NCBI GenBank assembly: GCA_002280815.1
Contig: NCET01000014.1
Span: forward strand, 1-35,014
DNA length: 35,014 nt
DNA from: Flavobacteriales bacterium 32-34-25
GTDB taxonomy: Bacteria > Bacteroidota > Bacteroidia > Flavobacteriales > Flavobacteriaceae
Reading direction: 5' to 3'
Shown here: in pieces, positions 1 through 35,014 of the stretch
Layout: each line of letters opens with the position of its first letter
Position numbering within the stretch: position 1 is the first letter of the stretch
Made by a program: the position numbers and the translations under genes
The notes under the pieces: model-generated
Database searches by the model: none
Told to the model about the DNA's origin: nothing
Seen by the model: only the letters and a program-made list of their open reading frames with translations

Positions 1-356
1 ATAAAAAAAAACAGGATTAAATTTCTTATAATTTTTTTATTAGATCTATTTTGTGTTCCCAATACTATTGATAAAGTCATAGGAACAATAAAAAAAAATA
101 TAACAGAATTTACATATTTAAAGTAACCAAACAAAAAAAACAATAAAACAAGAAAAAAACCTATTAAAATAATATTGAACTCTTCCTTAAATTTAACAAA
201 CAATATATTGTCCTCATCAAAAATTAGTTTTACAAAAAAAAGAAATACCACAACACCTGAAGAAAAAGTTCCGACTTGCATTATTCCTATTTTAGCAGCA
301 ACAGAGGTACTCAAAAACATATAGATAAAGACCCCAATAAAAAGTAAATATTTCAT
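1..356 (-). CDS. N-terminus of a polytopic membrane protein, probably an O-antigen polymerase (Wzy-like); cut by the window edge
   Basis: An open frame on the minus strand starts with ATG at 356-354 and runs without a stop to base 1, about 118 codons. The product begins MKYLLFIGVFIYMFLS and is made of hydrophobic stretches separated by short charged loops (such as FDEDN and the KFKEEF segment), giving roughly four membrane segments in the visible part. It lies 23 bases downstream of the acyltransferase in the same direction, inside a polysaccharide operon that has a Wzx flippase but no visible polymerase. That context makes Wzy the best guess. No family motif is visible in the fragment, so this is an inference from position and topology. 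Confidence 0.5.
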   Translation of the reverse strand, partial: MKYLLFIGVFIYMFLSTSVAAKIGIMQVGTFSSGVVVFLFFVKLIFDEDNILFVKFKEEFNIILIGFFLVLLFFLFGYFKYVNSVIFFFIVPMTLSIVLGTQNRSNKKIIRNLILFFF

Positions 357-379
357 TTATTTTAAAATAGTAGAACTAT

Positions 380-991
380 TTAACATTTAATCATTTTAAT
401 ACTCTTGGCAGGATTACCGGCCCAGATTTCATTTGAAGGAATATTTTTGGTAACAACAGAACACGCTCCAATGATGGAATTTTTCCCTATAGTAACTCCT
501 TTTAAAATCGTTGTATGTGCCCCAATAAAAACATTATCTTCAATCAGTACGGGTAATTTTATTGCAGTTTGTTTATCTATTGATTTATCCTTTCGGATTA
601 TAGGATCTAGATTATGAAAATCAGTATCATAAATTACCGTATTCCCCCCAATAGTTACATTGTTGCCAATTATTATTTGGTGATTGCAAATAATGGCTGT
701 AGCACTCATACCTACATTATCGCCTATTATTAATTCTCCTTCGACCCAAAAAGTAGTTTTTTGTTGGCGACCAATTACATTAAAATTAGCACCGCTATTT
801 ATTTGTAAATTAGTTCCTATTTTAAGTTTCCCGCGGCGTGTAATGTCAATTTTTAAAATTCCAGCAACTTTGAGTCCTTTTTGAAAAGTAGCGCCATTTA
901 AGTACAACATAATTTTAGCAATAGGATTGTAAATTGGATTTATTACTAATCTTTTCATTTTTCGACTAGCTTTGAATAAATATGTAAGCAT
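380..991 (-). CDS. Hexapeptide-repeat (left-handed beta-helix) acyltransferase, WbbJ/CatB type
   Basis: The 203-residue protein is built of hexapeptide repeats from about residue 86 to 182 (IIGDNVGMSA, IIIGNNVTIGGNT, VLIEDNVFIGAHT, VTIGKNSIIGACS), the signature of left-handed beta-helix acyltransferases. The likely catalytic histidine is His126 in YDTDFHNLDP, and the C-terminal IWAGNPAKSIK is the usual end of this family. Such enzymes transfer acetyl groups from acetyl-CoA to sugars in surface polysaccharides, acting in the cytoplasm. It lies 13 bases after the GT4 glycosyltransferase, so the two are probably co-transcribed, and the acceptor may be the same glycan repeat unit. The donor and acceptor cannot be read from the sequence. 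Confidence 0.85.
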   Translation of the reverse strand: MLTYLFKASRKMKRLVINPIYNPIAKIMLYLNGATFQKGLKVAGILKIDITRRGKLKIGTNLQINSGANFNVIGRQQKTTFWVEGELIIGDNVGMSATAIICNHQIIIGNNVTIGGNTVIYDTDFHNLDPIIRKDKSIDKQTAIKLPVLIEDNVFIGAHTTILKGVTIGKNSIIGACSVVTKNIPSNEIWAGNPAKSIKMIKC

Positions 992-1004
992 CTATTTAAT
1001 ATTA

Positions 1005-2213
1005 TTATTTACAAGCTAGTATTTGTTTGTAATAGTCCATATAAGAATTTACAACAGCTGTGGAAGAAAATCTACTAGCTACATTATGATAGCACACCAT
1101 AGCTAAATTCTTATATAAAGTATTATTTGTCATAATCTCTAACATCTTATCAGCAATCTGTCCTGGTTTGGTTACTTCTACTAGTAATTGTGTTTCATTG
1201 ACAACCCAGGGAACTGCCCCTGATTTTGAACCACCAATAACCGGGAGACCATAAGACATTGCTTCAATCAAAACTACCCCAAATGATTCTTCTAATGCAG
1301 GATGAATAAGTAGATGGGATTTTTTAATATCTGCAATAAGTAGATGATGAGGCACGGCACCATAAAAGAATAAGTGCTGTATCCCTAAAAGAACAGCATC
1401 CTTATGTGCCATTCCATTTTCTTCTGAGCCACTTCCATAAATATGTAAGCTCGCATTAGGAATCATTTTTTGAAATTCTCGAAAAGCCAGTAATCCCACT
1501 TTACCATTTTTACGAGTATCCCATCCATTGTTAATCATCAGAACCCGCGGGGCTGACAAAGTATTGATTTTGATAATTACTTCTTTTTCAATATCTTCTT
1601 TTTTCACGTTTACTACTGTCGGATTTGGAATTACCTTAACAAATTCACACCTTTTACCGGCATAATCTTGCATATATGGTGAAACTGTAGAAGCAAATTT
1701 TACTTTTTTTAGAATTTGTTCTGACATTAATAGACGTCCAAAACGATATATATTTTTGAAGTAGCGAAGTACTTGAAATGCATTATCATGAATCGTGACT
1801 AAATAAGGGTAGCCAGATTTAATCGCAGGACCGGCAAATTCATACGACCAATGCGCATGAATAAAATCAGGTTTTGCTTCTTTTATAGATTTAAGTAAGT
1901 TTTTTTGTTCTAGAGCATAAAAATCAACCATACGTCCTAGTTTATTTTTATTAAATCTAAAAGAATTAGGCCTAGAAGGAACCACAATCCACGTGAAACT
2001 TTGGTAGTTGTATTTTTTTACGCTATAATCTCCATTGATTGCTGTAGAAGTTGTAATAGCTGTAATGGTATGATTTTGCTCTAATAATTCTTTAATTATA
2101 GTTCCTATAAACGGCGCTCCAAAATACCCTTGCGGCAAATCATCTGAACTAATATTAGGCAAGAAATCGGTTATAAAGGATTTGTGTGTAGGAGCAAGAA
2201 TTGCAATATGCAT
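1005..2213 (-). CDS. GT4-family glycosyltransferase
   Basis: The protein has 402 residues, the usual size for a GT-B retaining glycosyltransferase. The N-terminal Rossmann half begins MHIAILAPTHKSF and contains HAHWSYEFAGPAIKSG. The C-terminal half has VLMINNGWDTRKNG and, at about residues 304-326, HPALEESFGVVLIEAMSYG with the E-x7-E donor-binding motif, followed by GLPVIGGSKSGAVPW. This is a confident GT4 assignment. It should add one sugar from a nucleotide donor, plausibly GDP-fucose or GDP-mannose given the operon, but specificity cannot be read. Spacing to its neighbours is 13 and 17 bases, so it belongs to the operon. Confidence 0.9.
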   Translation of the reverse strand: MHIAILAPTHKSFITDFLPNISSDDLPQGYFGAPFIGTIIKELLEQNHTITAITTSTAINGDYSVKKYNYQSFTWIVVPSRPNSFRFNKNKLGRMVDFYALEQKNLLKSIKEAKPDFIHAHWSYEFAGPAIKSGYPYLVTIHDNAFQVLRYFKNIYRFGRLLMSEQILKKVKFASTVSPYMQDYAGKRCEFVKVIPNPTVVNVKKEDIEKEVIIKINTLSAPRVLMINNGWDTRKNGKVGLLAFREFQKMIPNASLHIYGSGSEENGMAHKDAVLLGIQHLFFYGAVPHHLLIADIKKSHLLIHPALEESFGVVLIEAMSYGLPVIGGSKSGAVPWVVNETQLLVEVTKPGQIADKMLEIMTNNTLYKNLAMVCYHNVASRFSSTAVVNSYMDYYKQILACK

Positions 2214-2230
2214 ATTGTTATATTTTTAGA

Positions 2231-3193
2231 TTACCAATAACAAGCACCTTCAACAGTTGAAGCACCTATGGGTTTTTCTTCTTCATCAGGTTTTACCCAA
2301 TGTTTATTTATTAATTGGGCATAATTATAATTCGGATTATAATTAACATCTTCCCATCGTTTACCTCTAATTCCAAAAAGTAATTGGAGACTCCCCCCCA
2401 AATGAACCACTTTTTTGCCCTTCTTTTTCACGTGAGCCGCCAACGAAAATCCATAGGCACCACAGCCTATTAAACAAATATCATAATCGTGATTGTCTAT
2501 TTCAGCCTTCATAAAATCGAGAGCTGCAAACCAATCTGCAAATTGGGTTGGGTTTCCTGCAATACTTTGAACTGCTTGTATCGTTTGCAATTCAAAAGAG
2601 GGTAATAAATTATTTTCAAATAATAATTCCCTTTTTTTATATTGTTTTTCCATAGTTGTAGCAAATGGATGAACCACCAATATTTTTTTCCCTTCCAGTG
2701 CTTTGGTCCATGGTATTTTGGAAAAGTAAGGATTTAACAATTCAAAATTAATTTTAGTACTCTTTTCCAGTTCTTTCTCAAATAACTTTTCCTCAGCTAA
2801 CCATGAACCCAGAACATCTATTTGTGGGATATCTTCCTGCATTAATTCACAAAATTTCTCTATTTTATCTTGTCTTGCAGGAAAGAATCCGCTCCAGTTT
2901 TGCATTTGGTGAATGATAGAATCTTCCCACCACCAGCGTTGTGTTTTACCCTGAATATATTTGAGGTAATTATTTTTGCCTTGGGTTACTCCAACATAAT
3001 TAAGTAGACAAGCTAACTCCGTACTACCAAAACGCGCAATCATACACGGTTTATCCGCTATCAAGGCATCATAAATTATCTGGGAGGCCACCTCTGCATC
3101 TTGAATAGATTCGGGTTTTGGTTTTTTACCATTAAATAAAGTTTGATAAACTTTACGAGTGCTTTTTAATGCAAATATTTGGTATTTATTCAT
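2231..3193 (-). CDS. GT-D-fold-like putative glycosyltransferase
   Basis: A 320-residue soluble protein. Its recognisable parts are CMIARFGSTELACLL near residue 50 and IDNHDYDICLIGCGAYGFSLA followed by VVHLGGSLQLLFGIRGKRW near residues 235-275. This layout matches the GT-D-fold / DUF1792-like glycosyltransferases found in polysaccharide loci, where an R-F/Y-G-x-x-E segment and a glycine-rich C-terminal segment form the nucleotide-sugar site. The match is by memory of the family pattern, not alignment. It lies between the flippase and the GT4 gene in one direction, which supports a role in building the repeat unit. A generic hypothetical label is the safe alternative. Confidence 0.55.
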   Translation of the reverse strand: MNKYQIFALKSTRKVYQTLFNGKKPKPESIQDAEVASQIIYDALIADKPCMIARFGSTELACLLNYVGVTQGKNNYLKYIQGKTQRWWWEDSIIHQMQNWSGFFPARQDKIEKFCELMQEDIPQIDVLGSWLAEEKLFEKELEKSTKINFELLNPYFSKIPWTKALEGKKILVVHPFATTMEKQYKKRELLFENNLLPSFELQTIQAVQSIAGNPTQFADWFAALDFMKAEIDNHDYDICLIGCGAYGFSLAAHVKKKGKKVVHLGGSLQLLFGIRGKRWEDVNYNPNYNYAQLINKHWVKPDEEEKPIGASTVEGACYW

Positions 3194-3277
3194 TTTTTAA
3201 ATTGAGTATAAGTAGATATAATTATATAATCCTTATTTTAAGACTAATCATTCCAAAATTATTGGACTTATTGTTAG

Positions 3278-4810
3278 TTATCTATTTATTACATAATTTG
3301 CTAAAGACTTTTTTATGTTTATTGCTATACTTTTTTCTTGCTTTGTTAAACCAGCAAACCATAAAAACAACAGATATGATATGCCACCAACAGCAAGGAT
3401 GCTAAGTAATTTAAACAAGCCCTCTTCTAAAAAAAGACTCACTATATATGTCATAAAAAGTGATAATAAAAAAACAAGAGAACATCTTAAAACAATATTT
3501 TTATAAAATATTGATAATGATAAGCCGCAATTGATTTCAGAAAAATACAAAACATTAAAAAATTGAGCCACAGAAAACAACATAAAAGCTATATAAATAC
3601 TGTACGCGGGAAAACCTAAACTAAAAAAAGCAAATGCTGCTATAATTGGAGTTAAATTCAATATGGCACTTATTTTTTGAAAACTTTTAATATTTCCAAC
3701 AGCACTAATAGCGTTGGTTAGTGGTATGAATAATTGTTCTATCAAATTACGAAATAATAACAATCTACAAAAAACAACCGTAAATTCTGGAACATTTTTC
3801 AGCCATAAATGAAGTAAATAAGGCATTTCAATTAAAAAAGGAACATAAAGAAAGCTCAAAAGAAAAAAGGAAATTTTAGTCCCCATCAATGTAGCCTTCA
3901 ACATCATTTCTCTATTTCCTGCACCTTCACTTTTATCTATTAGAGGATTTAACGCTTTTGTAAGAGTCAATGCAAAAACTCCTAATTGCCCACTAATTTG
4001 AGCAGCAATACCCTGTGCTGCATTCACCGTAGTGCCAAAAAAAACATTTAATACTATAGTTTGCCCATAAAAAGCCCCCATACTGGTTGCCGCTCCCAAC
4101 AAGGACCAACCAGCAAACCCGCTAATTTCTTTCAATAAGGGTTTGTCGTAATAATGACGAAGTTTCAAGACGCATTCGGCATAGTAGCGGTGGCAATAAA
4201 TACGGCGTAGTATTAATAAGAAAATGGATAGCGAAGCCATCAAAAAACCATAGGCTACCAAGTGGTCTTGGGAGCTATAGGTAATATACAAGGCAATTCC
4301 CAGTTTTAAAATTGCTTCAATAATACCCAATATGGCATATACCATCATATTTTCGTGACTGGTAATAACTGCCTCATAGGGAACAGAGATTACTGTAAAA
4401 AGGGTACTTATTACCATAAACTGGTAAATGATTTTCGCTACGCCCAATCGCTCTGGTGCTATGTTTAATATGCCATTGATGAAGAAATATCCGGCTATTT
4501 CCAATACCAGCAAAATCAATAAAGCAATGCCCCAATGCAGGAGTGTACTCATGTTGAAAATCCGCTTCACTTTTTCGAGATCGCCGGCTCCCTGAGCAAA
4601 CGACATAAAGCGTTGGGTGGCTGCCGCCATCGAGCTGTTTAAAAAACCCAACATGGCAATAACACCTCCCACCACATTGAACAAACCAAAATCGGCTACA
4701 CCTAAAGCTGCCAACACGAGGCGTGTAGCATATAAGGAAATAAACATTGTAATGGCCATACGGGCATATAAAATACCTGTATTTTTCGCTACGCGATGGG
4801 CTGCTTGCAT
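3278..4810 (-). CDS. wzx: Wzx-like polysaccharide flippase (MOP superfamily)
   Basis: The 510-residue protein has about 12 to 14 hydrophobic segments spread over its length, with short loops. The start MQAAHRVAKNTGILYARMAITMFISLYATRL-type N-terminus, with a cationic lead followed by the first helix, is typical of Bacteroidota Wzx/RfbX proteins, as is VADFGLFNVVGGVIAML. These proteins move undecaprenyl-linked repeat units across the inner membrane. It is placed between the Gmd gene and the glycosyltransferases in the same direction. No frameshift or truncation is visible. Substrate specificity of flippases is not readable from sequence. Confidence 0.88.
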   Translation of the reverse strand: MQAAHRVAKNTGILYARMAITMFISLYATRLVLAALGVADFGLFNVVGGVIAMLGFLNSSMAAATQRFMSFAQGAGDLEKVKRIFNMSTLLHWGIALLILLVLEIAGYFFINGILNIAPERLGVAKIIYQFMVISTLFTVISVPYEAVITSHENMMVYAILGIIEAILKLGIALYITYSSQDHLVAYGFLMASLSIFLLILRRIYCHRYYAECVLKLRHYYDKPLLKEISGFAGWSLLGAATSMGAFYGQTIVLNVFFGTTVNAAQGIAAQISGQLGVFALTLTKALNPLIDKSEGAGNREMMLKATLMGTKISFFLLSFLYVPFLIEMPYLLHLWLKNVPEFTVVFCRLLLFRNLIEQLFIPLTNAISAVGNIKSFQKISAILNLTPIIAAFAFFSLGFPAYSIYIAFMLFSVAQFFNVLYFSEINCGLSLSIFYKNIVLRCSLVFLLSLFMTYIVSLFLEEGLFKLLSILAVGGISYLLFLWFAGLTKQEKSIAINIKKSLANYVINR

Positions 4811-4894
4811 ATATTTTGTTTGTAGTTTATTGTTTGTGGTTTGTTGTCCAATTGAACTTTATATTTAGAATCATATTAAACAATTCTTTAGCGA

Positions 4895-6013
4895 TTAAAC
4901 CAAAACTACTGTTGTACTCTTTGTTTCTCTTTTGAAGATTTCCAAATCACTTGCCACCATTTCTTTTACCAATCCAGCTAGGTCATATTGAGGTTCCCAA
5001 CCCAATTTTTTGGACTTGCTAGGATCGCCAATCAACAAATCAACTTCGGTAGGTCGGTAATATTGAGGATCTACTCGTACTACTACTGTACCTATTGGCA
5101 ATTGGTAATCCGGATGGTTGCAAGCTACAATTTTGGCAGTTTCATTCTCATTTTCTCCTTCAAAGGCTAATTCCATGCCTACTTCAGCAAAAGAAAGACG
5201 CACAAAATCACGAATATAAGTGGTGACCCCTGTAGCAATAACATAATCTTCGGCTACATCCTGTTGCAAGATTCTCCACATGGCTTCTACATAATCTTTA
5301 GCATGTCCCCAGTCTCTTTGTGAGTTCAAGTTTCCTAAATACAAGCAATCTTGTTTCCCCAAAGCAATGGCAGCAGTTGCCATGGTAATTTTACGGGTAA
5401 CAAAGGTTTCCCCTCTTCTCGGTGATTCGTGGTTAAATAAGATACCATTACAAGCATATACACCATAAGCCTCACGGTAGTTTTTGGTAATCCAAAAGCC
5501 ATATATTTTAGCCACACCATAAGGAGAACGAGGATAAAACGGAGATTTTTCATCGTAAAATCCTTCCTCATTTTTATTTTCTGCTAACCCTCCATACAAT
5601 TCTGAAGTAGAAGCTTGATAGATTCTGGTTTTCTTTTCAAGACCAAGAATTCGTACGGCCTCTAATATTCGTAAAGTACCTATTCCGTCCACATTAGCCA
5701 CATATTCGGGAGAATCAAAAGATACTTTCACATGAGACATGGCTCCAAGGTTATAGATTTCATCAGGCTGTACTTCTTGAATAATTCTGATGATATTAGT
5801 AGAATCCGTCAAATCACCATAATGCAATTTAAACCCAACATGATTCTCGTGCTGATCTTGATAAATATGATCAATACGTTGTGTATTAAAAGAAGAAGCA
5901 CGTCTTTTTACTCCATGAACTTCATATCCTTTTTCTAATAATAATTCCGCTAAATAAGATCCATCTTGACCTGTAATTCCTGTTATAAGGGCTACTTTTT
6001 GTTTTGTGCTCAT
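4895..6013 (-). CDS. gmd: GDP-mannose 4,6-dehydratase
   Basis: The 372-residue enzyme is full length for Gmd. It shows the NADP-binding [23 protein letters not shown]-type N-terminus (residues about 10-32, glycine motif GxxGxxG), the catalytic serine/threonine region ASTSELYG, and [13 protein letters not shown] with the YxxxK pair. The [14 protein letters not shown] segment and [19 protein letters not shown] near the C-terminus are also characteristic. It converts GDP-mannose to GDP-4-keto-6-deoxymannose in the cytoplasm. The next gene in the operon, fcl, completes GDP-L-fucose synthesis, and the upstream manC supplies GDP-mannose. Confidence 0.97.
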
Positions 6014-6077
6014 ATTCTTATTTCTTTATACGTTTTTTGTTGCTCGTTATTCGTTTTGCGATAGACGATAAGCGATT

Positions 6078-7031
6078 TTACATTTTCACTTGTTTGTACT
6101 GATCCACATTCTCTAAAAACCAATCGTATGTTTTTTGGATTCCTTCTTCTAAATTCGTTTGGTGTTTCCAGCCTAAGGCATGCATCTTAGAAATGTCCAT
6201 TAATTTTCGTGGCGTTCCATCGGGTTTGGTATCGTCCCAAATAATTTCGCCTTGATGGCCTGTAATTTTCTGAATGGCTTCGGCTAATTGTTTGATCGTT
6301 AAATCCTCGCCTGTTCCTACATTGTATAAGTATTCTGGTAATTTGTTTTCCAAAGCAAAAACAACAGCCTGTGCCATGTCATCTACAAAAAGAAATTCTC
6401 GCATGGGTGTGCCGCTTCCCCAAAGTACAACGACAGCATTATTGTTGAGTTTGGCTTCGTGAAACTTGCGAATCATGGCTGGTAAAACATGTGAACTCGT
6501 CAAATCGAAATTGTCATGAATCCCGTATAAATTAGTAGGCATCAAACTCACGAAATCCTTCTCGAATTGATTTCGGATGGCTTGACAAGCTTTTACTCCT
6601 GTAATCTTGGCTAACGCATACCATTCGTTAGTAGGCTCTAAACTGTCGGTTAACAAATACTCTTCTCTTAAAGGTTGTGGTGCTAATTTTGGATAAATAC
6701 AAGAACTCCCCAGGAAAATAAATTTTTCCACGCCCAAACGATGTGCGGCATCAATAAGGTTGTTTTGAATTTGCATGTTTTCCATCAAAAATGCGTAAGG
6801 AAAATTATTGTTGGCAAGAATTCCGCCCACTTTTGCTGCTGCATCAATGATAACATCCGGTTTTGTTTTTCTGATAAAATCCCGAACCACTTTTTGCTTT
6901 CTTAGATCTAATTCCTTGCTAGTTACCCCTATTAAATTGGTATATCCCTTACCTGTTAAGCTTCGCCAGATAGCACTACCGACCATACCCTTATGTCCGG
7001 CGATATAAATTATTGAATTTTTATTTATCAT
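6078..7031 (-). CDS. fcl: GDP-L-fucose synthase (GDP-4-keto-6-deoxymannose epimerase/reductase)
   Basis: The 317-residue protein is a short-chain dehydrogenase-like enzyme. The N-terminus has IYIAGHKGMVGSAIWR (NADP-binding GxxGxxG), then AAAKVGGILANN, the LGSSCIYPKLAPQP segment with the catalytic serine, and YALAKITG with the YxxxK pair. The WGSGTPMREFLFVDDMA segment is characteristic of Fcl/WcaG. It epimerises at C3 and C5 and reduces C4 of the Gmd product, giving GDP-L-fucose. It is separated from gmd by 64 bases and read in the same direction. Together the two genes predict fucose, or a derivative, in the surface polysaccharide. Confidence 0.96.
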   Translation of the reverse strand: MINKNSIIYIAGHKGMVGSAIWRSLTGKGYTNLIGVTSKELDLRKQKVVRDFIRKTKPDVIIDAAAKVGGILANNNFPYAFLMENMQIQNNLIDAAHRLGVEKFIFLGSSCIYPKLAPQPLREEYLLTDSLEPTNEWYALAKITGVKACQAIRNQFEKDFVSLMPTNLYGIHDNFDLTSSHVLPAMIRKFHEAKLNNNAVVVLWGSGTPMREFLFVDDMAQAVVFALENKLPEYLYNVGTGEDLTIKQLAEAIQKITGHQGEIIWDDTKPDGTPRKLMDISKMHALGWKHQTNLEEGIQKTYDWFLENVDQYKQVKM

Positions 7032-7096
7032 TTTTGTATGTGGATTGAATCTGTTCTGTGGAAAAAAGATCAGTGACTTATAATTAGATGCTGTAT

Positions 7097-7441
7097 TTAC
7101 TTTATTACCGAATACAATTGCATGATTTGTTTAAACTTCCTTATACCTGAAGTTCCTACCCCCCTAAAATTCGCCAGTTTGTCATAGTCTATAGCCTCCA
7201 GTAAATTAATATACATCTTCTGCAAATCAGATGGTTTTAAATCAATATTGTATTCAACACTATAATACTTAATCAACACATTAAACATACTGTTGGTAAT
7301 TTGTCCCTCCAGATTTATTGTTTCCCCTATGGGAACAGGAATATCCGTGGCAGTAGATTCTACTTGTTTACAATAAGCCGCTACAATTTTTAAAGCATGA
7401 TTAAATTCCTGAAACGAAACAATCTTATCTGTTGTCGACAT
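7097..7441 (-). CDS. Unknown 114-aa protein in the GDP-fucose cluster
   Basis: A clean ORF with ATG at 7441, in the operon direction, 46 bases after the cupin gene and 65 bases before fcl. I do not recognise the family. The sequence is soluble and predicted helical, without signal peptide or membrane segments. The C-terminal part, LANFRGVGTSGIRKFKQIM, has the look of a helix-hairpin-helix (a GVG turn between two helices, with basic residues), vaguely like the nucleic-acid-binding part of an RNA polymerase alpha C-terminal domain. That resemblance is weak and could be chance. Its position between sugar-nucleotide genes suggests a regulatory or accessory role, but no function is assigned. Confidence 0.7.
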   Translation of the reverse strand: MSTTDKIVSFQEFNHALKIVAAYCKQVESTATDIPVPIGETINLEGQITNSMFNVLIKYYSVEYNIDLKPSDLQKMYINLLEAIDYDKLANFRGVGTSGIRKFKQIMQLYSVIK

Positions 7442-7487
7442 AACTAAGTTTCATATTAAAATAAAAGGCAAAAAGAGTAAAGTACAA

Positions 7488-7829
7488 TTAGACTCTCTGA
7501 TAATCATCTTCTAATCTTACAATGTCATCTTCACCAAAATAAGTTCCATGCTGTACTTCGATAAAGACAAGAGGTTCTGCGAAGGGATTTTCAATTCGAT
7601 GTTTTACCCCTTGCGGTATAATAGCGGTATCTCCCACTTTGTAATCCTGAACAAGACCATCCAGGGTAATACGACCAACTCCTGAAACAATAGTCCAGGC
7701 TTCTGAACGGTGATGGTGGTATTGGTAGGAAAGACGCCCTTCTGGATCAACTAAGATCCTTTTCACCTTATGCGTTGCGGCATCGTCTAATACCCAATAT
7801 TGCCCCCAAGGTCTGATATCATGTTCCAT
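7488..7829 (-). CDS. Cupin, mannose-6-phosphate isomerase type II C-terminal domain as a separate protein
   Basis: The 113-residue protein is a single cupin. It starts with RPWGQYWVLDD, followed by VKRILVDPEGRLSYQYHHHRSEAWTI-type sequence, where the HHH...E set corresponds to the metal ligands of type II phosphomannose isomerase. The second cupin motif is IIPQGVKHRIENP. In many bacteria this domain is fused to the C-terminus of the GMP enzyme (about 470 residues together). Here it is a separate gene 22 bases downstream of the 334-residue GMP gene, and the sum of both lengths is close to the fused form. It should interconvert fructose-6-phosphate and mannose-6-phosphate in the cytoplasm. Confidence 0.9.
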   Translation of the reverse strand: MEHDIRPWGQYWVLDDAATHKVKRILVDPEGRLSYQYHHHRSEAWTIVSGVGRITLDGLVQDYKVGDTAIIPQGVKHRIENPFAEPLVFIEVQHGTYFGEDDIVRLEDDYQRV

Positions 7830-7851
7830 CTTAATTTGTATTTAAATAAAT

Positions 7852-8856
7852 TTATAATAGTGGTGAATCGATCGATTCTAAATATTGATACACCTGCTTA
7901 ACATCTTGAGAATGTTCTTTCTGAACAACCAATAGGGCATCTTCGGTATGCACAAGCAAACAATTTTGCAAGCCAACAAAAGCAGTATGCAGATCAGACC
8001 CAATCACAATATTGCCTTTACTATCCGCCTGGTGACCATTTTGTACCAAATAATCATAAACCGATTCAAAAGAACCTAAATCAGACCAACCAAATTGCGT
8101 AGCAACTACTTTGATGTTTTTACTGCGTTCCATTACCGCATAATCAACACTAATAGAGGGAATTTGAAGAGAGGCATCATGATCTAATCGATTATCAATA
8201 CTTACCATCCAAGCAAAATGAGCGCTATTATAGACCGTTGGCTCTTGTTTTCTTAACTCCTCCAAAAAAAGTCCGGCTTTAAAGCAAAACATACCGCTGT
8301 TCCATAAAAAAGTATCTTTCTCTAGAAAGGAGACAGCCCGTTCTAAATTGGGTTTTTCATGAAAGGCCAAAACATCATCCCCACTATATTCAATGTAACC
8401 ATAACCAGTTTCAGGGCGGCTGGGCTGTATTCCGAAGGTGACTAAAAAATTACGCTTAGCCAATGCTATGGCCTCTCGCAATGAAGCTATATATTGTTTT
8501 TCCCCCTCAATAAGATGATCCGACGGTGTAACGATTAAGATATCATCCGGATGACAATCAAATGCAGCGAAGGCAATAGCGGCAGCTGTATTTCTGGGCG
8601 TGGCTTCTACGATATGGGTAAAAGGAATCCCTAATTGATGCATTTGTCGGTTGGTCAACTGACTGTTCTCTTTATTCCCAACTACAATAACATTATCTGC
8701 AAGAGGGGCATTACGCGCTACCGTAAGTTCAAATAAAGACTTACCATCAAATAAATCTAAATATTGTTTAGGCTGACTTTTTCTTGACAAGGGCCATAAC
8801 CTGCTCCCTACCCCACCTGTTAACACAACATGGGTAATTTTAGGTTCGTTGATCAT
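7852..8856 (-). CDS. manC: Mannose-1-phosphate guanylyltransferase
   Basis: The 334-residue protein has the nucleotidyltransferase signature VVLTGGVGSRLWPLSRKSQPKQ (split here across residues 11-32, with G-x-G-x-R-L-W-P-L-S), the EATPRNTAAAIAFAA segment, TPSDHLI and the FHEKPN motif, all typical of GMP enzymes. WNSGMFCFKAG and VDYAVMERS complete the pattern. It makes GDP-mannose from GTP and mannose-1-phosphate. It lacks the C-terminal PMI cupin, which is the next gene. The start codon overlaps the stop of the upstream nucleotidyltransferase by four bases (8853-8856), so translation is probably coupled. Confidence 0.96.
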   Translation of the reverse strand: MINEPKITHVVLTGGVGSRLWPLSRKSQPKQYLDLFDGKSLFELTVARNAPLADNVIVVGNKENSQLTNRQMHQLGIPFTHIVEATPRNTAAAIAFAAFDCHPDDILIVTPSDHLIEGEKQYIASLREAIALAKRNFLVTFGIQPSRPETGYGYIEYSGDDVLAFHEKPNLERAVSFLEKDTFLWNSGMFCFKAGLFLEELRKQEPTVYNSAHFAWMVSIDNRLDHDASLQIPSISVDYAVMERSKNIKVVATQFGWSDLGSFESVYDYLVQNGHQADSKGNIVIGSDLHTAFVGLQNCLLVHTEDALLVVQKEHSQDVKQVYQYLESIDSPLL

Positions 8857-9284
8857 AATTTTTCGTTTAATAGTTCAATTTGAAAAACTTCACGACGCAG
8901 ACTAGAACTGGAAAAACGATGATCTCTCGTATTAAAATAGAGTTCAATTCCTTTTTCTTCACAATAACTTCTTCCGGTAAAATCACGTTCTTGATACTCA
9001 TCTCCAACTATACGGACATCAATATGAAAGGCTTTCAAAATATCTTCTAAATCCTGTTCTGTGGCATAAGGCACAATTTCATCAACGAATTTGCAAGCCT
9101 TTAATTGAATGTAACGTTCCACAACAGTTTGGGTGGGTTTATTTTTTTCAGGACGGTCTAATGTTGGATCAGTTTGCAGACCAACAATCAAATAATCACA
9201 ATGCATCTTGGCCTCTTCTAACATTTTAACATGTCCGGCATGTAATAAATCAAAGGCACTAAAAGTTATTCCTGTTTTGATCAT
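8853..9284 (-). CDS. TagD/RfaE-type nucleotidyltransferase (adenylyl- or cytidylyltransferase)
   Basis: The 143-residue protein is a single HxGH-type nucleotidyltransferase domain. FSAFDLLHAGHVKMLEEAK (residues about 8-26) has the HxGH motif, and the C-terminal HRFSSSSLRRE replaces the usual RTEGISTT-like or ISS-x-LR motif. The length fits TagD (glycerol-3-phosphate cytidylyltransferase) and the C-terminal domain of HldE. It is the first gene of the polysaccharide operon, with 546 bases before the divergent frame. No transferase for a CDP-glycerol or ADP-heptose product is visible in the window, so its substrate is open. The nucleotide used (CTP or ATP) cannot be decided by eye. Confidence 0.85.
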   Translation of the reverse strand: MIKTGITFSAFDLLHAGHVKMLEEAKMHCDYLIVGLQTDPTLDRPEKNKPTQTVVERYIQLKACKFVDEIVPYATEQDLEDILKAFHIDVRIVGDEYQERDFTGRSYCEEKGIELYFNTRDHRFSSSSLRREVFQIELLNEKL

Positions 9285-9884
9285 AATTACGTTGTTTAAA
9301 AAATAGTACTAATTCAGTTACCAATAAATGATTGTAGATTAACCTTAAAAAAAGGATGTCGTAAAGAGCAAAATGAGACAAGGGTACCCCGTGAATAGTT
9401 ACATATGTCCTACTCATAAAAGAAAAAAATGTCTTTGTTTATGTGATAAAAAGCGTCTTTAGGGATGCCATACAAAGCCTAAGTATTTTTTTAAAAAACA
9501 CAAAACTTTGAATTATCTGTAACACCCAAAAATGCAATATTACAGTTACAAAATTAACAGGGAGATAAAGACAAAATAGAAGGATTTAGTTGTTAAAAAG
9601 TCTTAATAAGGAATAAATACCATTAAAATTACTACTAAAAGGATTAAAACAGAATTATTTTTACTTTTTAGAAACATTTCTACATTACTAGGAATTGTAG
9701 CTATTGAAACTATCAGGTTGAACAAAAAAACCTTTATTGTTGACAGATAATACTTTTGGATTGTAACCTAATTTTATTTTTAAAAAGCGATCTTAAGATT
9801 CTACGTGGTTGTCAAAGTACGGAACTTTGAATGATGTTGCCAATTCAATTGGATTCGGCGACTATAATATATAATGTTAAAAAA
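9285..9884. promoter_or_regulatory. Divergent intergenic region between the polysaccharide operon and ugd
   Basis: About 600 bases without a convincing gene separate the operon start (minus) from ugd (plus). For ugd, TACTTTTG at 9751-9758 matches the Bacteroidota -7 consensus TAnnTTTG, but no TTG lies at the expected 17-23 base spacing. A perfect 7-bp inverted repeat, TCAAAGT at 9812-9818 and ACTTTGA at 9824-9830 with a 5-base loop, sits 54 bases before the chosen ugd start and could be an operator or a leader hairpin. On the minus strand TAATTTTG lies at 9556-9549, 265 bases before the operon start, with a TTTG 15 bases upstream. The operon therefore probably has a long leader, where antitermination could act. 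Confidence 0.4.
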
Positions 9885-11285
9885 ATGAATTCTAAAATTA
9901 CTAAAATTTGCTGCATTGGTGCCGGATATGTGGGCGGACCAACGATGGCCGTTATCGCCCAAAAATGTCCTCACATACAAGTAACAGTGGTTGATTTAAA
10001 CGGGGAGCGGATTGCCGCCTGGAATGATGAAAATACAGATAATATTCCTATTTACGAACCAGGTTTAAACGCCATCGTTAAAGAAAGTAGAGGAAGAAAC
10101 TTGTTCTTTTCTACTGATGTAGAGCGGGCAATTGATGAAGCTGATGTCATTTTTATATCGGTAAACACCCCAACCAAAACCTATGGCAAAGGCAAAGGCA
10201 TGGCAGCCGATTTGAAATATATCGAGTTGTGTGCCCGACAAATTGCCAAGGTTTCCAAAGACAATAAAATTGTGGTGGAGAAATCGACGTTGCCGGTGAG
10301 AACGGCTGAGGCGATTAAAAGCATTTTGGATAATACCGGAAATGGGGTGAAATTTCAAATTTTGTCCAATCCGGAATTTTTGGCTGAGGGAACTGCGGTT
10401 TCCGATTTGTTGCATCCGGATCGTATCTTAATTGGCGGGGAAGTTGCAACGGAAGAAGGACAAAAAGCGATACAAGCTTTAGTAGATGTCTATGCCAATT
10501 GGGTGGATGCGGATAAGATCCTGACGACTAATGTATGGTCCTCAGAATTGTCAAAACTGACGGCCAATGCTTTTTTGGCGCAACGGATTTCATCCGTAAA
10601 CGCGATGTCGGAGTTGTGTGAAAAAACAGGGGCGGATATCAATGAAGTGGCCAGAGCCATTGGTATGGACAGCCGTATTGGTTCCAAATTCCTAAAATCA
10701 TCCGTTGGTTTTGGAGGCTCCTGTTTTCAAAAAGATATTTTGAACCTGGTTTATATTGCCAAGTCCTACGGCCTGAATGAAGTGGCCGATTATTGGGAAC
10801 AGGTGATTATTATGAATGACCATCAAAAGAAACGTTTTTCGAATAAGATTGTCCAAACACTTTACAATACCGTTGCCGATAAAAAAATTGCCTTTTTGGG
10901 ATGGGCATTCAAGAAAGATACCAATGATACCCGGGAATCTGCCGCTATTTATGTGGCCGATGATTTGATCAATGAGCAGGCCAATATTGCGGTGTATGAT
11001 CCGAAAGTATCTGCCAAAAAAGTGCTGGCCGATCTGGATTATTTAGAAACGAGAACTTCCGAGGCGAACCGCAGTTGTGTGACTTCGTTTGAAGACCCTT
11101 ATGCTGCCTGTTCCGGTGCGCATGCCATAGCGGTGTTAACCGAATGGGATGAGTTTTTGGGTTACGACTGGAAAAGAATTTATGATGGTATGCAAAAACC
11201 GGCTTTCTTGTTTGATGGGAGGAATTTGTTGGATCGTGTCCAATTGGAGGCGATTGGGTTTGTTTATCAAGCTGTCGGCTCTTAA
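9885..11285 (+). CDS. ugd: UDP-glucose 6-dehydrogenase
   Basis: The 466-residue enzyme oxidises UDP-glucose to UDP-glucuronate. It shows the NAD-binding [14 protein letters not shown] near residue 10, [44 protein letters not shown] and the catalytic cysteine in [11 protein letters not shown]. The length and the FLAEGTA motif are like the longer, eukaryote-like UGD branch common in Bacteroidota. The ATG at 9885 is chosen because [14 protein letters not shown] places the Rossmann motif at the normal distance; the frame is open back to an ATG at 9831, but those 18 residues look non-conserved. It is divergent from the polysaccharide operon and may feed glucuronate into the same glycan. Confidence 0.95.
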
Positions 11286-11507
11286 GTTTATTAGTACCAA
11301 GTAATAAAAAAAGCTATTCATAAAGGTAAATGGAACTACGCAAGTTCTCCCCAACCGAAATAAAGTTTAGCTATAAATTAGATTCTTAGATTAATCACAG
11401 GCAAAACATAAAGTAATGGTTATTTCATTCAAAAGAAAGACTTACCGAATGGAAAAACATCAAACACTTTTTAAACAAAAAAAATACAACAGTTAAATAA
11501 ATCAAGG

Positions 11508-11972
11508 ATGAATTGGTATGTAGTATACACCAAACCCAAATGGGAAAAAAGAGTAGCAGAGCAATTAAACAGATTAGGGATTAGCTGTTATTGTCCTACA
11601 ACTATTAAAGTCCGCCAATGGTCTGACCGAAAGAAAAAAGTTGAAGTACCACTATTCAACCATTACATATTTGTACAATTATCAGAAAAAGATCGAAATA
11701 TGGTGTTTTTATCTCCCGGGGTTATTCGATATTTATTTTGGCTAGGAAAGCATGCCATTGTAAAAGATGAAGAGATTAACACAATAAAAAAATGGTTAAA
11801 TTCCGGAAATAGCATGGATATTTCTGTTGTCGAGTACAATGTAGGAGCAACGATAAAAGTAAATTCAGGGCCTTTTATCGATCAAAAAGCTATTATTCAA
11901 GAAATAACTAATACTCATTATGTTTTGGTATTAGAATCCCTTGGCTGTGTGCTAAAAATGAAACATTCATGA
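11508..11972 (+). CDS. UpxY-like NusG-paralogue transcription antiterminator
   Basis: The 154-residue protein has an NGN domain: NWYVVYTKPKWEKRVAEQL at the start, then CYCPTTIKVRQWSDRKKKVEVP-like sequence and FNHYIFVQL (residues about 47-57), all typical of UpxY/RfaH-like specialised NusG paralogues. The C-terminal 50 residues (VGATIKVNSGPFIDQKAII) fit a KOW-type domain. In Bacteroides such proteins bind RNA polymerase at their own polysaccharide locus and let it pass terminators in the leader. Here the gene is on the plus strand, 222 bases after ugd and pointing away from the minus-strand polysaccharide operon, so if it acts on that operon it acts in trans. Its target cannot be read. Confidence 0.88.
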   Translation: MNWYVVYTKPKWEKRVAEQLNRLGISCYCPTTIKVRQWSDRKKKVEVPLFNHYIFVQLSEKDRNMVFLSPGVIRYLFWLGKHAIVKDEEINTIKKWLNSGNSMDISVVEYNVGATIKVNSGPFIDQKAIIQEITNTHYVLVLESLGCVLKMKHS

Positions 11973-12039
11973 AAAAATCCTTCAAGTAACTAATCTAATA
12001 GAAAAACAACAAGCCATTGATTGTATATAGTTTAAAATT

Positions 12040-12054
12040 GGATACCTGGTATCC
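12040..12054. other. Perfect 7-1-7 palindrome
   Basis: GGATACC, one T, then GGTATCC form a perfect hyphenated palindrome 67 bases after the antiterminator gene. It is too short and lacks a T-run, so it is not a terminator by itself. It could be a protein-binding site or chance. Confidence 0.35.
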
Positions 12055-12174
12055 GAATAAGAACCCATATAAAAAATAAAAAAGAAACCGTTTAACACGA
12101 GAAGTATTTATCGACGACTAACTTTACAAATTCAAGTTTGAAATCGTTACCATAATTAATCTTTCATTCCCAAA

Positions 12175-12213
12175 AAATGCCCCCAAATAGTTCCTAACTT
12201 CTTGGGGGCATTT
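12175..12213. terminator. Strong hairpin terminator, probably bidirectional
   Basis: AAATGCCCCCAA (12175-12186) and TTGGGGGCATTT (12202-12213) form a perfect 12-bp stem with a 15-base loop. Read on the minus strand the stem is followed by a run of T (six including stem bases), which suits termination of the small XRE gene at 12273-12479. Read on the plus strand it would stop transcripts from ugd and the antiterminator gene, although the T-run there is poor. Confidence 0.75.
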
Positions 12214-12272
12214 CCTGTTTTATGGCAGAGCTACTTTTTTTTGTAACTACACCGCCATTGCGTCTAAATTAT

Positions 12273-12479
12273 TTAATAGTCTAATCTAAAAAGCTCACTT
12301 TTTTTGATACCGAGTATTTTTACCAATCGGTCTAGTTTAGATAATTTTAAATCAACTTTACCTTTTTCAATTTTATTGTAATCATTAATGGTTATTTCCA
12401 TTTGAATAGCAACGTATTCTTTACTCAAATTACTTTGCTCTCGAATCTCTTTAATCTTTAAACCAAACATATCCCTCAT
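12273..12479 (-). CDS. Small XRE-family HTH regulator (copy 1)
   Basis: The 68-residue protein is a single Cro/C1-type helix-turn-helix: LKIKEIREQSNLSKEYVAIQM with the recognition helix in ITINDYNKIEKGKVDL, then LSKLDRLVKILGIKKSELF. It probably binds DNA as a dimer. It is divergent from an AraC regulator gene 381 bases away, and a similar 76-residue protein is encoded at 15111-15341. A -7-like TAATTTTG lies at 12547-12540 before it, without a clear -33 box. It ends 59 bases before a strong terminator. No toxin partner is visible next to it. Confidence 0.85.
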   Translation of the reverse strand: MRDMFGLKIKEIREQSNLSKEYVAIQMEITINDYNKIEKGKVDLKLSKLDRLVKILGIKKSELFRLDY

Positions 12480-12860
12480 AAATTAAAAATTAATAAATTA
12501 AATGTCTACTAAACAACTGCAGCTTTGTACTTACTAAGGCAAAATTATATAGTAAAAATGATATGAGAAAACAGCTTATAAAACTACCCGCTTTTAAATA
12601 AAAACTTTTAAGTTTTTGACAACATTAGTATTTATTTTAAGTTTTAATTAAAAAACAAAAAAGAGTAATTAAATACCAAAAAAACATAATTTAAAAAAAA
12701 AGTATTTAGCATTATATTTTAAGGCATAAGCCTTTTTTTTTAACAATTTAATCAATAAGTAGTATTATTAAAACCTATAAAATAATTTTACTTAGAGTCA
12801 GTCTGAAAACCCTAATTAATGACTCTATCTTATTCTAAAAAAACTAATTATTTTTCATAA
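12480..12860. other. AT-rich divergent intergenic region
   Basis: About 380 bases of very AT-rich sequence between the divergent XRE and AraC genes. It holds a TAATTTTG on the minus strand (12547-12540) that could serve the XRE gene. I see no gene, RNA structure or clear repeat in the rest. Confidence 0.4.
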
Positions 12861-14045
12861 ATGATATTATTAAAAATACTACTATTTATTTCCGGCATTT
12901 TAGGTCTGATTGTTTCCATTATTTTATCCAAAAATTACAAGTCGAATAAAATTATAAATATTTATTTTATTCTCTTTTTATTGATAGTTTCATTGAGACA
13001 ATTGATAATAGGAATACATTATCTTTATTTTGAAAATTATTCTCAGGACAGTTCTTTCGAACAGTCAACATTCTTAATTCTGGTATTACCATTGATCTAT
13101 TTATATTTTAAAAATTTATCAATGGAGATTGAATCATTCAATGGAGTAGAATTTTTGAAAATTTATATTTTCCCGGTATTGCTTTTTGCAACTATATGTT
13201 ATCAAACACATTTCATGTTACAGCACGAATATATTCGGTATGATTTAATCTTGTATTTAATACAGGTAGTGTTTTCAATGGTATATCTTTTTTTATGTTT
13301 TGAAAAAATATCCAAAAAGAAATGGCTCACAAAAGAAAGTAGCACTAAAAAATTCCAAAATAGCTTACTACGGAAATGGACTAAACTACTAACCATTTCA
13401 ATTCTTCTAATTGCTATAAAACATCTATTCTTGTTTATTATGAAAATATTCAATAATGAAGAACCTGCACTGTTTACTTACCACCCAGTAACAAGCATAA
13501 TGATTTTGATTATTTGTTTTAAAATATTGTATAATCCTGAAATATTTTATGGCTATAGCTTTCTTAACTCAAAAATTAATAAAAATCAACATTTCGATCT
13601 AAGGTTTGATAATATTTGGCATATATCCAATAATGTTACACCTAAAAACCAGCAGGACAAAGCCTTACAAAATAAAATTGAATCAAATATTTTAAAATAC
13701 ATAGAACAAATTGAAAAAACAGTACTGGAGAATGATCTGTTGGCAAAGTCAGATATAACAATCAATGATATTGCAAACAAACTAAATATCCCCAAAAGTC
13801 ATTTAATTTATTTGTTTAAATACCATTCCAACGTTTCCTTCATTGAATTAAAAAAAACCGTAAGAGTTTATTATGCAACCAAATTAATCCATGATAATTT
13901 TTTAAAAGCGAACACCCTAAACTGCTTAAGTAAAAGAGTCGGATTCAGTTCCTATGACCCTTTTTATCGCAGCTTTAAGGAAGTTACCGGAAATAGTCCC
14001 ATAGAATATTATAACCTTATCAGGGTCAACGAGTTGACAAATTAA
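12861..14045 (+). CDS. Membrane-anchored AraC-family regulator (copy 1)
   Basis: The 394-residue protein has about seven hydrophobic segments in residues 1-230 and an AraC/XylS DNA-binding domain at the C-terminus. The two helix-turn-helices are seen in ITINDIANKLNIPKSHLIYLF and in LNCLSKRVGFSSYDPFYRSF, ending KEVTGNSPIEYY, the family's typical tail. This layout (multi-helix membrane sensor, then AraC domain) is widespread in Flavobacteriia; ligands are unknown. A paralogue is encoded at 15773-16942 with the same plan and the shared phrase KIINIYF/RIINIYL in the N-terminus. It is divergent from XRE copy 1. Confidence 0.9.
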   Translation: MILLKILLFISGILGLIVSIILSKNYKSNKIINIYFILFLLIVSLRQLIIGIHYLYFENYSQDSSFEQSTFLILVLPLIYLYFKNLSMEIESFNGVEFLKIYIFPVLLFATICYQTHFMLQHEYIRYDLILYLIQVVFSMVYLFLCFEKISKKKWLTKESSTKKFQNSLLRKWTKLLTISILLIAIKHLFLFIMKIFNNEEPALFTYHPVTSIMILIICFKILYNPEIFYGYSFLNSKINKNQHFDLRFDNIWHISNNVTPKNQQDKALQNKIESNILKYIEQIEKTVLENDLLAKSDITINDIANKLNIPKSHLIYLFKYHSNVSFIELKKTVRVYYATKLIHDNFLKANTLNCLSKRVGFSSYDPFYRSFKEVTGNSPIEYYNLIRVNELTN

Positions 14046-14563
14046 CCTGTTTACTACCTCTTATTATTATCTATTATTATTATTATTTCGACATCAAACA
14101 ACTAATTCTAAATCATTTAATTACACAAATTATTCCTCCAAAATTAAATAGTAATCACTACAGTTTTATTCAAAACTACTAAGAAAAATAAAAGGAAATG
14201 ACTGCCTCTTTGCTCTTGAAGTACTTTTTTACATACCTCACTAGGCAGATATCCAAAGCACACAATACCAATCTTTTAAAATAAATATCTCCTTACCTTA
14301 AAAAGGAAACTGTAAAACCGAAAAGGAATTAATACCATTTTTTTTTACCCCAAAAAAAAATATCAATACTAATTTTACAGTGTCAATTAATTTTTTAATC
14401 ATTCAAAAGATTGGTAATAAATTTTTGTAACAAAACTAAACACACAAGTTTTACATTCTATGCTAAGATTAAACTACAAAGATTTTTTTATAAATTTTAT
14501 TTGATGAATTATTATAAGACTGCAAAACCAGTAATTTAAAAAAAAATCAATTACTAATAAGGA
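14046..14563. other. AT-rich intergenic region with no recognisable feature
   Basis: About 520 bases after AraC copy 1. I see no convincing gene, RNA or repeat on either strand; base runs of A and T dominate. Confidence 0.4.
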
Positions 14564-15090
14564 TTGTTGATAATTGATTATTGGAAAACTCATTTTAATC
14601 TAATTACTAATTATAAAATAAGAACTACATTGAAAATTTTAAAATACATCATCAACGAACAAAAAATACCTATCATTTTTAGTACCACCATAACCCATAA
14701 TGAAGTTTTGTCATCTGGATTATCAGCCGGTTTCCTGATTTTAAATTTTGATCTTAATTATAAGAAATTCCAAGTGAAATGCTATGGAGAAAGCACTTAA
14801 CTGAACATTAAAAAATCAGCAGAAGATGAAGCTGTAATTGAAAACTTTTTAAATAACCAATTCTATACAATGAGAATGTAATATTTTAAATACTAGCAAA
14901 ATAAGGATTTCCCAGATTGATATAATTTTACAATAGCGGTCTTGTAAGTGATATCAAAAACAAGTCTAAAATTGTTTCAACAATTATATTTACTTTAAAA
15001 AAACAAGAAGTTTTCAAATTGAAAGTTAAAAAAAACGAATATTCGGATAGAGTACACTTTTTACAAGTAAAAGGTTTTACACCTAAATAA
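14564..15090 (+). pseudogene. Decayed coding remnant of unknown family
   Basis: The first part is a 78-codon frame from a TTG at 14564 to a TAA at 14798-14800. The same frame continues after that stop for 26 more sense codons with protein-like composition (LNIKKSAEDEAVIENF) to a TAA at 14879-14881. In a different frame, 14932-15090 reads as a further 52 residues (VSDIKNKSKIVSTIIF and VHFLQVKGFTPK at the end). The pattern of one internal stop plus a shift suggests one degraded gene of about 170 codons. No start with a usual ATG is visible and I do not recognise the product. It could also be chance open frame in AT-rich DNA. Confidence 0.35.
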
Positions 15091-15110
15091 ATAGCATGAA
15101 AAAGTTACAA

Positions 15111-15341
15111 TTAATTAGATTGGTTAAAAAAAGCTGAAACATCAAACTTAAAAATAAATTCGATACTTACACCCAATACTTTCGCAATCTTAACCAGTTT
15201 TGAAATGGTTATATCGACTTCTCCCCTTTCTATTTTACCATATCCACTAGTGCTCATTTTCAGCTCATCTGCAACATATTCACGAGTTAGGTTTTTTAAC
15301 TCTCTTATTTTTTTTATATTTTTATAAACTATAGGATCCAT
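15111..15341 (-). CDS. Small XRE-family HTH regulator (copy 2)
   Basis: The 76-residue protein has a Cro/C1 helix-turn-helix: KNIKKIRELKNLTREYVAD, then MSTSGYGKIERGEVDITISK and LVKIAKVLGVSIEFIF. It is a clear paralogue of the protein at 12273-12479 (shared pattern KI-REL/Q-NL-EYVA, Y-KIE-G-VD, KL-LGI/V). It lies on the same strand as AraC copy 2, downstream of it by 431 bases. An inverted repeat, AGTTAT (15352-15357) and ATAACT (15368-15373), lies just upstream of its start and could be an operator. TAATTTTG at 15430-15423 matches the -7 element. Confidence 0.85.
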   Translation of the reverse strand: MDPIVYKNIKKIRELKNLTREYVADELKMSTSGYGKIERGEVDITISKLVKIAKVLGVSIEFIFKFDVSAFFNQSN

Positions 15342-15772
15342 TTCAACTAAAAGTTATCAGACGTGGTATAACTGTAAATAATTACGACAAAAAAGAATGA
15401 TTTTTATTTTCAGATAGATCATCAAAATTACAAATAATGGCTCCCTCAGTCCATATTAATAGTGACAAATATTCCTTAAAAAGGACATTTTAACACGTTT
15501 ATAAATATAAACTTACCTTTATTTGTGTTTTTAAACGATGTTAACAAACCATTCGTCAATGTTTTGAAATAAAAGCACCTATATTATAAGATTTTGAGTA
15601 TGATAGGCTATAAAATACCAAAGAAAATCCGGCAAAAGAATCGCAACAATATTGCATTCCGATAAAAGAGGTTATACTATTTCAAAACAGAAATAAGTCG
15701 GTTTGATAGAAGATTAATCAAAAAAAGAAGAAAATTGATTGATAAAAAAAAGTACTAGCCTTTTTAATATAT
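15342..15772. other. Intergenic region upstream of XRE copy 2
   Basis: About 430 bases between AraC copy 2 and XRE copy 2, both on the minus strand. It holds the possible operator and -7 element described for XRE copy 2. Short protein-like phrases occur (for example around 15600-15700) but they are too short to support a gene. Confidence 0.35.
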
Positions 15773-16942
15773 CTATTTTTTACTGTAACCTTTACTATAC
15801 AACTGTGGAGTTGTACCCGTAATTTCTTTAAAAGTGATAAAAAAAGGATTATAGGAGGAGAAACCAACTTTAGCTGCCAAAGAGTCTAGTGTATTCGATT
15901 TTAAATAGTCTTTTTCGATTAAATTAATAGCATCATAAATGCGTATAATTTTTTTAAAATCGGTAAAACTAACCTTAGAGTGGTATTTAAAAACAAAAGT
16001 AATATGACTTTTAGGAATTTCTAATTTATTTGCAATATCGTTTATGGTAACAGATGATTTTCTAAAAATTTCATGTTTAAGAACTAAATTCTCTATATCT
16101 GACAAGTAAACAGGAATAAATTCTGATATCTTTTCATGTAAAACTAAATCTTGACCGTTAACTATTTTTTCCTTTATCTTGATAATCCAAAAATCTTTTA
16201 AAATATAATTGGATACACGATTCTCTTTAATTTTTTTGTAGACATCATTATAGCCGTATAAAATTTCGGGTGTACTCAGAATTTTAAAAAAAATAAAATC
16301 AAATAATAATGCTGAAATCCATTGATAGTTTTGACCGAAAGAATACTTTTCAATTTCAATTTCGATAAATAAAACTATAAGTAACCTAATACTTATCAGA
16401 CAGCTTACTACAAAAAGAAAAACGGTCCATTTTTTCAACACCTGATTTTGTACCTTGGCAGTAATCACTTCTGTCTTCCGAAACCAAATATTCTCCTGCA
16501 AAAAATTAAAGCATAAGAATAAATAAAACAAATGAAATAGAAAAAAAATAAGATAGAAAACAGAACGGGATGAGAATGAAAAGATAGAAAAATTATCAAA
16601 TACAATAATGCCTAATCCTAATAATATAGGAAATATAAAATGTTTTAATTCTTTGGGATCAAAAATTTTCTTATCAGCTACTAAATTTTTGAAATACAAG
16701 TACAGTGAAGGAAACGCTATTGGAAAAAAAATAATATAGTAAGAGTGAAAATGGTTCAAAAACATGAGTATTCCAAATCCGTTTAACCCATTTAAAAAAA
16801 ATTTAACAGATAAGAGACTAAATATAACAAGTAAATAAATATTTATTATTCTGTTTGTTTTAAACCTCATTGAGATAATTGCAACACTAATTATCCCTAG
16901 AATTCCAGATAGAATATAAAACAGATTAAATAAAGAGACCAT
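15773..16942 (-). CDS. Membrane-anchored AraC-family regulator (copy 2)
   Basis: The 389-residue protein has about seven hydrophobic segments in residues 1-230 (start MVSLFNLFYILSGILGIIS) and a C-terminal AraC domain with VTINDIANKLEIPKSHITFVF and LDSLAAKVGFSSYNPFFITF, ending KEITGTTPQLYS. It is a paralogue of the protein at 12861-14045 along the whole length. The role is a membrane-linked transcription regulator with unknown signal. A consensus-like promoter precedes it at 17053-17022. It is followed in the same direction by XRE copy 2. Confidence 0.9.
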   Translation of the reverse strand: MVSLFNLFYILSGILGIISVAIISMRFKTNRIINIYLLVIFSLLSVKFFLNGLNGFGILMFLNHFHSYYIIFFPIAFPSLYLYFKNLVADKKIFDPKELKHFIFPILLGLGIIVFDNFSIFSFSSRSVFYLIFFLFHLFYLFLCFNFLQENIWFRKTEVITAKVQNQVLKKWTVFLFVVSCLISIRLLIVLFIEIEIEKYSFGQNYQWISALLFDFIFFKILSTPEILYGYNDVYKKIKENRVSNYILKDFWIIKIKEKIVNGQDLVLHEKISEFIPVYLSDIENLVLKHEIFRKSSVTINDIANKLEIPKSHITFVFKYHSKVSFTDFKKIIRIYDAINLIEKDYLKSNTLDSLAAKVGFSSYNPFFITFKEITGTTPQLYSKGYSKK

Positions 16943-17021
16943 AGTTTCAAAATAATTAAGTAATCAATCTATGAGAGGAACTATTAAAATATTTTTTTTA
17001 TAAATTTTCTCCAAAGACTTA

Positions 17022-17053
17022 CAAATATATTTTCTTCCCAAAATATTTGACAA
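17022..17053 (-). promoter_or_regulatory. Bacteroidota-type promoter of AraC copy 2
   Basis: On the minus strand TTG at 17053-17051 and TATATTTG at 17029-17022 are separated by 21 bases. This fits the flavobacterial TTG-N17..23-TAnnTTTG consensus. Transcription would begin about 70 bases before the start codon at 16942. Confidence 0.45.
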
Positions 17054-17223
17054 GACAAAAGTAAAGCTTAAACATCTCAAAAAACAAAATCATATTTGCC
17101 AAAAACTTAAAAATCCTTACCAAAAAGATTAAAAAAAAAATTACACTATTTCAACAGCTCTTTTGTACTTCCAATTTCATAAATTCGTTTGATCAATATA
17201 AAATAACTTCATTCATATCAAAA

Positions 17224-17490
17224 ATGACAACACCTAAAACGTACTTTTTTATCATAGCAAATTGTCTAATAATAATTATACTAATTTTAAAATGGATAAA
17301 ACACAAGGAATATAAACAAAATAAGACCCACTTTATAAACTGTTTCTATTATCCTAGTTATAAAATAATCAATTCAAGAAGTAGGAATTCAAAAAAAAAT
17401 AAATTGATACAAAATAATTTGAGTTTAACCATTTTGACTTTATTAGGTATTCAATTGATTGGTATTTTATTATTTAATTTTTTAAAATAG
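17224..17490 (+). CDS. Small putative membrane protein of unknown function
   Basis: An 88-residue ORF with an ATG start. It has two hydrophobic helices, about residues 8-24 (FFIIANCLIIIILIL) and 68-87 (LTILTLLGIQLIGILLFNFL), joined by a basic, tyrosine- and asparagine-rich loop. No family is recognised. It is divergent from AraC copy 2 and followed by about 580 bases without genes. The composition is very AT-rich, so a chance ORF is possible, but the two clean membrane segments favour a real gene. Confidence 0.4.
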   Translation: MTTPKTYFFIIANCLIIIILILKWIKHKEYKQNKTHFINCFYYPSYKIINSRSRNSKKNKLIQNNLSLTILTLLGIQLIGILLFNFLK

Positions 17491-17755
17491 CATCCATGTT
17501 ATTAATTACAACAGATATGTAATTCAAAAATAAGAAAGAAGTATTCAGTAAAAATCAGAATGAAGGCAATAATATTTTTAATATCTTATAAACCTTTATT
17601 TTTTTCTAAAGAGCCTTATTGGATTAAAAACTTTTCTTTACCTTTACACAGTTGTAAATAAAAACTATGAAAGTCTAGTGACCCTATTAGTGATCCCGCT
17701 CTTAAATATTATAAATAAAGCCCCATTTTCCTGGGATTAACATAAAGGTTTCGGA

Positions 17756-17789
17756 GCCTCTTTCTCCGCCAGGCCTCTTTCTCCGCCAG
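17756..17789 (+). repeat. Tandem 17-bp repeat matching a tRNA-Ser 3' end; probable attachment site
   Basis: GCCTCTTTCTCCGCCAG occurs twice without a gap, at 17756-17772 and 17773-17789. CCTC-TTTCTCC-G-CCA is the layout of the end of a bacterial tRNA-Ser: T-stem strand, 3' acceptor strand, discriminator G and CCA. The bases before the first copy (GGTTTCGGA at 17748-17756) resemble a degenerate T-loop. No matching GGAGAAA 5' acceptor strand lies upstream, so there is no complete tRNA. Tyrosine recombinases often integrate at tRNA 3' ends, and an integrase gene starts 281 bases downstream. The natural reading is one or two att scars. The full tRNA-Ser should lie elsewhere. Confidence 0.6.
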
Positions 17790-17810
17790 TAGAAATACAA
17801 ATTGAATTAA

Positions 17811-17840
17811 AACCCTTTAAATCGTATGATTTAAAGGGTT
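17811..17840 (+). terminator. Intrinsic terminator
   Basis: AACCCTTTAAATC (17811-17823), loop GTAT, and GATTTAAAGGGTT (17828-17840) form a perfect 13-bp stem running into six T (17839-17844). It lies 21 bases after the tRNA-tail repeat, the usual place for a tRNA terminator, which supports the tRNA origin of that repeat. Confidence 0.88.
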
Positions 17841-17893
17841 TTTTCGTTTACAACACCTTCAAATTATTCATTAATGCGTGAACCTAAAGGGAT

Positions 17894-17938
17894 AAAATCG
17901 GTTACCCTAAACTATCCGAAATTAGGGTAACCGATTTT
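17894..17938. repeat. Long perfect inverted repeat upstream of the integrase gene
   Basis: AAAATCGGTTACCCTAA (17894-17910) and TTAGGGTAACCGATTTT (17922-17938) form a perfect 17-bp stem with an 11-base loop; with one bulged A the stem extends to GAT...ATC outside. It may be a terminator or a recombinase-binding site. Its core GGTTACCCT recurs in the inverted repeat at 28607-28811. Confidence 0.8.
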
Positions 17939-18070
17939 TATCTCTAGGCTATTATTTACAAAGCTTCCGAACCAGTTCATTAACCAGTTCAAGAAGTAGT
18001 TCACTATCTGAACATCTTGTGATATAGTCTTTTTAGAATTAAATTTAATAATAACTAAAAGGTTACCACG

Positions 18071-19327
18071 ATGAAAACAAAAGTATCTATTCTCTTTTAC
18101 GCAAAGAGAGCCAAAGCCAGTGTAAACGGTTTAGTCCCTATTTACACCCGAATTACCATTAATGGCAAAAGAATTGAATTAAGCTCCAACCGATTTGTAG
18201 AAATGTCCAAATGGTCGACAGAAGCGGGTAAAATGAAAGGCAATTCAGAAGAAGCTCGTTCAATAAATAGCCATCTTGATATGTTGAGAATTCAAATTAT
18301 TGATATGCAAATGGAATTAGTACACAAGAAAATTCCAGTAACAGCCGAAACACTCAAAAGTAAAATACTAGGAGTTGACGAAAGAGCAAGAATGTTAATC
18401 CCAATCTTCCAAGACCACAATAACAAAATCAAAGAACTGGTTGGTAAAGAATATGCACCAGGAACATTAGAACGTTACAAAACATCTTTGAGCCATACTA
18501 TTGAATTCCTGCAATGGAAATACAAAGTTTCGGATATTGAGATAAATAAAATAGATCACGCCTTTGTTACTGATTATGAGTTTTGGTTAAGAAGCGTTCG
18601 GAACTGTGCCAATAACACAGCGGTTAAATACATCAAGAATTTCAATAAAATAATAAAGCTTTGTCTGGCCAATGACTGGCTTGACAAAAATCCGTTCGCA
18701 AATTACAAATCGAAAGTAAAAGAAGTAGAACGGGTTTATTTATCTGAAGAAGAAATTCAGAACATCATCAACAAAGATTTCAAAACAGAAAGATTGTCTT
18801 TGGTGCGTGATATATTCCTTTTTAGCTGCTTTACTGGTTTGGCATACATAGATGTCAAAAACTTAACAAAGTCACATATAAGCATCGGTATTGATGGTGA
18901 GAAATGGATATTTACCCACAGACAAAAAACCGAAACCGCTTCTAAAATCCCTATACTCCCAGTTACTCAATTGATTATTGATAAATACGCAGACCACCCA
19001 AAAAGCAATAATGAAGACAGACTTTTGCCAATTCTTACTAATCAAAAAATGAATGCTTATCTAAAAGAAATAGCGGGCGTTTGCGAGATTGAAAAAGAAT
19101 TAACCTTCCACATTGCCCGACATACTTTTGCAACCACTGTAACGCTTACAAATGGCGTTCCGATTGAAAGTGTAAGCAAAATGCTGGGGCATAAAAATTT
19201 GAGAACTACCCAACACTATGCAAAGGTTTTGGATAAAAAAGTAAGCGAGGATATGCAGATTTTGAGAGATAAATTTTCAATGAAATCAATTAATCAAGAG
19301 CAAAAACAATTAACATCAAATTCTTAA
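18071..19327 (+). CDS. Tyrosine recombinase (site-specific integrase, Bacteroidota conjugative-element type)
   Basis: The 418-residue protein has an N-terminal arm-binding domain (MKTKVSILFYAKRAKASVNG, residues 1-90), a SAM-like core-binding domain (about 105-210) and the catalytic domain. In the last, HIARHTFAT (about 347) gives HxxR, LGHKNLRTTQHYAKV (about 372-385) gives the second His and the tyrosine nucleophile, and HRQKTETASKIPI gives the lysine. The usual first arginine is replaced by alanine in FTGLAYIDVKNL (about 255), as in IntDOT-like enzymes of Bacteroidota, which also lack it. It probably recombines at the tRNA-Ser tail repeat just upstream. An AAAGG sequence precedes the ATG. 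Confidence 0.95.
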   Translation: MKTKVSILFYAKRAKASVNGLVPIYTRITINGKRIELSSNRFVEMSKWSTEAGKMKGNSEEARSINSHLDMLRIQIIDMQMELVHKKIPVTAETLKSKILGVDERARMLIPIFQDHNNKIKELVGKEYAPGTLERYKTSLSHTIEFLQWKYKVSDIEINKIDHAFVTDYEFWLRSVRNCANNTAVKYIKNFNKIIKLCLANDWLDKNPFANYKSKVKEVERVYLSEEEIQNIINKDFKTERLSLVRDIFLFSCFTGLAYIDVKNLTKSHISIGIDGEKWIFTHRQKTETASKIPILPVTQLIIDKYADHPKSNNEDRLLPILTNQKMNAYLKEIAGVCEIEKELTFHIARHTFATTVTLTNGVPIESVSKMLGHKNLRTTQHYAKVLDKKVSEDMQILRDKFSMKSINQEQKQLTSNS

Positions 19328-19369
19328 TGTTAGATTATTTCAATGAAAAAAAATACTAATTTCTAAAAA

Positions 19370-19781
19370 TTAAGAAGAAATCCCCAAACTCATTCCGTCT
19401 GTTATTGCAGGCGGATAACCAAAAACATCTCGTTGTTTTTGATAACGGTAATTAAATCGAATGACCGTTTAAGATGTTGATCTAAAACTAATTGCATACA
19501 TTAAGCTCCAGAGATCTTCTCCAATATTTCCTCCAGTTTCATTAAAAGCTCCAACATTCCAATCTACAAACTACATTCAATAAAGCATTTTCCTAACCTA
19601 AATTGTTTTTTTTCAAAACAGGTTGTACAACATCGATAAATCCATCATACTGCCTGTTTCTTAATTGTTGAGAATAAGTTGCCGGAACATCAACTTTAAT
19701 CCAAGTAAATTCTGTTATAATAAATGTTATCGTTTTTGGAAAGTACGATTTTGTATTGGTATTATTTTGAATTATCAACAA
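19370..19781 (-). pseudogene. Degraded C-terminus of an outer-membrane beta-barrel (porin-like) protein
   Basis: The minus strand carries a 62-codon frame at 19781-19593 whose second half reads like real protein (FTWIKVDVPATYSQQL, YDGFIDVVQPVLKK). After a stop, residues ENALLNVVCRLE continue in that frame, then the reading must shift to give VDWNVGAFNETGGNIGEDLW and, after another stop, TVIRFNYRYQKQRDVFGYPP and ITDGMSLGISS before the final stop at 19372-19370. Alternating aromatic and polar residues, as in NYRYQ, fit the last strands of an outer-membrane barrel. At least two stops and one frameshift mark it as dead. Only the 3' part is present, so it was cut, perhaps by integration of neighbouring DNA. 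Confidence 0.55.
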
Positions 19782-19822
19782 AATTCAATTTATATTCAAA
19801 ATTTCAGTTGTTAATTTGCAAT

Positions 19823-20500
19823 ATGAAAATTTTAATAATAGAAGACGAAATTGATATTGCTACGAGTATTAAAATTTACTTGAGTAGAAATGATTTTATT
19901 TGTGAGTCAGCAAATTCTCTAAAAGTAGCAATCGAAAAAATCGACTTATATTCGTATGATTGTATCCTATTGGATTTAATGTTGACAGATGGGGATGGAT
20001 TTAAAATTTTAGAATTACTTAAAAAACAAAATAAAACAGAAGGCGTTATCATAATTTCTGCCAAAGACACTCTTGAAACTAAAATTGAAGGGCTAACACT
20101 TGGTGCCGATGATTATTTAACAAAACCATTTCATCTTTCTGAACTACTTGTTCGAATCCAAGCATTAATCAGACGCAAACAATTTAATGGAAATAATGTA
20201 ATTTCTTTTAATGAAATTGAGATTGATACAATAAACAAATCGATTAAAATTAGAGGTAACAAAATTCAATTCACAAAAAAGGAAATGGATTTATTACTAT
20301 TTTTGGTAGGTAATAAAAATAAAGTATTGTCCAAAAGTGCAATTGCAGAGCATTTATCAGGAGATATGGCTGATATGTTAGACAATTATGATTTTGTATA
20401 TGCTCATATAAAAAATATGAAAAAAAAACTGAAAGAAATGGGTGCTACAGATTATCTAAAATCAATTTATGGAACGGGTTATAAATGGGGAGATGAATAA
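19823..20500 (+). CDS. OmpR-family response regulator
   Basis: The 225-residue protein has a receiver domain with acidic pocket IIEDE (residues 5-9), phosphoacceptor Asp51 in ILLDLMLTDGDG and the conserved lysine in YLTKPFHLSELLVR, then an OmpR winged-helix domain (about 125-225, ending YLKSIYGTGYKW). The ATG at 19823 is chosen because MKILIIEDE is the family's canonical start; the frame is open 33 codons further upstream without similarity. The gene overlaps the histidine kinase by eight bases, so they form a pair. It probably controls the downstream envelope genes. Confidence 0.95.
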   Translation: MKILIIEDEIDIATSIKIYLSRNDFICESANSLKVAIEKIDLYSYDCILLDLMLTDGDGFKILELLKKQNKTEGVIIISAKDTLETKIEGLTLGADDYLTKPFHLSELLVRIQALIRRKQFNGNNVISFNEIEIDTINKSIKIRGNKIQFTKKEMDLLLFLVGNKNKVLSKSAIAEHLSGDMADMLDNYDFVYAHIKNMKKKLKEMGATDYLKSIYGTGYKWGDE

Positions 20501-21758
20501 AAAACTACTTCAAAAAACACTTAATTATTATTTCATCTACGCATTAGTTATACTAATCACAGTTGGTCCTGTATTTTATTTTGTGTCTAAAATTATATAT
20601 GAAGACGATGCTAACGAAGATTTATACGCAATAAAAAATCAGTTCGATAAATTTACAAAAGACAATTTAACGGTAAAGGATATAGCAATCTGGAACAAGT
20701 TCAATCGTGATGTAAACATTGAAAAGCTCAACGGCATAAAGAAAGACAGTTTGTTCGATCATAGTTATTATGACGCTCTTAATAAAGAAAATGAACCATT
20801 TAGAGTACTAAATTCACCAGTAAAAATTGAAGATAAATGGTTTACTTTTTCTGCTAAAATAAATATGGTTGAAAAGGAAAATCTAATCGGAAGTACAGTA
20901 ATCCTTTTCATTTCCTTATTATTGTTACTGATTGTCGGTTTTTTTATCATTACCAAAATAATTTCAAAAAAACTATGGCAACCATTTTATACAGCATTAG
21001 ATAAAATGGAAAAATTTGAAATTGACAAATCGACATCTGTAAAATTAATCAAAACTACTACTGAAGAATTCAACAGATTGAATAACGCTATTGATAGCTT
21101 AATCCATAAAAACAGCAGTATCTATCAAAGTCAAAGAGAGTTTATAGAAAATGCTGCCCACGAATTACAAACGCCAATTGCTATTTTTAAAGGAAAATTA
21201 GAAAATATTTTACAACGAAAAGACCTAAACGCTGAACAATTTAAATTAATTGATGATTTAAATAGCACTACTTCCAGACTAGTTAAACTCAATAAAAACT
21301 TGTTAGTATTGTCAAAAATAGATAGCAATTCCTATAATGAAATCGAGAAAATTAGCTTAAACAATACAATAAACAGCCAATTAGATTTTTTTAGTGAACA
21401 AGCTCTTTCAAAAAAAATAATCATTACAACCACATTAGTAGATGAAGTCACAATCAATTCAAATCATATTTTGGCAGAAATACTAATTAGTAACCTGTTT
21501 TTAAACTCCATAAATCACAATACATTAAATGGTCTAATTAATATTAAACTGACTAATGAGCGACTAACTTTCTCAAATTCAGGTTCACTTTTACCATTAC
21601 AGACAGAAAAAATGTTCGAGCGTTTTTCTAAATCCAATCCAAGTTCTAAAGGAAATGGATTAGGATTATCAATTATCAAAAAAATTGTAGATGCAAATCA
21701 TTGGACTATTAACTACCATTTTATAAACCGAATACACACTTTTGAAATAGTTTTTTAA
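20493..21758 (+). CDS. Sensor histidine kinase
   Basis: The 421-residue protein has a first membrane helix (about 10-33), a periplasmic sensor of about 100 residues, and a second helix (about 130-155, STVILFISLLLLLIVGFF). The H-box is FIENAAHELQTPIA with the phosphorylated His near 223. The N-box is in ILISNLFLNSINHN, and KGNGLGLSIIKKI is the G-box; the ATPase domain is short and lacks an obvious long F-box. The start ATG at 20493 is preferred over the upstream in-frame ATG because MNKKLLQKTLNYY leads directly to the helix and a GGGGAG sequence precedes it. The signal it senses is unknown. Confidence 0.94.
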   Translation: MNKKLLQKTLNYYFIYALVILITVGPVFYFVSKIIYEDDANEDLYAIKNQFDKFTKDNLTVKDIAIWNKFNRDVNIEKLNGIKKDSLFDHSYYDALNKENEPFRVLNSPVKIEDKWFTFSAKINMVEKENLIGSTVILFISLLLLLIVGFFIITKIISKKLWQPFYTALDKMEKFEIDKSTSVKLIKTTTEEFNRLNNAIDSLIHKNSSIYQSQREFIENAAHELQTPIAIFKGKLENILQRKDLNAEQFKLIDDLNSTTSRLVKLNKNLLVLSKIDSNSYNEIEKISLNNTINSQLDFFSEQALSKKIIITTTLVDEVTINSNHILAEILISNLFLNSINHNTLNGLINIKLTNERLTFSNSGSLLPLQTEKMFERFSKSNPSSKGNGLGLSIIKKIVDANHWTINYHFINRIHTFEIVF

Positions 21759-21786
21759 AATTCAACATTCCTTCAAATTGCATTTT

Positions 21787-21794
21787 TACTTTTG
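21787..21794 (+). promoter_or_regulatory. Possible -7 element before the TonB-dependent receptor gene
   Basis: TACTTTTG matches the Bacteroidota -7 consensus TAnnTTTG and ends 27 bases before the ATG at 21822. No TTG lies at the usual distance upstream, so the element may be weak or factor-dependent; control by the adjacent response regulator is a guess. Confidence 0.35.
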
Positions 21795-21821
21795 TCTAAT
21801 AAAATTAAAACAATAAGATAA

Positions 21822-24233
21822 ATGCGAATTAAAATCATTCTTTTAGTCTCATTTCTATTGCTATCAATAGCAAATTTAGTAGCCCAAGAAAAAGTGGTAA
21901 CGGTATCGGGCAGTACAAAAGACAAAATTACCAAAGCAGCTTTACCTTTCGTTAATGTAGTTTTAAAAACTTCAAAAGATGCTTCTATAGTTGCTGGCAC
22001 AATAACCAATGAAGAAGGAAGATTTTCAATTGCTAACATAAAATCAGGAAATTACGTTTTAGAATTTTCATTCATTGGTTACAAAACCAAAACTCAATTG
22101 GTTTATGTGGGTTCACTTTCCGAATTTTTAGATCAAGGCACTGCAGAATTAGAGGAAGATACCACAACTTTACAAGAAGTAGTAGTAGTTTCCGAGCAAA
22201 ATACTATTGGAGAGAAAATGGATAAAAAAACATTTTCTATGGCTGATAATATTAGTCAAAGTGGTGGTTCAGTGCTGCAATCAATGCAAAATTTACCGGG
22301 TGTTACAGTGCAAGATGGCAAAGTACAAATTAGAGGTAACGATAAAGTTACCGTATTAATTGATGGTAAGCAAACGGCTTTGACAGGCTTCGGAAACCAA
22401 TCAGGGTTAGATAATATTCCAGCTTCAGCAATCGATAAAATCGAAATCATTAATAATCCGTCAGCCAAATACGATGCAAATGGTAACGCGGGAATTATCA
22501 ATATCATTTACAAGAAAAACAAAAAAGAAGGCTTTAACGGTAAAGTCGGTTTTACTTCTGGATTAGGTGCTTTATGGGAACGAAAAGAAAATTTACCTGC
22601 AATAAGACCTCAATACTCACTAACTCCAAAAGTTAATCCTACACTATCACTTAACTACCGTAAAAATAAAATCAATGCATTCTTTCAAGGCGATTATTTA
22701 TATACCGAAACGCTAAATAAAAATGAATTTGTGACGCGGACATACAATGACGCAACAATTATTAACCAACAATTAAAAAGAAACCGAAATACACATTTCA
22801 CAACTATCAAATCGGGAATTGATTGGAACATCAATGACCATAATACACTTACTGTTTCGGGTTTGTTTGGTTCAGAAAAAATTATTGATAACGGCGACCA
22901 GCCCTTTTTTAATGCGGACTATTCCGAGCGATTGCGACTTTGGACATTTTTGGAAGATGAATTAAAGACAACATATATGGGAACAGCATCGTATCAACAT
23001 AAATTCAAACAAGCTGGACATTTATTGAATATAGGTTTCAATTATACTTTTCATAGAGAAGATGAAAAATATTTTTTCGATAATATTCTACCTACTTCAA
23101 CCAGTAAAGATGCTTTCAAATTGTTGTCAGACGAAAGTGTAGTAGATTTTAATATTGATTATGTGAAGCCTTTAAAATACGGTCGAATTGAAACAGGGTT
23201 TAAATTTAGAAACCGAATTATTCCAACCAATATGCAATTCTTTCCTGGAACAAATTCGCCTTTAGATGCAAGCGCAGGAGGCGAAGCAACTTATGAAGAA
23301 ATTATTCCTGCAGTTTATGGAAACTACATTTATGAGACTAATAAAATCGAAGCAGAAATTGGATTACGTTTAGAGTATTTAGATTTAGAATACGAAGTAA
23401 ATCCAAACCATCCAACCTATAAAACTGATGGCTATTTCTATTTAGAACCGTTTCCAAATTTTCGCTTTGCCTATAAAATCAATGATAACAACAAACTATC
23501 GTTGTTTTACAACCGCAGAATTGACAGACCAAATGAAGTTGATATTCGAATATTTCCAAAATATGACGATGCCGAAATTATCAAAGTGGGAAATCCTGCA
23601 CTGCGACCACAATTTACCAATTTAGTAGAATTAGGTTTCAAAAGAAATTTAACAAAAGGATATTTATATTCGGCTTTATACCATCGATTTGCTAATGCAA
23701 CGATTACAAGAATAGCATCTACCGTACCCAATAGTAATCTAATTTATGCCATATTTCAAAACGTGGATAAAAGTTCTAATACAGGTATAGAAATGGTTCT
23801 TTCCCAAGATTTCACAAAATGGTATTCCTCCAATCTTAACCTAAATGCCTATTACAATCAAATTGGTGCGTTTACGGTGCAAAATTTATATCCACAACCC
23901 AATACCTTTTCAGCAGCAAAACAAGAGGTTTTATCAGGAAACATAAAGTGGAATAATACGCTGCACTTGCCCAAAAAAATAGATGCTCAAATAACGGCAA
24001 TATATTTAGCCCCAGATATTATTCCGCAAGGCAAAATAAAATCGCGATTTTCAATTGATTTAGGGTTAAAAAAATCAGTCCAAAATGGCAAAGGAGAATT
24101 CTTTCTTAATGCAACAGACATTCTAAACACTCTGGTAATTAAAAAAGAAATTCAAGGGCAAAATTTTAGTTACACTAGTGTCGATTATTATGAAACACAA
24201 GTGATTAGATTAGGATATAATTATAAATTTTAA
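21822..24233 (+). CDS. TonB-dependent receptor-like outer-membrane protein
   Basis: The 803-residue protein starts with a signal peptide (MRIKIILLVSFLLLSIANLVA, cleavage near residue 22), followed by a CarboxypepD_reg beta-sandwich (about 27-100, KAALPFVNVVLK and NEEGRFSIANIKSGNY). A plug domain follows (about 125-230, with LQSMQNLPGVTVQDGKVQIR and KVTVLIDGKQTAL), then a barrel of the OMP_b-brl_3 type with NKLSLFYNRRIDRP and a C-terminal IRLGYNYKF ending in an aromatic residue, the barrel insertion signal. It should take up or sense an unknown ligand at the outer membrane. No SusD partner follows, so a glycan-uptake role is not supported. It starts 63 bases after the kinase gene. Confidence 0.92.
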   Translation: MRIKIILLVSFLLLSIANLVAQEKVVTVSGSTKDKITKAALPFVNVVLKTSKDASIVAGTITNEEGRFSIANIKSGNYVLEFSFIGYKTKTQLVYVGSLSEFLDQGTAELEEDTTTLQEVVVVSEQNTIGEKMDKKTFSMADNISQSGGSVLQSMQNLPGVTVQDGKVQIRGNDKVTVLIDGKQTALTGFGNQSGLDNIPASAIDKIEIINNPSAKYDANGNAGIINIIYKKNKKEGFNGKVGFTSGLGALWERKENLPAIRPQYSLTPKVNPTLSLNYRKNKINAFFQGDYLYTETLNKNEFVTRTYNDATIINQQLKRNRNTHFTTIKSGIDWNINDHNTLTVSGLFGSEKIIDNGDQPFFNADYSERLRLWTFLEDELKTTYMGTASYQHKFKQAGHLLNIGFNYTFHREDEKYFFDNILPTSTSKDAFKLLSDESVVDFNIDYVKPLKYGRIETGFKFRNRIIPTNMQFFPGTNSPLDASAGGEATYEEIIPAVYGNYIYETNKIEAEIGLRLEYLDLEYEVNPNHPTYKTDGYFYLEPFPNFRFAYKINDNNKLSLFYNRRIDRPNEVDIRIFPKYDDAEIIKVGNPALRPQFTNLVELGFKRNLTKGYLYSALYHRFANATITRIASTVPNSNLIYAIFQNVDKSSNTGIEMVLSQDFTKWYSSNLNLNAYYNQIGAFTVQNLYPQPNTFSAAKQEVLSGNIKWNNTLHLPKKIDAQITAIYLAPDIIPQGKIKSRFSIDLGLKKSVQNGKGEFFLNATDILNTLVIKKEIQGQNFSYTSVDYYETQVIRLGYNYKF

Positions 24234-24250
24234 TTTTTAAATCAAGTCCA

Positions 24251-25006
24251 ATGAAAAAATTACCAGAAATCACCATAGCATTTTGGATAATGAAAATTTG
24301 CGCAACTACTCTTGGAGAAACAGCAGGAGATTTATTTTCAATGACACTTAATATAGGTTACGCAATAAGTTCATTAATTTTAATAGTTTTTTTTATCATT
24401 ACACTTCAAATGCAATTGTATGCAACTAAATATAAGCCTCTACTGTATTGGTTTGTAATCCTTGCAACAAGCACAGCTGGAACTACAATGTCGGATTTTA
24501 TGGATCGAACATTGGGATTAGGATATGCCGTAGGATCATTAATTCTAGTTATACTATTAGCGATAACATTTATACTATGGAAAAGAACAGAAAAATCAGT
24601 TTCTGTAGATGATATTCATACATTTAGAGGAGAGACATTTTACTGGATAGCAATATTGATTTCTAATACATTAGGTACAGCTTTAGGAGACTTTTTAGCA
24701 GATAATTCTGGACTTGGATTTCTTGGTGGTGCTACATTAATAGGCAGTTTGCTACTACTTATAATTTTAGCACACTATTTTCTTAAAGTTTCATCAATAG
24801 TATTGTTCTGGTTTGCATTTGTTTTAACTAGACCATTTGGAGCAACTTTTGGAGATTTACTTACTAAACCAATCGAAAAAGGAGGTTTAAATTTTGGAAC
24901 TATTGGTTCATCCTTAATCCTTTTTACAATTCTAATGCTATTGATAATCTTTGCAATTAAGAAAAACAATGAGTTAGAAAAAGTAAGCTTGATTGATAAA
25001 AATTAA
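24251..25006 (+). CDS. DUF347-repeat (COG4705-like) integral membrane protein
   Basis: The 251-residue protein has about eight membrane helices arranged as four similar repeats. Each carries a T-x-G/S-D motif followed by a GLGY/F-G/S-x-L segment: TLGETAGDLFS (near 24), GTTMSDFMDRTLGLGYAVGS (near 80), GTALGDFLADNSGLGF (near 143) and GATFGDLLTKPIEKGGL (near 200). This is the DUF347 repeat pattern. Function of the family is not known; the regular acidic residues in membrane repeats would suit a small-ion or small-molecule channel or transporter, but that is a guess. It follows the receptor gene by 17 bases and is surely in the same operon. Confidence 0.85.
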   Translation: MKKLPEITIAFWIMKICATTLGETAGDLFSMTLNIGYAISSLILIVFFIITLQMQLYATKYKPLLYWFVILATSTAGTTMSDFMDRTLGLGYAVGSLILVILLAITFILWKRTEKSVSVDDIHTFRGETFYWIAILISNTLGTALGDFLADNSGLGFLGGATLIGSLLLLIILAHYFLKVSSIVLFWFAFVLTRPFGATFGDLLTKPIEKGGLNFGTIGSSLILFTILMLLIIFAIKKNNELEKVSLIDKN

Positions 25007-25108
25007 TCTCAAAAAAATAAGTTAAAAAGCACTACTGATTTCAAAATTCAATATTTCTACAAAATTGGTTTACAACTTTGGCTATTATTAATTCAAAAAT
25101 AAATAGCA

Positions 25109-25531
25109 ATGAGAAAATCAGTAATTATTTTAATAGCATTAGTGTTATCTACAATCGCTTTTGCTCAAAAAGTAAAAGTTACAAAAGTACCAGAGATTGT
25201 ATCTAAATCTCTATTGTCAAAATATCCCAATGCAAAAAATATCAAATGGGATAAAGAGGAAAACAATTATGAAGCCAGTTTTGAAAATAATAAGATCGAA
25301 AATTCAGTCTTATTTAGTGCGAATGGTAAAATCATCGAAACAGAAGTTGAAATTACCGTTGCACAATTACCGAAATCAATTCTTAATTACATAGGTAAAA
25401 ACTATAAAGATCAAAAAGTAAAAGAAGCGGCAAAGATAATTTCAGAAAAGGGTATCATTACTTACGAGGCTGAAATTCAAGGAAAAGATTTGTTTTTTGA
25501 TGAAAACGGTAAATTATTATCAGTTAGTTAA
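25109..25531 (+). CDS. PepSY-like periplasmic protein
   Basis: The 140-residue protein has a signal peptide (MRKSVIILIALVLSTIAFA, cleavage near 19) and two similar halves of a PepSY-like (PF11396-type) fold: VPEIVSKSLLSKYPNAKNIKW with YEASFENN, then LPKSILNYIGKNYKDQKVKEAA with YEAEIQGKDLFFDENGKLL. Members are periplasmic and often sit beside two-component systems, where they are thought to sense or modulate; the biochemical role is unsettled. It is the last gene of the kinase-receptor-DUF347 cluster and is followed by a strong terminator. A gap of 102 bases separates it from the DUF347 gene, so it may have its own promoter. Confidence 0.85.
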   Translation: MRKSVIILIALVLSTIAFAQKVKVTKVPEIVSKSLLSKYPNAKNIKWDKEENNYEASFENNKIENSVLFSANGKIIETEVEITVAQLPKSILNYIGKNYKDQKVKEAAKIISEKGIITYEAEIQGKDLFFDENGKLLSVS

Positions 25532-25544
25532 TTCTTTCATATTA

Positions 25545-25574
25545 AAGCACTCACATCATTTGGCGTGAGTGCTT
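25545..25574 (+). terminator. Intrinsic terminator after the PepSY-like gene
   Basis: AAGCACTCAC (25545-25554) and GTGAGTGCTT (25565-25574) form a perfect 10-bp stem with a 10-base loop, followed by ATTTATTTTT. It closes the two-component/receptor operon. The 230 bases after it, up to the GT9 gene, show no gene. Confidence 0.85.
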
Positions 25575-25806
25575 ATTTATTTTTAAATATCCTAATAAAA
25601 ACTTGGTTGATGTATACTGTTTTCATAATAGTTGCAAATCATTGTGCCCGTAGTACTGGAAATGATGAAATTGATGTGGTAATTATCATATTCCTTCATT
25701 CACCTTCAATCTTCTGGAATATCTAAATCAAAAAATTAAAAAACAGCGTTCTCAAATAGATGTTTTTCCAACCTTTTTCAGTCATAAACTATTAAAATAA
25801 TATTTA

Positions 25807-26859
25807 ATGAAAGTATCCAGCAAAATAAACTTTATTAGAAGGAAGCTTACTCGTTATCTTACTTCAAACATTGGAAAATCTAGTAATGAAAAAATAGATG
25901 CTGGTAAGTTTAACAATAGAAATATTAAGATTCTAATAGTAAGACCAAATCATAGATTAGGAAACTTACTTTTATTAACACCTGTTGTAAAAGAATTAGA
26001 AGATATTTTTACAAATCCCTCTATTGATTTATTCGTAAAAGGAAATTTATCTGAAATCATCTTTAAAAATTATGATTCTATAAATAAGCACATAAAACTA
26101 CCTAAAAAACCTTTCAATAATCTCTTTTATTACTTTTTAATTTGGACAAAATTATTATTTAAAAAATATGACTTGGTTCTTAATATTGATGAGTTTTCGT
26201 CGTCAGGAAGATTAGCGTCAAGCCTCGTAAATTCCAAATATAAAATTATTGGAAATGATAAAAAATGGTCTGAAAAATCAGATTCACATTCTGAAATATT
26301 TAAGCATATGGCAATAAAACCCATTGTGTTGATAAGAAGTTTCTTGACTAATACATCGTTTCAAGATGGAAAATTTTATTCATTAGATTTAAAACTTGAT
26401 GAAAAAGAAATTGAAAACGGAAATCGAGAGTTAATTAGAATTTTCAAAAATAATAAAAAAACAATTTCAATTTTTACTTATGCAACTGGTAACAAAATGT
26501 TATCTAAAGAATGGTGGGATACTTATTATAATCATTTAAAAAGCAATTTCTCAAATTATAATATTATTGAAATACTACCTATTGAAAATGTATCTCAAAT
26601 TGATTTTAAAACAAAAACATACTATAGTAAAAATATACGTGAAATAGCTTCAATAATAGCTAACACAGATATTTTTATTGGAGCTGATAGTGGAATTATG
26701 CACTTATCCGCTTCTTCAAATACAACAACTATTGGTTTATTCAGTGGGGATTTTAAATACAAATATGAACCATACGGAGAAAAAAATATTGGAATGGATA
26801 AAAACAAGTTTTCCCAAAATGATATTATAACAGAAATGAAAAAAAAATTAGAAAGTTAA
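25807..26859 (+). CDS. GT9-family (heptosyltransferase-like) glycosyltransferase
   Basis: The 350-residue protein has the GT9 N-terminal motif IKILIVRPNHRLGNLLLLTP (near residues 39-58, R-x-x-x-x-G-N-L/D pattern) and the donor-binding motif IFIGADSGIMHLSASSNTTT (near 285-304), followed by IGLFSGDFKYKYEPYG. Its N-terminal 25 residues are basic and may touch the membrane. Such enzymes add heptose or other sugars to the lipopolysaccharide core in the cytoplasm. It is preceded by a terminator and 230 bases of empty DNA and followed 78 bases later by a PAP2 gene, so both may be envelope-lipid genes in one unit. The base composition is very AT-rich compared with the polysaccharide operon. Confidence 0.88.
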   Translation: MKVSSKINFIRRKLTRYLTSNIGKSSNEKIDAGKFNNRNIKILIVRPNHRLGNLLLLTPVVKELEDIFTNPSIDLFVKGNLSEIIFKNYDSINKHIKLPKKPFNNLFYYFLIWTKLLFKKYDLVLNIDEFSSSGRLASSLVNSKYKIIGNDKKWSEKSDSHSEIFKHMAIKPIVLIRSFLTNTSFQDGKFYSLDLKLDEKEIENGNRELIRIFKNNKKTISIFTYATGNKMLSKEWWDTYYNHLKSNFSNYNIIEILPIENVSQIDFKTKTYYSKNIREIASIIANTDIFIGADSGIMHLSASSNTTTIGLFSGDFKYKYEPYGEKNIGMDKNKFSQNDIITEMKKKLES

Positions 26860-26937
26860 TAATCATACTAGTCCATTTATATTAATCCATTTTTTCATAA
26901 TGATATATCATAAAACTAACCCCCCTAAATTATTAAA

Positions 26938-27687
26938 ATGTTTAAGACCCTTTTATTTTTACTTTTAAGTATCTCTACATTGAATGCACAGGAAGTCTTT
27001 ACAGATAGTGTTCAGAAAAAAGACAACACTCACGAATTTAAATTTAAACAATTAATTATTCCAACAGTTCTAATTGGCTATGGTGTTATAGGTCTTGAAA
27101 GTGATGGCTTGAAATTATTCAACACTGAAATAAAGGAAGAGGTAAACGAAAATATCGACGAGAAAATAACAATTGATGATTTTTCACAATACCTACCCGC
27201 TGTTTCTGTTTATGGTCTTAATGCTATGGGAATAAAAGGCAAACATAACTTTAAAGACAGAACTATCATTTTAGGAACTTCCTATTTGCTAATGTCGGCT
27301 ACAGTTTTAAGTTTAAAATCCATAACAAAAGTAGAACGACCTGACGGTTCTGCAAATAATTCTTTTCCTTCAGGACATACAGCAACTGCTTTTGCTGGAG
27401 CAGAATTTCTTTGGCAAGAGTACAAAGATGTTTCTGTTTGGTATGGCATTTCTGGATATATCGTAGCTGTTGGTACAGGAGCATTCCGAATTTACAACGA
27501 CAAACATTGGCTAACTGATGTTGCTGCAGGTGCTGGAATAGGAATTTTAAGTACAAAAGTTGCCTATTGGATAAATCCTTGGATGCAAGAAAAAATATTC
27601 AAATCTAAAGAGAAAAACACAACATCAATTATGGCTCCTTTTTACAATGGCAAACAATTAGGAGTAGGATTTGTAAGGTCTTTTTAA
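26938..27687 (+). CDS. PAP2-family phosphatase
   Basis: The 249-residue protein has a signal peptide (MFKTLLFLLLSISTLNAQ) and the three phosphatidic-acid-phosphatase motifs: KSITKVERPDG (K-x6-RP, near 124-132), NSFPSGHTATAF (PSGH, near 143) and FRIYNDKHWLTDVAAGAGIG (R-x5-H-x3-D, near 183-193). The family removes phosphate from lipid phosphates such as undecaprenyl pyrophosphate, phosphatidylglycerol phosphate or lipid A; this one, with a cleavable signal and few long helices, should work in the periplasm. All catalytic residues are present. It lies between a GT9 gene and a truncated LtaS-like gene, which points to lipopolysaccharide or membrane-lipid remodelling. Confidence 0.92.
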   Translation: MFKTLLFLLLSISTLNAQEVFTDSVQKKDNTHEFKFKQLIIPTVLIGYGVIGLESDGLKLFNTEIKEEVNENIDEKITIDDFSQYLPAVSVYGLNAMGIKGKHNFKDRTIILGTSYLLMSATVLSLKSITKVERPDGSANNSFPSGHTATAFAGAEFLWQEYKDVSVWYGISGYIVAVGTGAFRIYNDKHWLTDVAAGAGIGILSTKVAYWINPWMQEKIFKSKEKNTTSIMAPFYNGKQLGVGFVRSF

Positions 27688-27808
27688 TTATCACCATTCT
27701 ATGGAATAATTTAATAAAAGATTGAATCCGTCAAAATAATAAAACTGTTTTTGACTAACAAAATATAAAACGATCTTATAGTATTAAGGTCTTAAAACCA
27801 CATCATAT

Positions 27809-28078
27809 ATGAAGACTTATAAAAAGGCATTCTTTCTGAAACCCATTTTAAACTTTTTAATTCTAGGTTTATTAATCACTACATTATCAAGATTTTTTTT
27901 GTTTTTTTTATTTAGAGAAAGAGTAATCGAAACAGAAGACTTTTGGTATCTTTTTCCAATTGGTATGAGAATGGATTTAATTTTATTAAGTTATATTATA
28001 TTTCTTCCTGCGATATTAATATGTTTGCTTCCAGATTCTTTTTTAGATAAAAAAATTAGCAAACCCAAAAACAGCTAA
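27809..28078 (+). pseudogene. LtaS-like (alkaline phosphatase superfamily) membrane protein, truncated to its N-terminus
   Basis: The 89 codons encode two or more membrane helices, the first in FLKPILNFLILGLLITTLSR-type sequence, and then LFPIGMRMDLILLSYIIFLP, which looks like the start of LTA synthase/sulfatase-like phosphotransferases of Bacteroidota. Those proteins have about 600 residues with five N-terminal helices and a periplasmic catalytic domain. Here the frame ends after PDSFLDKKISKPKNS, with no catalytic domain downstream. A perfect 67-bp tandem duplication begins two bases after the stop codon, so the truncation probably happened by rearrangement there. If translated, the fragment cannot be an active transferase. 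The alternative is a genuine small membrane protein. Confidence 0.5.
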
Positions 28079-28080
28079 TT

Positions 28081-28214
28081 AAGAGTAGTTTACAAGATTC
28101 ATAAACACTATCGGTAACGATTTAGTAATGGTGCTCATTGCATTCATAAGAGTAGTTTACAAGATTCATAAACACTATCGGTAACGATTTAGTAATGGTG
28201 CTCATTGCATTCAT
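28081..28214. repeat. Perfect 67-bp tandem duplication
   Basis: The 67 bases at 28081-28147 are repeated exactly at 28148-28214. The unit contains the small hairpin ATCG-GTAA-CGAT. Identity over 67 bases indicates a recent duplication or one kept uniform by recombination. It lies directly after the truncated LtaS-like frame. Confidence 0.93.
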
Positions 28215-28342
28215 TTTCAACCAAATTCCTTGTAAATCAATAGCAAATTTACAAAAAAACAGAGAAACATTTAGAATATCTAGCTTATTTTTTATCTGTT
28301 TGTAGGATTAGTGCCTTCTCTTTAATCATTAAGAAATTTTAT

Positions 28343-28501
28343 GTGATTTGTTTTTTACTCAATAGTTCAAAATTAGGCATAATAAAAGTTTCCCAATCAG
28401 TATTGAATGTATTGCATAGTCATCTAAAATTCAAAACGACAAAAAACATAGAAAATACTTGGGAAGATGTAGATAACAGAAACAAGGTTGCTGAAGAATA
28501 A
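28343..28501 (+). pseudogene. Possible 3' remnant of an unknown gene
   Basis: A frame open for at least 52 codons from a GTG at 28343 to a TAA at 28499-28501, and open further upstream without an ATG. The last part (TTKNIENTWEDVDNRNKVAEE, cut here at 21 residues as TKNIENTWEDVDNRNKVAEE) has a normal soluble-protein composition, unlike the AT-noise around it. It is followed 33 bases later by a good terminator, as the end of a real gene would be. No family is recognised. Confidence 0.3.
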
Positions 28502-28534
28502 ATAGTTAATTGTCAGTAAAATAAAACCAATTTT

Positions 28535-28561
28535 AAAGTGGAAAACTAGCGTTTCCACTTT
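28535..28561 (+). terminator. Intrinsic terminator
   Basis: AAAGTGGAAA (28535-28544), loop ACTAGCG, and TTTCCACTTT (28552-28561) form a perfect 10-bp stem running into T-rich sequence. It follows the possible gene remnant and isolates the defence genes from upstream transcription. Confidence 0.83.
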
Positions 28562-28606
28562 TTTTATTTTTTCTACTTTGCATTACTTCATTTTACATTA
28601 TTTTCA

Positions 28607-28811
28607 TAGGGCAGGCAGGGTAACCAAAAAACGCAACAAACAATTTTTATTTTTTTTCTTCTCAAACAATCGGGTAATATCAGACCATTACAAGGCAAAT
28701 TAATAAAGTAGTCGTTTCAGTTTGCACTCAAAAAGCCACATAAATCTGTTTTTTATTTTATAAAAATATAAAATATCTTTTACTCTAAATTTGGTTACCC
28801 TCCTTGCCCTA
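28607..28811. repeat. 22-bp inverted repeat pair flanking 161 bases
   Basis: The 22 bases at 28607-28628 (TAGGGCAGG...GGGTAACCAAA) match the reverse complement of 28790-28811 at 20 of 22 positions. The enclosed 161 bases encode nothing visible. The arms share GGTTACCCT with the hairpin before the integrase gene. It could be a small mobile element, a recombinase-binding pair or a regulatory structure before the OLD-family gene. Confidence 0.65.
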
Positions 28812-29057
28812 ATTTTTTTTGCGCTATTTTTCTGTTTTTTTTATCCGTTTACGGTTTTCTTCATTTTTCTTTCCATTGCTTTGTTATATATTTACATCCT
28901 ATTGTTAAAATTGTATAACTTAATGCCTAAGTACTACAAACAAAAACAAAATGCAGCTTAAATTAAAGCATTAAATAATAATGAGAGAATTGTTTTGAAA
29001 AATATATTTCAGAAAATTTTAATCAAAAACTAATCGATTACAACCGCTTGACTAATT

Positions 29058-30971
29058 ATGAAAATAGAAACTGTACACATAAAAAACTTCCGCTCATTCA
29101 AGGATGATACCATACATTTTGATGATTATACTTGTTTGGTTGGAGCAAATGGTGCAGGAAAGTCAACAGTATTTACAGCTTTGCAAGTTTTCTTTAGACA
29201 TTATAAAGACAGTAAAACTGATTTGAGTAAACTTACTGAAAAAGATTTTCATCATTGCAATACTGCCGAACCTATTGAAATTACAGTAACATTTACAGAT
29301 TTAAGCGAACAAGCCCAAGAAGATTTAAGTAATTATGCTCGACAAGGAAAGTTAATTGTAACCGCCAAAGCAGAATTCAATGAAGTTTCACAAAGAGCTG
29401 AAATAAAGCAATTTGGGAGTAGATTAGGATTTGATGATTTTAGAGAATTTTTTGAATTAGAAAAAGGTACAGCCAAAGCAGCTGATTTAAATGAGTGTTA
29501 CAGTAAATTACAAGTTAAATTTCCAGAATTACCAAATGCAGGTTCAAAAGATGCCAAAATTGCAGCACTAAAAGAATACGAAGCAGCAAGACCAGACGAA
29601 TGTATCTTAATACCAAGTGAAGACCAATTTTATGGAGCGTCTAAAGGTGCAAATCGACTGGCTCCTCATATTCAATGGGTATTTGTTTCAGCTTCAAAAG
29701 ATGTTACAGAAGAAGGAGAAGAAAATAAAACTTCCGCTTTAGGAACATTACTATCGAGAACAGTTAGAGCCAAAGTTAATTTTACAGAAAGAATATCAGA
29801 AATCAGGCAAGCAGTTGATAAACAATATTCTAAATTACTTGATGACGAACAAAATGTTTTAGATGATATTTCAGCTTCACTAAAAAGTAAGTTAAGTCAA
29901 TGGGCTAATCCAAGTATAAGTGCTACCGTTCAATGGAAAAAAGATGCAGACAAAGCTATTAAAATTGAAGAGCCATCGGCAGCCATAGCATTAGGCGAAA
30001 GAGGATTTGAAGGAGAATTATCTCGTTTTGGTCACGGATTACAAAGGTCGTTTATGTTGGCTTTATTGCAAGAATTAAGTACAACCGATGATGAAAATGC
30101 ACCAACTTTAATATTAAGTATTGAAGAGCCTGAACTATACCAACATCCACCACAAGCAAGGCATTTAGCGGAAACATTAATGGATTTGGCAGGACTTAAT
30201 ACGCAAGTAATGTTATGCTCACATTCGCCACTGTTCATTCCTAAAAATAGTTTTGAGAAAATAAGAATTATTCGTGAAAACGGTAATCCAATAGAAACAT
30301 TAAGTTCAAGAGTTACTTATCAAGAACTATCAGATTATTTAACCGGTATTGGTTCAAAACCAGTCAATAATAAAGGAATAGTAGCAAAACTATTTCCATA
30401 TTTAAGTCCGTCTATAAATGAAATGTTTTTTTGTAGAGTTCCAGTTTTTGTAGAGGGTATTGAAGATATTGCCTACATCAAAACCTATTTAGAATTAATG
30501 GGATTATCAGGGCAATTCAGAGCATCAGGTATGCACTTAATCAATGCCGACAAGAAAAGCAATATTATAGAACCAGCAGCAGTAGTAAAACTACTAAATA
30601 TTAATGCCCTTATTGTGTACGATAGTGATACTGATGTGGAAGAAAAATACTATCATCAACACAAACCCGATAACAAGAAACTGTTAACCATTCAAGGACA
30701 CGAAAACGAAGACGAATTTCAGGCTGTAAATGTTGTAAAATCTAATCTTTGGGCTTGGAAATCAAATTTAGGTAATGAAGTTCAAAATGAAATCGTCAAT
30801 TGGAAGACTTATTTTGATGCAGCCAGTTTAGAATTTGGAAATGCTGGAGGACTTCATAAAAATCCTTTGGTTGTAGCAAGAACATTAGAGTTAGCTTGGG
30901 TAAAAGGAGAAACATCGCCTAACCTTATAAAATTAATTGAAACCATTATCGAATTTGGTAGTGTAAAATAA
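29058..30971 (+). CDS. OLD-family ATPase/TOPRIM nuclease
   Basis: The 637-residue protein has an ABC/SMC-like ATPase domain with Walker A GANGAGKST (29-37), the RFGHGLQRSFMLAL signature-like segment and Walker B TLILSIEEPELYQHPPQ (near 350-364), followed by MLCSHSPLFIP. The C-terminal part is a TOPRIM domain: VPVFVEGIEDIAYIKTYLE (near 462, the acidic Glu motif) and ALIVYDSDTD (near 517, the DxD motif). Proteins of this type nick or cut DNA under nucleotide control and act in phage defence, for example P2 Old, GajA of Gabija, and the retron Eco8 effector. The expected UvrD-like partner of Gabija is absent; a 17-codon stub follows instead. It is the first gene of the apparent defence island. 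Confidence 0.93.
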   Translation: MKIETVHIKNFRSFKDDTIHFDDYTCLVGANGAGKSTVFTALQVFFRHYKDSKTDLSKLTEKDFHHCNTAEPIEITVTFTDLSEQAQEDLSNYARQGKLIVTAKAEFNEVSQRAEIKQFGSRLGFDDFREFFELEKGTAKAADLNECYSKLQVKFPELPNAGSKDAKIAALKEYEAARPDECILIPSEDQFYGASKGANRLAPHIQWVFVSASKDVTEEGEENKTSALGTLLSRTVRAKVNFTERISEIRQAVDKQYSKLLDDEQNVLDDISASLKSKLSQWANPSISATVQWKKDADKAIKIEEPSAAIALGERGFEGELSRFGHGLQRSFMLALLQELSTTDDENAPTLILSIEEPELYQHPPQARHLAETLMDLAGLNTQVMLCSHSPLFIPKNSFEKIRIIRENGNPIETLSSRVTYQELSDYLTGIGSKPVNNKGIVAKLFPYLSPSINEMFFCRVPVFVEGIEDIAYIKTYLELMGLSGQFRASGMHLINADKKSNIIEPAAVVKLLNINALIVYDSDTDVEEKYYHQHKPDNKKLLTIQGHENEDEFQAVNVVKSNLWAWKSNLGNEVQNEIVNWKTYFDAASLEFGNAGGLHKNPLVVARTLELAWVKGETSPNLIKLIETIIEFGSVK

Positions 30972-30974
30972 ACT

Positions 30975-31028
30975 ATGAACAAACAAGACCTAATCTCTAA
31001 TTTTTACAAACAAGACTGCATATCTTAA
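30975..31028 (+). pseudogene. 17-codon stub of a gene following the OLD-family gene
   Basis: An ATG three bases after the OLD-family stop opens MNKQDLISNFYKQDCIS and ends at a TAA at 31026-31028. The tight spacing is that of a co-translated partner gene, but the frame stops at once and a MITE-like element follows 30 bases later. The rest of the partner is not in the window. It may be a chance ORF. Confidence 0.35.
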
Positions 31029-31058
31029 GATATCATTCCAGTTTGCGCTAATTAATAA

Positions 31059-31216
31059 GAGCCTGTTTAAATTTTATCTAATACTTTTTACGGATTATTT
31101 TCCGCTATATTTCGTTAAATTTACTCAAAAATAAGTCTATTATTCTTTCAAAATTTGCCTCATCTATCGAAAAATAATCTCATAAAAATCTAAATATTTA
31201 AATTTTAAACAGGCTC
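31059..31216. mobile_element. 158-bp MITE-like element
   Basis: The element begins GAGCCTGTTTAAA (31059-31071) and ends with its exact reverse complement TTTAAACAGGCTC (31204-31216). It is flanked on both sides by TAA (31056-31058 and 31217-31219), a 3-bp target duplication. The interior is AT-rich and too short for a transposase. Terminal repeats plus a 3-bp duplication fit a non-autonomous derivative of an insertion sequence, such as the IS5 group, but the parent is not identified. It separates the OLD-family gene from the helicase gene. Confidence 0.75.
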
Positions 31217-31252
31217 TAACTTTTTATAAATTATTTTTTACCTAAAAAGTGG

Positions 31253-31286
31253 TTGAGATTTAAATATAAAATAGTGTATAGTTTTA
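31253..31286 (+). promoter_or_regulatory. Weak promoter candidate before the helicase gene
   Basis: TTG at 31253-31255 and TAGTTTTA at 31279-31286 are separated by 23 bases, near the upper limit of the TTG-N17..23-TAnnTTTG pattern and with the last G missing. The start codon is 21 bases downstream. Because the MITE ends just upstream, the helicase gene may need its own promoter here. Confidence 0.25.
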
Positions 31287-31307
31287 AATGTAGTTCAAAA
31301 AAAATCT

Positions 31308-34300
31308 ATGAAAATAATTAATAACCAAGATGTTCTTTTAATTGACGAATTGAAATTAGCATTAAATCAAAACTCATCAATATATATTGCTACTAATTAT
31401 TTCTCCATTCCTTCAGTATTTGAATTATTAGAAAAATTAGATAATCTTAATTCTATAAAGATTTTAATAGACAACACTGATGTAGAAAAAGACCTTCGTT
31501 TTTCTTATGATGAAAAAGAAATTAAATCCTATCATAATCTTACTCAAAAGTTCAAAGCAGATAAGGTTTTCCAGTTAATCAAAGACAAAGTAGAAATCAG
31601 AGAAGGAAGTGTCGGCGGTCAAAAATTCATATTAACCGAAACTAATGCAGTAACAAATTACTTTATGTTGGTTCCGCACGATTTAAACCTTATTTCATTG
31701 GGAATAATGAGTACAGAACAGCCAATATTTATAAATTCTTTTGAAGACACAAACAATCAATACCTTTCCATTTTCAATAATGTTTGGAATAGCAGCAAAA
31801 GGGATTTAAAAGAAATAATTCTAAAAAGTATTACCAGATCTGCCCAGCAATATGCTCCGGAACAACTTTATAAATTCACACTTCATAATATTTTCCAAAA
31901 CAAGACTATAGATGAAATTTCAGAACAACGTTTAAGCAGAACTGGCTTCAAAGAAACAGAAGTTTGGAAAATGTTATTCAATTTTCAGAAAGATGCAGTA
32001 CTTGGAGCTATCGACAAAATTGAAACTTTTGGCGGTTGTATTATAGCTGATAGTGTAGGTTTAGGAAAAACGTTTGAAGCTTTGGCAGTAATGAAATACT
32101 ATAATTTACGCAATGATAGAATTTTAGTATTATGTCCAAAGAAGCTTCGTGAAAACTGGTTAATTTACAGTCTAATTTCTGATGTTAGAAATATTTTGGC
32201 TAAAGACCGAATGAATTTTGATGTGTTAAACCATACCGATTTATCTCGTGAAAAAGGTACTTCTGGATTAATAAATTTAGAAACCATTAATTGGGGTAAT
32301 TATGATTTAGTGGTTATTGATGAAAGTCATAACTTCAGGAATAATGATCCTCGCAAAAATACCGTTTCTCGATACCAAAGATTAATGCGTGATATTATTA
32401 AAACAGGTGTAAAAACAAAAGTCTTGATGTTATCGGCAACTCCAGTTAACACGAGAATGAACGATATAAAAAACCAAATCGCTTTCATAACAGAACAAAA
32501 TGATACAGCTTTAAGTGAATTTGGAATATCAAGCATTGACCAAACACTGCGTAAAGCACAACAAAAATTCAATGCTTGGCTTAAAGATAATCACAACGAA
32601 AATACGAACCGTGATAGTTTAGTAACCACACTTAATGGCGATTACTTCAAAATTTTAGATTTACTCACTATTGCTCGTTCCAGAAAGCATATTGAAAAAT
32701 ATTATGATATTACCGATATTGGGAAGTTTCCGGAACGTCTTAAGCCAATTGCTAAATATTCTGATTTTGATACTGGAAAAGCATTTCCACAAATGGATAA
32801 TGTCAATAATTTATTAAATGCGTTAAATCTAAAATTCTATTCACCACTTTATTTTGTTCGTGACGATAAGAAAAAAAGCTACGAAGAAAAATACGATTAC
32901 ATTACTTCAACAGGTTCTGTTTTCAGACAAGTTGAACGAGAAGATAGCTTAATTCATTTGATGCGAGTAAATCTATTAAAGCGTTTAGAAAGTTCAATCC
33001 ATTCGTTCCGACTAACATTAACTTCTTTGTGGAACCAAGTAGAATACCTTTCTGATAAGATTAAAACCATACATCAAAACGAGTATTTTGATACCGATTT
33101 TGATATAAATGAGGTAGAATTTGACGATGATAGATTAGAAGATTTAATTATTGGTGGAAAAGTAAAAGTATTGTTACAAGATTTAGACTTAGTCAAATTC
33201 AAAGAATATATCGAAGATGACAAAAAAAGATTAGAAGAATTAATTGCAATGGCATCTGTAGTTGACCCAACTCGAGATGCAAAACTAGAAGATTTAAAAA
33301 ATCTAATTATTGACAAACTTGAAAATCCAATCAACGAAGGCAATAAAAAAGTAATTGTATTTTCTGCTTTTGCCGATACCGTTTTGTACTTGCACGAACA
33401 TTTAGCAACTTGGTTGCTAGAAGAACATCATTTATATACAGCATTGGTTACTGGTGGTGATGTAAACAAATCAAATATGCCTAATTGTCGTTTAGACTTG
33501 AATTCTATTTTAATTCATTTTTCGCCATTATCTAAAAAACGAAATGCTATTTATCCTGACGAGAAAAATCAAATTGATATTTTATTTTGTACCGATTGTA
33601 TTTCCGAAGGGCAAAACCTCCAAGACTGTGATTATTTAGTAAATTATGATATACATTGGAACCCGGTTCGTATCATTCAGCGTTTCGGTCGTATAGACCG
33701 TATTGGCTCTATAAACGATAAAATCCAATTGGTAAACTTTTTCCCCAACTTAGCATTAGACAGTTATATCGATTTGATCGGTCGTGTAAAAGGACGTATG
33801 CAGTTGTTAGATACTTCGGCTACTGGCGATGATAATATTATTGACGAAACGGCACATCAAAATCAAGATTTAGAATACCGAAGAAAACAATTGAAACAAT
33901 TGCAAACTCAAGTTTTAGATCTCGAAGATATTGAAGGCGGGATTTCTATTACCGATTTAACATTCAACGACTTTAAAATTGATGCCGATAGATTATCTCC
34001 AGCAGAAAGAGAAGCATTTCAACTAACGCCAAAAGGTATTTTTGCACTAACCGAAAACAATATTGAAGATGGTAACAAAGGAGTAATTTTTTGCTTAAAA
34101 GATACCCATTCGGCTATGGATGGCGACAAGTTAAGCAACAATATTATTTATCCGTTTACTTTATGTTACATCACAGCTAAAGGGACAGTTTTTATACCAA
34201 GTGCCAACCCAAAACGTGGCTTAGACTATTATAAGAAGTTGTGTTTAGGACATTCAGAATTACTACCAAACTTGGTTGCCGAATTCAACCAACAAACCAA

Positions 34301-34475
34301 AAGTGGTCGTTATATGGAAGGGTATAAAGAACTGCTTGAGGTAGCTTTACAGCATTGCAAAGGAGTTTCTACAGAAATGGGGTTAAATTCATTAGCATTA
34401 CCAGGCATTAGTAGATTATCCAATAAAAGTACCGTTGCACCTTATGAATTAATCTCTTATCTAATCATTAAGTAG
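31308..34475 (+). CDS. PLD-like / SNF2-RapA-type helicase fusion, probable defence protein
   Basis: The 1055-residue protein has three parts. Residues 1-170 resemble a phospholipase-D-like domain (SSIYIATNYFSIPSVFELLE, VGGQKFILTETN, NDxWNSSK-like end), but the catalytic HxK is replaced by GQK, so it is probably inactive as a nuclease. Residues 220-480 carry helicase domain 1 with GLGKT (about 248), VVIDESHNFRN (about 334) and MLSATPVNTRMND (about 372). Residues about 660-830 are domain 2 with FCTDCISEGQNLQDCDYLV and RIIQRFGRIDRIGS. It should move along or remodel DNA with ATP. The same plan occurs in operons with DUF4391 and type III-like methylases; DUF4391 follows three bases downstream. 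Confidence 0.9.
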   Translation: MKIINNQDVLLIDELKLALNQNSSIYIATNYFSIPSVFELLEKLDNLNSIKILIDNTDVEKDLRFSYDEKEIKSYHNLTQKFKADKVFQLIKDKVEIREGSVGGQKFILTETNAVTNYFMLVPHDLNLISLGIMSTEQPIFINSFEDTNNQYLSIFNNVWNSSKRDLKEIILKSITRSAQQYAPEQLYKFTLHNIFQNKTIDEISEQRLSRTGFKETEVWKMLFNFQKDAVLGAIDKIETFGGCIIADSVGLGKTFEALAVMKYYNLRNDRILVLCPKKLRENWLIYSLISDVRNILAKDRMNFDVLNHTDLSREKGTSGLINLETINWGNYDLVVIDESHNFRNNDPRKNTVSRYQRLMRDIIKTGVKTKVLMLSATPVNTRMNDIKNQIAFITEQNDTALSEFGISSIDQTLRKAQQKFNAWLKDNHNENTNRDSLVTTLNGDYFKILDLLTIARSRKHIEKYYDITDIGKFPERLKPIAKYSDFDTGKAFPQMDNVNNLLNALNLKFYSPLYFVRDDKKKSYEEKYDYITSTGSVFRQVEREDSLIHLMRVNLLKRLESSIHSFRLTLTSLWNQVEYLSDKIKTIHQNEYFDTDFDINEVEFDDDRLEDLIIGGKVKVLLQDLDLVKFKEYIEDDKKRLEELIAMASVVDPTRDAKLEDLKNLIIDKLENPINEGNKKVIVFSAFADTVLYLHEHLATWLLEEHHLYTALVTGGDVNKSNMPNCRLDLNSILIHFSPLSKKRNAIYPDEKNQIDILFCTDCISEGQNLQDCDYLVNYDIHWNPVRIIQRFGRIDRIGSINDKIQLVNFFPNLALDSYIDLIGRVKGRMQLLDTSATGDDNIIDETAHQNQDLEYRRKQLKQLQTQVLDLEDIEGGISITDLTFNDFKIDADRLSPAEREAFQLTPKGIFALTENNIEDGNKGVIFCLKDTHSAMDGDKLSNNIIYPFTLCYITAKGTVFIPSANPKRGLDYYKKLCLGHSELLPNLVAEFNQQTKSGRYMEGYKELLEVALQHCKGVSTEMGLNSLALPGISRLSNKSTVAPYELISYLIIK

Positions 34476-34478
34476 TTT

Positions 34479-35014
34479 ATGATTAAGGAGTTATTACATA
34501 AAACCCTTAAGTTGCCCACACATTGTTGGGTAAATCAAAAGCTGCCTAAAACATTCTTTAAGCGCAATTTTGAGATTACACTATCCGAGAAAAAACTCTT
34601 GGAGGATTTCTCTATTATTCAACAAATGGAAGTTTTAGCATTGGTCAATCAAGAAACGGCAAACATTCCGTCTTTTACAGAGGCAACTTCAAGCTATGAG
34701 GAAATAATCATTTTAGCAGTACAAACCACAACAGAACAATTCGATAAACAAAAAGAAAAAATCGCACAACTCATTCAAAAGTACATTCCTAATCCGATGT
34801 TTCTGATAGTGTATGACAATAATAAACTGCTTTTTAACGTAGCCGAAAAGCGCATTAATAACAACGATGCTACCAAAAGAGTAATTGAGGCAGCATACAC
34901 AACTGAAACAATTACTAGCGATACCATCTGCCAAAAACAACAGCATTTTCTCGATAATTTAGCTTTTGACAAAGCTAATAAACTCGATTTACGCCATTAT
35001 TACAACCATTTTAT
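34479..35014 (+). CDS. DUF4391 protein, cut by the right edge
   Basis: An ATG three bases after the helicase stop opens a frame that continues without a stop to the end, 178 full codons. It begins MIKELLHKTLKLPTHCWVNQ and contains LPKTFFKRNFEITLSEKKLL, VLALVNQETANIP, YEEIIILAVQTTTEQFDKQK and FLIVYDNNKLLFNVAEK. This order (K-L-P start, LPK-x-FF-x-N, then beta strands with I-IL-V and FLIVY) matches the DUF4391 family as I remember it, usually about 220-250 residues. Function is unknown; the family is found next to helicases and methylases of type III-like restriction systems. Minus-strand frames in this region are shadows of it. Confidence 0.75.
   Translation, partial: MIKELLHKTLKLPTHCWVNQKLPKTFFKRNFEITLSEKKLLEDFSIIQQMEVLALVNQETANIPSFTEATSSYEEIIILAVQTTTEQFDKQKEKIAQLIQKYIPNPMFLIVYDNNKLLFNVAEKRINNNDATKRVIEAAYTTETITSDTICQKQQHFLDNLAFDKANKLDLRHYYNHF

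Follow-up and report, generated by a model that had tools for sequence, protein, structure and literature searches.

An SNF2 helicase with a lost PLD active site and a DUF4391 protein precede type III Mod and Res genes in a conserved operon

Type III restriction is usually described as a two-gene arrangement in which ATP serves mainly as a switch (PMC7913695). Type III enzymes cut in the presence of ATP when two unmethylated sites lie in inverted orientation, and one strand is methylated (PMC12707154). In the type IV enzyme SauUSI, a PLD domain at the N-terminus precedes an SF2 translocase, and the PLD domains form the dimer (PMC7913695). In the DUF499 systems (Hma / type-2 BREX-related), a fusion of HKD and SNF2 helicase adjoins an N6-methyltransferase (PMC12839542). 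The operon described here starts near the end of the window, i.e. the whole analysed stretch of 35,014 nucleotides from Flavobacteriales bacterium 32-34-25, and combines an SNF2-type helicase (HEL) and a DUF4391 protein with type III Mod and Res. A search of the literature, with the bioRxiv collection and the bulk of subscription papers outside its scope, found no description of the HEL–DUF4391–Mod–Res combination. The features of the locus are listed in Table 1.

Table 1 Positions of the features at the locus, in window coordinates.
Feature	Position	Strand	Remarks
OLD gene	29058-30971		Upstream; AAA_15 and OLD-like_TOPRIM (Pfam)
HEL	31308..34475	+	RapA-like SNF2 helicase with N-terminal PLD-like domain; complete ORF, 1055 aa
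PLD-like N-terminal domain of HEL	31308..31907	+	aa 1-200; catalytic His replaced
SNF2 two-lobed ATPase core of HEL	31956..33797	+	About aa 217-830
C-terminal region of HEL	33915..34472	+	aa 870-1055; proposed DUF4391 docking side
DUF4391 gene	34479..35014	+	178 codons present; 3′ part truncated by contig end

The original prediction described a helicase followed by a DUF4391 gene that runs off the edge, next to an OLD nuclease. Both reading frames were confirmed, with only three bases between the end of HEL and the start of DUF4391. As the window covers an entire contig (G000:C558), the truncation of DUF4391 is an assembly end. Specifically, a 99-base exact overlap joins the end of the window to another contig of the same genome (C195, locus L123), which carries the 3′ end of the DUF4391 gene. 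The OLD gene does sit upstream, 336 bases from HEL with a MITE-like element between them, but it lies outside the conserved unit: none of 79 HEL loci encodes a relative (blastp, E ≤ 1e-10), and the gene was rejected as a component of the system.

The next 8 kb had been predicted to hold a methylase of the Mod type and a helicase-nuclease of the Res type, and both are present on C195. The gene order in this genome, across the window and C195, is HEL–DUF4391–GmrSD–type III Mod–DUF4062–SLFN_AlbA_2–Res. The anticipated association of the pair with methylases in other genomes was also borne out, as Mod occurs in each of the 60 HEL loci for which 6 kb or more of downstream sequence was available; Res occurs in all 50 with 9.5 kb or more. 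The suggested resemblance to type III-like restriction modules is one of homology. The Mod of this genome contains PF01555, and the Mod and Res of locus L016 match those of EcoP15I with E values of 3.7e-65 and 2.1e-52, respectively, with PF19778 also found in L016 Res. A DPPY motif is present in 58 of 59 Mod sequences, and a loose PD..(D/E)xK pattern in 48/48 Res sequences of at least 900 aa. The family has the N6/N4-type Mod and the Res with an SF2 helicase and a C-terminal PD-(D/E)XK nuclease that characterise type III systems. Thus, Mod and Res are clear homologues of the EcoP15I-type proteins with DPPY and PD-(D/E)XK-like motifs, while the operon differs from that type in that Mod and Res do not stand alone but are preceded by HEL and DUF4391, and in the accessory genes that often lie between the core genes.

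These frequently inserted genes include modules such as Septu, CBASS, and GmrSD. The embedded modules come and go, whereas HEL is first and Mod–Res behind wherever the sequence suffices (60/60 and 50/50). The operon is useful for finding new defence genes because its inter-gene slots carry many other defence genes. Work on embedded defence genes has reportedly been done by Payne et al.

The Res gene of this genome stops within a multi-copy repeat ahead of the nuclease domain. Its 3′ (nuclease) part is absent from C195 and was not found elsewhere in the genome by a search run without a positive control. Since Res ends in the repeat before the nuclease domain, the window's own copy probably cannot restrict through Res; the Mod of this genome looks intact. 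Res is also broken in L054, and the HEL and DUF4391 reading frames are still open in both copies. Of 14 related Res regions, each with 9.7 kb or more of upstream sequence, 11 have no true HEL, three of them having a 25–31% SNF2-like match; one has a HEL remnant and two have a full HEL. Mod–Res pairs persist without HEL, and HEL–DUF4391 is therefore not required for the Mod–Res pair to exist. L177 and L178 were left out of the Res tree, as they gave no frame that passed.

Pfam domains in the HEL of the window are SNF2-rel_dom (residues 241–405) and Helicase_C (662–800), and strings resembling Walker A and DExH motifs are present in all 75 family members that reach 900 aa. The best Foldseek match of HEL is RapA (8so8, E 5.8e-17), and alignment of the SNF2 core to Isw1 (9jnp_K) with VIA-align gave a Z score of 19.6 and an rmsd of 3.6 over 415 aligned residues. 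In the PADLOC search, the best model was C3a139 ‘HKD+Snf2’ (E 1.1e-119), and the DrmD, HmaA, BrxH, and DpdE models also matched. Carriers of the HEL operon belong to several bacterial phyla and to some archaea, and many plasmids have it, a few of which come from E. coli (one four-gene copy spans L183 13959-22987); HEL relatives on plasmids amount to 105 records. One archaeal plasmid relative (L186, 27% identity) has no annotated methylase adjacent and was set aside, since it looks like a different system.

The N-terminus of HEL appears to have the PLD fold. Pfam showed no PLD domain in the HEL of the window at E ≤ 0.001; at a cut-off of E ≤ 0.1, 14 of the 50 N-termini from the family matched PLDc_2, the strongest with 3.8e-6. 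The best PDB profile match of the domain, a weak one (E 0.025), is SauUSI (7clg) and covers the SauUSI catalytic region. In the same aligned columns, relatives carry HGK and GSSNF motifs, and the model of the domain has a pLDDT of about 90. HEL is thus similar to SauUSI in having a PLD-like N-terminus ahead of an SF2 motor, while SauUSI is a single chain whose HxK is active and whose target domain is an SRA domain; HEL has no SRA family by Pfam and has lost the histidine.

The domain had been called catalytically degenerate, and this holds well beyond the window: the catalytic histidine is absent in 82/82 Mod–Res-linked HELs, the window included, and the aligned lysine is retained in 11. Both residues together are found in none of these 82 and in 13/13 more distant HELs. 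Ten further loci (L191, L190, L217, L220–L225, and L212), for which no name was found, have a HEL paired with a DUF4391–methyltransferase fusion. Both residues are present in seven of eight of these fusion-linked HELs; the eighth lacks the N-terminus, so that all seven readable sequences retain them. The count omitted HELs of 900 aa or less, which removed L220 (fragments) and L225 (split), and the N-terminal piece of the latter carries HGK and GSSNF. In a 55-row HEL tree containing 34 of the 82, the Mod–Res-linked HELs form one clade (SH-aLRT 97), and support for a grouping of the fusion-linked HELs is low (34). These residue patterns suggest that Res has probably taken over cleavage from HEL. 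The PLD residues switched a single time on the tree, and the link between loss of the site and Res is hence unreplicated.

DUF4391, which is mentioned in one paper of those searched (PMC7784981), is present in 74 of 79 HEL loci; an earlier, narrower count gave 68 of 75 loci with at least 800 bases downstream. In adjacent pairs, the gap to HEL is 30 bases or less in 62 of 64 (median 0). In 296 Bacteroidota genomes, DUF4391 has 15 near-complete matches when the genome of the window is set aside, and every one of them adjoins HEL. The truncated reading frame of the window matches PF14335 over profile positions 1–160 of 232 (E 3.4e-29; 102.8 bits, above the gathering cut-off of 29.9). The L054 protein was modelled with a pLDDT of 96.9. 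Foldseek searches against the PDB and viral models returned no structural relative at E ≤ 0.001, the VIA-align matches listed cover the C-terminal helical hairpin only, and the best matches of the profile to PDB sequences had E values of 0.86 and 0.93. P13, K24, P104, and Y175 are conserved without exception or nearly so; with no invariant catalytic pattern seen, a nuclease role was rejected.

The DUF4391 profile aligns over 175 columns with the N-terminus of the HEL-linked methyltransferase of the fused loci (hhalign probability 96.5, E 7e-10). A control comparison of DUF4391 with the HEL PLD domain found them unrelated (probability 0.1), and the N-termini of more distant methyltransferases gave a weak match (probability 9.5, E 0.0034). 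The homology of DUF4391 to the N-terminus of an Eco57I-like methyltransferase points to a role as a coupler, and DUF4391 probably couples the HEL motor to the methyltransferase. The fused pair is similar to the Mod–Res-linked operon in that its HELs are the nearest in the tree and its DUF4391 domain is homologous. It differs in that the domain is fused to the Eco57I-like methyltransferase (two of the ten examined with Pfam) and in that its HEL retains the PLD catalytic residues. Neither a type III Mod nor a Res appeared in the sequence retrieved around the fused pair, with less than 1 kb visible past the methyltransferase in 7/10 loci, so that a Res may still lie beyond it. A genome-wide MZB search of 15 genomes with fused and distant pairs gave a match in one, on another contig.

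Across 41 loci, pairwise distances correlate most strongly between HEL and DUF4391 (0.71, bootstrap 0.58–0.82) and between Mod and Res (0.64, 0.51–0.76). The values across the two blocks are 0.50 for DUF4391–Res, 0.44 for HEL–Res, 0.32 for DUF4391–Mod, and 0.30 for HEL–Mod. When HEL was divided, the Spearman point values with DUF4391 were 0.708 for the C-terminal region, 0.646 for the PLD part, and 0.617 for the SNF2 core. HEL distances did not track those of the Mod target-recognition region (−0.02).

With the make-up of the operon, the order and conservation of its genes, the homology between DUF4391 and the methyltransferase N-terminus, and the lost PLD active site as established points, we consider it fairly likely that HEL–DUF4391–Mod–Res is a four-gene type III variant in which DUF4391 docks the HEL motor on Mod and Res cuts. 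HEL and DUF4391 would form a subcomplex, and DUF4391 would serve as the coupler by which the motor docks on Mod. Mod would recognise and mark the target, HEL would translocate on, or clear, double-stranded DNA using ATP for the Mod–Res complex, and Res would make the cut. The PLD domain may be an ancestral nuclease domain that, once Res took over cleavage, was retained as a scaffold for dimerisation or for binding DNA. Based on the family and the defence genes embedded in the operon, we infer an anti-phage or anti-plasmid function.

HEL–DUF4391 could instead be an independent two-gene defence module that rides in type III operons and does not act with Mod–Res. The behaviour of HEL–DUF4391 and Mod–Res as two co-inherited blocks fits this explanation, as do the occurrence of Mod–Res without HEL and the hosting of other modules in the operon. 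However, the place of HEL ahead of Mod–Res is constant while the embedded modules vary, the loss of the PLD site throughout the clade leaves HEL–DUF4391 without a recognised nuclease of its own, and a relative of DUF4391 is fused to a methyltransferase; we regard such independence as unlikely. A role of HEL–DUF4391 in regulating Res, e.g. in restraining cleavage on plasmid entry to a new host or during repair, appears somewhat less probable still. The abundance of HEL relatives on plasmids, the existence of Mod–Res alone, and a RapA-like fold suited to remodelling speak for regulation, but the observations do not favour inhibition over activation, and HEL and DUF4391 stay open in both copies with a broken Res.

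Membership in DISARM or in a DUF499-centred (Hma / BREX-related) group as a divergent representative is very improbable. The operon is similar to DISARM in having an SNF2-like helicase tied to methylation, and to type-2 BREX-related systems in having an HKD-SNF2-type helicase alongside a methyltransferase, a combination found in DUF499 systems (PMC12839542); HEL also matches the DrmD, HmaA, BrxH, and DpdE models. However, the DrmD match (NF038317) is below the cut-off (167.4 against 610 bits), and the defining genes are missing: no DUF499, PglZ, or DUF1998/MZB family was found in the seven operon genes scanned in this genome, and both memberships were rejected on this ground. The operon differs from DISARM in the absence of DrmA/DrmB (DUF1998/MZB) from these genes, and from Hma in that no DUF499 ATPase was found, that the active HKD site typical of Hma has been lost (histidine and lysine together in 0/82), and that methylase and nuclease are of type III.

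The four-gene type III reading can be extended, tentatively, to a possible general cassette of SNF2 motor and DUF4391 attachable to different methyltransferases. In one lineage the DUF4391 domain might belong to the methyltransferase itself, with an active PLD nuclease on the motor; in the other it might be a gene of its own, with the cassette attached to Mod–Res and the PLD switched off because Res cuts. Restriction by the four-gene operon might then be translocase-driven, unlike the sliding of EcoP15I. An SNF2-type motor with a partner ahead of Mod–Res contrasts with the usual two-gene picture of type III restriction. The family also offers a clear case in which the active site of a nuclease domain is lost in a lineage with a second nuclease. 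DUF4391, so far a domain of unknown function, gains a testable role as a motor–methyltransferase coupler. If the cassette reading is true, DUF4391 would be a methyltransferase-docking module, and type III restriction in this family would be translocase-driven.

The window is a complete contig, one of 593 in a draft genome. At its edge, HEL, the gene of a RapA-like SNF2 helicase with an N-terminal PLD-like domain, and the DUF4391 (PF14335) gene showed the narrow three-base spacing and the truncation by the contig end that the original prediction had described. Pfam, PADLOC, and NCBIfam agreed on the placement of HEL as an SNF2-like helicase, with HKD+Snf2 as the top PADLOC model, and the best match of its AlphaFold model (pLDDT 82) was RapA (8so8, E 5.8e-17). 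A second copy of the MITE-like element upstream of HEL is present on contig C419 (84% identical over 163 bases).

Features at the HEL locus of the window.
Feature	Position	Length	Remarks
OLD-type ATPase-TOPRIM gene	upstream of HEL		336 bases between gene and HEL
MITE-like element	31049-31226		between OLD gene and HEL; 28-base inverted arms, 82% complementary
HEL	31308-34475 (+)	1055 aa	right end of window
DUF4391 gene	starts three bases past HEL		cut at 35014 by window end

Contig C195 of the same genome was matched by both Res and Mod protein queries, and its reverse complement opens with 99 bases identical to the window's end. Read onward from the window, C195 completes the DUF4391 gene and then holds a GmrSD-type gene, the type III methyltransferase gene Mod (Pfam family N6_N4_Mtase), a DUF4062 gene, a SLFN_AlbA_2/HATPase_c_4 gene, and the restriction subunit gene Res, so that the Mod-type methylase and Res-type protein expected downstream are both joined to the window by this overlap. 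The Res frame ends after 660 aa, within the final 95 bases of C195 (L123, 1-95). This segment is a repeat that the genome matches 27 times, its own position counted, several of them at contig starts, and it looks like an insertion-sequence end. The last third of Res, containing the nuclease domain, was not found in the genome in a search run without a positive control. The closest relative is that of Flavobacterium fontis (L054; HEL 83% identical), in which an in-frame stop interrupts Res after 838 aa (position 22000) and Res similarity goes on past the stop in the same frame. Since Res is interrupted in each, the two nearest copies combine a broken Res with open HEL and DUF4391 genes.

At least 570 HEL relatives were confirmed in genome contigs, and the best 80 were kept, corresponding to 79 loci. 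Clustering of all ORFs in these loci gave HEL-DUF4391-Mod-Res as the single dominant order. DUF4391 was detected by profile searches in 74 of the 79 loci (68/75 when first counted within a narrower window) and Res in all 50 loci with at least 9.5 kb downstream. Mod was found in 60 of 60 loci with at least 6 kb downstream, which bears out the proposed association with methylases in other genomes. The gap between HEL and DUF4391 has a median of 0 and is 30 bases or less in 62 of 64 adjacent pairs; the two genes are nearly fused at the DNA level. PF14335 matched in 19 of 296 Bacteroidota genomes (27 matches in all, the window's own genome counted). Two matches are the window's DUF4391 gene and its continuation, and all 15 of those that cover most of the profile outside the window's genome adjoin HEL. 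The remaining ten are fragments or weak, mostly without HEL in the short stretch visible, and two of them are DUF4391-methyltransferase fusion proteins.

Among 72,556 plasmid records, 105 contained a HEL relative, covering at least 80% of the query in 95. At least three of these relatives are only 27–28% identical and may belong to other systems; the four-gene order was absent from the Halorubrum record (27% identity). By annotation, this order was present in the inspected plasmid records of E. coli, Lactococcus lactis, Acinetobacter, and Listeria (second gene annotated as hypothetical in the last) and in one phage record. The E. coli operon matched in 10 of 5,426 complete E. coli genomes, over at least 80% of its length in nine. 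The excerpted text of PMC7784981 names DUF4391 as one of the domains enriched in nonpermissive hosts of the epibiont TM7x (3/3, against 1/10 in both of the other groups), a possible hint of defence, or of mere linkage.

Several individual loci showed variations. In an Erysipelothrix phage record (L182, 11938-20818) with the operon by annotation, the gene at the DUF4391 position is labelled as a chemotaxis protein, and drug-efflux genes are annotated in the same region. Tandem Mod genes precede Res in L028 and L031, perhaps providing two specificities in one operon. HEL is split into two ORFs after 672 aa (L040) and 719 aa (L049), in Clostridium and Methanosarcina, and the second pieces cluster together. 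Mod is split at a nearly identical place (205 + about 418 aa) in L050 and L052, from MAGs named Melainabacteria and Caenarcaniphilales. At L175 (contig C38 of genome G218), fragments of HEL and DUF4391 lie beside a Mod-Res pair, apparently a decayed operon copy.

The slots between core genes hold 87 embedded ORFs of 90 aa or more; the HEL-DUF4391, DUF4391-Mod, and Mod-Res slots are occupied in 5/74, 27/67, and 26/61 loci, respectively. Forty were scanned, chosen non-randomly by size and cluster (two against PADLOC only), and 31 had a family match. Among the families matched were GmrSD, Septu (PtuA/PtuB), SLFN_AlbA_2, YhcG, RhuM, AAA_13 (a PrrC-like family), AbiE, AbiGi, HipA, a CBASS synthase accompanied by its 4TM effector, proteins of the KAP, macro, and pentapeptide kinds, and two PADLOC candidates, PDC-S46 and PDC-M32A. 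Four ORFs without a Pfam match (L041:13936-14829, L032:6545-8638, L030:16284-17852, and L018:18921-19994) are candidates for unknown defence genes; for the first two, PADLOC gave no match either.

The Mod and Res of one compared locus (L016) matched those of EcoP15I with E values of 3.7e-65 and 2.1e-52, respectively. DPPY is present in 58 of 59 Mod proteins, and each of the 48 Res proteins with 900 aa or more has a loose PD..(D/E)xK pattern. Mod is hypervariable in its target-recognition region, where identity averages 26% (56% in the remainder), as expected for sequence specificity. From 20 Res regions fetched, the 14 with at least 9.7 kb upstream were used to look for HEL. A true HEL was found in two, both already known from the PF14335 search, a remnant in one, and none in 11, three of which have a 25–31% SNF2-like match; Mod-Res can thus exist without HEL-DUF4391. 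In a 61-protein Res tree, the ten Res without HEL require three changes, and four of them sit within a HEL-bearing group, which fits a loss of HEL in that group.

The catalytic His and Lys of the PLD-like domain were read off an alignment of 103 HELs. The degeneracy predicted for this domain extends to the whole Mod-Res-linked clade: among 82 Mod-Res-linked HELs, which include loci assigned by HEL family where the contig ends before Mod or Res, none has both residues, His being missing in 82/82 and Lys present in the aligned column in 11. Seven of eight HELs linked to a methyltransferase fusion have both residues (the eighth is truncated at the N-terminus), as do all 13 more distant HELs, every one of them encoded beside a protein resembling that methyltransferase. 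In a tree of 55 HELs, including 34 of the 82, the Mod-Res-linked HELs form one clade (SH-aLRT 97) with the fusion-linked HELs nearest, the latter having low support as one group (34). Because this single clade lacks the site and its relatives are intact, a single loss of the PLD active site is most likely, at the time the cassette was attached to Mod-Res or later; Res brings a nuclease of its own. The SauUSI dimer is made by PLD domains, according to excerpts of PMC7913695, and by analogy the retained fold may still dimerise HEL.

The two fusion proteins among the weak PF14335 matches (genomes G194 and G284; frames of 1064 to 1288 aa) each follow a full-length HEL, from which a YhcG nuclease gene separates them. 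The G194 match was above the cut-off in the 296-genome search and slightly under it in a re-scan; that of G284 was under it. Each is an Eco57I-like N6-methyltransferase with a DUF4391-like N-terminus, and a TaqI_C specificity domain was detected in G194. Further searches gave ten fusion loci (nine genomes and one viral contig); the DUF4391 profile matches the long protein in eight (E<=0.001), and the other two were assigned by alignment. A profile of the ten N-termini matched DUF4391 over 175 columns (E 7e-10, probability 96.5; control profile, 0.1). The viral contig (L212, 3714-11585) encodes the fusion together with a HEL whose PLD site is intact. No Mod or Res was seen in the ten loci, three of which have more than 1 kb visible past the methyltransferase. 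Genomes G124, G194, G266, and G284 are absent from the 44 genomes in which Res was matched by a Bacteroidota search that presumably included them, as it took as many genomes of the phylum as the PF14335 search. Since one lineage has the domain fused to a methyltransferase and the other encodes it separately, before Mod, a physical link is suggested, with DUF4391 as the probable coupler of motor and methyltransferase.

Pairwise distances in the 41 loci with all four genes at full length correlated best for HEL-DUF4391 (0.71, bootstrap 0.58–0.82) and Mod-Res (0.64, 0.51–0.76), and were lower across these blocks (DUF4391-Res 0.50, HEL-Res 0.44, DUF4391-Mod 0.32, HEL-Mod 0.30). Adjacency alone is not enough to explain the two blocks: DUF4391 and Mod are direct neighbours in 40 of 67 loci and yet correlate so poorly; removal of the recognition region gave 0.35. 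By point estimates, DUF4391 best tracks the C-terminal part of HEL (0.708; PLD part 0.646, SNF2 core 0.617). With the block structure in its favour and the constant company of Mod and the fusions against it, an independent HEL-DUF4391 module seems a less likely alternative; a role of the pair as a regulator of Res is another, slightly less likely again. The coupling of HEL to Mod through DUF4391 is the reading we prefer.

The component families of the operon are already known. In the literature searched, neither the four-gene system nor a role for DUF4391 was found described; excerpts of PMC3710099, PMC2292703, and PMC12707154, on restriction in general or on operons that combine it with SNF2 or HKD proteins, do not describe the set. 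The nearest published relatives are DUF499-centred systems with HKD-SNF2 helicases (PMC12839542) and DISARM (PMC9142583). We classify the operon as an apparently new form of type III restriction-modification. In the proposed mechanism, Mod would recognise and mark the target site and Res would cleave, as their homology suggests; DUF4391 would dock HEL onto Mod, as the fusion and co-inheritance suggest; and HEL, by analogy with the known behaviour of SNF2 proteins, would consume ATP while travelling along double-stranded DNA or clearing it.
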